Source: Chloroflexota bacterium (GTDB lineage Bacteria; Chloroflexota; Chloroflexia; Chloroflexales; Roseiflexaceae). From it: a stretch of 64,000 nt of DNA. Positions within the stretch are counted from its first letter, which is position 1, and each line of letters starts with the position of its first letter. Where the stretch lies: contig JAGWYG010000004.1 of NCBI GenBank assembly GCA_018969485.1, forward strand, positions 1-64,000, given 5' to 3'. The translations under genes and the position numbers were made by a program. This document shows, in pieces, positions 1 through 64,000 of the stretch. The notes under the pieces were generated by a model. That model searched no databases, was not told the origin of the DNA, and worked only from the letters and a program-made list of their open reading frames with translations.

Positions 1-130
1 GTCTCCCGCCCCTTCGTGCCATCGTGTCTTCGTGTGATCCCGTCTCCCGCCCTTCGTGCCTCCGTCTCCCGCCCCTTCGTGCCATCGTGTCTTCGTGTGA
101 TCCCGTCTCCCGCCCTTCGTGTCTTCGTGA
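1..130. repeat. Minisatellite, CTTCGTG family, left edge
   Basis: Two copies of a roughly 63 bp unit (starting at 1 and 64) are built from the short words 'cttcgtg', 'tcttcgtgtga' and 'cgtctcccgcc'. The same vocabulary returns at about 18.9-19.1 kb. The array lies directly downstream of the helicase stop and is cut by the window edge. No reading frame through it looks like a protein. It is not a CRISPR array, because there is no constant repeat with unique spacers. Confidence 0.85.
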
Positions 131-148
131 GAGCATCGCACCAGCCGC

Positions 149-2350
149 TCACACCGACGGCTCGAGCCGGGCGAAACTCGCCAGCAGCCGCCGCACGCCC
201 TGGCCGACGAATGCCACCGTCACCTCGACATCGCCTTCGACCACCCGTGCGCTCACGACCACGCCTTCGCCGAAGTTGGCGTGACGCACCCGCTGGCCTG
301 GCGCGAAGGGCGTTGCATCGCCCGGCGGCGGCGGCGTGCGCGCTGCGGCGAGCCCGCCCGGCGCGTGCCGTAGGCTGCGCGCCACCGGCGTGCTGCGTGG
401 TGCGCCCCGGCCGCCGCGCTGCAGCGCCGTCGCCGGGATGTCATCGAGGAAGCGCGATGGCTCGTTGCCCGACTGGCGGCCAAAGCTGGTGCGCCGCGCA
501 GCATACAGCAGATACAGCCGCTGCCGGGCGCGCGTCGCGCCGACGTAGAACAGCCGACGCTCCTCGTCGAGCGCGTCGCGATCCTCCAGCGAGCGCGCAT
601 GCGGCAGCAACCCCTCCTCGAGACCCGTGATGAACACCACCGGAAACTCGAGGCCCTTGGCCTGGTGCAGCGTGATGCACGTCACGCCACCCGCGCTGTC
701 GCCACGATCGCCATCGGCGACCAGCGCCACCGCCTCGAGGAATGCCGCCAGGCGCGTGCTGTCGCCGCCCGACTCCACCGTCGCGGCGACGTTGCGCAAT
801 TCCTGCACGTTCTCCCAGCGCTCGGCGCCATCGACGCGCCCATACTCCTGCTCCAGCGCGCCCCGCAGCCCGAGCCGATCGAACAGGTGCTGCAGCAATG
901 CCGCCGGATCATCCGCCGCACGCCAGGCGAACGCCGCGTCGAGCGACTCGAGGAACGCACGCACCTGGCGCAGCGCGCGCGTCCCCAGCGCCGGCGCATC
1001 ATCGCCGGCCACCGCCATCTGGAGCACCGTGTAGAGCGGCAACTGCGTCGCCGCCGCACGCCGCTCGAGCTCGGCCACCGTGCGTTCGCCGATCCCGCGT
1101 GCCGGCCAGTTGATGATTCGGCCGAGGCTCAGACTGTCGAACGGATTGTAGATCACGCGCACGTACGCCAGCACATCCTTGACCTCCTTGCGGTCGTAGA
1201 AGCGCGTACCCCCGACGATCTGGTAGCGCAGCCCGCGGCGCAGCAGCGCCTCCTCGATGGCACGCGACTGCGCATTCGTCCGATACATCACCGCCACATC
1301 GGCCGGCACCGCCACACCTTCCGCCCCCAGCGCCACGATCGCATCAGCCACCAGCAGCGCCTCGTCGTCCTGGTCGTAGGCCGACAGCAGCTGAACCGGC
1401 GCACCGTCGCCATGGATCGTCTCCAGCTCCTTGGGTGCACGGCGATGCCCGCTGCGGTTGATCACCGCCTGGGCCACATCGAGGATGGCGCGCGTGCTGC
1501 GGTAGTTGTGACGCAGCAGGATCACCTCGGCGTCCGGGTAATCGCTGGTGAACATGCGGATGTTGCGGATGTCGGCGCCGCGAAACGCGTAGATCGACTG
1601 ATCTTCGTCACCGACGACGAACAACTGACGGTGCGCCGCGGCAAGCTGGCGCAGCAGCACATACTGGACCCGGTTGGTGTCCTGGTATTCATCGGCCAGG
1701 ATGCAGCGGTAGCGGCGGTGATACCAGGCGAGGACGTCGGGGCGTCGCTCGAACAGTCCCGCCATCTCGCCGAGCAGGTCGTCGAAGTCGAAGGCGTTGG
1801 CCTCGAGCAGTAACGCCTGGTAGCGGGCAAACGCCCGCCCCGTGATCTCTTCCAGATAGCCGCGCGCCTGGCGTTGATATGCCGTCGCATCGATCAGCTC
1901 CTGCTTGGCGCGCGAGATCGCCGCCAGCAGCGCGCGCGGCGCATGGCGCTGCTCGTCCAGATCGAGCTCGCGCAGCACGCGCCGCATCAGCCGCAGCTGA
2001 TCATCGCCATCGTAGATCGCGAACTCGCGCTCGCGGCCAAGCTGGGGGGCATCGCGGCGCAGGAAGCGGGCGCACAGGCTGTGGAACGTGCCCACCAGCG
2101 GCATCGTCGCGCCGCCCGGCAGCGCTGCGGCGATGCGCTGCTTCATCTCGCGGGCGGCCTTGTTGGTGAACGTCACCGCCAGGATGGCCGCCGGATCGAC
2201 GCCACGCCGGCGGATCAGGTGCACCACGCGCTGCGTCAGCACCCGCGTCTTGCCCGATCCGGGGCCCGCCAGCACCAGCACCGGCCCATCGCCAGCCTCG
2301 ACCGCGCGGCGCTGCGCCTCATTGAGCCCATGGTTCCCCGAATCGGTCAT
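149..2350 (-). CDS. pcrA: ATP-dependent DNA helicase, UvrD/PcrA family (SF1A)
   Basis: 3'-5' helicase that unwinds DNA in nucleotide-excision repair, mismatch repair and stalled-fork processing. The 733 residues match the family length. Walker A (AGPGSGKT) is near residues 28-35, followed by motif Ia 'AVTFTNKAAREMK', the DEYQD Walker B motif, 'GDEDQSIYAFRGAD', 'NYRS', and the late motifs 'TLHQAKGLEF' and 'VGATRA'. A linker leads to a C-terminal Tudor-like tail ('PGQRVRHANFGEGVV') of the kind that contacts RNA polymerase in PcrA. The ATG at 2350 is preceded by a GAGG-type site. The gene diverges from lon, with a candidate -10 at 2380-2385. Confidence 0.96.
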   Translation of the reverse strand: MTDSGNHGLNEAQRRAVEAGDGPVLVLAGPGSGKTRVLTQRVVHLIRRRGVDPAAILAVTFTNKAAREMKQRIAAALPGGATMPLVGTFHSLCARFLRRDAPQLGREREFAIYDGDDQLRLMRRVLRELDLDEQRHAPRALLAAISRAKQELIDATAYQRQARGYLEEITGRAFARYQALLLEANAFDFDDLLGEMAGLFERRPDVLAWYHRRYRCILADEYQDTNRVQYVLLRQLAAAHRQLFVVGDEDQSIYAFRGADIRNIRMFTSDYPDAEVILLRHNYRSTRAILDVAQAVINRSGHRRAPKELETIHGDGAPVQLLSAYDQDDEALLVADAIVALGAEGVAVPADVAVMYRTNAQSRAIEEALLRRGLRYQIVGGTRFYDRKEVKDVLAYVRVIYNPFDSLSLGRIINWPARGIGERTVAELERRAAATQLPLYTVLQMAVAGDDAPALGTRALRQVRAFLESLDAAFAWRAADDPAALLQHLFDRLGLRGALEQEYGRVDGAERWENVQELRNVAATVESGGDSTRLAAFLEAVALVADGDRGDSAGGVTCITLHQAKGLEFPVVFITGLEEGLLPHARSLEDRDALDEERRLFYVGATRARQRLYLLYAARRTSFGRQSGNEPSRFLDDIPATALQRGGRGAPRSTPVARSLRHAPGGLAAARTPPPPGDATPFAPGQRVRHANFGEGVVVSARVVEGDVEVTVAFVGQGVRRLLASFARLEPSV

Positions 2351-2379
2351 AGCCTGCCTCGCGTCTGCTCACCGGGCCC

Positions 2380-2385
2380 ATTATA
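2380..2385 (-). promoter_or_regulatory. Candidate -10 (TATAAT) for pcrA
   Basis: A perfect TATAAT is read on the minus strand 30 bases upstream of the pcrA ATG. No good -35 hexamer sits 16-18 bases further upstream, so only the -10 is supported. Confidence 0.4.
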
Positions 2386-2445
2386 CATACCGCGGCATCA
2401 CCGCGATTTCTTATACGTTTCATGTGCAAACTGGCCCGTCACGCG

Positions 2446-2474
2446 TTGACACCACCCACCACAATCCGGATACT
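2446..2474 (+). promoter_or_regulatory. Promoter of lon, TTGACA-17-GATACT
   Basis: A perfect -35 TTGACA (2446-2451) and a GATACT -10 (2469-2474) are separated by 17 bases. The expected start site near 2481 gives a leader of about 40 nt, which carries the GAGGAGGAG ribosome-binding site at 2508-2516. I see no CIRCE or HAIR-type heat-shock operator. Confidence 0.65.
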
Positions 2475-2520
2475 GAAGGCAGCGATGGCGCCGCCGTCCG
2501 GCGGCCCGAGGAGGAGTGAG

Positions 2521-4977
2521 ATGTCAGAACTCGACCCATCCACCAGCACCAGCCGATCAGAGCTCCCGGTGATCATCCTCGACGGTGCGGTGGTCTTGCC
2601 CTACACTGTGGTGACCCTGCCGTTGACGCCCGAGAACGACGCCGCCGCGCAATACGCCCTGGCGCGCGACCGGCTGGTGCTCCTGGTCGCGCGTCGCGAG
2701 CAGGCCCGCGATGACGATCCGCTCCTGCTCCAGCTGCATCGTGTCGGTACAGTCGCGCGGATCGAGCAGGCCGGCAAGCTGCCCAATGGCAACAGCGGCG
2801 TCATCGTGCGCGGCATGGTGCGCGGCATCGTCGACGAGATCCTCGCCGAGCGGCCATACGCCCGCGCATCCTATACCGAACGCGCCGATGCCTTCGTGAC
2901 GACCACCGAGCTCGAGGCGCTGGCGCGCGACGTCCACGCGACGATCGATGCCGTCCTGGAGCGCCGCGAGGTGCCACAGGAGATCCGCAACTTCGTGCGG
3001 GGCATCGAAGACCCCGGACACCTCGCCGACAACACCGGATATTCGCCGGACTACACCTTCAGCGAGCGGCAGGAGCTGCTCGAGACGTTTGATGTCGCCG
3101 AGCGCCTGGTGAAGGTGCGCGATGCGTACCGCAAGCAGCTGATGGTGCTCGAGGTGCAGGCCCGGCTGCGCCAGGAAGTGCAGGACGGCACGGCGCGCCA
3201 ACAGCGCGAGTTCTATCTGCGCCAGCAGCTGCGCGCCATCCAGAAGGAGCTCGGCGAGGACGACGCCGAGGCCGATGAGCTCGAGACGCTGCGCGAGCGG
3301 CTGGCGGCGGCGCACCTGCCGGAGGCGGCGCGCAAGGAGGCCGATCGCGAGCTGGCCCGGCTGCGGCGCATGAACAACGCGTCGCCCGAGTATCAGATGG
3401 TGCGCACCTACCTGGAGTGGGTCGCAGACCTGCCGTGGGACCGGTCGACCGGCGCGGCGATCGATATCGCCCATGCGCGGGCGGTGCTCGATACCGACCA
3501 CTACGGCCTCGAGCCGATCAAGGCGCGGCTGCTGGAGTATCTGGCGGTGCGGCGGCGGCGCCAACTGCTGGCCGCCGAGACCGATGGCCCCGCGCCGGCC
3601 CGCGAGCCCATCCTGCTGTTCGTCGGCCCGCCCGGCGTCGGCAAGACCAGCCTGGGGCAGAGCATCGCGCGGGCGCTCGGCCGTGGCTTCGTGCGGGTGA
3701 GCCTGGGTGGCGTGCGCGACGAAGCCGAGCTGCGCGGGTTTCGCCGGACCTACATCGGCTCGCAGCCGGGGCGCATCATCCAGGAGCTGCGCCGCGCCGG
3801 GTCGTCGGATCCGGTGATCCTCCTCGATGAGATCGACAAGCTCGGCGCCGATTATCGCGGTGATCCGGCTGCGGCACTGCTCGAGGTGCTCGATCCCGAA
3901 CAGAACCATACGTTCACCGATCATTACCTGAACGTGCCGTTCGACCTGAGCAAGGTGCTGTTCATCGCGACGGCCAATACGGTCGAGACCATCCCGCCGG
4001 CGCTGCGCGATCGCCTGGAGGCCATCGAGCTGAGCGGCTACATCGAGGACGAGAAGGTGCGCATCGCGCAGCAGCACCTGCTGCCGAAGCAGATTCGCAG
4101 CAACGGGCTGCGCCCGGCCGAGGTGCAGTTCGCTGAGGCGGCGGTGCGCACGGTGATCACCAGCTATACCCGCGAGGCGGGGGTGCGCGGCCTCGAACGC
4201 CAGCTTGGCGCGGTGTTGCGCAAGGTCACCCGCCAACTGGCCGACCACGAGGCAGCGGCGTCACTGGCCACGCTGCCGGTGACGGTCGACGCGGCCTATG
4301 TGCGCCAGGCGCTCGGGCGGCCACGCTTCAGCACCGAGGCCCGCGAGCACATCGATCAGCCAGGCATCGCGACCGGCATGGTCTGGACGCCGGTCGGCGG
4401 CGATATCGTGTTCGTCGAGGCGGCGGCGATCGAGGGCGGCCGCGAGCTGAAGCTGACGGGCCAGCTTGGCGATGTGATGCGCGAGAGCGCCGAGGCGGCG
4501 CTGACGTATGTCCGCTCACGTGCCGGAACACTGGGGATCGATCCGCAGTTCTTCGATACCCATGCGGTGCACATCCATGTGCCCGGCGGTGCGGTGCCGA
4601 AGGACGGCCCGTCGGCTGGCATCACGATGGCGACGGCGCTGGCGTCGGCGGCGACCGGCCGGGTGGTGCGCGATGATCTGGCGATGACCGGCGAGATGAC
4701 GCTGCGCGGCAAGGTGCTGCCGATCGGTGGCATCAAGGAGAAGGCGCTCGGCGCGCATCGCGCGGGCATTCGGACGATCATCCTGCCACGCCGCAATGAG
4801 GCCGAGCTGGAGGATCTGCCGCGCGAGGTGTTCGACGATCTGACATTCATTCCGGTCGATACGGTCGACCAGGTGCTGGCGGCCGCGCTGCTGCCGCATC
4901 CGACGGCGACGATCCATCGGCTGTTCGATCCGGCGGCCGAGAATGCTGCGGCAGGTCAGGAGGCCGCGACGCTCTGA
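2521..4977 (+). CDS. lon: ATP-dependent Lon protease
   Basis: Cytoplasmic AAA+ serine protease that degrades misfolded and regulatory proteins; 818 residues, normal for LonA. In order: N-terminal LON substrate-binding domain (about 10-210), coiled coil, AAA+ domain with Walker A 'GPPGVGKTS' (about 370) and Walker B 'VILLDEIDK', then the proteolytic domain with the Ser-Lys dyad ('KDGPSAGITMA', serine near 697; 'GGIKEKALGAHRAG', lysine near 740). The ATG at 2521 is chosen because GAGGAGGAG ends 4 bases upstream. The frame is open further upstream (to 2422), but that stretch does not resemble Lon and overlaps the promoter. Confidence 0.98.
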   Translation: MSELDPSTSTSRSELPVIILDGAVVLPYTVVTLPLTPENDAAAQYALARDRLVLLVARREQARDDDPLLLQLHRVGTVARIEQAGKLPNGNSGVIVRGMVRGIVDEILAERPYARASYTERADAFVTTTELEALARDVHATIDAVLERREVPQEIRNFVRGIEDPGHLADNTGYSPDYTFSERQELLETFDVAERLVKVRDAYRKQLMVLEVQARLRQEVQDGTARQQREFYLRQQLRAIQKELGEDDAEADELETLRERLAAAHLPEAARKEADRELARLRRMNNASPEYQMVRTYLEWVADLPWDRSTGAAIDIAHARAVLDTDHYGLEPIKARLLEYLAVRRRRQLLAAETDGPAPAREPILLFVGPPGVGKTSLGQSIARALGRGFVRVSLGGVRDEAELRGFRRTYIGSQPGRIIQELRRAGSSDPVILLDEIDKLGADYRGDPAAALLEVLDPEQNHTFTDHYLNVPFDLSKVLFIATANTVETIPPALRDRLEAIELSGYIEDEKVRIAQQHLLPKQIRSNGLRPAEVQFAEAAVRTVITSYTREAGVRGLERQLGAVLRKVTRQLADHEAAASLATLPVTVDAAYVRQALGRPRFSTEAREHIDQPGIATGMVWTPVGGDIVFVEAAAIEGGRELKLTGQLGDVMRESAEAALTYVRSRAGTLGIDPQFFDTHAVHIHVPGGAVPKDGPSAGITMATALASAATGRVVRDDLAMTGEMTLRGKVLPIGGIKEKALGAHRAGIRTIILPRRNEAELEDLPREVFDDLTFIPVDTVDQVLAAALLPHPTATIHRLFDPAAENAAAGQEAATL

Positions 4978-5136
4978 TCGCCGGTCGCGCTGTGCCGCCG
5001 CTGCCCGCATGTCTGGGTCGGGTGTCGGCGGCATGGGCGATGACCTGCTGGCGACGGTGCGGCTGCTGGCTGCGCTGGTGCGACGACCAGCGGGTACAAT
5101 GATCCCGGATGTGCGGCTGCACGACCGGGGGAGGAG

Positions 5137-5853
5137 ATGGCTCGCATCTGCATCGATCACCGCTGGCTGCTCTGCGCCAGCCTGGCTGCGCTGGTGCTCG
5201 CTGGCTGCGGCGCGCCCAGCGCCACGCCCGCGCCCAGCGCCACGCCCGCGCCCAGCGCCACGCCCGCGCCCAGCACCACGCCCGCGCCCAGCGCCACGCC
5301 CGTGCCCAGCGCCACGCCCGTGCCCAGCGCCACGCCCGTGCGTGTTCCGGCATACCGGTTTCCCGTCGAGCCCGCCGACCAGAGCAGCTATGGCCGCTGC
5401 CACCACGACTATCCCGCGTCCGATATCTTCGCGCCCGTGGGCAGCACCTTCGTCGCCGTCACCGATGGCGTGGTGACCTTCGTACGCGAGCGTGACCAAT
5501 GGGATCCGGCTGCCGATGATCCGCGCGTCCGCGGTGGCATCGCCGTGGCGATCGTCGGCGATGATGGCGTGCGCTACTACGGATCACACCTCACGTCGGT
5601 TGCCCCGGGCATCATCGTCGGCGCGCGCGTCAGCGCCGGCGACGCCCTGGGCACGACCGGCGACAGCGGCAACGCGCGCGGGACGCCGCCGCACCTGCAC
5701 TTCGGCATCTCGCCCCCGGGCGACGGCGCTGATCCCGACGACTGGCTGGTGCGGCGCGGCACGATCGATCCGTGGCCATTCCTCGAGGCCTGGCGCGCCG
5801 GACAGCCGCTGACCCCCGACATCACCGACACCAGTGGCCGCGGCGCGTGCTGA
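5137..5853 (+). CDS. M23-family (LytM-like) peptidase lipoprotein
   Basis: Predicted cell-envelope zinc endopeptidase acting on peptidoglycan peptides; 238 residues. The signal peptide ends in a lipobox (LVLAGC). It is followed by a spacer of seven PSATPA/V hexapeptides and then an M23 domain. The metal-binding pattern HxxxxD ('HHDYPASD') and the final HxH ('PPHLHFG') are both present, so the enzyme should be active. A GGGGGAGG site abuts the ATG. A TACAAT hexamer at 5095-5100 may be its -10. It converges on htpG. The Pro/Thr spacer probably holds the domain away from the membrane. Confidence 0.88.
   Translation: MARICIDHRWLLCASLAALVLAGCGAPSATPAPSATPAPSATPAPSTTPAPSATPVPSATPVPSATPVRVPAYRFPVEPADQSSYGRCHHDYPASDIFAPVGSTFVAVTDGVVTFVRERDQWDPAADDPRVRGGIAVAIVGDDGVRYYGSHLTSVAPGIIVGARVSAGDALGTTGDSGNARGTPPHLHFGISPPGDGADPDDWLVRRGTIDPWPFLEAWRAGQPLTPDITDTSGRGAC
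5211..5340 (+). repeat. 18-bp in-gene tandem repeat encoding PSATP(A/V)
   Basis: About seven head-to-tail copies of the 18-mer GCGCCCAGCGCCACGCCC, differing at a few positions (one Ser-to-Thr copy; Ala to Val in the last three), encode the linker of the M23 lipoprotein. The near-identical DNA suggests slippage, so copy number may vary between strains. Confidence 0.9.
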
Positions 5854-6064
5854 TACACGCCGCCACAGGCCGGCTCCGCGGCAAGGGGGCACGCGCCTGC
5901 CCTCGCCGCGCGATCACGGAGCGCGCCAGGCTTGGCGCGGCCGCCGCGGCAGCCGGATGCGCGCCATCCAGGCGCAGGAGGCACGCACCGCCACGAAGCG
6001 TCACAGGGAGCAGAGCGCCGCATCGTCCGCATCAACCCGGCTGACGCCACCATCCCGGATCACG

Positions 6065-6098
6065 CGCCGATGCCAGGGAGCGCTCCCTGGCATCGGCG
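6065..6098. terminator. 34-bp perfect palindrome between convergent genes
   Basis: CGCCGATGCCAGGGAGC is followed directly by its exact reverse complement, 17 bp per arm with no spacer. It lies between the stops of the M23 gene (5853) and htpG (6145). Position suggests a bidirectional terminator, but there is no U-tract on either side and a zero-base loop is unusual. It could instead be a protein-binding palindrome. The rest of 5854-6144 shows no gene. Confidence 0.5.
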
Positions 6099-6144
6099 TC
6101 GGCGGAGCTGGTGCCGTCGCGGAGCCGGCACGGCAGGGCGCGCG

Positions 6145-8019
6145 TCAGGGGCGCGGCGTCACGCCGGCCGCCGCCTCCATCAGCGACTGGATGCGGCCGA
6201 TCATCGTCGCCGGATTGGGGTGCAGCCCCTCGAGCAGCAAGGCGCTCTCGTACAGCTGCTCGATCAGCGCGGCCGCCAGCGGCGCCGCGGCATCGTGCTC
6301 CAGCAACGCCGTCAGCCGCTCGATCAGCGCATGGCCACGGTTGATCTCCAGCACGCGCGGCGACACCTGATAGTCGCGGTCGAGCAGCCGCTGGATGCGA
6401 TCCATCTCGCGCCCCGCGCCCTGCTCGCCGGCGACCAGCCGCACCGGGCTGGAGCGCAGCGTCTCGGAGGCGCGCACGCCGGCGATGCGCTCGCCCAGCG
6501 TGGCCTTGACGGCGTTCACCAGCGTCACGAAGCGCATGTCATCGACCAGCACCTCGTGCGCGGCGGCCTCGCCCGGCAGCTGCAGGTTCGGATCATCGAT
6601 GTTCACCAGCTTGTGGCCAGCGAACTCGCGCAGCCCGTTGAGCATGTAGCCGTCGATGATATCGACCAGGAACAGCACTTCCAGCCCACGCTCGCGCAAC
6701 GCATCGAGATGCGGACTGGTGCGGGCACTCTCGAGATCGCCCGCCAGCACGTAGTAGATATCCTGCTGGTCGGGCTGCAGCCGGCCGACATACTCCGCCA
6801 GGCTGATCAGCGCATCGCCCGAGGCGCTGCTGGCGAAGCGCAGCAGCGGCAGCAGTTCGTCGCGCACCCCCGCATCGGTCGCGATGCCTTCCTTGAAGAA
6901 GACGCCGAACTCGTTCCAGAGCTTGAGATAGCGCTCCGGCTCCTTCTCGGCCAGTTCGGCGATCTCACGCTGCAGCTTGCTGGCCAGCGACTTCTTGATG
7001 CGCGGCAGCACCGAACCGCTCTGGATCATCTCGCGCGACACGTTGAGCTGCAGGTCCTCGCTGTCGACCACGCCTTCGATGAAGCGGAAGTGGCCCGGCA
7101 GCAGGTCTTTGGCCTCTTCCTGGATCAGGACCTTGCGCGAGTACAGCTTGATCTTGCCCTCGACGCGACGCTCGACGACGCCGCGCTCGCGTTTGGCCGG
7201 GACGAACATCAGCGCATGCAGATCGACTGGCGCATCGGTCGAGAGGTGCACGGTGAGCAGCGGCGCTTCAAAGTCGAACGTCAGCTGGCGGTAGAATTCC
7301 TCGTACTGCGACGCCTCGACTTTGCGCGGCGCCTGGCGCCACAGCGCCTGCTGCTCGTTGGCGCGCTCGTCGCCGACATACACCGGGAATGCGACGAAGT
7401 TCGAGTGACGCCGGATGATCTGCCGCACGCGCCAGGGCGTGGCAAACTCATGGGCCTCTTCCTTCAGCCTGAGGATCACGGTGGTGCCACGCTGCTCGCG
7501 CTCGGCGGCCGCCACGGTGAACGTCTCGTCGCCGGTCGAGCGCCACAGTGCGGCGGGCTCGTCGCGCCGGTGCGAACGCGAGATCACGGTGACTTCGTCG
7601 GCGACGACGAATGCGGAGTAGAAGCCGACGCCGAACTGCCCGATGATCGAACTGCGCTGCCCGGCCTCGAGGCGCTCGACGAGCGATCGCGCGCTCGATT
7701 GCGCGATCGTGCCGAGGTGATCGATCAGATCCTGACGCGACATGCCGATGCCCGTGTCGCTGATGGTGATCGTCTTGGCGTCCTCATCGACGCTGATGCG
7801 CACCTCGAGCTCGGCGTCGGCATCGACGACATCGGTGTTGGTGACCATCTCGAACTGCACCCGATGCAGCGCGTCGGACGCATTCGAGATCAGTTCGCGC
7901 AGAAAGATCTCGCGATCGCTGTAGAGCGAGTGCGCGAGGATGTTGAGTAATTGCCGCACCTCGGTGCGGAACGGAACGGCGGCAGGGTTCTGGTCGGTCA
8001 CCGCATCACTGGCGGTCAT
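6145..8019 (-). CDS. htpG: Molecular chaperone HtpG (Hsp90)
   Basis: Cytosolic ATP-dependent chaperone; 624 residues, typical for bacterial Hsp90. The N-terminal GHKL ATPase shows 'LRELISNASDALHR', 'DTGIGMS' and 'GQFGVGFYSAFVVAD'. The middle domain carries 'VFFKEG' and 'LYSRKVLIQEEAKDLLP', followed by the C-terminal dimerisation region. A GGAGAG site precedes the ATG. A TTGTCG-18-TAGGAT promoter lies at 8062-8091, so the gene is probably transcribed alone. It ends near the large palindrome at 6065-6098. Confidence 0.97.
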   Translation of the reverse strand: MTASDAVTDQNPAAVPFRTEVRQLLNILAHSLYSDREIFLRELISNASDALHRVQFEMVTNTDVVDADAELEVRISVDEDAKTITISDTGIGMSRQDLIDHLGTIAQSSARSLVERLEAGQRSSIIGQFGVGFYSAFVVADEVTVISRSHRRDEPAALWRSTGDETFTVAAAEREQRGTTVILRLKEEAHEFATPWRVRQIIRRHSNFVAFPVYVGDERANEQQALWRQAPRKVEASQYEEFYRQLTFDFEAPLLTVHLSTDAPVDLHALMFVPAKRERGVVERRVEGKIKLYSRKVLIQEEAKDLLPGHFRFIEGVVDSEDLQLNVSREMIQSGSVLPRIKKSLASKLQREIAELAEKEPERYLKLWNEFGVFFKEGIATDAGVRDELLPLLRFASSASGDALISLAEYVGRLQPDQQDIYYVLAGDLESARTSPHLDALRERGLEVLFLVDIIDGYMLNGLREFAGHKLVNIDDPNLQLPGEAAAHEVLVDDMRFVTLVNAVKATLGERIAGVRASETLRSSPVRLVAGEQGAGREMDRIQRLLDRDYQVSPRVLEINRGHALIERLTALLEHDAAAPLAAALIEQLYESALLLEGLHPNPATMIGRIQSLMEAAAGVTPRP

Positions 8020-8061
8020 GGCATCTCTCCGTGTTGCTGGTCGGCACGAACCTTCGCCTCT

Positions 8062-8091
8062 ATCCTACCCGAAGCGCGATGCTGCCGACAA
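8062..8091 (-). promoter_or_regulatory. Candidate htpG promoter, TTGTCG-18-TAGGAT
   Basis: On the minus strand TTGTCG (8086-8091) and TAGGAT (8062-8067) are 18 bases apart, about 43 bases upstream of the htpG ATG. Each hexamer matches four of six consensus positions. No CIRCE operator (TTAGCACTC inverted repeat) is present. Confidence 0.4.
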
Positions 8092-8193
8092 GCCGGGCGC
8101 GTTAGCGCTGTGTTAGAACGCCTGCCCGCCATGAGGCAGCACAGGAGCGCGCCGACCGCCCGGCCGCGCCCGGGGCCAGCGCAGCCCGCCCGG

Positions 8194-9162
8194 TCACGGC
8201 ACGAGCAGCACCTTGCCGCTCGTCGCGCGGCCGGCCAGCGCCGCATGCGCCGCGCCCGCCTCGGCCAGCGGATAGACCGAGTCGATCTGGACCTGGAGCG
8301 TCTCCGCTTCGATCGCTGCGAACAGCGCGCCAGCACGCCCGAGCAGTTCATCGCGACTGGCGCTGTAGTGCAGCAGCGTCGGCCGGGTGAGGAACAGCGA
8401 GCCACGCGCATTGAGCACCTGTGGATCGAACGGCGGCACGGCACCGCTCGACTGACCATACAGCACCAGCATGCCACGCGGCCGCAGCGCCGCCAGGCTC
8501 TGCTCGAAGGTCGTCCTGCCGACCGAGTCGTACACCACGTCGACGCCGCGCCCATGCGTCTCGCGCTGGACCACGGCGACGAAGTCCTCGCGGGTGTAAT
8601 CGACCACCACGTCGGCGCCGCAGCGCTGCGCAATCGCCGCCTTGGCCCCGGTCGAGACGGTGCCGATGACGCGTGCGCCCCGCCGGCGTGCCAACTGGAC
8701 CAGCAGTTGGCCGACGCCGCCGGCGGCGGCATGGACCAGCGCCACATCGCCGGGCTGGAGCGGCCAGGTGCTGTGACTCAGATAGTGGGCAGTCATGCCC
8801 TGCAACATCACTGCCGCCGCGACCTGCTCGCTCACGGCATCGGGCAGCGCCACCAGCTTCCATGCCGGCACGGCGGCATACTCGGCGTAGGCGCCGGGCT
8901 GCATGGCATACGCCACCCGGGCGCCGAGCAGCGCCGGATCGACGCCGGCGCCCAGTTCACACACCACCCCGGCCGCTTCCTGGCCGAGAGTCAGCGGCAG
9001 GGCACCACGGTATTGCCCCGAGCGCTGGTAGATGTCGATGAAATTGACGCCGATCGCGCTGATGCGCACCAGCGCCTCGCCGGCGGCCGGCCGCGGCATC
9101 TCGAGCTCGTCGAGCTCAAGCGCCTCGACGCCGCCAAACCCATGGATCCTGATCGCTCGCAT
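8194..9162 (-). CDS. NADPH:quinone oxidoreductase, zinc-free MDR family
   Basis: Medium-chain reductase expected to reduce quinones or related alpha,beta-unsaturated carbonyls with NADPH; 322 residues. The GroES-like N-terminus ('GVNFIDIYQRSGQY', 'GQEAAGVVCELGAGV') lacks the zinc-ligand cysteines of alcohol dehydrogenases. The Rossmann domain has 'VHAAAGGVGQLLVQLA'. A GAGGAG site precedes the ATG at 9162. It starts 12 bases after the amidotransferase and is the last gene of the minus-strand run. The physiological substrate cannot be read from sequence. Confidence 0.9.
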   Translation of the reverse strand: MRAIRIHGFGGVEALELDELEMPRPAAGEALVRISAIGVNFIDIYQRSGQYRGALPLTLGQEAAGVVCELGAGVDPALLGARVAYAMQPGAYAEYAAVPAWKLVALPDAVSEQVAAAVMLQGMTAHYLSHSTWPLQPGDVALVHAAAGGVGQLLVQLARRRGARVIGTVSTGAKAAIAQRCGADVVVDYTREDFVAVVQRETHGRGVDVVYDSVGRTTFEQSLAALRPRGMLVLYGQSSGAVPPFDPQVLNARGSLFLTRPTLLHYSASRDELLGRAGALFAAIEAETLQVQIDSVYPLAEAGAAHAALAGRATSGKVLLVP

Positions 9163-9174
9163 CGCTGCTGCTCC

Positions 9175-9921
9175 TCACTGGCCGCGCCGCGCGCGGACCT
9201 CGGCGACGAATGCCGTGAACAGCGCCGTCCAGCGCGGCTCGGTGGCATTCCACAGGTGCTCGGGGTGACACTGCACGCCGACGATCAGGCCGGGGCCAGC
9301 GCCCTCGATCGCCTCGATGACGCCATCGGGCGCGCGCGCCGCGCAGCGCAGCCCCGGCGCCAGCGCATCGACGGCCTGATGATGCAGCGTGTTGGCCGGC
9401 AGCGCCCCCGCGCCGACCTGCCGGGCCAGCCATGTATCCGGCACCACGTCGATCGTGTGCGCCAGATGCTCGCGGGCACCGCGCCAGACCGATTCGCGGT
9501 GATCGGCGGCGCCGGGCACGTCGCTGGGGATGTCCTGGATCAGCGTGCCGCCGAGCGCGACGTTGATCAGCTGCACGCCGCGGCAGATGCCCAGCATCGG
9601 CAGCGCGTCGGCGGCGGCGCGGCGCGCCAGCGCGAGCTCGACGGTGTCGCGCAGCGGTTCGATCTGGCCGAGCTGCGGATGCGGCGCGGCGCCGTAATGC
9701 GCCGGATCAATGTCATCGCCGCCGACGAACAGGATGCCGTCGATGCGGCGATAGAGCACATCGAGCACCTCGGCATCATCGGTGAGATGGATCAACGTCG
9801 GGACGCCACCACCCCGCTCCACCGCCGCCAGATACGCCGGCCGGCATCCCGCCACCAGCGACTGGTCGGGGAAGCTGAAGTGGCTGCCGACGACGCCGAT
9901 GATCGGACGCGAATCACCCAT
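9175..9921 (-). CDS. Class-I glutamine amidotransferase-like hydrolase (peptidase C26, PuuD-like)
   Basis: Probable gamma-glutamyl amide hydrolase of the PuuD type; 248 residues. The nucleophile elbow 'GICRGVQLINV' supplies the cysteine and 'QCHPEH' the histidine and glutamate of the triad. The N-terminal 'FVGGDDIDPAHYG' is typical of C26 enzymes. Its ATG lies inside the end of the MFS gene (8 bp overlap) behind an AGGAGGG site, which implies coupled translation. No putrescine-utilisation genes are nearby, so polyamine catabolism is only one possible role. Confidence 0.88.
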   Translation of the reverse strand: MGDSRPIIGVVGSHFSFPDQSLVAGCRPAYLAAVERGGGVPTLIHLTDDAEVLDVLYRRIDGILFVGGDDIDPAHYGAAPHPQLGQIEPLRDTVELALARRAAADALPMLGICRGVQLINVALGGTLIQDIPSDVPGAADHRESVWRGAREHLAHTIDVVPDTWLARQVGAGALPANTLHHQAVDALAPGLRCAARAPDGVIEAIEGAGPGLIVGVQCHPEHLWNATEPRWTALFTAFVAEVRARRGQ

Positions 9922-11197
9922 GGGATCCCTCCTGGTCTGGTCCGTCGTAGGCGCGGAGCTCGGGGACGCGCCAGCCGATGGCGACGACGCTGGCGACGCA
10001 CAGCATGCCGCCGATGCCGACGGCGATCGGCGCGGTGATCAGGCTGGCGAGCACGCCCGCCTGAAACTCGCCGAGCTGTGGCCCACCGGCGAAGAACACC
10101 ATATTCACCGCAGTCATCCGGCCGCGTAGCTCGTTGGGGGTGAGCAACTGCCGCATGCTGCCACGGATGACCATGCTCACCGTGTCACAGGCGCCGGCGC
10201 CGGCGAGCGCCAGCAGCGAGAGCCACAGCCACGGCGACAGGCCGAAGATGGCGATGCAGACGCCAAATGCGATCACCGTCGCCAGCAGCACCAGCCCCTG
10301 GCGCCGGATGGTCACCGCGCTGAGCAGCAGCGCCGTGCTCACCGCGCCGACCGCCGACGCCGAATAGAGCCAGCCGAGCTCGACCGGGCCGACCTTGAGC
10401 ACTTCGATGGCAAAGATCGGCATCAGGGTGGTGGCGGCGCCGAACAGCGTGGCGAAGAAGTCGAGCAGCATGGTCGAGGCGATCATGCGATGGCGCAGGA
10501 CGAACTGCAGCCCCACCAGCGCGTCGCGCAGCCCGGGGCGCCGCCCATCGTTGAGCGCCGCCGCCGGCGGCACGTTGCGCATCGCCAGCAGCGCCAGCAC
10601 CACACCGAGAAATGAGACGGCGTCGATGGTGTAGATCGGCGCGACGCCGACGCTGGCGATCAGGATGCCCGCCACCGAGGGGCCGACGACGTTGGCCATC
10701 TGCCAGGCGATGATGTTCAGGCTCAGGGCATTTGGCAGCCGTGCCGGCGGCACCAGCGTCGGGATGATCGCCTGGCGTGCCGGCATGTCGAATGCGTTGG
10801 CGATCGACGCGGCGGTGACCATCAGGTAGATCACCCACAGCGACGGCTGCTCGGCCCACGCGACGATCGCCAGCACCACCGAGGCTGCCAGCCCGGCGAA
10901 GGCCGATACCAGCAACACGCGCCGGCGATCGACACGATCGGCGAAGACGCCGCTGATCGGCGCGATCAGCACCAGTGCGATGACGCGCGACAGGCCGATC
11001 AGGCCGAGCGCCAGCGCCGGATCGATCAGCCCGCTCTGGCGCGCGACGTCGTAGACTTGCCAGTTGATGGCGACGATGCGCATCTGGGAGCCGAACACCG
11101 AGATCAGCTGGCCCAGCCAGAGCAGGCGGAAATTGCGATACTGCAGCGCGGCGAACGGCGCCAGCCGTCTGTTGCCTCGTGATGAATGCGTTGCCAT
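9914..11197 (-). CDS. MFS transporter, EntS/MFS_3-like exporter
   Basis: Inner-membrane major-facilitator protein of about 427 residues with some 11-12 hydrophobic segments. It resembles enterobactin- or drug-exporter-type MFS proteins: 'NFRLLWLGQLISVFGSQM' at the N-terminus, 'ADRVDRRRVLLVSA' in the loop 2-3 region, and the 'NSLN'-like segment 'LPNALSLNIIAWQMANVVGPSVAG'. The frame is open to 11506, but that extension is non-hydrophobic and overlaps the upstream gene. The ATG at 11197, just before the conserved N-terminus, is preferred although its ribosome-binding site is weak. Substrate unknown. Confidence 0.87.
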   Translation of the reverse strand: MATHSSRGNRRLAPFAALQYRNFRLLWLGQLISVFGSQMRIVAINWQVYDVARQSGLIDPALALGLIGLSRVIALVLIAPISGVFADRVDRRRVLLVSAFAGLAASVVLAIVAWAEQPSLWVIYLMVTAASIANAFDMPARQAIIPTLVPPARLPNALSLNIIAWQMANVVGPSVAGILIASVGVAPIYTIDAVSFLGVVLALLAMRNVPPAAALNDGRRPGLRDALVGLQFVLRHRMIASTMLLDFFATLFGAATTLMPIFAIEVLKVGPVELGWLYSASAVGAVSTALLLSAVTIRRQGLVLLATVIAFGVCIAIFGLSPWLWLSLLALAGAGACDTVSMVIRGSMRQLLTPNELRGRMTAVNMVFFAGGPQLGEFQAGVLASLITAPIAVGIGGMLCVASVVAIGWRVPELRAYDGPDQEGSHG

Positions 11198-11262
11198 GCG
11201 TGACCATGCTGTGGCGCGTGGCGGTGCAGCCTGCGCCACACCGTCACGCGGCCGGGAGAGTG

Positions 11263-12303
11263 TCAGGATGTCGTGGCAGTCAGCCGCGCGATCAATGGCG
11301 AGTCGTCGATGGTGAGCGGCAGTTCGACGCGCGCACCCCGCCGGCTCGACTCGTACGTCGCGAAGATCAGTTCGGTGGCACGCAGCGCACGCGCTGCCGA
11401 CAACTCCGGCTCGCGGCCGGCGGCCAGCGCGTCGATCAGATCGAGCACACCACGCGTGACGCAGTCGGCGCCGTGCAGCCCCTCGTCGACCGGGATGGCC
11501 TCCCACGCGCCGCGGCCGCCGCCGAGCACGCGCAGCGGGACGGCGTCGCTGTGTCCCAGCTCGATGATGCCGCTGCTGCCGGATAGCCGGATGCCGAGCG
11601 GCTGAAAGGCGCCGCGGCCGGTGAGCATCAGGCCCTCGACGCCGTTGGCGAAGCGAAACTGGCTGATGCCGTGGCGTTCGACCGGCACGCCGAACACCGG
11701 CGCCGCATCACGCAGGTCGATCTGCCCGATGACCCACTCGACCGGCGTCTCGTCGTTGAAGAAGCACGCCATGTCGAACCAGTGGGTGCCCCAGTCGAAC
11801 AGATTATCGGTGGAGCACTCGATCCGCTGCAGGGTGCCGATGGCGCCGGCGCGCAACAGCTCGCGGGCACGACGGAAGGGCGTGCCGAAGCGGCGCTGGT
11901 GGTTGAACGTGAGCTGGACGCCGCGATCGGCACACACGGCGACCATCTGGCGCGCCTCGCCGAACGTCGGCGCCATCGGCTTCTCGCAATGGATCGCCCG
12001 GACGCCGGCCTCGGCGGCGGCGATCACCATCGGCGCGTGCAGGTGGGGCCAGGTGCTGATGCTGACGATGTCGAGCCGCTCGCGCGCCAGCATCTCGTGG
12101 TAGTCGGTGTAGATCGCATCACCGCCGTGCTGCGCCTGGAAAGCCCGGGCATTCCCGGCGACGATGTCGGCCAGCGCGACGATCTGCGCCGCCGGCGATG
12201 CGCGATAGCCAATGGCATGCTGGTGCGACATGCCGAAGCCCGTCGCCCCGTCGGCGCGCCACGGCCGGCCACACCCGATGATCCCTACCCGATACGGTGC
12301 CAT
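11263..12303 (-). CDS. Gfo/Idh/MocA-family oxidoreductase
   Basis: NAD(P)-dependent sugar or cyclitol dehydrogenase family; 346 residues. The Rossmann start 'RVGIIGCG' and the signature 'AIHCEKPMAP' (the catalytic-site EKP) are clear. The C-terminal alpha/beta domain includes 'DWGTHWFDMACFFN'. A GAGGAGG site overlaps the stop of the upstream sugar-isomerase gene (10-base gap), so the two are translated together. This pairing is common in inositol or uncommon-sugar catabolism. The substrate is not identifiable. Confidence 0.9.
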   Translation of the reverse strand: MAPYRVGIIGCGRPWRADGATGFGMSHQHAIGYRASPAAQIVALADIVAGNARAFQAQHGGDAIYTDYHEMLARERLDIVSISTWPHLHAPMVIAAAEAGVRAIHCEKPMAPTFGEARQMVAVCADRGVQLTFNHQRRFGTPFRRARELLRAGAIGTLQRIECSTDNLFDWGTHWFDMACFFNDETPVEWVIGQIDLRDAAPVFGVPVERHGISQFRFANGVEGLMLTGRGAFQPLGIRLSGSSGIIELGHSDAVPLRVLGGGRGAWEAIPVDEGLHGADCVTRGVLDLIDALAAGREPELSAARALRATELIFATYESSRRGARVELPLTIDDSPLIARLTATTS

Positions 12304-12313
12304 CTCGGCCTCC

Positions 12314-13201
12314 TCACAGCCCCAGCGTCCGTAGATATGCCCGGCTCACCCGGGCGCTCTCGAGTGCGGTCGGCAGCTGCGTCACATCCGTCTCGACGAT
12401 CACCCAGCCGCCGAAGCCGGCGGCGTCGAGCGCGGCGAAGATCGCCGGAAAATCGACCGAACCCTGGCCGAGCTCGGTCCAGATCGCCGCCTGCTGGGCC
12501 TCGGCATAACCCGCACGCTGCTGCCGCGCCCATGTCACCACCGCAGCATCGACATCCTTGACATGCAGGGTGCGAATACGGCCGGCGTACTGGTGGACGA
12601 ACGCCACCGGATCGGCGCCGGCCCACGCCAGATGGCCGGTGTCGGGGCCCAGGAACACCAGTGACGGATCGGTCAGCGCCAGCAGTTGATCAATCTCGTC
12701 ACGCGTCTCGATCACGGCGCCGACGTGGTTATGGAAGCAACTGGCGACACCCTCGCGCAGCGTCCGCTCGCCGACAGCGTTGAGCGTCTCGGCGAAGATC
12801 TGCAGCTCGTCGGGGGAGAGCGCGTCTTCGGGGGCGACATGCCCCGACGCCTGGCTGCGCGTCTGGCCAGAGCGCGTCACATAGTCGAAGCCAGCCGGCG
12901 CGACATAGAGCTCGTGGCAGCCGACGGCGGCGGCGAATGCGGCAAATTCGGCGGCGCGCTCGAGGATCGCATGCCGCTGGTCGCGACGCCAGAAGTCGGC
13001 GCCGAGATAGCCCGGTGCCGGGCGCAGGCCAGACGCGCGATACCGTGCGAGCGTCTGCGCCGCCGTCTCGCCGACGGTCGGGCCGGCGGGTGCGCCATCG
13101 TAGCCCGCGGCGGCGATCTCGGCCAGCACATGCTCCTCGGGCATCTGGCGGGGCCAGGTGATCTGACCACATCCAATCAGGCGGGCGGGTCGGGTCGTCA
13201 T
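12314..13201 (-). CDS. Sugar phosphate isomerase/epimerase-like TIM barrel
   Basis: Xylose-isomerase-like TIM-barrel protein of 295 residues, related to inosose dehydratase (IolE) and hydroxypyruvate isomerase. Visible landmarks are 'CFHNHVGAVIETRDEI' (metal-site region), 'FLGPDTGHLAWAG' (Asp and His ligands), 'LHVKDVD' and a final 'GWVIVETD' carrying Glu. The ATG at 13201 has a good AGGGAG site. The frame extends to 13468 but only into the Arg/Pro-rich antisense of the next gene. Its coupled oxidoreductase neighbour suggests a cyclitol or sugar pathway. Confidence 0.87.
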   Translation of the reverse strand: MTTRPARLIGCGQITWPRQMPEEHVLAEIAAAGYDGAPAGPTVGETAAQTLARYRASGLRPAPGYLGADFWRRDQRHAILERAAEFAAFAAAVGCHELYVAPAGFDYVTRSGQTRSQASGHVAPEDALSPDELQIFAETLNAVGERTLREGVASCFHNHVGAVIETRDEIDQLLALTDPSLVFLGPDTGHLAWAGADPVAFVHQYAGRIRTLHVKDVDAAVVTWARQQRAGYAEAQQAAIWTELGQGSVDFPAIFAALDAAGFGGWVIVETDVTQLPTALESARVSRAYLRTLGL

Positions 13202-13232
13202 GGTTCGCTCCCTTGGCTGCTGACGGCTGGCA

Positions 13233-14423
13233 TTATTCCTGGCCGGGGATGCGGCCACGGCGCCGCCGCCGCCGCAGGGCGGGTGGTGCGCCCTCGGCGG
13301 ATGGTGGCGGATCGGCGCTGGCCGGTGGCGGCACGCCGGCGGGCCGCTGGTGCTGGGCGGCACGCACCTGGTGTCGCTCGCGCGGCTGCGGCGGCGCCGG
13401 CCGCGCGGCGGCCGCAGGGCGCTCGGCTGGCGGCTCGCTGCTCCGCTGGTGGCTCGGCGCGTCGGCATCCTCGGGCGGAATCTCGTCGCGCAGCAGGCGC
13501 CGCTCCCCCGGTGGCCGTGACTCGCGGCGCGGCATCGGCGACCGCTGGCCGACGGGTGGCCGTGCGCCCGGCGCGATGCCCTCGCCGACGCGGCTGCGCG
13601 CCACGCTGGCGACCCGCTCGCCGGCCTCGCTCAGCTGTGCTGGCTGGTACTCCGACTGGACGCCGCTGCCGGCGAGTTCGACGGTGACGGTCTCGCGGAT
13701 GACGTTGACCGTGATGACCTCGCCCGGGCCATCGGGTGTCTGGACCCACGCGCCTTTGCGGGGTAGCTCGGCTTTGATGGCGACGTATTGGTCGTGTTCG
13801 TACGAGAGACAGCACAGCAGCCGACCGCAGACGCCACTGATCTTGGCCGGATTCAGCGGCAGATCCTGGTCCTTGGCCATCTTGATCGAGACGCGGGCGT
13901 AGTCGGGCAGAAATGTGGTGCAGCACAGCAGCCGGCCGCATGGGCCGATGCCGCCGAGCAGGCGCGCTTCGTCGCGCGGCCCGATCTGGCGCAGTTCGAT
14001 GCGCGTCTTGAAGGTGCGTGCCAGCTCGCGTACGAGATTGCGGAAGTCGACGCGCTTCTCGGCGGTGAAGTAGAACGTGAGCCGCGAGCCGTCGAAGTTG
14101 TACTCGGCCTTGACCAGCCGCATCGGCAGATCGTGCTCGCGGATCTTCTCGGCACAGCGCGCCAGCGTCGCCGACTGCCGGGCGTTGAGCGCCTCGAGCC
14201 GCTGGAGGTCGGCGTCGTCGGCCCGGCGGATGACCGGCTTCAGGTCGCCGATGATGTCGCCTGGCGCAATGTCGCTGGGCGCCGCCACGGCCTGGGCGAG
14301 CTCGGGGCCGCGCACCGTGTCGACGATGACGTGGTCGCCGGCCGCGAGCCGCTCGATGCCGTTGGGATCCACGTGGGAGATCTTGCCGGAATCTTTGAAC
14401 TTGATCGGCAGGGCAATCGGCAT
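13233..14423 (-). CDS. ricT: PSP1-domain protein, RicT/YaaT-like, with basic tail
   Basis: PSP1 proteins such as Bacillus RicT carry cysteines that bind Fe-S and act in an RNA-maturation or phosphorelay complex. Here the conserved cysteine cluster 'GPCGRLLCC' and 'GVCGRLLCC' lies near residues 165-215 of 396. After about residue 270 there is a long Pro/Arg/Gly-rich, probably disordered tail ending in a run of six arginines, which suggests RNA binding. The start at 14423 ('MPIALPIKFK') fits the family N-terminus; the frame is open to 14681 but that part is unlike PSP1 proteins. Confidence 0.88.
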   Translation of the reverse strand: MPIALPIKFKDSGKISHVDPNGIERLAAGDHVIVDTVRGPELAQAVAAPSDIAPGDIIGDLKPVIRRADDADLQRLEALNARQSATLARCAEKIREHDLPMRLVKAEYNFDGSRLTFYFTAEKRVDFRNLVRELARTFKTRIELRQIGPRDEARLLGGIGPCGRLLCCTTFLPDYARVSIKMAKDQDLPLNPAKISGVCGRLLCCLSYEHDQYVAIKAELPRKGAWVQTPDGPGEVITVNVIRETVTVELAGSGVQSEYQPAQLSEAGERVASVARSRVGEGIAPGARPPVGQRSPMPRRESRPPGERRLLRDEIPPEDADAPSHQRSSEPPAERPAAAARPAPPQPRERHQVRAAQHQRPAGVPPPASADPPPSAEGAPPALRRRRRRGRIPGQE

Positions 14424-14550
14424 GACGGGTGGGCCTCGCTGTCGTCGTGATTGCGGCCAAGTATAGCAGAGGTGCCACGGAGGGGCAACCGGCCCTGGCG
14501 GTGAGACGGTGATTGCGATCGCGACACCGACCGCACCGCCGTGCTGCGGC

Positions 14551-16557
14551 TCAGCCGCCCACCGCCACACCGGCACGGTCACGCCAGATGAGCATGCCGC
14601 TGAACCCCAGCGCGGCGAGCGCCAGCACGACGCCGAGCGGCACATCCCATGGCCGGTAGCGCAGGCGGATCTGTCGCGCATCAGCCGGCACCTCGAGCTC
14701 CAGCCAGGTCGCGCCGATCAGATCCGCCGGCCGGCCGTCCACCTCGGCCCACCAGCCCGACCAGGTGTATTCGTGGACGATCAGCCGACCCGCCGGGTGC
14801 GCCGGGCACTCGATGTCGAGGTCGCCGCCGCGTCCGCTGCCGCGACAGGCGGTGCGGCCGCCGTCATTGCCGATCACCTGGGCATACTGGGTCTCGGGCG
14901 GGCCGCGCAGGATCTGGATACCACCGACCGCGCCGATGGGCGTCAGCCCGTCGGGCGGATTCTCGCGGAAGCTCTCGAGCCACGCCGTGGGCAGCGGGCG
15001 GTCGCGCCAATCCCATGGGCGGACGCCCAGCGCCAGCTTCAGCCCACGATCCACCGCCGGCGTGACGTAGAAGTGCTCGCCAAACGGCGTGTTGACCCAT
15101 TGCAGCTCGGGCGTCGTGAGCGCGCCGAGGACGACCTCGACGTCGGGGGCGAGCGGCATGAGCTGCAACCATTGCTGGCCGAACCGCCACGGGCCGTGGA
15201 GCGCCAGCAGCAGCACCGGCAACAGCACCCAGCGGCCATCGAGGCCGAATGCCACGCTGTGCTGGCCGATGCCGGCGCTGACGTGCAGTCGGTTGCGCAG
15301 GCGTTCGAGGGCGTGCTCGACCGCCACTGCCGCCAGGACGACGAGCGGCGGGATCGCCAGGCCAGCCATCACCGGAAAGTAGCGCAGCGCGGCGATGGCG
15401 TCGGGAAGCAGCTGCGCGAGCCACTGCAGCGGCACGCCGCTGGCCAGCCACAGCGGCAGCAGCGCGCCCATGCCGAGAACGAGCGCCATGCGCCGCTGCC
15501 CGCGCCACATCACGATGCTCCCCCACAGCGCCAGCGACGCGGGGATCCAGCCGAGGTAGTTGACGTACAGGTACGGATACGGCAGTTTCTGGAGTGCGTC
15601 GCTCCAGAAGAAGTCAGCATCGTCGACTACCAGGTTGAGCGGGATCCACTGCAATGGCTGCCCGGCGGTGAAGCTCGCGTCACCATCCTTGGTGAATGCC
15701 GACACGAAGTGCGCCAGCGGCACGAGCAACGGCGCAGCCAGCGCCAGGCCGAGCACACCACCGAGCAGCAGCCCGCGCAGCCGCATCCTCGGCGTCGCCT
15801 CCTGTCGCGGCAGGAGCAACAGCGCCAGCGGCAGGCACAGCGCCATGGCGACCTGCATGTAGCCCTGCCCGGCGAGGAGCGCCTGGCCCAGCGCGAGGCC
15901 CAGCAGCGCCACGTGGCACTGCCGGCCGCTGCGCGCCGCAGCGACCAGCGCCGGCAGTACCAGCGAGCACGCCGCCGTCGACAGCACCAGGCCGAACGTG
16001 CCGATCTCGGCCCGCCCGGACAGATGGCCGGCGGCGATCACCAGGCAAGCACCCCACAGCCGCGCGATCCGGCCGAGGCCAACCAGCGCTCCCAACCACA
16101 ATTGCGCCACGCCGGCCATGATGAACGCGCCGACGAGCGCCAGTTTGGCGCCATTGATGCTGCCCCAGCCAAGCGACGCCAGGATCACCAGCGGATGCAG
16201 CATGCTGCCGTATGGATCGACGAACGCCGGCGCACCACCGCGCACCGCACCGTTCCACATCACACACGGGCCGCATTGCCGCGCGACGCCCCAGATGTGG
16301 TGCGACTGGATGGCCGAGAGGAACTCCCGGCCCGTCGGCACCATGGCCGGGTTCAGGTCGAGCAGCGGCCAGCCGACGAAGCACGCCCATGCCACGATGA
16401 TGGCGAGCTCGCCGATGTGTCCAGCACGACGTCGGTGTCCGTCATCTGACACATGGCGCGCGCGCACGGCGCGCCACCAGGCATGCATGCGCACCTCCGC
16501 CACCCGGTCGCCCGCGCCATCGCTGGCTTCGCTCTGATCATGCCCCAGCACCGCCAT
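14551..16557 (-). CDS. Polytopic membrane protein, YfhO/GT-C-like
   Basis: Integral membrane protein of 668 residues with about 10-12 hydrophobic segments, a long extracytoplasmic region near the C-terminus and a final helix ('VLALAALGFSGMLIW'). The layout and the pattern 'GREFLSAIQSHHIWG...GGAPAFVDPYGSMLHP' resemble YfhO-like and other GT-C-type lipid-linked sugar transferases. 'HEYTWSGWWAEVDGRPADLI' matches the short beta-rich tail often found in them. The ATG at 16557 is chosen because GGGGGAGGC lies just upstream; a GTG at 16587 is possible. It follows the phosphohexomutase gene by 39 bases. Confidence 0.75.
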   Translation of the reverse strand: MAVLGHDQSEASDGAGDRVAEVRMHAWWRAVRARHVSDDGHRRRAGHIGELAIIVAWACFVGWPLLDLNPAMVPTGREFLSAIQSHHIWGVARQCGPCVMWNGAVRGGAPAFVDPYGSMLHPLVILASLGWGSINGAKLALVGAFIMAGVAQLWLGALVGLGRIARLWGACLVIAAGHLSGRAEIGTFGLVLSTAACSLVLPALVAAARSGRQCHVALLGLALGQALLAGQGYMQVAMALCLPLALLLLPRQEATPRMRLRGLLLGGVLGLALAAPLLVPLAHFVSAFTKDGDASFTAGQPLQWIPLNLVVDDADFFWSDALQKLPYPYLYVNYLGWIPASLALWGSIVMWRGQRRMALVLGMGALLPLWLASGVPLQWLAQLLPDAIAALRYFPVMAGLAIPPLVVLAAVAVEHALERLRNRLHVSAGIGQHSVAFGLDGRWVLLPVLLLALHGPWRFGQQWLQLMPLAPDVEVVLGALTTPELQWVNTPFGEHFYVTPAVDRGLKLALGVRPWDWRDRPLPTAWLESFRENPPDGLTPIGAVGGIQILRGPPETQYAQVIGNDGGRTACRGSGRGGDLDIECPAHPAGRLIVHEYTWSGWWAEVDGRPADLIGATWLELEVPADARQIRLRYRPWDVPLGVVLALAALGFSGMLIWRDRAGVAVGG

Positions 16558-16596
16558 ACTGCCTCCCCCACGGCGGCCTCGCGCCACCCTGCCGGT

Positions 16597-17943
16597 TCAT
16601 GCACGAATGATCGCCAGCACCTCGTCGCGGCGCTGTTCCATCGTCTCCCGCGACAGGGCCTCGAGATTCAGGCGCACCAGGGGCTCGGTATTCGAGGCGC
16701 GCACGTTGAAGTGCCAGTCGGGATACGTGACCGACACGCCGTCGAGCGTCTCGATGACGCCGTCGTGGTAGCGCGCCTTGAGCGCCTCGAGCCGCCCGGA
16801 CGGGTCGGCGACCGTCGAATTGATCTCGCCCGAGAGGATATAGTGCGACTCGATCGGCTCGAGCAGGCGCGACAGCGGATGACCGCCAGTGGCGAGCATC
16901 TCGAGGATGAGCAGCGACGGGATGAGCCCCGAATCGGCGTAGGTGAAGTCCTGGAAGTAGTAGTGGCCGGTGACCTCGCCGCCGAACAGGGCGCCCTCGT
17001 CGGCCATCCGCCGCTTGATGAACGCATGGCCGACGCGCTCCACCAATGGCGTGCCACCGCTGGCGCTGATCAGGTCGCGCACCGCCCACGATGCGCGCAC
17101 GTCGTAGACGATCTTGCTGCGCGGCCGGCGCCGCAGCAGGTAGCGGCCGAGCAACGCGGTCATGAAATCGCCGGGCACAAACCGGCCGCGATCGTCGATG
17201 GCGAAGAAGCGGTCGCCATCACCATCGAAGGCGAAGCCGGCGGCTGCGCCGGCGGTGATGACGCGCCGCTCGAGCTCGGCACGATTCTCGGGCTGGAGCG
17301 GATCGAGGCCGTGGTTGGGCAGGTTGCCGTCGGGCTCGAGGTACAGGCCGATCAGCGTGACCGGCAGCCGGGCGTACAGCCGGCGCAGGATCGGCCCGAC
17401 CGTGCCGTTGCCGGTATCAGCGACCACCGTCAGGCCCCGGCCGGCGAGCGCCGCGACGTCGATCATGCCGAGCAGCGTCTCGATGAACGCCTCGGACAGG
17501 TCGAGCGCGCTCATCGCGCCTTGCCCGCTGGACGGTGCGAATGCATCAGCCTCGATGATGCGCCGCAGGTCGTGGATGCCCTCGTTGCCGCTCAGCAGAT
17601 ACGGCATCTGGCGTACCATCTTGAAGCCATTGTAGTGCTTGGGATTATGCGAGGCGGTCACCATCATGCCGGGCAGGCCGAGCCGCGCGCACGCGAAATA
17701 GAACTGATCGGTGCTGACGAGGCCGATGTTGATGACGTCGGCGCCTTGCTCCATGATGCCGCGCGTGACCTCGGCGAACAGCGCCGGGCCGGACAGGCGC
17801 ATGTCGTGGCCGACGATCACCCGCCGGGCGCCGAGCAGGGTGACGAATGCACGCCCGATGGCGTGGGCCCCAGGTTCGTCGAGCTCGGTGGGGTAGATGC
17901 CACGAATATCATAGGCCTTGAAGATTCCCGGGGTGATGCGCAT
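16597..17943 (-). CDS. Phosphomannomutase/phosphoglucomutase
   Basis: Interconverts hexose 1- and 6-phosphates for nucleotide-sugar synthesis; 448 residues, standard length. The phosphoserine loop 'TASHNPKHYNGFK' has the catalytic Ser at 98, the metal loop is 'DGDGDRFF', the sugar loop 'GGEVTGHYYF', and the phosphate-binding tail includes 'VRASNTEPLVRLN'. The AGAGGAG site gives a clear start. It heads a minus-strand run with a lipid-linked-sugar-type membrane protein, consistent with surface-glycan precursor supply. A TATAAT lies at 17982-17987. Confidence 0.94.
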   Translation of the reverse strand: MRITPGIFKAYDIRGIYPTELDEPGAHAIGRAFVTLLGARRVIVGHDMRLSGPALFAEVTRGIMEQGADVINIGLVSTDQFYFACARLGLPGMMVTASHNPKHYNGFKMVRQMPYLLSGNEGIHDLRRIIEADAFAPSSGQGAMSALDLSEAFIETLLGMIDVAALAGRGLTVVADTGNGTVGPILRRLYARLPVTLIGLYLEPDGNLPNHGLDPLQPENRAELERRVITAGAAAGFAFDGDGDRFFAIDDRGRFVPGDFMTALLGRYLLRRRPRSKIVYDVRASWAVRDLISASGGTPLVERVGHAFIKRRMADEGALFGGEVTGHYYFQDFTYADSGLIPSLLILEMLATGGHPLSRLLEPIESHYILSGEINSTVADPSGRLEALKARYHDGVIETLDGVSVTYPDWHFNVRASNTEPLVRLNLEALSRETMEQRRDEVLAIIRA

Positions 17944-17981
17944 CAGCGACTCCTCTCGCGGCGATCAGCAGTGTCGCTGGT

Positions 17982-17987
17982 ATTATA
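17982..17987 (-). promoter_or_regulatory. Candidate -10 (TATAAT) for the phosphohexomutase gene
   Basis: A perfect TATAAT is read on the minus strand 39 bases upstream of the ATG at 17943, in the short divergent gap with the SDR gene. No recognisable -35 accompanies it. Confidence 0.4.
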
Positions 17988-18045
17988 CCCTGCACACACC
18001 GGACTGCGCGTGATGTCCTGGTGCTGATGGCTGGAGGGAGTGGTC

Positions 18046-18861
18046 ATGCAGCTGCGCGGCACGACGGTCCTGGTCACGGGCGCATCATATGGCATCGGGG
18101 CGGCGCTGGCGCGGTCGGTGGCGCAACGTGGCGCAACGTGCGTGGTGCTGATGGCGCGCAGCGCGGACGCGCTGGGGCACGTGGCCGAAACGGTGACGGC
18201 GATGGGCGCGCGGGCGTTGCCGCTGGCGGTCGATCTGACCGATGATGCGGCGCTGGCATCGGCGGTGCACACGCTGCTGGCGGAGACCGGTGTGCCCGAT
18301 GTGGTGATCAGCAATGCTGGCTCGGGCCGCTGGCTGGCGATCGATGAGACGGAGCCGGCGGAGGCGCGGGCGATGATGGCGATGCCGTACTTCGCGGCGT
18401 TCACGCTGACCCGGCTGCTGATCGGGCCGTTGCTGGCACGTGGTGCCGGACATCTGGTCTATGTCAATTCTCCGGCTGCGTTGCTGCCGTGGCCGGGGGC
18501 GTGCGCCTACAGCGCGGCGCGCTGGGCGCTGCGCGGTTTCGCCGAGGCGCTGCGCGCCGATCTCCACGGTACGCCGATCATGGTCTCGACCGTGGTGCTC
18601 GGCATGGTGGAGTCGCAGTATTTTGCCCACAACCCCGGCGTGGCCGAACGGATTCCACGGCTGGCGCGACGCGTGTTGCCGCCGCTCAGTACCGACCAGG
18701 CGGCAGCGGCCATCCTCGATGGTATCGAACGGCGGCGGCGGCTGATCATCGCGCCGGCAGCCTTGCGCGGTCTGTTCTGGCTGCACGCCGTGACGCCCTG
18801 GCTTGTACGGCGTCTGACGCTGGCCGGTGGCTGGAGACGCGGCGTGAGCGGCGAGCCATGA
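18046..18861 (+). CDS. Short-chain dehydrogenase/reductase with Tyr-x3-Arg active site
   Basis: Rossmann-fold oxidoreductase of 271 residues. The cofactor loop is 'TGASYGIG' (11-18), followed by 'NAG' at 90-92. The catalytic Ser is probably 142 and Tyr 155, but the usual lysine four residues later is Arg 159 ('YSAAR'). This may alter or slow proton relay, or define a subfamily. The C-terminus carries a hydrophobic helix ('GLFWLHAVTPWLV') that may associate with membrane. GGAGGGA at 18033-18039 fits the ATG at 18046; a GTG at 18040 overlaps it. Confidence 0.87.
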   Translation: MQLRGTTVLVTGASYGIGAALARSVAQRGATCVVLMARSADALGHVAETVTAMGARALPLAVDLTDDAALASAVHTLLAETGVPDVVISNAGSGRWLAIDETEPAEARAMMAMPYFAAFTLTRLLIGPLLARGAGHLVYVNSPAALLPWPGACAYSAARWALRGFAEALRADLHGTPIMVSTVVLGMVESQYFAHNPGVAERIPRLARRVLPPLSTDQAAAAILDGIERRRRLIIAPAALRGLFWLHAVTPWLVRRLTLAGGWRRGVSGEP

Positions 18862-18894
18862 GGATTGAGCGGCGCGAGCAACGAGCAGCAGGTG

Positions 18895-19126
18895 ACGCTA
18901 CTCCCGTCCCCTTCGCGTCTTCGTGCGACACCGCTCCCGCCCCTTCGTACCTTCGTGTCTTCGTGGCTTCGTGTGAGCCCGTCCCCCGTCCCCCGTCCCC
19001 CGTCCCCCGTCCCTTCGTGTCTTCGTGTCTTCGTGTCTTCGTGTGAGCCCGTCCCCCGTCCCCCGTCCCTTCGTGTCTTCGTGTCTTCGTGTCTTCGTGT
19101 GAGCCCGTCCCCCGCCCCCGAGACAT
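18895..19126. repeat. Minisatellite, CTTCGTG family, internal array
   Basis: Imperfect tandem array of 'cttcgtgtcttcgtgtgagcc' and 'cgtcccc' words between the SDR stop and the glucosaminidase-like gene. It has a higher-order unit of roughly 50-60 bp containing three to four TTCGTG steps and a C-rich block. It shares words with the array at 1-130. Reverse-strand frames give HEDTKTRRHE-like peptides of the kind often mis-annotated as proteins; they lack any start or context. Confidence 0.88.
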
Positions 19127-19132
19127 GGCTGC

Positions 19133-20110
19133 TCACGGCGCATAGCGCGCGCGCCATGTATAGACCAGCTGTAGCACGGCCTCGATGTAGCGTGGCACAT
19201 CGTTTTCGAATGCCGGCGCATAGATCGGAATGATCTGTTCGATCGTCGTCACTCCGCGCCCGCCGATGTACTCCACCGAGATCAGCCGATACCAGTCGTT
19301 GATCCCCTCGGCCCACTCGCCGTAATCACGGAAGCGGCCGTAGCACGTCGCATACCCGGCGCACACGATATTGCCGATGTTGTGCGTCGTCGCGCCATCC
19401 GGCTTGATGCCCGCCCAGTCGGGATGCGTTCCCGCGGCCGACTCGTGCACGAAGAATGCCAGCGCAAACGCCGGATCGATGCCATAGACCCGACCGCGCT
19501 CGATCCAGATCGTGCCGGTGCCCGTCGCCGGCGAGCCATAGGACGCCAGGATTTCGTCGATCTGTGCGGCATTCAGCGTCGGTGCGCCGACGACGCTGTG
19601 TTCACCCGGTGGAATGATGATCGGTGTCGCGGTGATCACCGCCGCCGCCACCTGATCGGAGGGAGCATAGCGGCTGACGATGACATCGCCAGCCGGCCCC
19701 CACGCCAGCCAGATCACCAGGATCGCGATCGTCACCACCGCCAGCAGCGTCAGCGGATGATCGCCATTCCACGAAGGCCGGGTGCCGGGGCGCGTCGCCC
19801 GCACCAGGCGGCGGCGGCGATCGACCGGATCGAAGGTATCGGCGAGCAGCAGTTCGAGGCGCAGCTCGTCATCAGCGTACCGGGGTGGCGGATCATCGCG
19901 CTCGAACAACCGCTGCGTCGTCGCGCTGAGCGGCGGCAGGGGCACTGCTGGCGGCGGGTCCGCCAGCCGCGCCACCAGTTCACGGGTCAGCACCCCACGC
20001 TCGTGCTTGTCGATGTCGGCGAACGACTCCCAGGCGCCCTCGTCGCCACGCTCGGCGTCGGCAGCCGGCCGGGCGGCGCCCGGTACAGATTCGTCGGGTG
20101 GTATCGTCAT
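19133..20110 (-). CDS. Membrane-anchored glucosaminidase-like protein
   Basis: 325 residues: an acidic cytoplasmic N-terminus (about 1-120), one transmembrane helix ('LTLLAVVTIAILVIWLAW', about 120-137), a short linker, and a C-terminal domain resembling bacterial glucosaminidase/lysozyme folds. The stretch 'IDPAFALAFFVHESAAG' holds the probable catalytic Glu, and 'NIGNIVC' and 'WAEGINDWYRLI' follow the family pattern. It probably cleaves or binds peptidoglycan on the outer face. Its start overlaps the end of the preceding gene by the ATGA quartet. It ends next to the minisatellite. Confidence 0.75.
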   Translation of the reverse strand: MTIPPDESVPGAARPAADAERGDEGAWESFADIDKHERGVLTRELVARLADPPPAVPLPPLSATTQRLFERDDPPPRYADDELRLELLLADTFDPVDRRRRLVRATRPGTRPSWNGDHPLTLLAVVTIAILVIWLAWGPAGDVIVSRYAPSDQVAAAVITATPIIIPPGEHSVVGAPTLNAAQIDEILASYGSPATGTGTIWIERGRVYGIDPAFALAFFVHESAAGTHPDWAGIKPDGATTHNIGNIVCAGYATCYGRFRDYGEWAEGINDWYRLISVEYIGGRGVTTIEQIIPIYAPAFENDVPRYIEAVLQLVYTWRARYAP

Positions 20111-20622
20111 GGGACGTGTTCCTGGATGCGCAGATAGTCTTCGGCGGTCGCCATACGAAATGCCCCATCGCGATTGAGGTAGACGATCCGTTCACGCCGG
20201 ATGTCTACCAGCAGATCGAGCGTCCGGTCGCCATCAACGTCCGCCAGCAGCACTTGCACCGGCGTGAGATGCTCATCGGCGCCGACCAGATACGGTCCCT
20301 CGATGTATCGGATGCGCGCCGGATCGCCGCCCGGCAACTCCCAGATCGCAATGCGCCGGTCGAGGTTCATCGCGAAGATGCGCGTCGGCATGCCGCGCTC
20401 CTCGTGATGACCGACGAATCCCACGACGTGCGCGCTGCGCGGCCGGCCGTACCGCAGGTCGTCGAGGACTACCGAACCGCGCGCGACGAGCTGTGCGATG
20501 AGCAGATAGCTCGCCAGCACACCGCCGACCGTCAGCATGGTGATGGTGGCCGCCCGGAAGGCCGCGCGCAGGCGGTTGCGCCAGGGGGCCGTATCGCCAG
20601 GCTGTCGGATGCCATCGGCCAT
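20107..20622 (-). CDS. Single-pass membrane protein with FG-GAP/VCBS-like motif
   Basis: 171 residues, not assignable to a named family. One transmembrane helix lies near residues 25-45 ('TITMLTVGGVLASYLLIAQL'). The outer part contains 'LLADVDGDRTLDLLVDI', matching the calcium-binding DxDGDxxxD loop of FG-GAP/VCBS repeats, so a single propeller-blade-like unit is likely. It is coupled on both sides: 9 bases after the IF-2B-like gene and ATGA overlap with the glucosaminidase-like gene, suggesting a shared envelope function. Confidence 0.7.
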   Translation of the reverse strand: MADGIRQPGDTAPWRNRLRAAFRAATITMLTVGGVLASYLLIAQLVARGSVVLDDLRYGRPRSAHVVGFVGHHEERGMPTRIFAMNLDRRIAIWELPGGDPARIRYIEGPYLVGADEHLTPVQVLLADVDGDRTLDLLVDIRRERIVYLNRDGAFRMATAEDYLRIQEHVP

Positions 20623-20631
20623 CGCTCGCGC

Positions 20632-21555
20632 CTATATGCCATGCGCGCCGGCGGTGCCGCGCGCGCCGAACCACTCCCTGAGCATCGGATGGACCCCGAC
20701 GGTCGCCAGCCAGGCTTCGATCGCCACCGTCGTCAGCGTGCCGCGCTCGGTCACCACGCCACCAAGCGCCGTGAGCGGAATGAGGTCACACGGGAGATCG
20801 ACGCCAACCATCGCGGGCGCCTGCGGCGCCGGCCGCATCGGCGTGAATTTCTCGCTGGCGCTCACCGCATAGGCCGGCAGCATGTGCTGCTGGGCCCACT
20901 CGACGACCCGGGCAGTGCCGGCGATGTTGACCAGCCCGTCGGTGCTGATCAGGTCGGCACCGATGAGAATGCTCACCGCACGGGATGGCGGCTCGCCGGC
21001 GCTGCAATCAAACTGCGCGGTGGTGATGCCGTCGGCACGCAACGCGCCGAGCATGTCGCCGCCGGCCGTGTCGGCGGCCAGCACGCGGAAGCGGCGCCCG
21101 GCGCGCTGGGCGAGGCGTAGCGCGTTGCGCACCGTGCTGCTGGCAGCGACCGTGACGATGGTCACGTCGTCGCTGATGAGCGAGAGCGCCCGCTCGGCTG
21201 CGGTGAGCGCATGCTGATGGATCTGTCGCTCGAACATCTCGCTGGTGTCGGCAACCGCCTGGCGCAATGCCCGCGGGCTGTCGTCGGCTTCGGCACTCCA
21301 CAGGATGGCATTGACCAGATTAATGAGTGGCCCGCAGGTGGGACATGCGGCGATCAGCGCGATGCCTAGCCGCAGGCACTCGCGACGGAATGCCTCGGGC
21401 GATGCTGGCTCGCCACGATGGACGACGGCACGAAAATGCGCCGCGGCCATCCCGGCGATGTGCAGCGCGCCTGCGTGGCGCTCGCGCAGCACATCCTCGA
21501 CCACACGATCGGCAGTGTGCCTCATGGCTGGCTCGCTCTCTGCCGGAACATACAT
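20632..21555 (-). CDS. eIF-2B/MtnA-superfamily protein
   Basis: 307 residues with the C-terminal fold of initiation factor 2B subunits, methylthioribose-1-phosphate isomerase and ribose-1,5-bisphosphate isomerase. Signature pieces are 'TIVTVAASSTVRNALRLAQ', 'VLAADTAGGD', 'ILIGADLIS' followed by 'VNIAGT', and 'YAVSASEKFTP'. The N-terminal helical domain is shorter than in MtnA. A sugar-phosphate isomerase or nucleotide-sensing role is plausible, but the substrate is unknown. The start may be 21555 or the ATG at 21525; neither has a strong ribosome-binding site. It heads a three-gene minus-strand operon. Confidence 0.78.
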   Translation of the reverse strand: MYVPAESEPAMRHTADRVVEDVLRERHAGALHIAGMAAAHFRAVVHRGEPASPEAFRRECLRLGIALIAACPTCGPLINLVNAILWSAEADDSPRALRQAVADTSEMFERQIHQHALTAAERALSLISDDVTIVTVAASSTVRNALRLAQRAGRRFRVLAADTAGGDMLGALRADGITTAQFDCSAGEPPSRAVSILIGADLISTDGLVNIAGTARVVEWAQQHMLPAYAVSASEKFTPMRPAPQAPAMVGVDLPCDLIPLTALGGVVTERGTLTTVAIEAWLATVGVHPMLREWFGARGTAGAHGI

Positions 21556-21825
21556 CCGGGCACTTCATCCGGCACGATGTTGTCCGCGGCGGCACCGCAC
21601 GCGTGCAGCGAGCACCCCTGCTCAGGGCTTCATTGTACGGTATTGGGGACAGCCATGCAAGATGAGCCGCGCGTTCGTTGCGCCGCCGGGCGCGCCGTGG
21701 CCCACCCGCGCTGCGCCGGCGATCTGTGGATCCCGGCCGATCGCCTGCGCCGCCCGGCCATCCTGAGCGAATTCTTACGTCATTCTCATCGTGATCTCAC
21801 GCGTCTCGCGGAGAATGCGGGTGGT

Positions 21826-21840
21826 GATCCGAAACGGATC
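21826..21840. promoter_or_regulatory. Short inverted repeat upstream of the HtrA gene
   Basis: GATCCG-AAA-CGGATC lies 27 bases upstream of the HtrA start codon, inside the probable leader. It could be an operator or a small RNA hairpin near the ribosome-binding site. The rest of the divergent gap 21556-21825 shows no gene and no convincing promoter. Confidence 0.35.
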
Positions 21841-21867
21841 GGAATCGATACACGGGAGAACCTTCCA

Positions 21868-23067
21868 ATGTCAAAGCGACTGTTGCTCCTGGTCGTCATG
21901 ACCTTGATGTTCGGATTCGGCGCTGGTGCGCTGGCAGGCGGCGGCGTCGGCTATCTGGTGGGCAGCCGTCTCGAGCGGATGGCACAGCCGCCGATCGTGC
22001 CGACATCCGGCCGCGCGGCATCGGAGCAGCCGGTGCTGGCGCGCACCCGGCCGACGCCGCAGGCGTCCGTCGCGCCAGCCATGCCGGCTGGCGCCCCCGG
22101 GCTGAGCGTCGTCGACGTCGTCCAGCGCGCCTCGCCCGCGGTCGTGACCGTCGTCAACACGCTCGATGCGTCGGATGCGGCACCTCGGCCATTGCTGCCG
22201 CTGCAGCCCGCCCAGCCCGACCAGCCACAGCGCTCGACGGGCTCGGGGGTGATCATCGACGATGCGGGCTATATCGTCACCAATCATCACGTCATCGAGG
22301 GACAGCGCGCCCTGGCGGTCATCTTCTTCGACGGCAGCCGACGAAGCGCCACGCTGGTGGGCAGCGATCCCCTGATGGATCTGGCGGTGCTCAAAGTCGA
22401 GGGGGATATCCCGGGCGCTGCGCCGCTCGGCGACTCGAGCATGTTGCAGCCGGGCGAGACGGTGATCGCCATCGGCAGCCCGCTGGGCGATTTCCGCAAC
22501 AGCGTGACGGTCGGCGTGGTGAGCGCGCTGAACCGCTCGCTCGGCGGCGACGCGCCGGACGGCCTGATCCAGACCGATGCGGCGATCAACCGCGGCAACA
22601 GCGGCGGCCCGCTGCTCAACCTGCGCGGCGAGGTCGTCGGGATCAACACGCTGGTGGTGCGCGGCTCGGGGTTCAGCGGCGTGCAGGCCGAAGGCCTCGG
22701 GTTTTCGGTGCCGAGCAGTGTGGTCCAGCGTGTGGCCGATGCGCTGATCGCCGAGGGCAAGGTGTCGTACCCCTTCCTCGGCGTGACGTTCACGATGATC
22801 GATGCGCAGGCGGCGTTCGAGCAGGACCTGCCGGTCCAGGCGGGGGCGCTGGTGCGCGAGGTGCAGGCCGGCGGCCCGGCAGCGCTGGCGGGCGTCCAGC
22901 CGGGTGATGTGATCACGACCCTCGAGGGGCAGCGCGTGGGCGTGGATGGCCAGTTGCGCGCCCTGCTGCTGGGCTACGCGCCCGGCGACACGGTGGTGGT
23001 CGACGTGTGGCGCGATGGCGAGACCCAGGCGATGCGGGTGACGCTGGGTGAGCGACCGGCGGACTGA
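21868..23067 (+). CDS. degP: HtrA/DegP-like S1C serine protease with PDZ domain
   Basis: Envelope quality-control protease; 399 residues. One N-terminal membrane anchor (about 4-30), a Pro/Ala-rich linker, a trypsin-like domain with the triad His near 140 ('TNHHVIEG'), Asp near 170 ('DPLMDLAVLK') and Ser near 245 ('RGNSGGPLLN'), then one PDZ domain ('LAGVQPGDVITTLEGQRV'). One PDZ and an uncleaved anchor suit DegS/HtrA-type membrane proteases. GGGAG at 21854-21858 supports the ATG at 21868; the frame is open further upstream without family similarity. It converges with the next gene, with 2 bases between the stops. Confidence 0.93.
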   Translation: MSKRLLLLVVMTLMFGFGAGALAGGGVGYLVGSRLERMAQPPIVPTSGRAASEQPVLARTRPTPQASVAPAMPAGAPGLSVVDVVQRASPAVVTVVNTLDASDAAPRPLLPLQPAQPDQPQRSTGSGVIIDDAGYIVTNHHVIEGQRALAVIFFDGSRRSATLVGSDPLMDLAVLKVEGDIPGAAPLGDSSMLQPGETVIAIGSPLGDFRNSVTVGVVSALNRSLGGDAPDGLIQTDAAINRGNSGGPLLNLRGEVVGINTLVVRGSGFSGVQAEGLGFSVPSSVVQRVADALIAEGKVSYPFLGVTFTMIDAQAAFEQDLPVQAGALVREVQAGGPAALAGVQPGDVITTLEGQRVGVDGQLRALLLGYAPGDTVVVDVWRDGETQAMRVTLGERPAD

Positions 23068-23069
23068 CG

Positions 23070-24155
23070 TCAGCGCAGCCGGGCGGCGGTATGGAACGGA
23101 TCAGTGGCGATGCATCCGGTGGCATAGAGCTCCATCGCCGCCCAGTCGTTGCGCGCCGCCAAGGCATCGCCACGATCGCCGATGCGCAGGATGGTGTGCC
23201 GTGACGGCCAGGGAAGTTCGCCCGGGCGCAGCGGTGGAAATGCCAGCGCGAGGTTGAAGCTGCGCGTGCCGCACCGCACGATCAGCCGCTGCAGCAATGG
23301 TGCGACGACGTCGGCGAGGTAGTCGCCGGCGTCGTCGTCGTCGAACGGCGGTGGCTCGAGGAGCCCGATGAGCTCATGCGCGCGCAGCGGCGTGAGGTGG
23401 GCGAACACGGTGGCGCCGGGCATGGGGATGGCGAGATCGAGCGCCCGGTGGACGGCCGCCAGCGTCGTGAGATAGTCGCCGTGCGCCTGGTAGAGCACTT
23501 CGGCGCGGCGCCACGCTTCGCGGCGGGCATAGGGCATGCCGCGGTGCAGCACGAGCTGCATGTGGCCGTGCGCCAGCGATGCGCCGCTGCGCGGCAGGCA
23601 GTTCCAGATCAGCACGGGAACGATTGCGCCGGGATCGTAGGCATGCGCCGCGATGAACCAGCGCCGCGCGACATCGAAGGCGTCGGCGAGGCGCGCGTGG
23701 TCGAAGTGCAGCGGGTGTGCTGCGTCGAAGATGACCAGGCCATGGTGCTCGGCGAATTGCGCGACATTGGCGGCGCTGATGCTGCTGCGCCCGATGATCC
23801 GGCCGAAGGCGTTCGCCGGCGTATCGCGCAGCGGGTCGGCGAACGGGTCGAATGCCGCCAGTTCCGCGGCGATCCACGCATCGATGGCGGCATCGCTGCT
23901 GCGGCCCTGCGCCGGCCGCGCCGCACGCAGCGGGTTGAAGATGCTGGCTTCGAGGGTGTAGCGGTTGGTGATCCGCACGATCAGCTGATCGCGCACCGCG
24001 TCGAGTGCGCCGAACTGCCGGGTGGCCCATTCCTCCATCGTCGCAGGCACCACGGCCACGCCATGGGTCACGTCGATGTCGAAGATGCGCGCCAGGTGCG
24101 CGCTGACCGCCGGCGGGCAGGCCGCCACCCGCTGCATGATCTGGGCCATCATCAT
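23070..24155 (-). CDS. GalT-like HIT-superfamily nucleotidyltransferase/hydrolase
   Basis: 361 residues resembling galactose-1-phosphate uridylyltransferase. 'NCLPRSGASLAHGHMQLVL' matches the GalT active-site region, with the HxHxQ core retained as H-G-H-M-Q. N-terminal 'ITNRYTLEASIFNPLR' and 'FGRIIGRSSISAANVAQF' also fit, but the zinc-ligand cysteines of classic GalT are not evident. It probably transfers or hydrolyses a nucleoside-monophosphate group, with unknown substrate. A GAGGAG site precedes the ATG. Confidence 0.68.
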   Translation of the reverse strand: MMMAQIMQRVAACPPAVSAHLARIFDIDVTHGVAVVPATMEEWATRQFGALDAVRDQLIVRITNRYTLEASIFNPLRAARPAQGRSSDAAIDAWIAAELAAFDPFADPLRDTPANAFGRIIGRSSISAANVAQFAEHHGLVIFDAAHPLHFDHARLADAFDVARRWFIAAHAYDPGAIVPVLIWNCLPRSGASLAHGHMQLVLHRGMPYARREAWRRAEVLYQAHGDYLTTLAAVHRALDLAIPMPGATVFAHLTPLRAHELIGLLEPPPFDDDDAGDYLADVVAPLLQRLIVRCGTRSFNLALAFPPLRPGELPWPSRHTILRIGDRGDALAARNDWAAMELYATGCIATDPFHTAARLR

Positions 24156-24300
24156 CGTCGCTCCTCGCCGATCGCCTGCCCGATGATACCACCGATCCCG
24201 GCGCCCGCCCCCGCCAGCGCAGCATGCGCCCGGCGGCGGGCCGATGGGAGGCCAGATGCCGGCGGCGCGGCTTCCCCGCGCTGCCCTGATCAGCGCATTG

Positions 24301-24309
24301 TGCTATACT
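24301..24309 (+). promoter_or_regulatory. Extended -10 (TGCTATACT) for the serine hydrolase gene
   Basis: TGC followed by TATACT, 42 bases upstream of the ATG at 24351, forms an extended -10. There is no strong -35, as expected for this class. Confidence 0.5.
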
Positions 24310-24350
24310 ATGCGGCATAGCGTTCCAGTGTGTCGAGAAACCAGAGATTG

Positions 24351-25835
24351 ATGAAGCGTCTATTTCGCGCCCTCACCGCCCTCGTGGTACTCGCCGCCGG
24401 CGCAGCCTGCAGTGCCACCCCCGCCGCTGCGCCAACCGCGACCGTTCCGCCGGCCACCGCTACCAGCCTGCCGGCCACCGCCGTGCCGACCGCGATCCCG
24501 GTCGCTGCCGGTGTACAACTCGGCGACGTCGCGCTGGGCGGGATGACGCCCGAGGCAGCACGTGCGGTCATCGAGCAGTATGCCGGCGCGCTGCAGCAGC
24601 CATTCGAACTGGTGGTCGGCGAGCAGCGGCTCACCATCGCGCCCGACGACATCGGCCTGCGCATCGACAGCGCGGCCTTGCTGGATGAGGCGCTGGCGGC
24701 GCCGGCGACGGCCCGCATCAGCCCAGAACCCACCTACGACGAAGCGGCGCTCACCGCGCTGCTCGATGGCCTCGCCGAGGCTGCCCGGCTCCCCACCAGC
24801 AGCACGCTGATCGCCGATACCGATGTCATCTCGGCCAGTTTCGTGGTCAGCGGCGGCGCGCGGCTCGATGTCGCCGGCGCCCGGCAGGCGATCGCCGAGC
24901 GGCTGGCGGCCGGAATGCCGCTCGGGACGATCGAACTGGCGCTGGTGCCATTGACGCCGGCCGAGATGCACCCTGAGCCAGCCGCGCTCCAGCAGGCGCT
25001 CGAGGCGCTTGCGGCCCGCTGGGGCGATGTCGCGGGCGTGTACGTGTATGATCTCGCCCGCGAGCGCGAGATCGCCGCCGTCCATGCGCGCACCGTCTTC
25101 AATGCCGCCAGCACGATCAAGACGGCGGTCATGCTCAATGCCTACCTGTCGCTCGAATCGTTCGATGATGATCAGGACCGGGCGATGAAACGCATGATCG
25201 AGCAGAGCGACAACCTCGCCGCCAATGATCTGATGTCCTGGTCGGTCGGCTGGCCCGGCACCGAGGGCGCGATCAAGGGCGCCGACGTGATGAGCGACCG
25301 CCTGGCGGCACTCGGCCTGGAGCAGACATACCTGTACACGGCGTATGAATCGGCCGACTTCGTGCGGCAGAACGGCATCACGCTGCGCGCTGGCCCGGAG
25401 CAGGCGGGCGAGCCGCCATATACCTCGACCGGGCGCTACCTGCGCACCACGCCCTACGAGATGGCGCAGCTCTACCGGATGATCGATGAGTGCGCGCGCG
25501 GCACCGGCATCCTGCTCGAACGGCACGGCGACATGCTCAGCGCCGGGCGCTGCCAGGAGATGCTCGAACGCCTGGCGCTCAACGAGGACACCACGCGCAT
25601 GGTCGCCGGGCTGCCGCCTGGGATCGTGGCGCAGCACAAGAGCGGCTGGATCGATGACATGCACGCCGATGCTGGCATCGTGCGCTCCCCCGGCGGCGAC
25701 TATGTCGTCTCAATCTACCTGTTCCGCCCCGCCGCACCGGGCACTGCAGTCTCCGATCGCGTGATGCGCGAGACGATCGCCGGGTTCTCGCGGCTGGTGT
25801 ACAGCTACTTCAACCCGACGGTGGCGGCGGAGTGA
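24351..25835 (+). CDS. Exported serine hydrolase, class-A beta-lactamase fold, with YoaR-like domain
   Basis: 494 residues. The N-terminal signal with a cysteine at 'LAAGAACSATP' may be a lipoprotein site, although the lipobox is imperfect. A Pro/Thr/Ala linker follows, then a peptidoglycan-binding YoaR/PGBD_4-like domain ('VQLGDVALGGMTPEAARAVI'), then a penicillin-recognising fold with all three motifs: SxxK as 'STIK' (about 253), SDN (about 286) and KSG (about 429). It is more likely a cell-wall peptidase or amidase than a resistance enzyme, given the fused wall-binding domain. ATG 24351 is chosen over an upstream GTG at 24330. Confidence 0.82.
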   Translation: MKRLFRALTALVVLAAGAACSATPAAAPTATVPPATATSLPATAVPTAIPVAAGVQLGDVALGGMTPEAARAVIEQYAGALQQPFELVVGEQRLTIAPDDIGLRIDSAALLDEALAAPATARISPEPTYDEAALTALLDGLAEAARLPTSSTLIADTDVISASFVVSGGARLDVAGARQAIAERLAAGMPLGTIELALVPLTPAEMHPEPAALQQALEALAARWGDVAGVYVYDLAREREIAAVHARTVFNAASTIKTAVMLNAYLSLESFDDDQDRAMKRMIEQSDNLAANDLMSWSVGWPGTEGAIKGADVMSDRLAALGLEQTYLYTAYESADFVRQNGITLRAGPEQAGEPPYTSTGRYLRTTPYEMAQLYRMIDECARGTGILLERHGDMLSAGRCQEMLERLALNEDTTRMVAGLPPGIVAQHKSGWIDDMHADAGIVRSPGGDYVVSIYLFRPAAPGTAVSDRVMRETIAGFSRLVYSYFNPTVAAE

Positions 25836-25928
25836 CGCGGCGCCGCCGTGCATCGGGCGCCTGACATCCCGGTGACACGTCGGCGACCAGTCCGGGGGCG
25901 ATGGTGATGGCGGGATGAGGCGGTGATC

Positions 25929-27098
25929 ATGGAGCAACCCGTCCGACACATCGCGTTGCTGACCGGCGAGTATCCACCTCAGCCGGGCGGGGTCGGCGAT
26001 TACACCTGGCATCTGGCGGGCGCGCTGGGGCGTACTGGCTGGCGCACCACGGTGCTGACGGGCGCTGGCCCTGCCGCACCCGGCGTGTGCCGCCTGCCGC
26101 TGGCAGGCTGGGGGCCGACGGCATGGCGTGTGCTGCGCGCGGCGCTCGCTGCGCTGCAGCCCGACATCCTGCACATCCAGTACCAGACGGGCGCTTACCA
26201 GATGCGGCCGCTGGTGAACCTGCTGCCGTGGCTGCTGCGACGCCGACTGCCGGTGGCCGTCACCGCGCACGACGTGCTGGTGCCGTATCTGTTTCCGCGC
26301 GCTGGCGCCTTGCGCGAATGGGTCAACCGGCGGTTGTTTGGCGATGCCGTGCTGACGATCGCGACGAACCAGGCCGATGCACAGACGCTGCGCGCGTGGC
26401 ATCCCGAGCCAGCACGCGTGGCCTGCATCCCGATCGGCTCGAACATCGCCGTGGCATCCGATGCCCGGGCACGGGGCAGCGCGTACCGTACGACGCTGGG
26501 GCTCGCTGATGATGCGGCGCTGGTCGGGTTCTTCGGCCTGATCTCGCGCACCAAGGGGCTGATCGAACTGCTCGACGCGCTGGCCCGCCTGCCGGCCACG
26601 GCCCACCTGGTGGTGATCGGCGGCGCATCGCCCAACGAGGACGACCAGCAGTTCGCGGCGGCGGTGCGGCGGCACGCCGAGCGCCTGGGGCTGACATCGC
26701 GGCTGCACATCACCGGCCACCTGCCGCCCGCCGACGTCTCCGCGTGGCTGCTGGCATGCGATCTGATCGCCCTGCCATTCAGCGATGGCGCCTCGTTTCG
26801 CCGCGGCAGCCTGCTCGCCGCGCTGACCCACGGCACGCCACTGGTGACGACGGGTGCCGGCGGCATCGCCGCTCCCGACGGCCGCGTCCTCCGCGACGGC
26901 CACGAGGTGGCCCTCGTCCCGCCGGGCGATGCTGCTGCGCTGGCGGCGGCGCTGGAACGGCTGCTCGCCGACCGCCCGACCGCCGCGTGCATCGGCAGCG
27001 CTGGCCAGGCGTTCAGCCAGGCGTTCGGCTGGGATGCCATCGCCACCCAGCACATCGAGCGCTATCGCCAGATCGTCGGCGCCACCAGCCGTCACTGA
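25929..27098 (+). CDS. Family 4 glycosyltransferase (GT-B)
   Basis: 389 residues, two Rossmann-like halves. N-terminal 'LTGEYPPQPGGVGDYTWHLA' is the acceptor-side glycine loop of GT4 enzymes. The C-terminal half has 'FFGLISRTKGLIELLDAL' and 'HITGHLPPADVSAWL', with 'FRRGSLLAALTHGTPLVTT' replacing the usual E-x7-E donor site: the first Glu position reads Arg-Arg-Gly-Ser, so sugar-donor contacts may differ. It retains a nucleotide-sugar:glycan transferase role by family. It follows the serine hydrolase by 93 bases. Start ATG 25929, or GTG 25923. Confidence 0.85.
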   Translation: MEQPVRHIALLTGEYPPQPGGVGDYTWHLAGALGRTGWRTTVLTGAGPAAPGVCRLPLAGWGPTAWRVLRAALAALQPDILHIQYQTGAYQMRPLVNLLPWLLRRRLPVAVTAHDVLVPYLFPRAGALREWVNRRLFGDAVLTIATNQADAQTLRAWHPEPARVACIPIGSNIAVASDARARGSAYRTTLGLADDAALVGFFGLISRTKGLIELLDALARLPATAHLVVIGGASPNEDDQQFAAAVRRHAERLGLTSRLHITGHLPPADVSAWLLACDLIALPFSDGASFRRGSLLAALTHGTPLVTTGAGGIAAPDGRVLRDGHEVALVPPGDAAALAAALERLLADRPTAACIGSAGQAFSQAFGWDAIATQHIERYRQIVGATSRH

Positions 27099-27111
27099 CC
27101 GGCGGCATCGC

Positions 27112-27158
27112 GCCGTGCAGCGGCATGCCCGCCGTACGGGCGGCTGCGCCCGCACGGC
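27112..27158. terminator. Structured inverted repeat between convergent genes
   Basis: GCCGTGC (27112-27118) pairs with GCACGGC (27152-27158), with an inner CCGCC/GGCGG hairpin, in the 84-base gap between the stops of the glycosyltransferase and fabI. GC-rich, no U-tract; a bidirectional terminator by position. Confidence 0.42.
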
Positions 27159-27182
27159 AGGAGACGGCGAACGCCCTGCCGA

Positions 27183-27965
27183 TCAGGCAGACCCTGCCGA
27201 AGCGGATACGGTGCTGAACCCGGCGTCGACGTAGACGATCTCGCCGGTGACGGCGCTGGCCAGGTCGCTGCATAGCCAGAGCGCCGTGTTGCCGACATCC
27301 TCGGGGGTCACGTTGCGGCGGAGCGGTGCGACGTTGGCGAATTCGCGGTACATCGTCCGGAAATCGGCGATGCCACTTGACGAAATCGTGCGGATCGGGC
27401 CGGCGCTGATGGCGTTCACACGCACGCCCTGCGGGCCGAGATCGTTCGCCAGATAGCGGACGCTCGCCTCAAGCGCCGCCTTGGCCACGCCCATCACGTT
27501 GTAGTTTGCCACCACCTGCTGCGCCCCGTGATAGGTCAGCGTCAGGATCGAGGCGCCGGGCGCCAGGATGGGCTGCGCCGCCTTGACCAGCGCCGTGAGT
27601 GAGTAGGCGCTGACGTCGAGTGCGACGCGGAAGCCCTCGCGGGTCACGTTCAGGTATGGGCCATTCAGCTCGTTGCGCGGCGCGAACGCCACCGCGTGCA
27701 CCAGGAAGTCGATGGCACCGAACGTCTCGGCAGCGCGCGCCATGAACGCAGCAATCTGCTCATCGCTCTGGACATCGCACGGCGCGATGAAGCGTGCCCC
27801 GACGCTCTCGGCGAGCGGCCGCATCCGCTTCTCGATGGCGTCATTCACGTAACTGAAGCCCATCGCCGCGCCATGCGCATGAAACGCCTGCGTGATCCCC
27901 CACGCAATCGAATGATCGTTGAGCAACCCCAGGATCAATCCCCGTTTCCCATCGAGCAAGCCCAT
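27183..27965 (-). CDS. fabI: Enoyl-[acyl-carrier-protein] reductase (NADH), FabI
   Basis: Last reductive step of each type-II fatty-acid elongation cycle: trans-2-enoyl-ACP to acyl-ACP with NADH. 260 residues. The N-terminal 'GLLNDHSIAWGI' is the FabI form of the dinucleotide loop. Active-site Tyr 145, Tyr 155 and Lys 162 show the exact FabI spacing ('YNVMGVAK'), and 'GPIRT' marks the substrate-loop region. The triclosan-contact region is conserved in outline. It lies just downstream of clpP on the same strand (46-base gap) and may be co-transcribed. Confidence 0.96.
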   Translation of the reverse strand: MGLLDGKRGLILGLLNDHSIAWGITQAFHAHGAAMGFSYVNDAIEKRMRPLAESVGARFIAPCDVQSDEQIAAFMARAAETFGAIDFLVHAVAFAPRNELNGPYLNVTREGFRVALDVSAYSLTALVKAAQPILAPGASILTLTYHGAQQVVANYNVMGVAKAALEASVRYLANDLGPQGVRVNAISAGPIRTISSSGIADFRTMYREFANVAPLRRNVTPEDVGNTALWLCSDLASAVTGEIVYVDAGFSTVSASAGSA

Positions 27966-28011
27966 CGGCGCTCCTCCCTCTCACTGACATCCAGATGGTA
28001 TCGCCCGCATA

Positions 28012-28602
28012 TCAGCGGCGGGCATCGAGGATCTCATCGATGAAGCCATACTCGCGCGCCTCAGTCGGCGTCATGAAGCGATCGCGGCTGAAATCGCGGC
28101 TGATCTCCTCGGGCGTCCGCCCGGTATCACCAGCCAGCAGCCGGTTGCCCAACTCCTGGATGCGCAACAGTTCGCCGACGATCCGCTCGAGATCGGGGGC
28201 ATAGCCTTCGGCACCGCCGCCGGCGGGGTGAAAGTGGATCGTGGCATGCGGTAGCGCGAAGCGCTTGCCGCGCTCACCGCCGGCCAGCAGGATGGTCGCC
28301 ATGCTGCCGGCACGCCCGATGCAGACGGTGTTCACCGCCGGAGTGATCAGTTTCATGGTATCGTAGATGGCGAGGCCGTCGCGCACGCTGCCGCCGGGGC
28401 TATTGATGTAGAACCAGATGTCACGCTCGGCATCGGCGTGCTGCAGGTAAAGCATCTGCGCCACGATCGTTGCCGCGACATCGTCATCGATCGGAGTGCC
28501 GAGCAGGATCACGCGCTCCTGCAGCAGACGCGAGTACAGGTCCCACGAGCGCTCGCCGCGTGGCGTGCGTTCGACGATCGTCGGAATGATCTGCGATGGC
28601 AT
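28012..28602 (-). CDS. clpP: ATP-dependent Clp protease proteolytic subunit
   Basis: Serine-protease subunit of the ClpXP/ClpAP barrel; 196 residues. The triad is Ser 100 ('GRAGSMA'), His 125 ('HFHPAG') and Asp 174, with the E. coli spacing of 25 and 49 preserved. 'INSPGGSV' forms the oxyanion-side strand. The usual 'HQP' after the catalytic strand reads His-Phe-His-Pro. ATG 28602 is preferred because AGGAG lies 7 bases upstream; the ATG at 28617 would contain that site. No clpX or tig neighbour is present. Confidence 0.93.
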   Translation of the reverse strand: MPSQIIPTIVERTPRGERSWDLYSRLLQERVILLGTPIDDDVAATIVAQMLYLQHADAERDIWFYINSPGGSVRDGLAIYDTMKLITPAVNTVCIGRAGSMATILLAGGERGKRFALPHATIHFHPAGGGAEGYAPDLERIVGELLRIQELGNRLLAGDTGRTPEEISRDFSRDRFMTPTEAREYGFIDEILDARR

Positions 28603-28659
28603 CAGGCGCTCCTGCATCTGCGATGCACGCGGCTCGCGGTGAGCAGGTGCACAATCGGC

Positions 28660-28668
28660 AGTATAGCA
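28660..28668 (-). promoter_or_regulatory. Extended -10 (TGCTATACT) for clpP
   Basis: On the minus strand TGC-TATACT lies 58 bases upstream of the clpP ATG, in the divergent gap with the small gene at 28685. It is identical to the element at 24301-24309. Confidence 0.45.
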
Positions 28669-28684
28669 TACGAGGTGTGAACAT

Positions 28685-28963
28685 ATGACCGACCCGCGGC
28701 ATCCTGCGCCATGCGCCGACGACGACGCGGCACAGCGGGCGGCGCGGAGCGCGCTCTACGGCGCCGTGCTGGCCGTCACCCGCCCGGGGACGCGCCTCAA
28801 GCCGGCGGTGGCTGCGGCAGCCGAGCCATTGCTGCCGGCGGTGCGCGCCTGGATCGCCGGCGACCGCGGCCCGCTGGCCGACGCGGCGCTGCGCTACGCC
28901 GAGGCCTGCGGTGCCGCGGCGTACCTGCACAGCCGGCGCGGCGCGCCCCGGGCCGATGCCTGA
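28685..28963 (+). CDS. Small Ala-rich protein, unknown
   Basis: 92 residues, not recognised. Mostly alpha-helical by composition, with one mildly hydrophobic segment ('AAAAEPLLPAVRAWI') and a single cysteine near each end. A GAGGTG site 7 bases before the ATG and typical high-GC third positions support coding. It sits alone, divergent from clpP and convergent with korB (15 bases between stops). A real but lineage-specific gene is likely. Confidence 0.5.
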   Translation: MTDPRHPAPCADDDAAQRAARSALYGAVLAVTRPGTRLKPAVAAAAEPLLPAVRAWIAGDRGPLADAALRYAEACGAAAYLHSRRGAPRADA

Positions 28964-28978
28964 GGCGCGCCGGCGCGA

Positions 28979-30025
28979 TCAGTCGAAATCCGCCATCGCC
29001 CGGGCGAACGCCTCGCGCGTCGGGCGCAGGCGCTCCTCGGGCAATGCCGACAGCGCGGTGTCGGTCAGGTTCATCACCTGCGGCAGCGTCTTGCGCGACT
29101 CATCGATGAAGAACAGGCCGGTGAGGAACTCATGGCGTTCGCGCGCGGCGGCGAGTTGCTCCAGCGCGTGCCACTTGTTCGTCGGGTCGTAGTCGCGCTC
29201 AAGCTTCTTCAGCTTGATCATCGGCCCGTCGTGCAGGCGGACGAACTGCTCGTCGCCTTCGTCGTATTCGACCTGCACCTCGTCGAACGACGGGATGAAC
29301 AGCAGTTCCTGCAGTCGCTCCTCGTGTTCCTTGCCGTAGGTGTAGCTCTTGGTCGACTCATCGTGGTTGTTGAAGGTGACGCACGGGCTGATGATGTCGA
29401 TGACGGCGGTGCCCTCGAAGTTCATCGCCGCCTTGAGCAGTTCGCGCACCTGACGCGCGTCGCCGGCAAAGGTCCGCGCCACGAAGCCACAGTCGGCCAC
29501 CAGCGCCTCGATGCAGATGTCGATCGGCGGCAGCACGTTGGTGCCGGCATACTTCAGGTGCTGGCCGACGTCGGCAGTCGCCGAGTGCTGGCCCTTGGTC
29601 AGACCATAGACGCCGTTGTTCTCGACGATGTAGACCATCGGCACGTTGCGGCGCACCATGTGCTTGAACTGGCCGAGGCCGATGCTGCCGGTGTCGCCGT
29701 CGCCACTCACGCCGATCGCCAGCATGTGCCGGTTGGCCAGCACCGCACCGGTGGTGACCGAGGGCATGCGGCCGTGCAGCGTGTTGAAGCCGTGCGACCG
29801 CCCGAGAAAGTACGCCGGCGTCTTGCTCGAGCAGCCGATGCCCGACATCTTGATCACCTGGTGCGGCGCGAGCGAGAGCTCGTAGGCCGCCGCGATGATC
29901 TGGCTGGTCACCGAGTTATGTCCACACCCCTGGCACAGCGTCGTGTCGCCGGCGCGATACTCCTGCTGTGTCAGCCCTACCCGATTGGTCGCCGACTTGC
30001 CGCCGGCCTTGGTATCGGTCGTCAT
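28979..30025 (-). CDS. korB: 2-oxoacid:ferredoxin oxidoreductase, beta subunit
   Basis: Thiamine-diphosphate-binding subunit that, with the next gene, oxidatively decarboxylates a 2-oxoacid (2-oxoglutarate or pyruvate) to acyl-CoA and reduces ferredoxin. 348 residues. 'TLCQGCGHNSV' and 'SGIGCSSKTPAYF' carry cluster and cofactor residues; 'VSGDGDTGSIG' begins the ThDP-Mg motif, followed by 'VENNGVYGLTKGQHS'. It lies 40 bases downstream of korA. The alpha-gamma fusion plus a short beta subunit matches KorAB-type enzymes. Confidence 0.93.
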   Translation of the reverse strand: MTTDTKAGGKSATNRVGLTQQEYRAGDTTLCQGCGHNSVTSQIIAAAYELSLAPHQVIKMSGIGCSSKTPAYFLGRSHGFNTLHGRMPSVTTGAVLANRHMLAIGVSGDGDTGSIGLGQFKHMVRRNVPMVYIVENNGVYGLTKGQHSATADVGQHLKYAGTNVLPPIDICIEALVADCGFVARTFAGDARQVRELLKAAMNFEGTAVIDIISPCVTFNNHDESTKSYTYGKEHEERLQELLFIPSFDEVQVEYDEGDEQFVRLHDGPMIKLKKLERDYDPTNKWHALEQLAAARERHEFLTGLFFIDESRKTLPQVMNLTDTALSALPEERLRPTREAFARAMADFD

Positions 30026-30065
30026 ATCACCCTCGTCTCATCGAAATCGTCATTCGCGCGATCGT

Positions 30066-31901
30066 TCAGGCGCGCTCCTGCGTCAGCACGCCGTCGGCGA
30101 CGAAGCGCGCGGTGAGCGGCATGCCGTCGCAGATGCGCACCGAGCGCACATCACCGGCATGCTCGGGGAGGTGCAGCTGGATCAGCTGGTGCAGCTGGCC
30201 GTCCTGGTTCATCTCGACCACATACACGTGCGAGTGTTCGGCCAGGAATGCGCGCACTGCCTCGCCGAGCGGCAACGCCCGCACGCGCATGTAGCTCGTT
30301 GCGACGCCCTGCGCGGCGAGCACGTCGCGCGCCTCGCGGATCGCGCCATCGGTCGAGCCGAAGCCGACCAGGCCGATGCTGGCGCCCGCGACGAGCTCGA
30401 TGATCGGCTGCGGCACCAGACCGCGCGCCGTGTGGTGCTTGCGCGTCAGGCGATCGAGGTTCTGCTGCCAGTCGCCCGAGCGCTCGCTATAGACCCCGTA
30501 CTCGTTGTGGCCGGTGCCGCGCGACAGATACGCCGAGCGCGGGTGCGGATTGCCCGGCAGGGTGCGGTATGGGATGCCATCACCATCGACATCGCGGTAC
30601 CGCCCCCAACCCTTGATCTGGTCGAGTTGCTCGGCGGTGAGCACCTTGCCACGATCCAGCGCGGCATCGGGGTACTCGAACGGCCCGGTCATCCAGTTAT
30701 TCATGCCCAGATCGAGATCGCTCAGCACCAGCACCGGCGTCTGCAGGCGCTCGGCCAAGTCGAAGGCGATCCGGCCAAACTCGAAGCACTCGGCCATCGT
30801 GCCGGGCAGCAGACAGACGTGGTGGGTGTCGCCGTGGCCCATGAAATAGGCATTGGTCAGGTCGCCCTGCGAGACGCGCGTCGGCAGTCCGGTGCTCGGA
30901 CCCATGCGCATCACGTCCCAGATCACCGCCGGCACCTCGGCGAAGTACGCCAGGCCGACGAATTCGTTCATCAGCGACAGCCCGGGGCCCGACGTCGAGG
31001 TCATGGCGCGTGCGCCGGCCCACCCGGCGCCGACGATGATCCCCGCGGCGGCGAGCTCGTCCTCGGCCTGCACGATGGCATAGGTGGTGGTGCCAGTCTC
31101 GGCGTCGGCGCGCAGCACCGGCGCGTACTCGGTCAGCGCGTCGGCCAGGCTGGTGGCCGGCGTGATCGGATACCAGGCGACGACCGAGACGCCGCCGCAC
31201 AGTGCGCCGAGGGCAGCGGCGGTGTTGCCGTCGATCAGGATCTGGCCGGCGGTGCGATCCATCGGCATCACGCCGAACGAATCCTGACGCGGCGCGTTGG
31301 CGCGCGTCCACTCGGCCGCCGCGACGACGACGTTGTAGTTCAGGTCGATGGCGCGGCGCTTCCCGCGGAAGTGCCGCTCGAGCGCGGCGTGGATCTGCTG
31401 CATGTCGATGCCGAGCAGTTCGGCGAGCGCGCCGACATAGACCATGTTGGCGATGTAGTCGCGCAGCTTGACGTCGACACCCGACTGCTTCACCAGTTCC
31501 TTGACCGGCAGCGGGTACAGGTGGACGTCGCTGCGGGGCTTGGCGAACTTCATGTCGTTGGGGTAGAGACATAGGCCGCCTTCCGGAAGTGCGGCCAGGT
31601 CTTCGTCGGCCGTCCGCGGATTGAAGGCGACGAGCACCTCGGTGCCCTCGCGCCGCGCGGTGTAGCCGTCTTTGCTGATACGCATGGTGTACCAGGTGGG
31701 TAGCCCCTGGATGTTCGATGGGAACAGGTTCTTGCCACTCACCGGGATGCCCATCTTGAAGATCGCCCGAATGAGCACGTTGTTGGCGGTCTGGCTGCCC
31801 GAACCGTTGACGGTGGCCGCGACGATGGCGAAATCGTTGACGTGGCGCGGAACGGTGGCACCAGGATGTGCTGGACTGACATCGGTGTCGATGACACTCA
31901 T
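30066..31901 (-). CDS. korA: 2-oxoacid:ferredoxin oxidoreductase, fused gamma-alpha subunit
   Basis: 611 residues. The N-terminal gamma domain (about 15-200; 'TVNGSGSQTANNVLIRAIFKMG') is fused to the alpha pyrimidine-binding domain ('VSVVAWYPITPATSLADAL', 'TSTSGPGLSLMNEF') and a C-terminal transketolase-like domain ('IGLVGFGSTDGAIREA'). The gamma-alpha fusion is standard for KorA enzymes. ATG 31901 has GGGAG 8 bases upstream; the frame is open to 32006 without similarity. A TATAAT/GTCACA promoter at 32141-32169 predicts a leader of about 235 nt. Confidence 0.93.
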   Translation of the reverse strand: MSVIDTDVSPAHPGATVPRHVNDFAIVAATVNGSGSQTANNVLIRAIFKMGIPVSGKNLFPSNIQGLPTWYTMRISKDGYTARREGTEVLVAFNPRTADEDLAALPEGGLCLYPNDMKFAKPRSDVHLYPLPVKELVKQSGVDVKLRDYIANMVYVGALAELLGIDMQQIHAALERHFRGKRRAIDLNYNVVVAAAEWTRANAPRQDSFGVMPMDRTAGQILIDGNTAAALGALCGGVSVVAWYPITPATSLADALTEYAPVLRADAETGTTTYAIVQAEDELAAAGIIVGAGWAGARAMTSTSGPGLSLMNEFVGLAYFAEVPAVIWDVMRMGPSTGLPTRVSQGDLTNAYFMGHGDTHHVCLLPGTMAECFEFGRIAFDLAERLQTPVLVLSDLDLGMNNWMTGPFEYPDAALDRGKVLTAEQLDQIKGWGRYRDVDGDGIPYRTLPGNPHPRSAYLSRGTGHNEYGVYSERSGDWQQNLDRLTRKHHTARGLVPQPIIELVAGASIGLVGFGSTDGAIREARDVLAAQGVATSYMRVRALPLGEAVRAFLAEHSHVYVVEMNQDGQLHQLIQLHLPEHAGDVRSVRICDGMPLTARFVADGVLTQERA

Positions 31902-32140
31902 GCGGAAACTCCCAGTGTTATGTGTGGGGCTGATCAGGATGCCAGTGCGACGCACGCATGCACGGTGGCACCGGGGCAGCGATGTGTGTGGAGCGGTGCA
32001 CGGCACGCGGCCGCTGGTGTTCCGGCAGGCGTGCGGTGGCGGGTTGTGACCGGCGCTGACGACGCATCGGTGCGCTTCTTTGCTTCACGGCGCGCTACAG
32101 GCGGTGCGATTCACCGTACGTCCGACAACCGGACGCCGTC

Positions 32141-32169
32141 ATTATACACCAGAATGCCTGGAGTGTGAC
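32141..32169 (-). promoter_or_regulatory. Candidate korAB promoter, GTCACA-17-TATAAT
   Basis: On the minus strand a perfect TATAAT (32141-32146) follows GTCACA (32164-32169; four of six) by 17 bases. The transcript would begin near 32135, giving an unusually long leader before the korA ATG. I found no TPP-riboswitch core in that leader. Confidence 0.5.
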
Positions 32170-33014
32170 GGGTGGCAGGGGCGCGCTGGCCACGATGGTG
32201 CTGCTGCGGTGCCCCCCGGTGCACCGTGCCGTGCTGGCTGCCCCTGCCACGCGGCCCCGGTCAGCCGGCACCCCGAAACGTTGCCTCCGGCATGCCGGTG
32301 GTTCGCTGCGCCCCACACCGCGCGGCGACATGTCGTGCTGGGCCGCTGGATCGTCGGCTACTCGCTGCGCCATGCCGGCTGCGCAGCATCGCACGCGCTC
32401 GGGCGTTCCCCGAATGGCTACGCTGATGCGCTCCGATCATCGGCATCGCATTGTGCGCGGCGACGATCCTGAAAATACGCTCTTCATCAGGATTTGCCAT
32501 CACACACAGCCCCCTGGCGCCATCATACGTGCTATGCTGTCCTTGGAGTGCTGGCTGCGTGTGGGGCGATGGATGGTGCGTCATCTGATGTCGGTTCCTC
32601 CGTTTCGTTCACCGAGTGCCGGACGCCCCGGCGCTGAGGTGAATAGGGCATTGCAGCGCCGGCCTCTGCTCATTCGGCAATCGCACGGCAACAAGCGCCA
32701 CACAATGTCGTTCCCACTGGTGACGGCCGCTGGCCAGCATTGCTCGCCCGAGCGCGCTCGTCGCTCGCGAGTGGCCGGCTGGGCTGCCGCATCCGTGCAT
32801 TGCGCAGATCGTCTGTGGCCCACTTCTTTCGCTGACATCAGTCAGCATATGTGCGTCCTGCTGCTTTATTACGCATGGATCAGGGGTTTGTTACCGAAAT
32901 CAGATCAATCGCGGCTTCTGGAAGATAATGATGACAAACAAGAGAGTCATAGCTGGATACGTCTATGATCAATGATATATCACTGATGTCCAAACATCTT
33001 CGTCGTATCCATGA
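32170..33014. other. Long non-coding stretch, GC-rich then AT-rich
   Basis: No credible gene on either strand: the longest open frame (plus strand, 32165-32968) has no start context and a Cys/His/Arg-rich composition typical of antisense noise. From about 32840 the composition drops to roughly half AT, contrasting with the rest of the window. No terminal inverted repeats, tRNA-like attachment site or transposase remnant was seen. It marks the left border of the cassette at 33128-39216. Confidence 0.55.
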
Positions 33015-33042
33015 TTCACATCGAACATGATCCATATATAGT
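33015..33042 (+). promoter_or_regulatory. Promoter of the 33-39 kb cassette, TTCACA-16-TATAGT
   Basis: TTCACA (33015-33020) and TATAGT (33037-33042), each five of six to consensus, are separated by 16 bases in AT-rich DNA. Start expected near 33049, leader about 79 nt, with an AAAGGG site before the ATG at 33128. Confidence 0.6.
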
Positions 33043-33127
33043 ATATTGACGTTCAACAAATCATATCAACGAATCACCAGATTCATAGATTGCAGATCGA
33101 TTGAAGCATCAGAAAGGGATCATCACC

Positions 33128-34462
33128 ATGCGTTCCATCTGCTACATTCCCTCGATCGACTGTCTGGTCTACCGTTCCACAGAATACTGGCTCGGCCAGT
33201 TTGCGCAGCGTTCTGGCATGCCTGCGACGGATGTCGTCTTCCCTGCGATTGTCGAAGCTGAGCCGGCATATCCTTCGCGATACGGCCAGACAGCAGCACG
33301 GCTCGGGCAGTTCAACTGGCTTGGCCAGTGGGTGCAAGATGCCCGCCATCAGCATCCACAGTTGCGCGTGTGGGCAGCAATCAATCCGACGATTTCATCG
33401 TTGAGCAATGGAATGATTGCAACACGTGATCAGTGGAATGAGCCAATGAGCGATACGTGCATCAACCACGTTGTTGTTCAGCAGATGCTCACACAGATCA
33501 TCAATGAGCTGGCTGATCTTCAGGTCGACGGGATTACGTTTGATCTGACCGATCTTTACCCTAATTCAACATCATCGCGCTACCCCAAACTCGATCAAGG
33601 TGAACAGCTCATTCAGAACTCATGCTTTTGCACCTATTGCATCGATAAATTTGCGGAGATCTCGCAGTTTCAGCTCGATCCCGAACATTTTCGTGGCAAG
33701 CGCAACATCACTCGCCACATCTTGCGCGCATCCGATCAAGGTGCAACATTCATTGAGCTGCGGGACTCATGGATGGATTCGCTTGATGTCGATAGTCTTG
33801 TGCGCTTTTCAGCCGCACGCGGGTTCATCGAGCGTGACGATCCCCATCGTGAGGACGATGGCCGTCAGCTGCTGTGCTATGCCAACGCGCGCGCCGCAGT
33901 CACGGCCGACGCCATCGCCAGGCTGCGGCAGACGGCGTACCACCGCGGCCTGCGTACCGCAGTGGTGCTCGGCACCGCCCAGTTCGACATCTCGAGTGGC
34001 ACCAGCATGGCAGCGCTGGTCAATCGCAGCGCCAGCGACGAATACTGGAGCTCGGACGCCGAGACGCGTGTGAACATCCGCGAGCATCCGCTGGTGATCT
34101 TCAACGAGCGGCGTGCGACCTACGCCTACAACGCGCTGTTCGCCAACCTGCGCACGCTCGAGGATCCGCGTGAGTACAGCAATGAGGCCGACCGCATCGG
34201 GCATGTCATCAGCATCACCGGCGCAGCCATCGAGCACAGCCCATTCTCGTCGAGCAGTTGTGCAGTGCTGCAGATCATTCCCAACATCGCCGGCATCGCC
34301 GGCATCCCGTACACCATGCAGGATTTCATCGAGTGGATCCGGCAGCGGCACACGGATCGACAGTTCCCCCAGCGGCGCATGATGCTGATCCTGTCGCATG
34401 TGCGCAATCCGGCGCCGGACGAACGACGTGGCGGTGCTGCCGGGCGGGATCCATTCGCATAG
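33128..34462 (+). CDS. TIM-barrel-like protein of unknown function
   Basis: 444 residues. Pattern suggests an uncharacterised glycoside-hydrolase-like TIM barrel: 'RVWAAINPTISSL' early, 'QVDGITFDLTDLYPN' as a probable catalytic-face strand with Asp residues, then a CxCxxC cluster ('CFCTYCIDKF') as seen after that strand in several putative glycosidase families. No signal peptide, so it acts in the cytoplasm. The first 700 bases or so are clearly lower in GC than the rest, and codon use shifts inside the gene near 33850. AAAGGG at 33113-33118 supports ATG 33128. It is the first gene of a cassette with two ATPases. Function not established. Confidence 0.6.
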   Translation: MRSICYIPSIDCLVYRSTEYWLGQFAQRSGMPATDVVFPAIVEAEPAYPSRYGQTAARLGQFNWLGQWVQDARHQHPQLRVWAAINPTISSLSNGMIATRDQWNEPMSDTCINHVVVQQMLTQIINELADLQVDGITFDLTDLYPNSTSSRYPKLDQGEQLIQNSCFCTYCIDKFAEISQFQLDPEHFRGKRNITRHILRASDQGATFIELRDSWMDSLDVDSLVRFSAARGFIERDDPHREDDGRQLLCYANARAAVTADAIARLRQTAYHRGLRTAVVLGTAQFDISSGTSMAALVNRSASDEYWSSDAETRVNIREHPLVIFNERRATYAYNALFANLRTLEDPREYSNEADRIGHVISITGAAIEHSPFSSSSCAVLQIIPNIAGIAGIPYTMQDFIEWIRQRHTDRQFPQRRMMLILSHVRNPAPDERRGGAAGRDPFA

Positions 34463-34563
34463 CCCCGGGTCACGATCAGCACCAGCGTCGGCATGCGGCA
34501 CCGCCGTTCAATGACAGATGATGCGACACCATCGCGCAATGATTGAGCTCATGAGGAATATCT

Positions 34564-36849
34564 ATGACCCATGCGTCGTCTATCGCCATCATGAACACCG
34601 AAGCATCACGTCGTTTCGACTGGAGTGCCGTTGTTGTTAGTGGAATCGACAATCAGCGCCTCGATGAGCACCACGCGGTGCAACTGGCCAGCGACATGGA
34701 ACGGTTTATCCGCCTGGTCGTCGTCGGGCAGGGTGGCATCGTCGCACTCGATATCATCAACAACATTGGTGAAGGATCACAGGTCGTCTTGCTCGTCGGT
34801 GCACCATACGAGCGTGAGCAGCAGCGCTTTGATCCAGCTGCACAGCTCAACCGGTTCCGCAGTCAGATCGGCCGAGTCATCGCAACTCGGCCAATCGTGC
34901 CCCAAGAGCACTTCGCGCATATACATCAGCTGTCATATGGCCTTGCCTTCAAAGCCAGCATCGCGAGCGTCAGTCATGGCGCGCTGACCGCGCGGGCCAT
35001 CGTGCCGTGCGAGATGGCTCCATCGAGCACCGGCATGCTCGGCCAGCTCATCGAGGGCAGCCGTACGCCATGCGCGCTGCGACTGATCATCGTACCGCGT
35101 GATCAGGCAGCGGTCGACAGCGCGGCGCTCAACGGTCAGCTGGCTGATCTCGACGAACTGTGCCGCGGCGCAGGCATCCCTGAGCCAGTCAGCTACCGTG
35201 CGCTGCAATTGCGCAGTGCCATCCTGCGCATGACCGACACCCTGCTTGGTCAGGCGTGTGCCGTGCAGATCCAGCTGCGTGGCACCAGCGCGGCCTCTCT
35301 GCTGCTGCTGCAGCGGGTGTTGACCGACGAGCTCGCGCGGCCCAAAACCGACGAGCTCGCCGCCTGGCGCGGCTTCGCCATCCCGCACGGCGACACAATG
35401 CCGACGCTGGTCGAAGCGCCAGAGTGCGAGGTGCTGCCGGCGGCACTGCTGGCCGATGCACCACTGCCCGGGTTCTGGCTCGACGGTAGCGGCGATCGGC
35501 CGCGCCATGCACTGCCGATCGAGAGCGCCGCCGCCATGCTGGTGCCGCCGCTGCCGCGCTACTGCGACATCACCAGCATCAACGACCGCATCGTCGAACT
35601 GCGCGGGGCAACGCGCCCCAGCCTGTGGGGCGGCGGCGCGGCGCTGATCGGCCACGATGCCGTCGGTGCGCCGATCACGTTTGATGACGCCGCGCTGGCA
35701 CGCCATGTCCACCTGATGGGCGTCCCCGGCAGCGGCAAGACCACGGTGATGCTGCACATGCTGCTCGCCGACCGCGAGGCGGGGCGCGGCTTCCTCGTGC
35801 TCGATCCGCATGGCGACCTGGCGCAGCGCGTGGCTAGCTGCGCCGGATGGCGCCACGGCGGCGTGATGGGCGAGCGGCGTTTCCCCGGCATCCGGCTGCT
35901 GAACACGATCGATGCGGGCCAGGCGCGCGTCGAACGCGATATCGATGTCATCCTTGAGGCGATCTGCTCGGCGCTGCCACCCGGATGGACCGGGCCGCAT
36001 TTTCGCGACTATGCCCGCGCGACGCTCTTTGTGCATGCCTGTGCCGGCGCCGGACAACCCATCGGCGCATGCACCAGCTACTCGCATGATCAAGCACTCT
36101 GGCGGCGCGTCAAGGTCAAGCACGCAGCCACGATCCCGGCAGACATCACCGCAGCGCTCGACGGCTGGCACGCCGAATCGCAAAATCAGATGGACGCCAT
36201 CAGCTGGGCAGCAGCAAAATTTGCCGACTACTTCGTCACCGCTGCTGCGGGTGCGCTCTTTGCACCGGTCGGCGAGGGCATCGCCCCAATCGAGCTCGCC
36301 CGTGACCAGGCGCAGTGGTGCATCGATTTTCCAGCCCTCAAGGTATCGATGCAGGACGCCGGAATGTTTGGCCAGATGATCCTCACCGCGATCCTGCGCG
36401 ACGTGGCCGGCGGTGGTGTCGCCCTGCAGCAGCGAACGATGGTGTACTGCGACGAAGTGCAGCTGTTCTTCGGCCCGGCCGTCGATCGCATCCTGCAGGA
36501 AGGCCGCAAGTACGGCTTGATCATGGTAGCGGGCCACCAGGCAGCGAGCCAGCTCGAATCGCAGCGGTTCGACTCGCTGATCGGCCAGGTCGGTCTCGAC
36601 CTGGTGTTTCGCAGTTCGCTGCGGGATAGCCGATACATGGCACGACATCTGGAGCTCGAGAACGATTCGATCGCCGCGCTCGACGACTTCTGCTGCTGGG
36701 TCGGTGGTGCCGTCACCCTGCAGCGCGGCGGCCCATTCATGCTGCGGTCGCGCTGGGAACCATTCATCAGCGACATGCCCGACGACCGTACCCGTGCGCT
36801 GGGCGGAGTCGCGTCGATCATTGGTGCAGTGGTGCTGGCCCATCAGTAG
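34564..36849 (+). CDS. HerA/VirD4-like ATPase, copy 1
   Basis: 761 residues: an N-terminal region (about 1-330) without a recognised fold, then a RecA-like motor. Walker A 'GVPGSGKTT' is near 386-394, 'FLVLDPHGDLAQRV' near 407 is the FtsK/HerA-type strand, and Walker B 'VYCDEVQLFF' near 627 is followed by 'IMVAGHQAASQLESQ'. The arrangement fits HerA/VirD4/TraG-type pumps that thread DNA or protein through a hexamer. No N-terminal membrane helix is visible, unlike conjugative coupling proteins. The first 400 bases or so are lower in GC. AGGA lies 6 bases before the ATG. It is a paralogue of the next gene (57-base gap). Confidence 0.8.
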   Translation: MTHASSIAIMNTEASRRFDWSAVVVSGIDNQRLDEHHAVQLASDMERFIRLVVVGQGGIVALDIINNIGEGSQVVLLVGAPYEREQQRFDPAAQLNRFRSQIGRVIATRPIVPQEHFAHIHQLSYGLAFKASIASVSHGALTARAIVPCEMAPSSTGMLGQLIEGSRTPCALRLIIVPRDQAAVDSAALNGQLADLDELCRGAGIPEPVSYRALQLRSAILRMTDTLLGQACAVQIQLRGTSAASLLLLQRVLTDELARPKTDELAAWRGFAIPHGDTMPTLVEAPECEVLPAALLADAPLPGFWLDGSGDRPRHALPIESAAAMLVPPLPRYCDITSINDRIVELRGATRPSLWGGGAALIGHDAVGAPITFDDAALARHVHLMGVPGSGKTTVMLHMLLADREAGRGFLVLDPHGDLAQRVASCAGWRHGGVMGERRFPGIRLLNTIDAGQARVERDIDVILEAICSALPPGWTGPHFRDYARATLFVHACAGAGQPIGACTSYSHDQALWRRVKVKHAATIPADITAALDGWHAESQNQMDAISWAAAKFADYFVTAAAGALFAPVGEGIAPIELARDQAQWCIDFPALKVSMQDAGMFGQMILTAILRDVAGGGVALQQRTMVYCDEVQLFFGPAVDRILQEGRKYGLIMVAGHQAASQLESQRFDSLIGQVGLDLVFRSSLRDSRYMARHLELENDSIAALDDFCCWVGGAVTLQRGGPFMLRSRWEPFISDMPDDRTRALGGVASIIGAVVLAHQ

Positions 36850-36906
36850 GCCAGCACCGTCATGCGAAGCGATCATGAGACGCAATTGAGCGAGGAGCCA
36901 GGCCAT

Positions 36907-39216
36907 ATGTCCATCGATGCCATTGCCATCGACGACCTCCACCCACTCGCGGATGCCACAGCCACGCTGCTCGGCACTGATTCGGCTGCCGGACTGCGCT
37001 ACGATGGCCTCGACGTCGTCGCCGTCGCCAGCCTGCGCGCCAGCGACGCACGGCACCGGCCAGTCGAGCGGCTCGACGACGAGTTCATCCGGCTGGTGCG
37101 CACCGTCGTGCTCGGGCTGCGCGGCATCATCGCACTGGATTTGTACACCAGCGGCGCGGGCCTGCGCCTGCAGCTGCTGATCGCGGCCGTCAGCACCGCC
37201 CAACTCAACTGGGCGCCACGCGAAGTGCTCGAGCGTTTCCGGTCGCGGCTCAGCGACATGGTCGAGTATCGACCGCGCGATACCGCAGCGCACCAGGCAG
37301 CATTCGCCGCCGCATCGCATGGCGTGACGCTCGAGCCAGCCATCGAGGCGGTCCAGCACAACGCGCTGCAGGCCAGCGTGGCCATCCCGCCGCTCTTGAC
37401 GCCGGGAATGCTCGGCAACATCGCCCAGCTCCTCGAGTCGAGCACCAGCCCTGCGGTCGTCAGGCTGATCGTCGCGCCGCCGACGCGGCCACGCCCAGCC
37501 GTCGGCGACATCGCGGGCGACCTGGCGGTGGTGCACCAGATCGCCGAGACCGACGCGGTGCCGCGCGCAACCGCCTACCGCGCGCGTGCATTGCGCGACA
37601 TCCTGCCGGCACGCATGCAGACGATCCTCGACCAGCCGTGCGCCGCGCAGATCCAGGCGTGGGCGCCCACCGCCGCTGCGGCCGATGCGCTCGCTGCGCA
37701 GCTGTGCCGCGAGGCCGCGCGCTCGGGCGCTGCCGAGCTCGAGCAGCGCCAGGGGCGGCGCGTCGTGCAGTTACGCCAGGCCAACCGCGAGGCAACCACG
37801 CTGTACAGCCTGGCGTCCGTCCGCCGGTTGCCCGACGCCACCGATCGCCATCTGCCGCTGCCCAGCTTCTGGCGCGACGGGAGCGGCGAGCAGCCAGGGC
37901 ACCTGATCAGCATCCGGGACGCGGCGCTGCTCGTGATGCCACCGTCCTCCGATGCGTGCGTCATCGCCTCGATTGGCACAACGCCGGTGCAGACGCGCAG
38001 CGCACCTCGTCCGCGGGAATGGCTGCACGGTCCGTCGACCGTCGGCTTCGACGACCGCGGACATCCGATCAGGTTTGATGATGGCGCCATCGACCGGCAT
38101 GTCCATCTGATGGGCGTGCCGGGCAGCGGCAAAACGACGCTGATGATGCAGATGATCGCCGGCGACCTGGCGGCCGGCCGTGGCTTCCTGCTGCTGGATC
38201 CTCACGGTGATCTGGCGCGGCGCGTGTGTGGCTACACCGGCTGGCAGGCACATGAAGGCCTCGGCGGCAACCAGCAGTTTCCCGGCTTGCGCATCCTCAG
38301 TTCGCTCGACCAGGGGCGTGAGACTGTGGAACGGCAGATCGGCGTGATCATCGAGGCGATCAACCAGGCGATCAACAGCGCGCGGTCTGACGACCAAGAA
38401 CTGGGGCCGGTCGGGCGAGACATGGTGCGCGCCGCGCTGCTGGCGCATGCCGGCGTCGGTGCAGGCCAGCCATTCGGCGACGCGGCGAGCTATATTGCCG
38501 ATCAACGGGCATGGAATGCGGTCAGGGGCGATCCGCGCATCCCACCGTTCGCGAGGCAGCGCCTCAATCGCCACCATGCATCGTCAAACGACTGGAAGTC
38601 CGACGTATCAGTGTACACGACCAGGATTCTTCGCGAGTTGGTCGCCAATACCCAGACGCGCCGCCTGCTCGCCGTCGTGGGCGAGGGCCTCGACCCACTG
38701 GCGATCGTCGAGCAGCGCATGCAGCTGGTGATCGACTTTCAGCAGCTTGGCATCTCGGTGATGGGAGCCGCGCTCATCGGCCAGCTGTTCCTGACCTCGT
38801 TTCTGCGCGGCGTCATGGACGGTGGCCCGGCGCGGAATCGTCGGCATCTCCTGTATCTCGATGAGGTCCAGCTGTTCTTCGGCCCGTCGATCGAGCGGGT
38901 GCTGCAGGAAGGGCGCAAGTATGGGGTCGTCCTGGTGGCTGCGCACCAGCACGCATCGCAGCTCTCGCGCCAGCGCTTCGACTCGCTGGTCGGGCAGGTC
39001 GGGCTGGAATTGGTCTTTCGCACGGCGCTGAGCGACGGTGAACTGATGTCGGAGCATCTGGGCCTCGAGCGGCAGTCATTCACCGCGCTGCCCGATATGG
39101 CGTGCTGGGTGGCCGGTTCGGCAGCCCAGCGCCGCGGCGGCTCGTTCCTGCTGCGCACGCGCTGGGAGGTGTTCGGGCCACCGGCTGATGCGCCGGCCGA
39201 CGGCGATGTGGTATGA
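36907..39216 (+). CDS. HerA/VirD4-like ATPase, copy 2
   Basis: 769 residues, the same architecture as the upstream gene. Near-identical blocks occur around Walker A ('HVHLMGVPGSGKTT', about 399-412), 'LDPHGDLARRV' and Walker B ('YLDEVQLFFGPSIERVLQEG', about 650), while the N-terminal regions have diverged. Two different subunits made together suggest a hetero-oligomeric motor or alternative partners. No membrane helix. ATG 36907 has GAGGAG at 36892-36897; an in-frame ATG at 36862 lacks a site. Composition is normal for the genome, unlike the 5' part of the cassette. Confidence 0.8.
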   Translation: MSIDAIAIDDLHPLADATATLLGTDSAAGLRYDGLDVVAVASLRASDARHRPVERLDDEFIRLVRTVVLGLRGIIALDLYTSGAGLRLQLLIAAVSTAQLNWAPREVLERFRSRLSDMVEYRPRDTAAHQAAFAAASHGVTLEPAIEAVQHNALQASVAIPPLLTPGMLGNIAQLLESSTSPAVVRLIVAPPTRPRPAVGDIAGDLAVVHQIAETDAVPRATAYRARALRDILPARMQTILDQPCAAQIQAWAPTAAAADALAAQLCREAARSGAAELEQRQGRRVVQLRQANREATTLYSLASVRRLPDATDRHLPLPSFWRDGSGEQPGHLISIRDAALLVMPPSSDACVIASIGTTPVQTRSAPRPREWLHGPSTVGFDDRGHPIRFDDGAIDRHVHLMGVPGSGKTTLMMQMIAGDLAAGRGFLLLDPHGDLARRVCGYTGWQAHEGLGGNQQFPGLRILSSLDQGRETVERQIGVIIEAINQAINSARSDDQELGPVGRDMVRAALLAHAGVGAGQPFGDAASYIADQRAWNAVRGDPRIPPFARQRLNRHHASSNDWKSDVSVYTTRILRELVANTQTRRLLAVVGEGLDPLAIVEQRMQLVIDFQQLGISVMGAALIGQLFLTSFLRGVMDGGPARNRRHLLYLDEVQLFFGPSIERVLQEGRKYGVVLVAAHQHASQLSRQRFDSLVGQVGLELVFRTALSDGELMSEHLGLERQSFTALPDMACWVAGSAAQRRGGSFLLRTRWEVFGPPADAPADGDVV

Positions 39217-39276
39217 TTCGCGGCGTGCGGCCGCCGGTGCGGCGGCGTGCCGCGGTGATGCGGGGCGGTGAGCCAG

Positions 39277-41946
39277 ATGAATCAGCCGGGGTTGATCGGG
39301 GCGACGATCGGCGGCTTCGAGATTCTCGAGGAGCTCGGCCGCGGCGGCATGGCGACCGTCTATCGCGCGCGGCAGCGCAGCCTCAACCGCATCGTCGCGC
39401 TCAAGATCCTGTCGCCCGGACTGCTGGCCGATCCGAGCGCGGTGGCACGCTTTGAGCGCGAGGGGCACAGCGCCGCGGCGCTCGATCATCCCAACATCGT
39501 GGCGATCTACGACGTCGGCCAGGCCGATGGCTACCATTTCATCGCGATGCAGTATCTGGCTGGCGCGACGCTCCAGCAGCACATCCGCAGCACCGACCGG
39601 CTCGACGTCGATCTGGTGGCGCGCTGGCTGCACGACGTGGCGATCGCGCTGGATCACGCGCATCACCATGGTGTGCTGCACCGCGACATCAAGCCGGCCA
39701 ACATCATCATCACCCACGACGGGCGCGTCTATCTGACCGACTTCGGCCTGGCACGGGCGCTGACCGATGACGAGGGACATGCGGCGCTGACCGGCACTGG
39801 CTATGTGCTCGGCACGCTGGCGTACATGTCGCCGGAGCAGGCGCGCGGTGCCGCCGACCTGATGCCGGCGAGCGATGTCTATGCGCTGGGCGTGACGCTC
39901 TACGAGGCCCTGACGCGCGGTGTGCCCTTCCGCTACTCGGTCGAGCGGGTGGCGTATCCGCCGCATCCGCCGAGCGCGCACCGGCCGGATCTGTCGCCGG
40001 CGATCGATGCAGTGGTGCTGCAGGCCCTCGAGCTCCAGCCGGCAGCGCGCTTTGCCAGCGCCGGCGCGCTGGCGGCCGCATTCGCCGCGGCGCTCCGGAC
40101 GCCGACGCCTGCCAGGGCTGTTCCGCCGGCGCCGCCAGCCCCGATCACGCCGGTGGCGGTTCCGGCCACGACGGCGCTGCCTGCGCGCCGCCGACGCCCG
40201 ATGTGGCTGCTCGCGTCGCTGGCGCTCGGTGGCCTGCTGCTGGTCGCTGCGGCCGGTCTCTGGCTCGGCCGTGTGCCGTCGGGGAATGCTGTGCCACCGC
40301 CGACGCCGGGCGTCGCGCGCCCCAAGCCGAGCGCCATCGCACAGCCGACGGCCCGTGCCGCCGCCGGGCCGCTCGCCACGCCGAGCGCGACATCCGCACC
40401 GCTGCCGACCCTGACGGCCGTCGCCAGTGCGGCGCCCGTCGCCAGCGCCACGCCCGCACCACCGGCTGCGGCGCCGGCGGGCTGTGCGGCGCTCCGAGCC
40501 GCATCCGGCGACGACGCGTTGAGCTGCTATGCCGGCACGATCGCCGATGCGTTGCTGCAGGCAGGCTATCGAGACAACATTACAACCGTCAATGGCCGGA
40601 CCGTGCTGCGCGCCAATCCCGCGGATCCGGTCGAGGGGGTATGGGCACGCGATCTCGATTATGCGCTGCAGGGATTTGGCTACGTCGTCGCCGATGCCAG
40701 CGTGTTCCGCGAGAGCATCGCGCTCTTGCTCGAGGGCGTGCGCGATGACGGCGTCGCGCCCGAAGGCATCTTCGACGGCCGCAGCGAGTACGTGTATGGG
40801 CAGAGCTGGGACAGCATGCCCAATCTGATCAGCGCGGCCGCCGCCTATCAGTCGCGGACGGGCGATGACACCCTGTACCTGCGCTATCGCGCCAAGGTGC
40901 TGCGCGCCGCCGAGTGGATCGTGGCACTCGACAGCGACGCGGATGGCCTGCCGGATCGCGATGTGTTCGCCTATGGCTACTACAACTCGGTGACCAACGG
41001 CCCACTGCACACCTATGCGATCGCACGCTTCTACCGCGCGTTCCTGCAGGTCGCCGATCTCGAGGCGGCGATCGGGGAAGATCGCGAGGCGCTGCGCTGG
41101 CGCGACCAGGCCGCACGGCTGCGCGAGGGCTTCCACCGGCCGATTGAGGCCGGTGGGTACTGGCGCGACGACCAGGCATGGCCGATCGCATGGCGGCGTG
41201 CCGATGGGACGGTGGTGTCGCTGTTCGAGAGCTTCGGCGTGTTCGAAGCCTTGCGGAGCGGGCTGATCGCACCTGGCGATCCGCCATACCCGCAGCTGAT
41301 CGAGGCGATCCATGCGCAGCTCCCGGCCTTGCTCGCCGGCCCCGCTCCGCTCCGGCTGGTGCCGGGGGGCTACGATCTGGCGTTGCGCCGCGAACTGAGC
41401 CCGCCTCTGCCCGAGTGGAAGATGGACGCCAGCGCGCCGTGGATCGCTGGCATCGCCGTGCCGGTGTATGCCGCCGCCGGCCATGCCGACGACGCGGCGC
41501 GCATCCTGGCCGCTTACGAGCGCGCGGCCCAGGCTGGCCCGCTGCCACGGCTCGTCGCCGACGGAAGCAGCCGCTATGGCGCCGGACGCGAGGGCGACGG
41601 CGGCGCGTGGGAGGCGTCGGCCTGGTTTCTCGCGGTGTATCAGGGCCATTACGGCATCAGCATGACCCCTGAGGCGCTCGTGATCCGCCCGGCGCCTTTC
41701 CTCGATGTTGCGGCGGGTGATGGCGTAGCGCGGCTGCGCTACGGCGCCGCCGTGGTGTCGCTCACGCTCGATGCCGCCGCACGCATCTACGCGATCCGCA
41801 GCGACCAGCCGATCACCGTGCTGCTCGAGCCGATGGCTGGTGATGCGGCGATCCGCGTCGATGGCGGCCCGGCTGTGCCCCGGGCACGCCTCGAACTGGC
41901 GCCAGGCCAGCCGGTGATCGTCGAAAGCCGCGCGGCAGCACCGTAG
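39277..41946 (+). CDS. Ser/Thr protein kinase fused through a membrane helix to a glycosidase-like domain
   Basis: 889 residues. Cytoplasmic kinase (about 10-265) with 'GRGGMATVYRA', 'VALKIL', catalytic 'HRDIKPAN' (about 135) and 'DFGLA' (about 155), so it should be active. A Pro/Ala linker leads to one membrane helix (about 309-331) and a Pro/Ala/Thr-rich outer spacer (to about 403). The last 480 residues resemble (alpha/alpha)6-barrel glycosidases: 'EGVWARDLDYAL' (about 453), 'DSMPNLISAAAAYQ', 'GPLHTYAIARFYRAF' and 'WKMDASAPWIAGI'. In PknB-type kinases this place usually holds PASTA or other ligand-binding repeats, so a sugar-sensing receptor is likely. ATG 39277 preferred over GTG 39268. 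Confidence 0.85.
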   Translation: MNQPGLIGATIGGFEILEELGRGGMATVYRARQRSLNRIVALKILSPGLLADPSAVARFEREGHSAAALDHPNIVAIYDVGQADGYHFIAMQYLAGATLQQHIRSTDRLDVDLVARWLHDVAIALDHAHHHGVLHRDIKPANIIITHDGRVYLTDFGLARALTDDEGHAALTGTGYVLGTLAYMSPEQARGAADLMPASDVYALGVTLYEALTRGVPFRYSVERVAYPPHPPSAHRPDLSPAIDAVVLQALELQPAARFASAGALAAAFAAALRTPTPARAVPPAPPAPITPVAVPATTALPARRRRPMWLLASLALGGLLLVAAAGLWLGRVPSGNAVPPPTPGVARPKPSAIAQPTARAAAGPLATPSATSAPLPTLTAVASAAPVASATPAPPAAAPAGCAALRAASGDDALSCYAGTIADALLQAGYRDNITTVNGRTVLRANPADPVEGVWARDLDYALQGFGYVVADASVFRESIALLLEGVRDDGVAPEGIFDGRSEYVYGQSWDSMPNLISAAAAYQSRTGDDTLYLRYRAKVLRAAEWIVALDSDADGLPDRDVFAYGYYNSVTNGPLHTYAIARFYRAFLQVADLEAAIGEDREALRWRDQAARLREGFHRPIEAGGYWRDDQAWPIAWRRADGTVVSLFESFGVFEALRSGLIAPGDPPYPQLIEAIHAQLPALLAGPAPLRLVPGGYDLALRRELSPPLPEWKMDASAPWIAGIAVPVYAAAGHADDAARILAAYERAAQAGPLPRLVADGSSRYGAGREGDGGAWEASAWFLAVYQGHYGISMTPEALVIRPAPFLDVAAGDGVARLRYGAAVVSLTLDAAARIYAIRSDQPITVLLEPMAGDAAIRVDGGPAVPRARLELAPGQPVIVESRAAAP

Positions 41947-41979
41947 TTCGCCACGTCGGCTCCGGCGCCAGCGCGCGGT

Positions 41980-42008
41980 TTGACAGCGCGCCAGCATCTT
42001 GCTACACT
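41980..42008 (+). promoter_or_regulatory. Promoter of the Rieske oxygenase gene, TTGACA-17-TACACT
   Basis: Perfect TTGACA (41980-41985), 17-base spacer, TACACT (42003-42008) with an extended TGC directly upstream of the -10. The start near 42015 gives a leader of about 185 nt before the ATG at 42200, in which I recognise no riboswitch. Confidence 0.7.
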
Positions 42009-42199
42009 GCCGGCGCGGCGGCGTACCACGCCATCGACGATGCGTTGCACGCCCCGGCACCCGACAGACGGCCCCCGCCGCATCGGTCGGCGCATCCTTG
42101 TCGTCGCGCCGGTTCGTCGAACGCCGTCGCATCCGACGCCTGGCGCCGCCACCCGCTCACGACGCACGCTGGCCGACATCAGCCCGGAAGGTTGGGGTT

Positions 42200-43321
42200 A
42201 TGACACACTTTGAACGAACGGCCTCAACATATCAGCAAGGTGCCCGAACGCTATCCGGCGCCTATTACACCGATCCGCAGATCCTGGACGCCGAGATCGA
42301 GCAACTCTTTCGCCGTGGCTGGATGTGCGTCGGACGCGAGGATCGCGTCCAGGAGCCTGGCAGTTACCTGCTGCATGAGCGCTTCGGCGACAACCTGATG
42401 ATCGTCCGCGGTCGCGACGGCACGCTGCGGGCCTTTCACAACATGTGCCGCCATCGCGGCACAAAAATCTGCGAAGCCGGCGCCGGCCGCTTCGCCGGCA
42501 CGATCCAGTGCCCCTATCACGCCTGGACATGGAGCACCGATGGGCAACTCGTCGGTGCGCCGCACATGCAGGCCGTCGAAGGATTCCGGAAGACCGACTA
42601 CCCGCTGCTCCAGTTGCCGCTTGCCTGCTGGGAGGGGTTCGTCTTTGTGTCACATGTGGAGGATCCCGAACCGTTCGCGCAGGCGTTCGCGCCGCTCATC
42701 GGCCGTCTGACGCGCTTTGGCCTGCCCGATCTGGTACGGATCGACCGCAAGGAGTACGAGGTCCGCGCGAACTGGAAGCTGATCATGCAGAACTACAACG
42801 AGTGTCTGCACTGTCCAACCATTCACCCGGGCCTCAACCAACTGCTGCCGTACACCAGCGGCGCCAATGATCTGCACGATGGTCCGTTCCTGGGCGGATA
42901 CATGGAGATCACCGCAGGCCATGAGAGCGTGACGGTCACCGGGCGGCGCTGCGGCGTGACGCTCGGCGCGCTCTCGGAGCAGGACCAGCGCCGCGCGTAC
43001 TACTATTCGTTCTGGCCGAACATGATGCTGAGCCTGCACCCGGACTATGCCAACTGGTACACGGTGTGGCCGCTCTCGCCAGAGCGATCGCTGGTGATCT
43101 GCGAATGGCTGGTCCATCCGGCCACGCTGAGCGACGGCCACGACCCCGCCGGCGCGGTCGAACTCTGGCATGCGGTGAACGCCGAGGACTGGCACATCTG
43201 TGAGATGAGCCACGCCGGGGTGTCGTCGCGCGCCTACCGGCCAGGACCGTATTCGCCGCGCGAGTCGATTCCGGCGGCATGGGATCGCGAGTACCTCCGG
43301 GTGATGCAGCACGAGGCCTGA
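42200..43321 (+). CDS. Rieske non-haem iron oxygenase, alpha subunit
   Basis: Oxygenase component of a ring-hydroxylating or N-demethylating system; 373 residues. Rieske cluster ligands are Cys 84-x-His 86 ('CRHRG') and Cys 104-x2-His 107 ('CPYHAW'). The mononuclear iron site is in 'NECLHCPTIH' (about 199-208), with the two His spaced as usual. Similarity in pattern is to choline/carnitine-monooxygenase and aromatic-dioxygenase alpha subunits, which cannot be told apart here. No reductase or ferredoxin gene adjoins it. It has its own promoter and is followed by an inverted repeat. Confidence 0.92.
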   Translation: MTHFERTASTYQQGARTLSGAYYTDPQILDAEIEQLFRRGWMCVGREDRVQEPGSYLLHERFGDNLMIVRGRDGTLRAFHNMCRHRGTKICEAGAGRFAGTIQCPYHAWTWSTDGQLVGAPHMQAVEGFRKTDYPLLQLPLACWEGFVFVSHVEDPEPFAQAFAPLIGRLTRFGLPDLVRIDRKEYEVRANWKLIMQNYNECLHCPTIHPGLNQLLPYTSGANDLHDGPFLGGYMEITAGHESVTVTGRRCGVTLGALSEQDQRRAYYYSFWPNMMLSLHPDYANWYTVWPLSPERSLVICEWLVHPATLSDGHDPAGAVELWHAVNAEDWHICEMSHAGVSSRAYRPGPYSPRESIPAAWDREYLRVMQHEA

Positions 43322-43353
43322 GGGGGCTTGGTGCGCGTGGCGGCCAGAGTGAT

Positions 43354-43399
43354 GTGATCGCCCGCCAGGATGCGCTGGAGTAGCGTGGCGGGCGATCAC
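43354..43399. terminator. 14-bp perfect inverted repeat after the oxygenase gene
   Basis: GTGATCGCCCGCCA (43354-43367) and its exact complement TGGCGGGCGATCAC (43386-43399) flank an 18-base loop, 32 bases beyond the oxygenase stop and between convergent genes. A terminator by position, without a U-tract. Confidence 0.5.
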
Positions 43400-43688
43400 G
43401 AGGCTGCGCGGCGCAAACCACCGGTGGCACGGTGCCCCCGTGGCGCGCTGGCCACCGGATGGACGGACGTGGCTCGCGGGGCGGTGCCGGGCCGTGGCGC
43501 CGCGCCGTAATTCGCCACAGGGGGCTACGCGCCACGCCCCGCCGATCATCGCATCGCGCTCAACCCGTGCCGGCACGAGCCAGCGATGGCTGGCGCGGGG
43601 GCGGCGTGCCCCTCAGGCAGTCAGGAGCATGCCCACGCTGGCGCGCCAGCCGGCATCGCAGCACAGGCGGATGCGGCGCGCCGCACGC
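43400..43688. other. Non-coding spacer between convergent genes
   Basis: GC-rich sequence between the inverted repeat and the stop of the sugar-transferase gene. I see no gene, promoter or repeat in it. Confidence 0.5.
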
Positions 43689-44435
43689 TCAGCGCGGCAC
43701 CCGCGTCCGGTCAGTCACAATCTCGGTAGCTCCCGGCGGCGGATGCGGCACCAGCCGATCGACGCGGCGCGCCACCCGGCGCAACTCCTCATCGACCCTC
43801 AGTTCGACCAGAATCTGCTGCACCCCCGCGAGTGCGCGCGGCCGCGAGATGATCGCCAGCGCCGTGAGCACAATCAGGCGGATATCCAGCCACAGCGACT
43901 GATGGTCGATGTATACCAGGCCCAGCCGGCTCTTCCATGGCCGGATGAGTTGGTTATAATCCAGGTCAGGATCAGCGCTGTCCTTGAGGATCTCATTCTC
44001 ATCAGAGAATACGATCGATGCCAAGTCGGTGATGCCGGGGCGTACCGACAGCAAGCGCTTCTCCTGCACCGTATAGCAGTCCGTCTCACGCTGGACATTC
44101 GGCCGTGGCCCGACCAGGCTCATGTCGCCCGTCAGCACATTCCAGAGCTGCGAGAGCTCATCGAGCTTGTATGACCGAATGAAATGACCAACTGGCGTGA
44201 TTCGCCGATCCTTCGCCGACGTCGAGTCGACACCCGAGCGATCCGCATTCACCACCATCGAGCGCAGCTTGACCATGCGGAACGGTACATCACCCCGGCC
44301 CATACGCGGCGCAACATAGAACGGCGAATGAAAATCCTGCAACCAGATCGCGATGATCGTCGGGACAAGCACGATACTGCTGACCAGCAGACCGAGCAGC
44401 GCGAGCACCACATCCATCGCACGCTTGAGCATCAC
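43689..44435 (-). CDS. Polyprenyl-phosphate sugar-1-phosphate transferase (WcaJ/Pgl-C family)
   Basis: Starts lipid-linked glycan assembly by moving a sugar-1-phosphate from a nucleotide sugar to undecaprenyl phosphate. 248 residues. One N-terminal membrane segment (about 8-30), then the family core 'FRMVKLRSM', 'KLDELSQLWNVLTGDMSLVGPRP' and 'RPGITDLAS'. The usual four-helix N-terminal extension of WcaJ is missing, so it is the short, PglC-like form. The C-terminal tail of about 50 residues is charged. It is the last gene of a five-gene operon, 4 bases after E1 beta. Confidence 0.92.
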   Translation of the reverse strand: MMLKRAMDVVLALLGLLVSSIVLVPTIIAIWLQDFHSPFYVAPRMGRGDVPFRMVKLRSMVVNADRSGVDSTSAKDRRITPVGHFIRSYKLDELSQLWNVLTGDMSLVGPRPNVQRETDCYTVQEKRLLSVRPGITDLASIVFSDENEILKDSADPDLDYNQLIRPWKSRLGLVYIDHQSLWLDIRLIVLTALAIISRPRALAGVQQILVELRVDEELRRVARRVDRLVPHPPPGATEIVTDRTRVPR

Positions 44436-44439
44436 TGCC

Positions 44440-45432
44440 TCACTCTTCGCGGTTGCCGAGCGTCCGCCGGACTGCCGCGATCACGGTTGCGGCCGTCGGG
44501 TAGTAAATCTCCTCGAGCGCACGGCTTGTCGGCGCCGGAGCATCGGGCAGCGTCACGCGCTGCGGGCGCCCGCGCCATGCACCGACGTCCAGCTGTTCGG
44601 CCACACCCGCGATGATCTCGCCGGCCAGGCCACACAGGCGCCAGCTACCATCGACGGCGACCAGCCGCCCGGTCTTCTGCACCGACGCCACGATCGCTGC
44701 GTCATCGAGCGGATTGATCACGCGCAGATCGATGACCTCGCAATCGATGCCGGCGGCGGCGAGCTGCGCGGCCGCCTGCAGGCACAGCTGCGTCGAGTAT
44801 CCGGCACCCACCAGCGTGCAATCGCCGCCCTCACGCAGCACAGCCGGGCGCTGTGTCGCCAGATCCAGCTCGACGATCGGCGTTTCATCCTGCTCGACCT
44901 CGTAGAGCCAGCGATCATCGATGTACAGCACCGGGTCATCGCACAGGACGCTCGCGATCAGCAGATCACGGGCGTCGGCCGCCGTCGCCGGCATGACCAC
45001 GCGCAGGCCAGGGATGTGGGCAAACCAGGCGTGCAACGCCTGCGAGTGCTGTGCACCCTGCTCGCCGCCGCGATTGATGATGCCGCGGATCGTCACCGCC
45101 GGACGCGCCTGCCCACCGAACATGTGCGCCCACTTCGCCGCCTGCGACACAATCTGGTCGACGGCCAGGATCATGAAATCCATCCGTGGATGCACCACGA
45201 TCGGCCGGTAGCCACACAGCGACGCGCCGACGGCTGCGCCCGTCACCGCCACCTCGGAGACCGGGCTGTCGATCACGCGCTCGCGGCCGAATTCGATGTC
45301 GAGGTCCTGCATCGAGCTCCCGACGTACCATGGGCTCCACAGCCCCTGACCAAACACGAAGACATTCGGACGGGTGCGCATCGTGTAGCGGAACGCCGCC
45401 AGGATGCCCTGGGCATACGTCATCGTCGTCAT
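44440..45432 (-). CDS. Pyruvate-dehydrogenase-like E1 beta subunit
   Basis: Transketolase-type pyrimidine-binding subunit of a heterotetrameric ThDP enzyme; 330 residues. 'DSPVSEVAVTGAAVGASLCGYRPIVV' holds the conserved Glu that activates thiamine; 'GGEQGAQHSQALHAWFAHIPGLRVVMPA' is the cofactor and potassium-loop region. The C-terminal domain ('VIDLRVINPLD') is intact. It overlaps E1 alpha by ATGA. With no E2 or E3 gene nearby and glycan genes on both sides, it may transfer a two-carbon unit to a sugar rather than feed acetyl-CoA synthesis. Confidence 0.9.
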   Translation of the reverse strand: MTTMTYAQGILAAFRYTMRTRPNVFVFGQGLWSPWYVGSSMQDLDIEFGRERVIDSPVSEVAVTGAAVGASLCGYRPIVVHPRMDFMILAVDQIVSQAAKWAHMFGGQARPAVTIRGIINRGGEQGAQHSQALHAWFAHIPGLRVVMPATAADARDLLIASVLCDDPVLYIDDRWLYEVEQDETPIVELDLATQRPAVLREGGDCTLVGAGYSTQLCLQAAAQLAAAGIDCEVIDLRVINPLDDAAIVASVQKTGRLVAVDGSWRLCGLAGEIIAGVAEQLDVGAWRGRPQRVTLPDAPAPTSRALEEIYYPTAATVIAAVRRTLGNREE

Positions 45433-46505
45433 CGCGTTCCTCCACCGGGCAGTGCATACACCAGATCGAGGAGCGCCGCCGTCTCGGGGAACGGTGCCAC
45501 CTCAGCGCGCTGCCAGGCCGCGTCGATCTCGTCCTGCACCTCACGATCGAGCGCCGCGGCAGCATCGTGCGAGAACCAGCCGCGGGCGGCGAGCGCCCCG
45601 ACCAGCCGGCCGACGGGGTCACGCTGCTTCCAGATCACGAGATCATCGCCACGACGTACGCCGACGTCCATGTCCTCACGCGGGCCGACGTGGCCACGCC
45701 AGCGATAGGTTACCGCCTCGATGAACGACGGGCCGCCGCCGGCGCGCGCGCGCTGCACAGCTTCCTCGGCGGCCAGCGTCATGGCGCGGACATCATTCCC
45801 GTCGAGGGCATATGCCGGCATGCCGTGTGCACGGGCGAAGCGCGCCAGCGAGTTGCCCGGTTGCCGCAGCGAGATGTGCAGGTGGCTGGCGAAGAAGTTA
45901 TTCTCGCAGACGAAGATCACCGGTAGCTGCAACGCCATCGCCAGGTTCAACGACTCGTGCAGCGCACCCTCTTCCATCGCGCCATCGCCAAAGTAGCTCA
46001 CCGCCACATCGCCCCGGCCATCCATCTTCGCCGCAAGGCCGGCGCCGGTCGCGACGGGCACCGATGCGCCGACGATCGGCACCGAACCGAGAAAGCCCAC
46101 CGTCTGGTCGAAGAGGTGCATCGAGCCGCCCATCCCCTTCGACGAACCGGTCACACGACCGAGCACCTCGGCGAACAGGCCGTCGACCGAGCCACCCAGC
46201 GCCAGGAAGTGGCTGTGCGAGCGGTGCGCGCCGAACACCCGGTCGCTCGCGCGCAGCGGGCTCGAGACGCCGACGGCGATCGCTTCCTGGCCGATGCCCA
46301 GATGGGCCGGGCAGCGGATCTTGCCCGCCGTGACCATGTCGCCGATCTTTTCTTCGGCCTTGCGGATCACCAGCATGGCGCGCAGTTGCTCGATCAGCAC
46401 CTCAAGGTCGGCGCCATCGATGGCGATCGGCGCACGATAGGCATCCGGCTGATCGAGATGATCGGGCAGCATCAATGCGTCATGTTCAGTCACACCAGCC
46501 CTCAT
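45429..46505 (-). CDS. Pyruvate-dehydrogenase-like E1 alpha subunit
   Basis: ThDP-binding partner of the next gene; 358 residues. 'YFGDGAMEEGALHESLNLA' and 'VCENNFFA' give the GDG-x-NN thiamine-diphosphate-magnesium motif. 'HRSHSHFLALGG' and 'GRVTGSSKGMGGSMH' match E1 alpha active-site loops. The first 30 residues or so are an extension not typical of PDH E1 alpha. ATGA overlaps on both ends indicate tightly coupled translation with the aminotransferase and E1 beta, and hence one pathway. Confidence 0.9.
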   Translation of the reverse strand: MRAGVTEHDALMLPDHLDQPDAYRAPIAIDGADLEVLIEQLRAMLVIRKAEEKIGDMVTAGKIRCPAHLGIGQEAIAVGVSSPLRASDRVFGAHRSHSHFLALGGSVDGLFAEVLGRVTGSSKGMGGSMHLFDQTVGFLGSVPIVGASVPVATGAGLAAKMDGRGDVAVSYFGDGAMEEGALHESLNLAMALQLPVIFVCENNFFASHLHISLRQPGNSLARFARAHGMPAYALDGNDVRAMTLAAEEAVQRARAGGGPSFIEAVTYRWRGHVGPREDMDVGVRRGDDLVIWKQRDPVGRLVGALAARGWFSHDAAAALDREVQDEIDAAWQRAEVAPFPETAALLDLVYALPGGGTR

Positions 46506-47611
46506 GTGTAGAATTCACGAATGGTGGCACACACATACGCCAGATCATCATCCGAGAGCGAGGTGTTCATCGGTAACATCAGACAGCGGGTGAACATGTG
46601 CTCGGTGTACGGCAGGCTGGCATGAATGCCCAGGGCCTCGATCTGGTGCACGGCCTTGCCGCCCCACTGGATCAGCGTGCCGATGCCGCGCTCCCGGAGA
46701 AACGCCTTCAGTTCGTCGCGGCGCTCGGCCTCGAGCTCGTAGTTCTGGTAAACATCGAAGTGCCGTGGATCACTGTCGGGCGCAGGCGGCAGCTGCACCT
46801 GCGGCAGGTCACCGAGATGCGCCTGGTAGTAGGCGGCGATCGCACGCCGTCGCGTCATCTCCTCGCCATAGAACTGCAGCTTGTAGTCGAGGATCGCCGC
46901 CTGCATGTTGTCGAGCCGCGAGTTCAGCCCCCAGCCGATGACATCGCCGTGCCGGTTGCGCCCGTGGTCACGCATCGCGTAGAGCGCATCATAGAGCGGT
47001 TCGTCATTCGTCAGGATGGCGCCGCCGTCGCCGAAGCTCCCCAGCACCTTCGCCGGATAGAAGCTGATCGTCCCCGCCAGGCCAAAGGTGCCGGCGGCAC
47101 GGCCACGGAAGCGCGAGCCGAGCCCCTGTGCGGCATCCTCGATGATCAGCAGCCCGTGCTCGTCGGCGATCGCCTGCAGGGCATCCATGTCGGCGGTGCG
47201 GCCGTTCAGCTGGGTCGGCATGATCGCACGGGTACGCGACGTGATTGCCGTGGCGACTGCCGCCGGATCGATCATGTGATCGGCACGGCAGTCGACAGGT
47301 ACTGGTGTCGCACCGACAAAATGGATCGATGCTGCCGTCGCAACATAGGTGTGCGACGCGAAGATGACCTCGTCGCCGGTACCGATCCCCGCCGCCCGCA
47401 GCGCCAGCCAGATCGCGTCGGTGCCATTGGCGACGCCGAGCGCAAAACGCGCGCCGGTGAACCGCGCCAGATTGTGCTCGAACGCCTCCAGGTCACGCTG
47501 CAGGATGTACGCGCCACGCTGCGCGACATCGCGCACGACGCCCAGCAGGCCTTCCTCGTACTGTTTGTACACATGCGGATAGTTGAAGAACGGCACCGAC
47601 CGCTGGCCCAT
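46502..47611 (-). CDS. DegT/DnrJ/EryC1/StrS-family sugar aminotransferase
   Basis: PLP-dependent transfer of an amino group to a keto-sugar nucleotide; 369 residues. 'ANGTDAIWLALRAAGIGTGDEVIF' is the cofactor-binding start, 'IEDAAQGLGSRF' gives the PLP-facing Asp, and 'TISFYPAKVLGSFGDGGAI' places the Schiff-base Lys. 'NSRLDNMQAAIL' is the usual substrate-side motif. A strong AAGGAG site precedes the ATG. It shows that the operon makes an amino sugar. Confidence 0.93.
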   Translation of the reverse strand: MGQRSVPFFNYPHVYKQYEEGLLGVVRDVAQRGAYILQRDLEAFEHNLARFTGARFALGVANGTDAIWLALRAAGIGTGDEVIFASHTYVATAASIHFVGATPVPVDCRADHMIDPAAVATAITSRTRAIMPTQLNGRTADMDALQAIADEHGLLIIEDAAQGLGSRFRGRAAGTFGLAGTISFYPAKVLGSFGDGGAILTNDEPLYDALYAMRDHGRNRHGDVIGWGLNSRLDNMQAAILDYKLQFYGEEMTRRRAIAAYYQAHLGDLPQVQLPPAPDSDPRHFDVYQNYELEAERRDELKAFLRERGIGTLIQWGGKAVHQIEALGIHASLPYTEHMFTRCLMLPMNTSLSDDDLAYVCATIREFYT

Positions 47612-47643
47612 GAACTACTCCTTGCCTGCATACAGGCGCTCAG

Positions 47644-48435
47644 CTACGCATCAGTCGTCCGCACCTTCCGCGCCGCGCCGTACAACACCTTGTGTACGGT
47701 ATCGGGGCGGTCGGTCGCGATTCGGGATGGCGGCGTATACGGCGCCATCCCCTCGGTGATCTCACGTGGCATCGCTACCAGACCACCAAACATCAGCTGT
47801 TTCAGCAGTTTCTTGCCAGCCATGCTGCTCGGCATCAGATGCAGGTCAGTGGCCAGCTTTTTGATTGGACGCAAGAGCTTCTGGCGCCATGAGACAGTGG
47901 CGGTAGAGAGATATGCGCTCAGCTCTGTCGTGAACCCGTGACGCGCGAAGAGCCCGGTGAGCTCGACAGCACCATGGTAGGTGTGACTGTAGGGGCTGGG
48001 GGTGAAATCAAACAGATCCTTGTTGGCGTTGGCGATCAGGACGACGCCGTCGTCCCGGAGCACGCGACGGCATTCGCGCATGAACTGTTCGGCATCGGGC
48101 AGATAATAGAGCGCCTCGAACAGGATGATCACATCCGCCGTCTGGTCGCCGTAGGGCATGTGCGACGCATCGAACTGCTGAAGCTCGACACGGTCGCCGT
48201 AGTGGGCCCGGGCCGTCTCCAGGATGCTCTCGGTGATGTCGCCCGCCCGCACGCTCCGCGCCCGCCGCGCCAGGTAGCCGAGCCCCGGGCCGGTACCGCA
48301 CGCCGCCTCGATGACATCCTTGCCATCGCAGTATGTCGCGGCCCAGTAGTAGCGATGGCACATCCGCTCGACCTGCTCGCGAGAGATGTCATCGCCGGCA
48401 AGCTCGGTGACGGTCGAGTAGTCTGTGACGGTCAT
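47644..48435 (-). CDS. Class I SAM-dependent methyltransferase
   Basis: 263 residues. The SAM-binding motif I is 'VIEAACGTGPGLGYLA', followed by 'RAGDITESILETAR' and 'FDASHMPYGDQTADVIILFEALYYL', a methyltransferase_11 pattern. The C-terminal part (about 170-263) resembles lipid- or sugar-methylating enzymes only loosely. AGGAG lies 8 bases before ATG 48435; the frame is open to 48630 without similarity and over the promoter. First gene of the glycan operon, so a sugar O- or N-methyltransferase is the best guess. Confidence 0.85.
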   Translation of the reverse strand: MTVTDYSTVTELAGDDISREQVERMCHRYYWAATYCDGKDVIEAACGTGPGLGYLARRARSVRAGDITESILETARAHYGDRVELQQFDASHMPYGDQTADVIILFEALYYLPDAEQFMRECRRVLRDDGVVLIANANKDLFDFTPSPYSHTYHGAVELTGLFARHGFTTELSAYLSTATVSWRQKLLRPIKKLATDLHLMPSSMAGKKLLKQLMFGGLVAMPREITEGMAPYTPPSRIATDRPDTVHKVLYGAARKVRTTDA

Positions 48436-48601
48436 TCGTCTGCTCCTGTGTGCGGCGCGCGCAGCGTGATCCGCAGCCTGCCCCGCAGGCCGGGCGACCA
48501 ACCCATGCGACTCCGCGGCGGATGATGACGCAATCGCCGATCCGTTGACGGCCGGTCCGGCAGCCGGCTCACCCGTATGTTCGGCCCGGCGGACGCGCCG
48601 C

Positions 48602-48630
48602 ATTATAGAAGTGAAGGGATGCACTGTCAA
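48602..48630 (-). promoter_or_regulatory. Consensus promoter of the E1/DegT operon, TTGACA-17-TATAAT
   Basis: On the minus strand TTGACA (48625-48630) and TATAAT (48602-48607) are both perfect and 17 bases apart, the strongest sigma-70-type promoter in the window. Transcription from about 48595 gives a leader of about 160 nt before the methyltransferase ATG. Confidence 0.8.
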
Positions 48631-48881
48631 GCCGTACGGTGGCGTCGTAGGGCTATGTCAACGTGCTTGAAGCCCTGCCCCGAGCCCCCGCCGGAGATGG
48701 CGTTGACGTAGTCCTGGCGACGTCGTCGCACCATCGGGCTGGCCATCCGGAGATGCTGCACCACGGAGTGGCCGGCGCGGACACGGGCGGTGGCATGCCA
48801 GGCCAGCGGAGCAGGCCCATCGCATGCAGATGCCTCGCCTGCACGACGGGAGCCGCGGCCCGGCCCCGCCCGGGATCCGGT

Positions 48882-48911
48882 TTGACACCGCGTGAACCGG
48901 TCGGGTACACT
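48882..48911 (+). promoter_or_regulatory. Promoter of rseP, TTGACA-18-TACACT
   Basis: Perfect TTGACA (48882-48887), 18-base spacer and TACACT (48906-48911). The start near 48918 gives a leader of about 57 nt ending in the CAAGGAG site. The stretch 48631-48881 holds no gene. Confidence 0.65.
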
Positions 48912-48974
48912 GGCTGCATACGACTCGGGCGTACCAGCCGGCGGTCGCGCAACCGGACAGCAAGGAGCACACGC

Positions 48975-50087
48975 GTGATCGATTCTGTGATCGGGCCGCT
49001 CACGACCATCGCCGCATTCCTGGCGATGCTCGGTGTCCTCGTCATCGTACACGAGCTCGGCCACTTTCTCACGGCCGTTCGTCTCGGCATCGCCGTCGAA
49101 GAATTCGGCATCGGCTACCCGCCGCGTGCCTTCACGCTCTTCAGGCGCAATGGCGTCAGCTACACCATCAACTGGCTGCCCCTCGGCGGGTTCGTCCGCT
49201 TTGCCGGCGACGGCGACTCCGTCTCCGGCGTCGGCGGTCTGACGCAGGCGGCACCATGGAAGCGCATCATCATCCTGGTCGCCGGTCCGGCGATGAATCT
49301 CATCCTGGCGATCGCAATCTTCAGCGGGATGTTTCTGGTCAACGGCATCCCCGTCGTTGGGGATGGCGCCACGATCACCGCAGTCTATCCCGACACGCCT
49401 GCGGCCCGCGCCGAATTTCGTGCCGGTGACCGGCTGACCCGGCTCGATGACATCGCCGTCGGCAGCGACCTCAGCGGGTTTGGCGATGTCGCCCGCGACA
49501 ACCTCGGGCAGCCCATCACGGCCGTCGTCCTGCGCGACGGGCAACCCGTGACCCTCACCGTCATCCCTGGTCCGTGGTCCGATGGTACCACAACCATCGA
49601 TGCGGGGTTTGGCTTCTCGTACGAACCAAACGTCACGCTGACGCCGGCGAATCTGCTGGATGCCACCGTCGCCGGCATTCGCCATACGTTCACCGTGTTC
49701 ACGTTCTTCATCGGCGCGATCGGGCAACTGCTTGGCTCGCTCGTGGGCGTCGCCGAGCCGCCGCCCGGCGGCGTCACGGGCGTCGTCGGCATCGCCCGTG
49801 GCACCGGCGAGATCATCGAACGCGATGGCTGGTCGGGCTTTCTGCAATGGACGGCGCTGATCAGCCTGAACCTGTTTCTGGTGAACCTGCTGCCGATCCC
49901 GGCGCTCGACGGCAGCCACATCGTGTTTGCGTTGCTCGAGATGGTGCGTCGGGGGCGGAAGATCCCGGCCGAACGCGAGGCAATGGTGCATGCGTTCGGG
50001 TTCATGGTGCTCATGGGCCTGATGGTTCTGATCACGATCTCTGATGTCGCACAGTGGCTGAGCGGTGCGCCGGTGCTCGGTGGGTGA
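48975..50087 (+). CDS. rseP: RIP metalloprotease, site-2-protease family (RseP)
   Basis: Cuts substrate proteins within the membrane, classically anti-sigma factors after a DegS/HtrA-type cut. 370 residues. His 26-Glu 27-x2-His 30 ('VHELGHF') lies in the first helix and 'PALDGSHIV' carries the third zinc ligand. One PDZ domain lies between the second and third helices ('PDTPAARAEFRAGDRLTRL'). GTG start at 48975 with AAGGAG 7 bases upstream; the frame is open further upstream but covers the promoter. First gene of a five-gene run. Confidence 0.94.
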   Translation: MIDSVIGPLTTIAAFLAMLGVLVIVHELGHFLTAVRLGIAVEEFGIGYPPRAFTLFRRNGVSYTINWLPLGGFVRFAGDGDSVSGVGGLTQAAPWKRIIILVAGPAMNLILAIAIFSGMFLVNGIPVVGDGATITAVYPDTPAARAEFRAGDRLTRLDDIAVGSDLSGFGDVARDNLGQPITAVVLRDGQPVTLTVIPGPWSDGTTTIDAGFGFSYEPNVTLTPANLLDATVAGIRHTFTVFTFFIGAIGQLLGSLVGVAEPPPGGVTGVVGIARGTGEIIERDGWSGFLQWTALISLNLFLVNLLPIPALDGSHIVFALLEMVRRGRKIPAEREAMVHAFGFMVLMGLMVLITISDVAQWLSGAPVLGG

Positions 50088-50095
50088 GTAAACCG

Positions 50096-50350
50096 ATGAG
50101 TGGCATGCCGCGACGGCTGATCGGCGCAAGCGAACTGGGCGACTACCGCTACTGCCAGCGCAGCTGGTGGCTGCGTCGCGCCGTGCGCCGGGGCGCACGC
50201 GGTGATCACCCGCACCCGATGGCGCACTACGTCGATGGCGTGCACCAGCATCGCCGGCATGGCGCGAGCGTCGCGGTGAGCCGCTGGCTGCTCGTCATCG
50301 GCGCGATGCTGGGGCTGATGGCGCTGCTGGTGCTCGGGTGGTGGCGATGA
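50096..50350 (+). CDS. Cas4/RecB-like nuclease, N-terminal part with membrane helix
   Basis: 84 residues. The start 'LIGASELGDYRYCQRSWWLR' matches the N-terminus of Cas4/RecB-type (DUF83) nucleases, including the first of four cluster cysteines. The remainder ends in a membrane helix ('WLLVIGAMLGLMALLVLGWW', about 62-81) instead of the nuclease core, which is supplied by the next gene. The two overlap by ATGA at 50347. GGTGAG precedes the ATG. It follows rseP by 8 bases. Either a gene split by a frameshift or a true two-chain nuclease; the good overlap and both helices favour the second. Confidence 0.68.
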   Translation: MSGMPRRLIGASELGDYRYCQRSWWLRRAVRRGARGDHPHPMAHYVDGVHQHRRHGASVAVSRWLLVIGAMLGLMALLVLGWWR

Positions 50351-50868
50351 CCGGACTGCTCGCCGCCCTGGTCCTCGGCGCGGGTGCTGCGGGATGCATC
50401 ATCGCGGCGCTGTCCGTGCGCCGCTCGACTGGCGTCCCGTGGGGGCGCATCGTGAGCGAGGACGTGCGCGGGCGCCGGCATGCCACGACGCTGAGCGCGC
50501 CGCACCTGGGGCTGGTGGGCCGGCCCGACTACCTGCTGGAACTGCATGACGGCTCGCTGGTGCCGGTCGAGGTCAAGCCGGCGCGTCGTGCGCGGCGTGC
50601 CTACGATTCGGACGTGCTGCAGCTCGCGGCGTATTGTGTGCTGGTCGAGGAGACCTACGGCCGGCGCCCGCCGTACGGGCTGCTGCACTATGCACGGCGC
50701 ACATTCCAGCTGCGGTATGAGCCGTCGGTGCGGGCCGAGGTGCTGGCGACGCTCGCGGCAATGCATGCCGCGCTCGAGGCTGCGGTCGCCGTCGATCGTG
50801 ATCACGCCGATGAGGCGCGCTGCCGCGCGTGCGCGCTGGCCAGTCGGTGTGAACAGGCGCTGGTGTGA
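50347..50868 (+). CDS. Cas4/RecB-like nuclease, core part with membrane helix
   Basis: 173 residues. An N-terminal membrane helix ('GLLAALVLGAGAAGCIIAALSV', about 3-24) precedes a PD-(D/E)xK core: 'GRPDYLLE', 'VPVEVKPAR' and 'DVLQLAAYC' supply the Asp, Glu-x-Lys and Gln-x3-Tyr of the RecB motif, all intact. The tail 'CRACALASRCEQAL' gives the three C-terminal cysteines; with the one in the upstream gene this makes the four-cysteine Fe-S set of Cas4. No other cas gene or CRISPR array is present, so a repair or DNA-uptake role is more likely. Confidence 0.75.
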   Translation: MTGLLAALVLGAGAAGCIIAALSVRRSTGVPWGRIVSEDVRGRRHATTLSAPHLGLVGRPDYLLELHDGSLVPVEVKPARRARRAYDSDVLQLAAYCVLVEETYGRRPPYGLLHYARRTFQLRYEPSVRAEVLATLAAMHAALEAAVAVDRDHADEARCRACALASRCEQALV

Positions 50869-50870
50869 CT

Positions 50871-51122
50871 ATGGATGCAGCGATTCGTGCCGCCCGCGCC
50901 GCCGTCATCGACCAACTCGCCCAGGCGCCGGCGGCACCTGACCACGGCGGTGATCTGGCCGACTGGGCGCTCGCCCGCTTCGATGAGTTCGACCGCAGCG
51001 GCGTTCTGCTCCGTGACCAGACGCTCGCCGATGTGCTCGATGTCCTGATGTTCGACGGCGGTGCCGATGGTCTTGGCCGCGATGATCTCGACCGCTTGCG
51101 GCGTATGCTCATGACGCCATGA
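50871..51122 (+). CDS. Small acidic protein, unknown
   Basis: 83 residues, not recognised. Strongly Ala/Asp/Leu-rich and predicted helical, without cysteines or membrane segment. It starts 2 bases after the nuclease gene and overlaps the next gene by ATGA, so it is part of the same translational unit. A GTG at 50865 is an alternative start. A partner or regulator of the membrane nuclease is conceivable, but this rests on position only. Confidence 0.6.
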   Translation: MDAAIRAARAAVIDQLAQAPAAPDHGGDLADWALARFDEFDRSGVLLRDQTLADVLDVLMFDGGADGLGRDDLDRLRRMLMTP

Positions 51123-51433
51123 GAATCCGCACGCATCCCAAGCTGCGCAGCATGCACGTCGGCGATGAAGTCTATTCGCTGCGCGAGCACATCTATGCGC
51201 GCGTCACCGCAATGTTCCCGGCAGCGGTGTGTGTACATACGATCACGCTCAGCTGGCAGCATGGGGCGACGCTGCAGACGACGCCACAGCTCTGGTGTGC
51301 CGAGGATATCGAGAACCTGAGCATCTGCCGCTCGTGCGGTCTCCGTGATGACCTGGCGTGCGAGTATCCGACGGGTGCGCCATTCCGCCTGTGTCGCTCC
51401 TGTCGGCACCCACGTGGCAGCTGTGCCGGATGA
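51119..51433 (+). CDS. Small zinc-ribbon-like protein, unknown
   Basis: 104 residues. The C-terminal part has two CxxC knuckles ('CRSCGLRDD' and 'CRSCRHP') that should bind zinc, plus extra cysteines. The N-terminal part is a short alpha/beta segment. Start overlaps the upstream gene by ATGA. It ends the rseP-nuclease run. A nucleic-acid or protein-binding ribbon is likely; no family recognised. Confidence 0.62.
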   Translation: MRIRTHPKLRSMHVGDEVYSLREHIYARVTAMFPAAVCVHTITLSWQHGATLQTTPQLWCAEDIENLSICRSCGLRDDLACEYPTGAPFRLCRSCRHPRGSCAG

Positions 51434-51865
51434 GGCGCGGACGCGCGCAGCGCGCCCGCCGCATCGCATCACCGCCGAGGCGCGCGTCCACCCGGCGTCG
51501 CGCCCGCTCGCCCCGCACGACGCCGCGGCGCATCGGCGGGCATGCATACGGGGTGCGCGGACGATCCGAGTGCCACCAGCGCGCGGCTGGCGGCCTGACC
51601 GCAGATCGTGGCGCAGCGCCTGGTGGCACGGCCAGCGATCATCACGGACATCGATGAAGAGGCTCGTGCTGTGGTGATCTTGCGGCAATGAATGCATTGA
51701 CGCACAGGATTGGAGCAATACACCACGACGTCTGGCATGGTCGCTGACGAGACGCATGCTACGCCCGGCCTCCCGGCATCGTGTCAGGCCTGCAGCAGAG
51801 AATCAGGCGGTGGGCGCACTGTCGATATCTGCCGCGCGCAGCCGATCAACGCGCACCCCGCATCG
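51434..51865. other. Intergenic stretch without recognised features
   Basis: GC-rich spacer after the zinc-ribbon gene. Open frames on both strands lack ribosome-binding sites and family patterns. No repeat or RNA gene was recognised. Confidence 0.5.
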
Positions 51866-51895
51866 TTGACCAGCACAGCATCCGGGGGGTATACT
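51866..51895 (+). promoter_or_regulatory. Promoter of the CxxCH propeller gene, TTGACC-18-TATACT
   Basis: TTGACC (51866-51871) and TATACT (51890-51895), five of six each, with an 18-base spacer. Start near 51902, leader about 41 nt. Confidence 0.6.
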
Positions 51896-51942
51896 GTCAT
51901 TCAGGGCGGTGGCATCACGCCACCGCGCAGCAGGCGCAGCTC

Positions 51943-54753
51943 ATGCCACGATCATCACCGCGCCATCTCGCCCGGCTGGTATGGTGCCTCGTGCTTCTGC
52001 TCGGCGGAGTCGCAGCGCCATCGCGCGCTGCCGAACCGCTACCACCGCTGATCGTGGTAGCGCGGGCCCGCCTGGCCACGCCCGACGCATTCTTTCCTGC
52101 CGAACGCGGCCCGGCCGGGCACCTGACCGCCGGAATGCTGCGCGTTGCGCCGGGTTCGCAGCTCCTGCGGCGCGATCCCGACGGCACCGTCGCGGTATTG
52201 ATCGACACCGCCGCACCAGCCGGCGACCGCCGCAACCCGCTCGGCCTCGCCGACCTGCAATCGCCCGATGTCTCCTTCGATGCACGCCGGGTCGTGTTCG
52301 CCGGCACCAGCGGGCCGCGCGCCGCAGATGCCTGGCGGGCGCGCTGGCGCCTGTACGAATACGATCTTGAGCGTGGTGCGCTGCGTCAGCTGACATTCGA
52401 CGACCGCTCGATCGCCATCCCTGAGGGTCCAGCCAATCTGACGGCCTACGCCGGCTATGACGACCTGTTTCCCGCCTATCTCGCCGACGGGCGCATCGTC
52501 TTCAGCTCATCGCGCTATCCGGCGCGCTCGCCATACGATGGCCGGCCGGCGTTCAACTTGTACCTGCTCGCTCCCGGCGACAATCTCCCGCGGCGCATCA
52601 CCAGCGAGCGCAGCGCAGCGCTCCACGCGACTCCGCTGCCCGATGGCCGCATTCTCTTCAGCCGCTGGTGGGTCAACTTCAACCAGCCCGGCGAGCGCGA
52701 CATCTACAACCGCATCGACAACGGCCCCGGCAGCGAGATCGCCCGCGACGCCAGCGGTGCGCCGATCACGGTGCGTCGGCGCGTCACCGTGCGCGAGACC
52801 GTGCTGGTGACGGCCACACCGGCACCGGCGACGCCGACCGCGCGGCCGACGATCTGGCCGACGGCCCGCCCACCCGAGCTCCGGCTGACGCCGCTGCCCA
52901 CCGCGACGCGACCGCCCGCTGCGCCGACGCCGCCGCCGCTCGTCCGTGAGCGCAGCACCGTCGTCACCGAACCGCTGCGTGGGACGCGCCTCGCCGACGG
53001 CACGTTCATCTTCGCCAACGAGAACGCGACCTTCCGCCCGGCACGCGGGCTGCTGAGCGATGGCAGCCCGATCCGTGAGGCACCGAACACCTGGCACCTG
53101 ATGGCGATCGCTGCCGACGGCACCAGTCTCGTCCGCTTCGCCTGGACGCCGCGCTTCCCGTCGGCGCTGGCGCGCGACGACGGCAACGACACGTTCAATG
53201 CTGCCGAACCGGCGCTGGTGTTTGCCGGCGCGCGTATGCTGGTCGCATACACCACCCAGCGCGACGGCACCATGGCCCACACCACCCGGGGCACCGGCGT
53301 ACGCGTGGCGCTGCCCGGCATCGCCTACGCCGCCGCCAACACCACCGAGTCGATCGCCGGTCACCGGTGGGATGCGGCTGGGGCGCTGGATCCGCCATAC
53401 GCCCTGGCGCCGGCCGGGCTGCCCGACGGGCGCCTGGTGGTATCGCACACCGCAGCGCAGCGCCTGGCCGAACGCGACGCGACGTGGCGTGTCGCGGACG
53501 CGGGGCGCAGCCGCACGCTGCCGCTGCAGGCTGGCCCGTGGCGCTACGAGCTATGGGTGATGCGCCCCGACGGCAGCGGCGCCGCGACCGTGCCAGTGAC
53601 CGGGATCAGCGATGCCTTCGACCTGATGGATGCCACGCCGCTGGTGCCGCGCCCGGTCGGCGCGGGCGCCGGCCAGTGGCAGATGCCACCGCCGGACGCG
53701 TACCCGCTGGCCGATGACGATCCCGCCGGATGGAATGTGCCGCGCGGCCTGCGCGACGACACCGGCCAGCCAGCGTATCCCTGGGCGCAGCGCGCCATCG
53801 GCGAGATCGCGCTGACGACGCTCGAGAATGTCAACGTGTACGCCAACCCGCCACTCGAGCTGCCCTACATCAACGACTCGCCGCCGCTGGGGAGTGTGGC
53901 GTTCGCCGACATCTACATCGATGCCAATCAGTTCGGTGGCGCCACGCCGCGCGCCGCCCGGCCCGACGACCAGGTGCGCGCGGTGCGCTGGCTCACGGTG
54001 CCGGTCGACGCCCAGGGGCGCTTCATCGCGGCGGCGCCGGCGGATACTCCGCTGTTCATCGTGCTGCGCGACCGCGATGGCCGTATCGTGCGCGGCGGCG
54101 CCCGCGGCAGTCTGGCGATCGCCCAGGGCAACACGCCCGGCCGTGCCGGCGAGCATATGCGCTGCGTGGGCTGCCATCTCGGCCATGCCAGCGGTTCGGT
54201 ATCCCCGCATGGCCCCGGAGCCTACGGCTGGACGAACGTAGCCGGCCTGGCGGACGTGTCGGCTGCCGGCGTGCTGCAGCGCAGCGGCGACCGCCCGATC
54301 GCGGCGCTCACCGACCGGCGGGGCGTCGTTCCCGGGCCATCAGGCGCTTTCTACGACACCAGTGTCCCCTGGCGCGGCACGGCGGGCGATGTGCTCGAGC
54401 TGCGCTGGCCACAGCCGATCGCGGTTCGCGAAGTCCGTCTGAGTGGCGCCGAGCCCGGGATGTTCGGCCTCGCCGATGACCTGCGGGTGCGCGCGGCGTT
54501 CAGCGCCGCCCTCGGCGGGGTGACGCTCGCCGATGCCGGCCGGGACGTCGGCGTGATCGCGCCGCTGAGCGCCGGCGGCACGCGGCTGCGCTTTGACCCA
54601 CCGCTCGTGCTCGACCGGCTGCGGCTCGCGCTCGAGCCGCTCGCTGGCACCACCGTCGCGCTCGATGAGGTCGAGGTGATCGGCCAGGGCGCCAGCATCG
54701 CTGCGCTCACCAGCCAGCCCACCGAGCTGATGCTGCCGCTGGTCGTGCGCTGA
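51943..54753 (+). CDS. Secreted beta-propeller-like protein with CxxCH motif
   Basis: 936 residues with a signal peptide (about 1-29, 'LVLLLGGVAAPSRA'). TolB/WD-like repeats ('PDVSFDARRVVFAG', 'LPDGRILFSRWW', 'LPDGRLVVSHTA') are broken by a Pro/Thr-rich insert (about 300-350). Near 741-745 a single 'CVGCH' could bind haem c, or be a remnant of such a site. The C-terminal 180 residues look like a beta-sandwich discoidin-type module ('VREVRLSGAE', 'LDEVEVIGQG'). The layout recalls proteins matching the hydrazine-synthase alpha middle domain, but no anammox genes are near. Ribosome-binding site weak. Confidence 0.72.
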   Translation: MPRSSPRHLARLVWCLVLLLGGVAAPSRAAEPLPPLIVVARARLATPDAFFPAERGPAGHLTAGMLRVAPGSQLLRRDPDGTVAVLIDTAAPAGDRRNPLGLADLQSPDVSFDARRVVFAGTSGPRAADAWRARWRLYEYDLERGALRQLTFDDRSIAIPEGPANLTAYAGYDDLFPAYLADGRIVFSSSRYPARSPYDGRPAFNLYLLAPGDNLPRRITSERSAALHATPLPDGRILFSRWWVNFNQPGERDIYNRIDNGPGSEIARDASGAPITVRRRVTVRETVLVTATPAPATPTARPTIWPTARPPELRLTPLPTATRPPAAPTPPPLVRERSTVVTEPLRGTRLADGTFIFANENATFRPARGLLSDGSPIREAPNTWHLMAIAADGTSLVRFAWTPRFPSALARDDGNDTFNAAEPALVFAGARMLVAYTTQRDGTMAHTTRGTGVRVALPGIAYAAANTTESIAGHRWDAAGALDPPYALAPAGLPDGRLVVSHTAAQRLAERDATWRVADAGRSRTLPLQAGPWRYELWVMRPDGSGAATVPVTGISDAFDLMDATPLVPRPVGAGAGQWQMPPPDAYPLADDDPAGWNVPRGLRDDTGQPAYPWAQRAIGEIALTTLENVNVYANPPLELPYINDSPPLGSVAFADIYIDANQFGGATPRAARPDDQVRAVRWLTVPVDAQGRFIAAAPADTPLFIVLRDRDGRIVRGGARGSLAIAQGNTPGRAGEHMRCVGCHLGHASGSVSPHGPGAYGWTNVAGLADVSAAGVLQRSGDRPIAALTDRRGVVPGPSGAFYDTSVPWRGTAGDVLELRWPQPIAVREVRLSGAEPGMFGLADDLRVRAAFSAALGGVTLADAGRDVGVIAPLSAGGTRLRFDPPLVLDRLRLALEPLAGTTVALDEVEVIGQGASIAALTSQPTELMLPLVVR

Positions 54754-54957
54754 GCGCACGTGCGGCGCCGCCGGTCACGGCGCGATGCCGCAGGTCGGCT
54801 GAGCGCGCTTCTGTGCATCAGCCTCCCCCGAACGCGTCGGCATGCATCTCGCTGACGCACTCCGACCCGCCGCGACGGGCGTGTGCGCGACGCTGCCCCG
54901 GCAGCCTGCCGCCGGCGGCTCTGCCCGCTGCATCTCGTCGGGCGATGCGCAGCAGCG

Positions 54958-55020
54958 TCAGCGAACATTGAACGGCAGCACCCTGCGCAGCACATCGACC
55001 GGATCGTCGCCAGGCCTGGC
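54958..55020. repeat. 63-bp direct repeat (second copy 55199-55261)
   Basis: The two blocks differ at only one base in 63, whereas sequence just beyond differs much more. Both end at the stop codon of a TPR-like reading frame on the minus strand. Confidence 0.85.
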
Positions 55021-55198
55021 GCGTTCCAGCGCATCGATCGCTGGCGCTGCCTGCGGCAGCGCCCGGCGCAGTTCAGCAAGCTCGCTACGCCTCGGCGGCG
55101 ATACAGCCACCCCGGCGCGCCATGCTGCCTGCCGGATGGCGAGCCCGATCAGCCGCGCAGTACCACGCGTCATCGGCCCACGATACTGCGCGATTCCA
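54958..55198 (-). pseudogene. 3'-end remnant of a paralogue of the adjacent TPR-like gene
   Basis: Encodes about 75 residues that align with the C-terminus of the gene at 55199-56038: 'IRQAAWRAGV' against 'IRQAAYCAGV', and an identical final stretch 'ARPGDDPVDVLRRVLPFNVR'. It lacks a start and the N-terminal two thirds. Earlier residues differ considerably, so it descends from an old tandem paralogue. The last 63 bases are almost identical between the copies, suggesting later gene conversion. Confidence 0.7.
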
Positions 55199-56038
55199 TC
55201 AGCGAACATTGAACGGCAGCACCCTGCGCAGCACATCGACCGGATCGTCGCCGGGCCTGGCGTGTTGCAGCGCATCGATGTACCGGGACGCAGCAGGCAG
55301 CAGCGTACGCAAGCTGGCGATCGCCGCGGGGACTGCCGGCTGACCATCCACTCCGGCGCAGTACGCCGCCTGCCGGATGGCGTGCCGGATGAGCCCTGAG
55401 ACACCTCGGGCCGTCGGCCCGCTGTACAGATTGCTCCCGAGCTGGAAGTACCACTTTGCGGCATTACGAGAGTGATCCCGCAGCAACAGCATGCCACGCC
55501 ACGCCGTAATCAATCCCCACGGATGCGATAGGCCATCTTTCCAATGCTCATAGGCATCGAGATAGGCATCGATGGCGGCATGATCCTTGCATCGCTCGGC
55601 AAGATAGCGCACGAGCAGGTGATGCCGCCAGCGCGATTCGCCGTCCCCCATCGCTGCCAGTTCCCGGATCTGCGCAGGATCAAGCCCGACCCCGGCCGCC
55701 TCCATCAGTGGCCGGCGATCTGCAGCAGTGAGCGTGGCATCGTCCAGGCTGGCCAGCGCACGGTAGGCCGCAGTCTGGCGCTGCTCCCGCGACGTCGCGG
55801 CTGGATCAGACAGCCGCCCGAACACCGCCAGCGCGCGATCAAAGTACTGCCTCGCCTCGCTGCTCTTGCCCTGAAAGGCGCGGTGCTGGCCGAGCGAACT
55901 GAGGACACGGCCATACATCATGGAGCCCGGGATCGCTTCCTCGTTCTGCAGCCAGTGTTCAACGACACCAGATGCAGCATCGAACTCATAGCGATTCGTC
56001 CGGCGCACCGCGATATGCAATTCCGCCAGACACGACAC
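55199..56038 (-). CDS. Helical-repeat (TPR-like) protein, probably 5'-truncated
   Basis: 279 residues from a GTG. Repeated helices ('GRVLSSLGQHRAFQGKSSEA', 'YFDRALAVFGRLSD') resemble tetratricopeptide units, such as the sensor end of STAND or AfsR-type regulators. The frame remains open upstream ('ASTRRAEDARVSCLAELHIA'), then turns into non-coding-like sequence before the tRNA, so the N-terminal part, including any ATPase domain, has probably been lost. No ribosome-binding site fits the GTG. It could be a decaying gene with its paralogue remnant downstream. Confidence 0.55.
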   Translation of the reverse strand: MSCLAELHIAVRRTNRYEFDAASGVVEHWLQNEEAIPGSMMYGRVLSSLGQHRAFQGKSSEARQYFDRALAVFGRLSDPAATSREQRQTAAYRALASLDDATLTAADRRPLMEAAGVGLDPAQIRELAAMGDGESRWRHHLLVRYLAERCKDHAAIDAYLDAYEHWKDGLSHPWGLITAWRGMLLLRDHSRNAAKWYFQLGSNLYSGPTARGVSGLIRHAIRQAAYCAGVDGQPAVPAAIASLRTLLPAASRYIDALQHARPGDDPVDVLRRVLPFNVR

Positions 56039-56258
56039 ACGCGCATCCTCTGCACGTCGCGTACTGGCCCCTGTGAGCAGTTGCTGCGTCCCGGAACGGC
56101 GATCGCACTGGCGCAGCGGCTTGCCGCCGGCGTTGCACGATCCCGGCCGCTGACCGCCAGGGCCGCATGCGGCCAGTGGGCGGCGCGGCGTGCCGACACC
56201 CGTGGCGACGCGGGGAGTTGCGGCAGGCGCGGCCTTGTGCTAGGATCTGATGTAGCAC

Positions 56259-56333
56259 GGGCCGCTAGCTCAACGGCAGAGCACGTCGCTCATAACGACC
56301 GGGTTACAGGTTCGAATCCTGTGCGGCCCACCA
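56259..56333 (+). tRNA. tRNA with CAU anticodon (Met elongator or Ile2)
   Basis: Acceptor stem GGGCCGC pairs with GCGGCCC, followed by A and an encoded CCA (56331-56333). D-arm 'AGCTCAACGGCAGAGC', anticodon loop CTCATAA and T-arm 'ACAGGTTCGAATCCTGT' are all recognisable. The top anticodon-stem pair is a C:C mismatch. Initiator features (C1:A72 mismatch, three G:C pairs at the anticodon) are absent. Methionine elongator and lysidine-modified isoleucine tRNA cannot be separated here. Confidence 0.92.
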
Positions 56334-56347
56334 GTGAGGCGGAAGCC

Positions 56348-57262
56348 ATGAGTGAATCGCCATCACGACGCCCGTCGATCCGTCCGGGTTCGCTCGCGGC
56401 GTGGATCCTGGCGGCGCGCCCACCGACGCTCCCGGCCGCCATCGTGCCGGTGCTGGTCGGCACGGCGCCGGCCGCGGCCATCGGGCGGTTCGACGCCGCG
56501 ATCTTCATCATCACACTGCTCACCGCGCTGCTGTTGCAGATCGGCGCCAATCTGGCCAACGACTACTTCGACTTTCTCAAGGGCGCCGACACCGGTGCCC
56601 GGCTCGGGCCGACGCGCGTCACCCAGAGCGGGCTCCTCGCACCGCGCGCCATCCGGATCGGCCTGGCCGGCATCTTCGGCGCCGCCGGCATCCTCGGCGG
56701 CGTGCTGGTCTGGTCGGGCGGGTGGCCGATCGCCATCATCGGCATCGCTGCCATCCTCGCGGCGCTGGCCTACACCGCCGGCCCCTACCCGCTCGCCTAC
56801 CACGGGCTGGGCGACGTCGCCGCATTCGGCTTCTTCGGCATCGCCGCCGTGGTGGGTACCAGTTGGCTCCAGCTGGGCAGCATCCCGCCCGAGGCCTGGC
56901 TGGCGTCGCTGGCCGTGGGCGCGCTCGTCACCAACATTCTGGTGGTCAACAATCTGCGCGATCACGACACCGACGCAGCGGCAGGCAAACGCACCACCAC
57001 CGTGCGCTTCGGCCGCGGCTTCGCCAGGACGCAGTACGTCGTTCTGCTCGGGTTTGCCTACAGCCTGCCGGTGACGATGGCTGTGCTGGGCTTGGCGGGG
57101 TGGGGCGCTGCCGTGTTGCCGTTGCTGGCGCTGCCGCTGGCGCGTGCGCCACTGCGCGCCGTGCTCACCCAGCAAGGCCGGCCGCTCAACCGTGCGCTGA
57201 TGCAGACGGCGCGGCTGCACATGGCGTTCGGCGCGCTCTTCGCCATCGGGCTGCTGTGGTGA
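56348..57262 (+). CDS. menA: 1,4-dihydroxy-2-naphthoate polyprenyltransferase
   Basis: Attaches the isoprenoid tail in menaquinone synthesis; 304 residues, about eight to nine membrane helices. The two Asp-rich sites of the UbiA superfamily are present: 'NLANDYFDFLKGAD' and 'NNLRDHDTDAAAGKRT'. 'GPTRVTQSGL' is a MenA-like loop. ATG 56348 is 14 bases after the tRNA; a GAGG/GGAAG site lies before it. The gene converges on the next one, with 6 bases between stops. Confidence 0.95.
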   Translation: MSESPSRRPSIRPGSLAAWILAARPPTLPAAIVPVLVGTAPAAAIGRFDAAIFIITLLTALLLQIGANLANDYFDFLKGADTGARLGPTRVTQSGLLAPRAIRIGLAGIFGAAGILGGVLVWSGGWPIAIIGIAAILAALAYTAGPYPLAYHGLGDVAAFGFFGIAAVVGTSWLQLGSIPPEAWLASLAVGALVTNILVVNNLRDHDTDAAAGKRTTTVRFGRGFARTQYVVLLGFAYSLPVTMAVLGLAGWGAAVLPLLALPLARAPLRAVLTQQGRPLNRALMQTARLHMAFGALFAIGLLW

Positions 57263-57268
57263 CGGCAC

Positions 57269-57961
57269 TCACGGCGGCGTCGCCGCGAGCGACGTGGTGG
57301 CGCGTGAGACGGCGCCATCGGCCAACTCCAGGACCACGATGACCGTATCCAGTGCGCCGGCCCAGCCTTCGGCCTGCAGCACGGCTGCCAGCGACGCACT
57401 GCGGTAGCTCAGGTGCAGCGTCGCGTCAGCATGCGGCTCGACCGCCGCCAGCCGGTAATCGGCGGGCAACAGCGCCTCGACGGCTAGCCGCGCGCTGTCG
57501 GGCGACGGACGCGCGGCGCCATCCCAGGCGCGCTCGACCAGACGGACGCGCTCGCGCGCCAGTTCGATCACGAAGCGCCCGTCACCATACACCAGGAAGG
57601 TGCCGCTGCGGTGTTCGACGGCGCCGTAGATGGTATCCCAGGTGGCGTGGTCGAGGCCGAGGCCGCCCGAATCGAGCCGCGCCCCTGGCGCCAGCGGCGT
57701 CGCCGATGGCTGTGCGCCGAACGGCGTGGCGCTCGGCGCCCGCGCCGTGGCCGCCAGCGACTGCGCGGTCGCCAGCGATTCGCGGTACAGCTGCTCGCGC
57801 ACACCGCTGGCGATGCCGGGAAAGACCAGCACCAGCGACAGGATGGCCAGCGCCAGACACGCGATCACCACCGCCGCCCAGCGTACGGGCGACGGGGCGT
57901 ATGCCTCATCGCCGTCTCGCGCAGCGGCGTCGTCAGGTTCGGCGTGCGGTGGATGGCTCAC
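57269..57961 (-). CDS. Single-pass membrane protein, unknown
   Basis: 230 residues, not recognised. Acidic N-terminus, one membrane helix (about 30-52, 'VVIACLALAILSLVLVFPGI'), an Ala/Thr/Pro-rich outer linker ('SATPFGAQPSATPLAPG') and a C-terminal domain of alternating charged and hydrophobic strands. GTG start. It follows the response-regulator/RodZ-like gene by 30 bases on the same strand, so the pair is probably one operon acting at the envelope. Confidence 0.65.
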   Translation of the reverse strand: MSHPPHAEPDDAAARDGDEAYAPSPVRWAAVVIACLALAILSLVLVFPGIASGVREQLYRESLATAQSLAATARAPSATPFGAQPSATPLAPGARLDSGGLGLDHATWDTIYGAVEHRSGTFLVYGDGRFVIELARERVRLVERAWDGAARPSPDSARLAVEALLPADYRLAAVEPHADATLHLSYRSASLAAVLQAEGWAGALDTVIVVLELADGAVSRATTSLAATPP

Positions 57962-57991
57962 AGCGCCAGACCCTCCGTCGACAGGGGCCGC

Positions 57992-59050
57992 TCAGCTGCC
58001 GGCTGGCCAGATTGCCTCGATCCAGGTGCCAAACGGGAGACCCACGAGGACCTCGCGCGCACGCTGCAGCACCGTCAGGATTCCCTCGCGATCCAGCAGC
58101 CAGATCGCCCCGATCCCCAGAAACAGCGCGGCGGCGACCGCCAGCCCCATGGCGAGCTGGGTCGGAAATTGCCGCGGCGCCGGCGGCCCACCCAGCGAAG
58201 GTGGCGGCTCGAGGGGCAGGCTCACGTGCGCCTGGCGGTACTGCTCGACCAGCGGGTCGGCCGGGATGCCGACGTACGCCGCCAGCGTGCGCAGCATCGC
58301 CTCGGTCGGTGCGCCGCGCGGCAGCCGGGCGTACATCTCCTCCTCGAGGGCCTGGATGTACATCATGCGGATGCGGGTATCCAGCTCGGCCTGCACCAGG
58401 GTCACGCGCCGTCGTTGCCGCGCTGCGCGCAGTTGCTGCCCGAGCGAGAGTCGTTCAAGCTCATCGGGGCGCAGCTCGTCGGCCTCGGATTCGCGCAGGC
58501 CGCTCAGCAGCGAGCGCTCCTCGGCATATGGAATGAAGATCAGCTCATCTTCCTCCGGCCGGGGCGCCGGGGGATCGGCCGCCATCCGTGGCGGCGCCGA
58601 CGGCGCAAACTCCAGCAGGTCAATCCCCTTGAAGCTGCCGGAATCGTCGTTCATGCCGAGATCGACCGAGATGGCCGGCGCACGGGCCGCCGGCGCATCG
58701 CCGGGGCGCAGCCGCGCACGCAGCCGCGCCAGGAGCTCGGCGGTGCGGAATGGCTTGGCGATGTAGTCGATTGCCCCCATCTCGAGGCCGCGGATGACAT
58801 CTTCCTCGAGCGCTTCGCCCGATGCGACGATCACCGGCACGGTGCGCGCCAGCTTCTTCAGCAGCATCCATCCGCTGCCGTGCTGAATGCCGACGTCGAG
58901 GACGATCATGTCGTAGCGCTCTTCCTGGGTCAGCGAATCGGCGTGGCTCGCGTTCGAGACCAGATCGACAGCGTAACCGGCTTCGCGGAGCTGTGCCGCC
59001 AGTCGGTCGAGAAGCACGACGTTGTCGTCGACGAGCAGTATTCGAGGCAT
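57992..59050 (-). CDS. Response-regulator receiver fused to RodZ-like HTH and membrane helix
   Basis: 352 residues. Receiver domain (about 1-120) with the acidic pair 'VDDN', phospho-acceptor Asp in 'MIVLDVG' (about 52) and the Lys of 'IAKPF'. After a linker comes a Cro/RodZ-like HTH ('LGQQLRAARQRRRVTLVQAE', about 205-275), then one membrane helix near 308-328 ('LAMGLAVAAALFLGIGAIWLL'). This makes a membrane-tethered regulator, coupling phosphorylation to a RodZ-type cytoskeletal or DNA-binding module. GGGGAG precedes the ATG, and an extended -10 lies at 59101-59109. Confidence 0.85.
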   Translation of the reverse strand: MPRILLVDDNVVLLDRLAAQLREAGYAVDLVSNASHADSLTQEERYDMIVLDVGIQHGSGWMLLKKLARTVPVIVASGEALEEDVIRGLEMGAIDYIAKPFRTAELLARLRARLRPGDAPAARAPAISVDLGMNDDSGSFKGIDLLEFAPSAPPRMAADPPAPRPEEDELIFIPYAEERSLLSGLRESEADELRPDELERLSLGQQLRAARQRRRVTLVQAELDTRIRMMYIQALEEEMYARLPRGAPTEAMLRTLAAYVGIPADPLVEQYRQAHVSLPLEPPPSLGGPPAPRQFPTQLAMGLAVAAALFLGIGAIWLLDREGILTVLQRAREVLVGLPFGTWIEAIWPAGS

Positions 59051-59100
59051 GAATCTCCCCTCACGCTGCCGGATCCCGGTGCGCCCACGCGGATTACCTC

Positions 59101-59109
59101 ATTATAGCA
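59101..59109 (-). promoter_or_regulatory. Extended -10 (TGCTATAAT) for the receiver/RodZ-like gene
   Basis: TGC plus a perfect TATAAT on the minus strand, 51 bases upstream of the ATG at 59050. No clear -35. Confidence 0.55.
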
Positions 59110-59176
59110 TGCCCGGGCGTGGCTGATTGCCCGGCCCGGCCGGCGTACGTCGCCGCACAGAGCAGGGCCCGACGGG

Positions 59177-59205
59177 TTGCACATCCAGCACAAATGTTCT
59201 ATACT
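59177..59205 (+). promoter_or_regulatory. Promoter of the UvdE-like gene, TTGCAC-17-TATACT
   Basis: TTGCAC (59177-59182), 17-base spacer, TATACT (59200-59205). The transcript would start only about 13 bases before the ATG at 59225, just upstream of the GGAGG site at 59215-59219, leaving a very short leader. Confidence 0.5.
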
Positions 59206-59224
59206 CTTGCCATGGAGGAACGCG

Positions 59225-60115
59225 ATGAGTCTGACGGCTGACGCCATCCGCTTCGGGACAACCATCCGGCTCGACGCCATGCCAGCCGGGTGCGACATGC
59301 ATCCAAGCCTGCTGCTGGCGCTGGTCATCGACGCGATCCGGCGGCATGCCGCGCAGGGCATCGCGGTGCTGAGGCTACCGCCGGTGGCCGGCGCGTGGCT
59401 GCCGGCTGGCGGCGCCTGGCAGCACATCGCGGCGCTCTGCCACGAGGGTGCGCGGCTCATCGAGCAGCTCGGCGTGCGCCTGACGATCCACGCCGAGATG
59501 CACGTCGTGGTGGCAGCGCGCGATGGAGCGATCCACGCGGCAAGCATGGCATCGCTGATGCGCGCAGTCGAGGTGCTCGACGCGCTGGAGGTCGGCCGCG
59601 ACGGCATCATCGTCGTGCATGCACCGCACCCTGACGTCGGCGTGGCGGCGCGCGTCGCGCGCTGGCATGCCCGGCTGGACACCTCCCTGCGGCGGCGCAT
59701 CGCCTTCGAGCCATTGGCAGCAGCGGGTGCGTTCGAGGCAGCGCTGCTCATTCACCAGCACACCGGTGCGCCGATCGTGCTCGACACGCTGCACTGGCAA
59801 CTGTCCGGCAGCCCGCTGACGCTCGGCACCGCGCTGAGCCTGGCGCTGGGCACCTGGCCCGCCGGCGTGCGGCCCAAGATCCACCTGAGCAGCCAGCGCA
59901 CCGAATCGGTGCAGCGCGGCGCTGTGGCGCCGATTGCGCCACCCGCGGGACAGCACGCCGACTACTGCCACCCGGCCGACGTCGCCGCGCTGGCGGCAGC
60001 CGCCCGTGGCGCACAGCCATTCGACGTCATGATCGAAGCGCGCGCCGGCGAGCGTGCAGTCGCGCAGGTACGGCGCGACTGGCGCAAGGCGGCGCGCATG
60101 GAGGAACCAGCATGA
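59225..60115 (+). CDS. UV-damage endonuclease (UvdE/UvsE)-like TIM barrel
   Basis: UvdE nicks DNA 5' to UV photoproducts using metal ions. 296 residues with the family's outline: 'GVRLTIHAEMHV' (metal His), 'IIVVHAPHPDV', 'RIAFEPL' where UvdE has its Glu-Asn-Asp, 'APIVLDTLHWQ' and 'KIHLSSQR' near the end, then 'HADYCHP'. The first Glu is kept, but Asn-Asp is replaced by Pro-Leu, so activity is uncertain; a related sugar-isomerase-like function is the alternative. GGAGG lies 5 bases before the ATG. It is coupled to the next gene by ATGA. Confidence 0.72.
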   Translation: MSLTADAIRFGTTIRLDAMPAGCDMHPSLLLALVIDAIRRHAAQGIAVLRLPPVAGAWLPAGGAWQHIAALCHEGARLIEQLGVRLTIHAEMHVVVAARDGAIHAASMASLMRAVEVLDALEVGRDGIIVVHAPHPDVGVAARVARWHARLDTSLRRRIAFEPLAAAGAFEAALLIHQHTGAPIVLDTLHWQLSGSPLTLGTALSLALGTWPAGVRPKIHLSSQRTESVQRGAVAPIAPPAGQHADYCHPADVAALAAAARGAQPFDVMIEARAGERAVAQVRRDWRKAARMEEPA

Positions 60116-60579
60116 GCGTGCCCACGCCGGGCGGCGCCGCGTTCGCCGATGACGCCGCAGTCCTGATCTGCCGCACGCCGCAGCCGCGCGATCTGGCGCA
60201 CGCATTGTGCGATGGCTGGTACCGCATCCCGTGTGATCGCGCACCACGCCGGCTGGCAGTCGACCTGCTGGCCTTCTACCAGCCGGCCTCATTCGGCGAG
60301 CGGCGCTACCGGATCGAATGGGTCGCGCCGCTTGAGCGCATCGAGGTCGCGCCGCGCCACGCGCTGCTGCCGGGCGAAGCCGGGCATCCGCGGGCTGCTG
60401 CGCCGTACTGGGTCTATCGGCTCGGCGCGCCGATCGCACTGCCGACGCCATTGCCTGCCCGACAGCTGCGGCGGTTCAGTTTTCGGTACACCCGCTGGTG
60501 GTGGTTGCTCTGTGCCGGCGATCTCGCCGACAGCGGCACTGCCGCCCCGCTGGCGCACGAGGCGGCACCATGGTGGTGA
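60112..60579 (+). CDS. Partner of the UvdE-like gene, unknown
   Basis: 155 residues, not recognised. Aromatic and Pro-rich, with patterns 'GWYRIPCDRAPRRLAVDLLAFYQPASFGE' (split here for description), 'YRIEWVAPL' and 'FSFRYTRWWWLL'. The ATGA overlap at 60112 shows coupled translation. The N-terminal half resembles restriction-type or EVE-like small modules only vaguely. A nucleic-acid-binding partner is plausible from context; sequence alone does not establish it. Confidence 0.6.
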   Translation: MSVPTPGGAAFADDAAVLICRTPQPRDLAHALCDGWYRIPCDRAPRRLAVDLLAFYQPASFGERRYRIEWVAPLERIEVAPRHALLPGEAGHPRAAAPYWVYRLGAPIALPTPLPARQLRRFSFRYTRWWWLLCAGDLADSGTAAPLAHEAAPWW

Positions 60580-60583
60580 GCGC

Positions 60584-60627
60584 ATGGCGCGGGGCGGAGC
60601 CCACGCCGTGTGCCCCGCCGGCGCCAT
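60584..60627. terminator. Bulged inverted repeat between convergent genes
   Basis: ATGGCGC + GGGGC (60584-60595) pairs with GCCCC and GCGCCAT (60612-60627) around a small bulge, just beyond the stop at 60579 and before the converging M20 gene. Terminator-like by position; no U-tract. Confidence 0.4.
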
Positions 60628-60695
60628 CGCCCGGCAGACGGCTGCAGCCCCCGGCAGCAGCGAGCCGCCGCGCGACAGCGCCAGGAGCACACGCA

Positions 60696-61916
60696 TCAGC
60701 CAGGCAGTTGGTCGGCGCCGGCCAGGCACGCCACAGCGGCATCGCACAGGATCGCCACGCCCTGCGGCAGGCATGCCTCATCGATATCGAAGCGTGGATT
60801 GTGGTGCGGCGCATTCAAGCCGCGCGCATCATTGCGCGCACCGAGGAAGAAGAAGTTCCCCGGCACCGCCGCCAGCACCTCCGAGAAGTCCTCGGCGCCC
60901 GTCGTGCGGTAGGTGGTATCGACCTGATCGGCGCCAAACAATGCGGCCGCCGAGCGATAGACCGCCGCCGTCGGCCCCGGCGCCGAGACGGTTGCATGGA
61001 CGCCACGGGGCGTCTGAACATCGGCGCGTGCGCCAAACGCGGCTGCGACATGCTCGGCCACCTCGCGAACGCGGCGATGCAGCAGCTCGCGCGTCGGCTC
61101 CGAGAAGCTGCGGATCGTCCCGCGCAGCACCGCCTGCTCGGCGATCACATTCCCGGCCATGCCAGCCTGGATGCTGCCGATCGTCACCACGCCAATCTCC
61201 TCGGGATCGAGATTGCGTGCCACGATCGTCTGCAGCGCGACGACGACCTGTGCGGCCACCGCGACCGCGTCGACCGTCTCGTGGGGCCGGGCGCCGTGCC
61301 CGCCGTGGCCATGGATCACAATCTCGATGCGATCCGAGGCGGCCAGCAGTGCGCCGCTGCGCACCACCGCCGTGCCCACCGGATGGCCCGACGACACATG
61401 CAACGCCAGCGCCACATCGACGGCCGGCTGCTGCAGCAAGCCATCGGCGATCATCGCACGAGCACCGCCCAGGCCCTCTTCGGCGGGCTGGAACATCAGC
61501 TTCACGGTCCCGCCCCAGCGCTCGCGATGCTGTGCCAGCAGCGTCGCCACGCCGATGCCCACCGCCACATGGGCATCGTGGCCACAGGCATGCATCACGC
61601 CGGGAGTCTGCGAGCGGTAGGGCACCTCATTCGCCTCGTCGATCGGCAGCGCGTCCATATCGAAGCGCAGCAGCACCGTACGATCGCCCGGTCGCTCGCC
61701 GGCCATCAGGCCCACCACGCCAGTCCTCCCCACGCCAGTCGTCACCTCGTAGCCCAGCGCATTGAGTGCATCCGCCACGATCCCGGCGGTACGGTACTCC
61801 TGAAAGCCAAGCTCGGGATGCATGTGCAGATCGCGGCGAATCGCCACCAGTCGGTCGGCCAGGGCCTCGGCCTCGGCCCAGAACGGAATCGTCATCGTCC
61901 CCACCTCATCCATCAC
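60696..61916 (-). CDS. M20D-family amidohydrolase (aminoacylase-like)
   Basis: Metal-dependent hydrolase of N-acyl amino acids or related amides; 406 residues. 'HACGHDAHVAVGIG' carries the metal-site His and Asp, 'FQPAEEGLGGA' the catalytic Glu pair, and the dimerisation domain follows ('GHGGHGARPHETVDAV'). 'TGAEDFSEVLAAVPGNFFFLGA' is the C-terminal family signature. It overlaps no gene but lies only 6 bases after uvrC and is likely co-transcribed. Substrate not assignable. Confidence 0.93.
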   Translation of the reverse strand: MMDEVGTMTIPFWAEAEALADRLVAIRRDLHMHPELGFQEYRTAGIVADALNALGYEVTTGVGRTGVVGLMAGERPGDRTVLLRFDMDALPIDEANEVPYRSQTPGVMHACGHDAHVAVGIGVATLLAQHRERWGGTVKLMFQPAEEGLGGARAMIADGLLQQPAVDVALALHVSSGHPVGTAVVRSGALLAASDRIEIVIHGHGGHGARPHETVDAVAVAAQVVVALQTIVARNLDPEEIGVVTIGSIQAGMAGNVIAEQAVLRGTIRSFSEPTRELLHRRVREVAEHVAAAFGARADVQTPRGVHATVSAPGPTAAVYRSAAALFGADQVDTTYRTTGAEDFSEVLAAVPGNFFFLGARNDARGLNAPHHNPRFDIDEACLPQGVAILCDAAVACLAGADQLPG

Positions 61917-61922
61917 GACAGA

Positions 61923-63854
61923 TCAGAGCACCTGTTTGAGCGCCTCGGCGCTCGGCCGGTTCATTCCCGGCACTGCGGCGAGCTCTTCCACCGAGGCGCT
62001 GCGCATCGCCTCGAGCGAGCCAAAGTGGCGCTGCAGCGCGCGGCGGCGCGTCGGGCCGATGCCCGGAATGGCCTCGAGGGTCGAGCGCAGCGCCGCCTTG
62101 CCGCGCAGCGTCTGGTGATACGTCCTGGCAAAACGGTCGGCCTCCTCGTCGATGCGCTGCACCAGCGCCAGCGCCGGGCCATCGCGGCGCAGCACCAGCG
62201 GCGCCGGCGCACCCGGCAGCAGCAGGTCGAAGCGGTCGCGGTCTGGCCCCTTCACCACGCCGGCGAGCGGCACATGGGCCAGGCCCAGCTCGCGGGTGAC
62301 GGTGATCGCAGCATTGAGCTGGCCGATTCCGCCGTCCACCAGCAGCAGATCGGGCAATGCGCTCCAGGGCGCCGCCGGCGCCGCCGGGGGCTCATCGGGC
62401 GGTGCAGCAGCATCCTCCGCCGCATCGGTCACCACCGGCACCTCATCGCCATGGGCGGCGCGGCGCAGGCGGCGCGACAGCACCTCGCGCATGCATGCCA
62501 CATCATCCATGCCAGCGACCGTCTTGATGCGGAACTTGCGGTAGCGGGCCGGGCGTGCCACGCCATGCTCGAACACCACCATCGCGCCGACAGCGTGGCT
62601 GCCCTGGGTCGTCGAGATATCAAAGCACTCGATGGTCAGCGGCAGTTCGGCGAGGCCGAGCACCTCGCGCAGCTCGGTGAGCGCCGCCACCGCGCGCTGC
62701 TCGGCGTTGAGCCACTGCGCGCGCAGCTCATCGAGCTTGCGCCGGGCATTCTGTGTCGCCATCTCGACAAGCTGGCGCTTCTCGCCGCGGCGCGGCACGC
62801 GAATCTCGACGCGCTGGCCGCGCCGCTGCGACAGCCACTGCTCGATGATCATCGGCTCCTCGACATGCTCGGCGAGCAGCACGTGGGGTGGCACCTCGGC
62901 GGCGCTCTCGTAGAACTGGGTCATGAACGAGCTCAGCACCTGGGCATCGGCGGCGTCCTCGGTGTTCTGCAGGCTGAACGGTTCGGCACCGATCAGCTTG
63001 CCACCGCGGATGTAGAACACCTGCACCACCGCCGAGTCGGCCTCGCGTGCCAGCGCGATCACGTCCTGGTCGGTATCGACGGTGCGCAGCACGCGCTGCG
63101 CCTCGCTGACGCGCTCGATGTCCTGGATGCGATCGCGCAGATAGGCCGCACGCTCGAACTCGAGACGCTCGGCGGCCTGCTGCATGCGCTGGCGCAGATC
63201 GCGCACCACATGCTCGGTCCGCCCCTCGAGGAAGCGGCACGCGCCGGCGATGGCAGCGCGATACTCCTCCTGGTCGACCAGCGACGGCACGCACGGCCCG
63301 AGGCAGCGGCGGATGTCGTGGTACAGGCACGGCTTGCCCAGCGCGCGATGGCGCGCGAACTTGTCGTCGGCGCAGCGCCCGGGCGGGCGAAACGCGAAAA
63401 ATCGGTTCAGCTGGTCGAGCGTGCGATAGACGGCGCCCGGGCTGGCGTATGGGCCGAAGTAGCGCGCGCCGTCGGCAACGTGGCGGCGTGTGGCGAAGAT
63501 GCGCGGCCAGGGCTCGTTGAGCGTCGCCTTGATGTACGGATAGCTCTTGTCGTCCTTCAGCAGCACGTTGTAGCGCGGCCGATGCTGCTTGATCAGCGTC
63601 ATTTCGAGCAGCAGCGCCTCGAGCTCGGTCTGCGTCAGGATGACATCGAAGTCAGCGATCGCGCGCACCAGCCGGCGGGTCTTCGCGCTCAGGCCGCGCG
63701 GCGACTGCAGGTACGAGCGCATGCGATCGCGCAGCGCCTTGCTTTTGCCGACATACAGCACCGTGCCGGTGGCGTCTTTCCAGAGATACACCCCCGGCGT
63801 CGCCGGCACGCTGCGCAGTCGTTCCTCGAGCGTCGCCAGCAGCGCGTCGCTCAT
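61923..63854 (-). CDS. uvrC: Excinuclease ABC subunit C (UvrC)
   Basis: Makes both incisions in nucleotide-excision repair with UvrAB; 643 residues. GIY-YIG domain at the N-terminus ('GVYLWKDATGTVLYVGKSK', about 19-37), a cysteine cluster region ('CLYHDIRRCLGPC') that can bind Fe-S, a UVR helix pair (about 200-235), the RNase-H-like endonuclease half ('ECFDISTTQGSHAVGAMVVF', 'LLLVDGGIGQL') and a tandem helix-hairpin-helix tail ('IPGIGPTRRRALQRHFGS'). ATG 63854 fits the family start; the frame continues to 63941 without similarity. Confidence 0.97.
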   Translation of the reverse strand: MSDALLATLEERLRSVPATPGVYLWKDATGTVLYVGKSKALRDRMRSYLQSPRGLSAKTRRLVRAIADFDVILTQTELEALLLEMTLIKQHRPRYNVLLKDDKSYPYIKATLNEPWPRIFATRRHVADGARYFGPYASPGAVYRTLDQLNRFFAFRPPGRCADDKFARHRALGKPCLYHDIRRCLGPCVPSLVDQEEYRAAIAGACRFLEGRTEHVVRDLRQRMQQAAERLEFERAAYLRDRIQDIERVSEAQRVLRTVDTDQDVIALAREADSAVVQVFYIRGGKLIGAEPFSLQNTEDAADAQVLSSFMTQFYESAAEVPPHVLLAEHVEEPMIIEQWLSQRRGQRVEIRVPRRGEKRQLVEMATQNARRKLDELRAQWLNAEQRAVAALTELREVLGLAELPLTIECFDISTTQGSHAVGAMVVFEHGVARPARYRKFRIKTVAGMDDVACMREVLSRRLRRAAHGDEVPVVTDAAEDAAAPPDEPPAAPAAPWSALPDLLLVDGGIGQLNAAITVTRELGLAHVPLAGVVKGPDRDRFDLLLPGAPAPLVLRRDGPALALVQRIDEEADRFARTYHQTLRGKAALRSTLEAIPGIGPTRRRALQRHFGSLEAMRSASVEELAAVPGMNRPSAEALKQVL

Positions 63855-63891
63855 CACCTCGGCCTCACCGCAGGCCAATCCGGTGCGCTGC

Positions 63892-64000
63892 TCACTTGCG
63901 CAGCCGCGGGTCGAGCGCATCGCGCAGGCCATCGCCCACAAACGAGAAGCTGAGCATTGTCATCGCAATCAGCAGCGTGGGGAACAGCCCCAGATGCCAG
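63892..64000 (-). CDS. Peptide ABC-transporter permease, 3' end (DppC-like)
   Basis: Only the last 36 codons lie inside the window. They read a membrane segment followed by '[19 protein letters not shown]' and a stop at 63892-63894, the characteristic C-terminus of DppC/OppC permeases of dipeptide/oligopeptide or nickel ABC importers. It ends 37 bases upstream of uvrC on the same strand. The remainder of the gene and any partner subunits are outside the window. Confidence 0.85.

Follow-up and report, generated by a model that had tools for sequence, protein, structure and literature searches.

Our analysis covers a 64,000-nucleotide stretch of a Chloroflexota genome, hereafter the window, in which two adjoining small genes encode proteins, designated chain A and chain B, that correspond to the N-terminal and C-terminal halves of a Cas4-type nuclease. 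The source genome comprises 4.0 Mb in 247 contigs, of which the window belongs to contig 94, and is related to Kouleothrix and other Chloroflexota. The features of the locus are as follows.

48975-50087, + strand: rseP-like M50/PDZ protease, upstream of chain A; a kept neighbour in Chloroflexales-type loci
50096-50350, + strand: chain A, 84 aa; N-terminal half of a Cas4-type nuclease with a predicted C-terminal membrane helix
50153-50155, + strand: codon of C20 in chain A, the first cluster-type cysteine; matches a cysteine of the solved Cas4 structures 8d3l and 4r5q
50249-50251, + strand: codon of H52 in chain A, in a GxxxH motif; RecB-type metal-binding His, matching the His of 8d3l, 4r5q and 7mi4
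50285-50341, + strand: membrane helix predicted from hydropathy in chain A, residues 64-82
50347-50350, + strand: ATGA, the 4-nt overlap of the A stop and B start codons, which recurs in many relatives
50347-50868, + strand: chain B, 173 aa; C-terminal half of a Cas4-type nuclease with a predicted N-terminal membrane helix
50356-50412, + strand: membrane helix predicted from hydropathy in chain B, residues 4-22
50527-50577, + strand: catalytic motifs of chain B, with codons of D61 (50527-50529), E75 (50569-50571) and K77 (50575-50577)
50821-50850, + strand: codons of C159, C162 and C168 in chain B, the last three cluster-type cysteines
50871-51122, + strand: ORF3, a small conserved protein
51119-51433, + strand: ORF4, a conserved zinc-ribbon protein, in ATGA overlap with ORF3

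Gene order and sequence motifs

The gene for chain A starts 8 nt past that of the rseP-like protease, and the compact arrangement that an earlier sequence-only reading had described, in which A and B overlap by ATGA and are followed by two tightly spaced small genes, one of them a zinc ribbon, is what the coordinates give. The same reading placed the nuclease in an rseP operon; this holds for the window but not as a general trait of the nuclease, since the rseP/ORF4 setting is seen only in Chloroflexales-type loci. There, rseP, ORF3 and ORF4 are the neighbours (counts including the window's copy and a duplicate), and the 37 loci in which ORF4 adjoins, a count that includes the window's copy and duplicates, are without exception of this type. 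ORF4, of about 100 aa, matched no Pfam or NCBIfam model; its IENLS motif and four ribbon cysteines are invariant across Chloroflexales-type loci. Measured against the nearest relative (L001, MAG LaPlata_bin-0339), dN/dS values (NG86) of 0.32 for A, 0.14 for B, 0.20 for ORF3 and 0.18 for ORF4 indicate purifying selection on all four reading frames, which together with the invariant residues described below argues that the locus is not a product of chance.

Chain B exceeds the cut-offs of two nuclease families in hmmscan (PF12705, 31.3 bits against 22; PF01930, 29.7 bits against 22.7), and on its own scores 58.2 against the Cas4 model TIGR00372, under the curated cut-off of 65. A PF01930 profile search of the genome itself gave no match at E <= 0.001, although B passes the Pfam cut-off in hmmscan; a family-specific profile does recover B in this genome. 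Chain A matched nothing at a meaningful level among the Pfam and NCBIfam models. In a joint A+B profile, A aligns with the N-terminal region of Cas4 proteins of solved structure, the A part alone being weak at 14.8 bits (8d3l); C20, held in the motif YRYC20QRSWW, coincides with the first cysteine of those proteins, and H52 with the histidine in their GxxxH motif.

When relatives are aligned, all 49 A chains have C20 and G48, and 48 of them have H52. Across the 47 aligned B sequences, which include two archaeal single chains, nine residues are invariant (G58, P73, E75, K77, Q92, G111, C159, C162 and C168), and D61 is kept in 46. These patterns bear out the proposal of the sequence-only reading that the 84-residue chain holds the first cysteine and the start of the fold, while the second holds the PD-(D/E)xK core and the last three cysteines. 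Metal ions are bound in this superfamily by the His, Asp and Glu that are conserved in the RecB motif (PMC12538437). The pair has a PD-(D/E)xK core with RecB-type motifs, its His on A and the rest on B, and the four conserved cysteines of an Fe-S module, spread over the two chains. Neither chain has a complete site by itself; with C20 and H52 on A and the acidic residues and remaining cysteines on B, the predicted cluster site and the predicted metal site are thus both divided. The earlier account of a divided site was correct for the cysteines and incomplete in that it missed the catalytic-type H52 on chain A.

Predicted membrane anchoring and fold

The membrane helices are predictions from hydropathy and from AF2 helices. 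A 19-residue stretch has a Kyte-Doolittle mean of 2.31 at the C-terminus of A and one of 2.43 at the N-terminus of B, in keeping with the earlier claim that A ends and B begins with a membrane helix. A hydrophobic stretch (19-residue mean >= 2.0), C-terminal in the alignment, is found in all 84 of 84 A chains; 11 of 95 B chains fall below 1.6, probably because their start codons were set too far downstream. On average the part preceding the A helix has a net charge of +2.6 and the part following the B helix one of +2.4; two or three residues lie on the outer side of each, and by the positive-inside pattern the soluble parts of both chains should lie inside.

A structural model was obtained with AF2 for one read-through A+B chain of a relative from the same family (L011), in which the stop codon was read as Gly (pLDDT 94.7, pTM 0.90). 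In this model a long helix extends from the His motif and continues as the membrane helix of A; next come the helix of B and then the core. Its ten best PDB matches in Foldseek are Cas4, Cas4/Cas1, ACE1 and AdnAB proteins, and the relative's read-through model thus has the Cas4 fold. The elements are ordered in the same way in a model of a natural archaeal single chain, L115 (pLDDT 94.0, pTM 0.88), which matches Dna2, Cas4 and MGME1.

Our reading, to which we assign a probability of about 0.85, is that A and B are obligate partners that jointly form one membrane-bound Cas4-type Fe-S nuclease; this figure covers the two-chain enzyme and not its biological role. We infer binding of A to B in the cell, the presence of an Fe-S cluster and nuclease activity, and by analogy with other Cas4 proteins the substrate is most likely single-stranded DNA ends.

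Separate genes and natural fusions

The two chains could instead have separate jobs, B as a nuclease-like membrane protein and A as a small membrane protein, without a joint enzyme. The distribution of the genes makes this improbable. Among 400 Chloroflexota genomes, many of them drafts and many related to one another, 117 have both A and B, only eight are discordant (4 with B only and 4 with A only) and 275 have neither, at thresholds of >= 80 bits for B and E <= 1e-6 for A. Given the drafts and the kinship, a Fisher value for these counts is not to be taken as a probability. Two of the B-only genomes have A in another form: one has a natural fusion (G022), and the other has the two genes split, its A being divergent (G124). 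Pairwise distances of A and B correlate across 74 loci (r = 0.90), as a common species history would also produce. Holders of the pair presumably include Roseiflexus (G166), Chloroflexus (G118, G238) and Herpetosiphon (G110).

Natural single-chain fusions, which join A to B, provide further evidence that the two work together. In the archaeal phylum of locus L005, probably Thermoplasmatota, a relative is present in 125 of 194 genomes at E <= 1e-10, and of the 30 archaeal loci that were classified, 15 show the split at the corresponding position and the other 15 are single chains in which at least two hydrophobic helices separate the His and D motifs. Three Ktedonobacteria-like loci (L117, L118 and L119, family f24) are likewise single chains with helices in the same place, and are nested among split loci. 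In the tree, fused loci and split loci from archaea fall into two groups (SH-aLRT 90 and 99), with L156 apart, and at least five changes between split and fused states, in either direction, are required. The tree rests on 125 usable columns, with many forks unsettled and an ancestral state that may be either split or fused. By eye, additional hydrophobic helices separate the halves in archaeal single chains: apparently four in eight of them (L139, L143, L145, L147, L151, L152, L155 and L158) and about eight or more in L162.

Some Ktedonobacteria-like members (L117-L120, L123-L126 and L136) have lost catalytic residues, with D changed to A, T or S, or E to D, V or A, and their cysteines are kept where fully read. 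From these sequences, such members may retain the Fe-S scaffold without nuclease activity, which means that this activity is not family-wide. Their losses are also what speaks for separate jobs of A and B; against this, neither chain's motifs vary among the remaining members.

A joint enzyme might alternatively be made as a single working chain through programmed frameshifting or stop read-through. Adjacent pairs are tight, single-chain homologues are known, and 12 of the 70 closest A/B pairs lie in the same frame. However, these 70 pairs show all three frame relations (45, 13 and 12), so that the relation varies between loci, and B has a start codon at the expected place in every locus read. 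A and B occupy separate frames in all 83 Chloroflexota loci where both genes were read, with 32 overlaps, 38 gaps of 0-90 nt, six gaps of 91-300 nt and seven cases with a whole gene between (start codons picked by rule). Another 11 genomes have an A that does not adjoin B, and in each of them it was located elsewhere. Where a gene intervenes or A is unlinked, two chains must suffice, and we regard a single working chain as very improbable. The idea that a local frameshift or sequencing error broke one ordinary Cas4 gene, for which the 4-nt overlap of frames could be a remnant, is refuted by the relatives: they repeat the split in 83 pairs, with all three frame relations among the 70 closest, gaps of up to a whole gene and A unlinked in 11 genomes, and purifying selection acts on both chains. 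The split proposed by the sequence-only reading thus persists in almost every Chloroflexota locus read, A being a separate gene even when unlinked, and the unsplit homologues, far from being helix-less chains that would suggest a local mutation here, carry hydrophobic helices at the split point.

Among the loci with an intervening gene, L050, L055, L058 and L070 (Anaerolineae-like) have between A and B one whose product looks repeat-like by eye (MSDLLNRLGYLQTRRDR...) and gives just a sub-threshold match to Adaptin_N; in L057 and L085 the intervening genes appear L,D-transpeptidase-like, also by eye. In the genome of L004, one of the 11 with A unlinked, A still lies behind rseP, with B, ORF3 and ORF4 by an AlaX-like gene. 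The L004 record (JAAUTF010000194.1) is labelled Candidatus Gracilibacteria yet has B, ORF3 and ORF4 of the Chloroflexales type, and is probably misnamed.

Proposed assembly, possible roles and known relatives

For the two-chain enzyme we propose the following assembly. Chain A would be an N-inside protein with a C-terminal anchor, and chain B a signal-anchor protein whose soluble part lies inside. Their membrane helices would pair, rebuilding the hairpin of the single-chain homologues and so bringing the soluble halves together, with the split point at the outside loop of this hairpin. C20 of A and C159, C162 and C168 of B would then hold the Fe-S cluster, H52 of A together with D61 and E75 of B would form the metal site, with K77 and Q92, and the assembled nuclease would sit on the inner face of the membrane. 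We lean towards the view that the sites are completed only when two separate membrane proteins meet, that the split has been kept or regained in both bacteria and archaea, and that assembly is part of the function in an undescribed membrane-bound DNA-processing pathway. Control is perhaps exerted through a separate supply of A, as in the genomes where A is unlinked.

The biological role can be addressed only tentatively. The chromosomal setting, the housekeeping neighbours, the holders that lack Cas1 and the lack of viral relatives lead us to favour, as one possibility, housekeeping DNA-end processing at the membrane, in repair or replication, over CRISPR adaptation or mobile defence. No relative of the pair was found on viral contigs, and plasmids gave just partial, low-identity matches, mainly to annotated Cas4 or PD-(D/E)xK proteins. 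Outside Chloroflexales-type loci the most frequent neighbours are NAD kinase (15, Chloroflexota) and RLI-like proteins (7, archaea). Neither NAD kinase beside the Anaerolineae-like loci nor the archaeal neighbours RLI, beta-propeller and saccharopine dehydrogenase gave a lead to function. RLI-like (ABCE1) genes, whose products have Fe-S domains, lie near the split pair in L168-L170 and L173-L176, as assigned by gene length.

A part in CRISPR adaptation or phage defence, performed from the membrane, is unlikely. Kinship with Cas4 points in this direction, and Cas1 occurs more often where the pair is present (86/121 genomes) than where it is absent (66/279), a comparison that ignores kinship among the genomes. 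Against this, Cas1 was not found in the window's genome (G000), which fits the earlier claim of a nuclease without CRISPR genes, and it is missing from 34 more of the 121 holders (35/121 in all); the genes commonly found nearby are rseP, NAD kinase, RLI and similar ones, and the distribution mostly tracks lineages, with no virus matches. The pair differs from CRISPR-associated Cas4 in its TIGR00372 score and in not lying beside cas1 or cas2. Its position outside CRISPR loci is that of a solo-Cas4; the single soluble chain that is typical of this group, though not defining, is replaced here by two chains with predicted helices.

Still less do we expect an entry nuclease that sits beside ComEC and trims DNA taken up in transformation. 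The predicted membrane position of the pair would suit this role, and ComEC occurs in most genomes, with a short frame (about 500 aa) in the window's order. The pair is also present in families with a long ComEC frame, however, many ComEC-bearing genomes are without it, and the near-universal presence of ComEC makes it uninformative as a partner. In the window's order the frame with the ComEC domain spans about 470-570 aa, against about 730-930 aa in most other listed families, as though the shorter frame lacked the C-terminal nuclease domain.

Solo-Cas4 (COG1468/PF01930) was reported in many Chloroflexi in 2017 (Hudaiberdiev et al., PMC5704561), is common in environmental bacteria and archaea, and has a function described there as an open question. 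The present proteins share with this group the family motifs, a location in non-CRISPR loci and mostly vertical inheritance; the main text of that study names neither a split nor membrane anchoring, whereas here two chains are predicted to be membrane-anchored. The best sequence and fold matches are the type I-C Cas4 (8d3l) and the Cas4/Cas1 fusion (7mi4), with Cys and His at the same positions, but in these the Cas4 domain is unsplit, without membrane helices and within a CRISPR adaptation complex. The archaeal solo-Cas4 proteins SSO0001 (4ic1) and Pcal_0546 (4r5q) share the fold and the four-cysteine layout, but are soluble single chains. ACE1, the Argonaute-associated Cas4 (9iac, 9iab), shares the fold and differs in being a single chain in a different gene context. 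The Fe-S nuclease domains of AdnAB and Dna2, recovered as fold matches, likewise assemble cluster cysteines distant in sequence around a RecB-type core, but in one-chain domains joined to helicases and with no membrane helices between the cysteines. AddB likewise has widely spaced cluster cysteines around such a core. We found no published description of a membrane-bound or split Cas4 in the open-access literature. The suggestion that this enzyme is undescribed thus appears to stand for the split and the membrane anchoring, but not for solo-Cas4 in Chloroflexi, which was already known (PMC5704561).

These findings have consequences for annotation and for the study of the family. Because chain A has no meaningful Pfam or NCBIfam match, annotation misses half of the enzyme. 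The predicted division of the sites between two chains offers clean mutants, in which A alone is deleted, for probing function in cultivated bacteria. The predicted membrane anchoring of a whole branch of solo-Cas4, mostly in two chains, points to the place in the cell where this enzyme should work.
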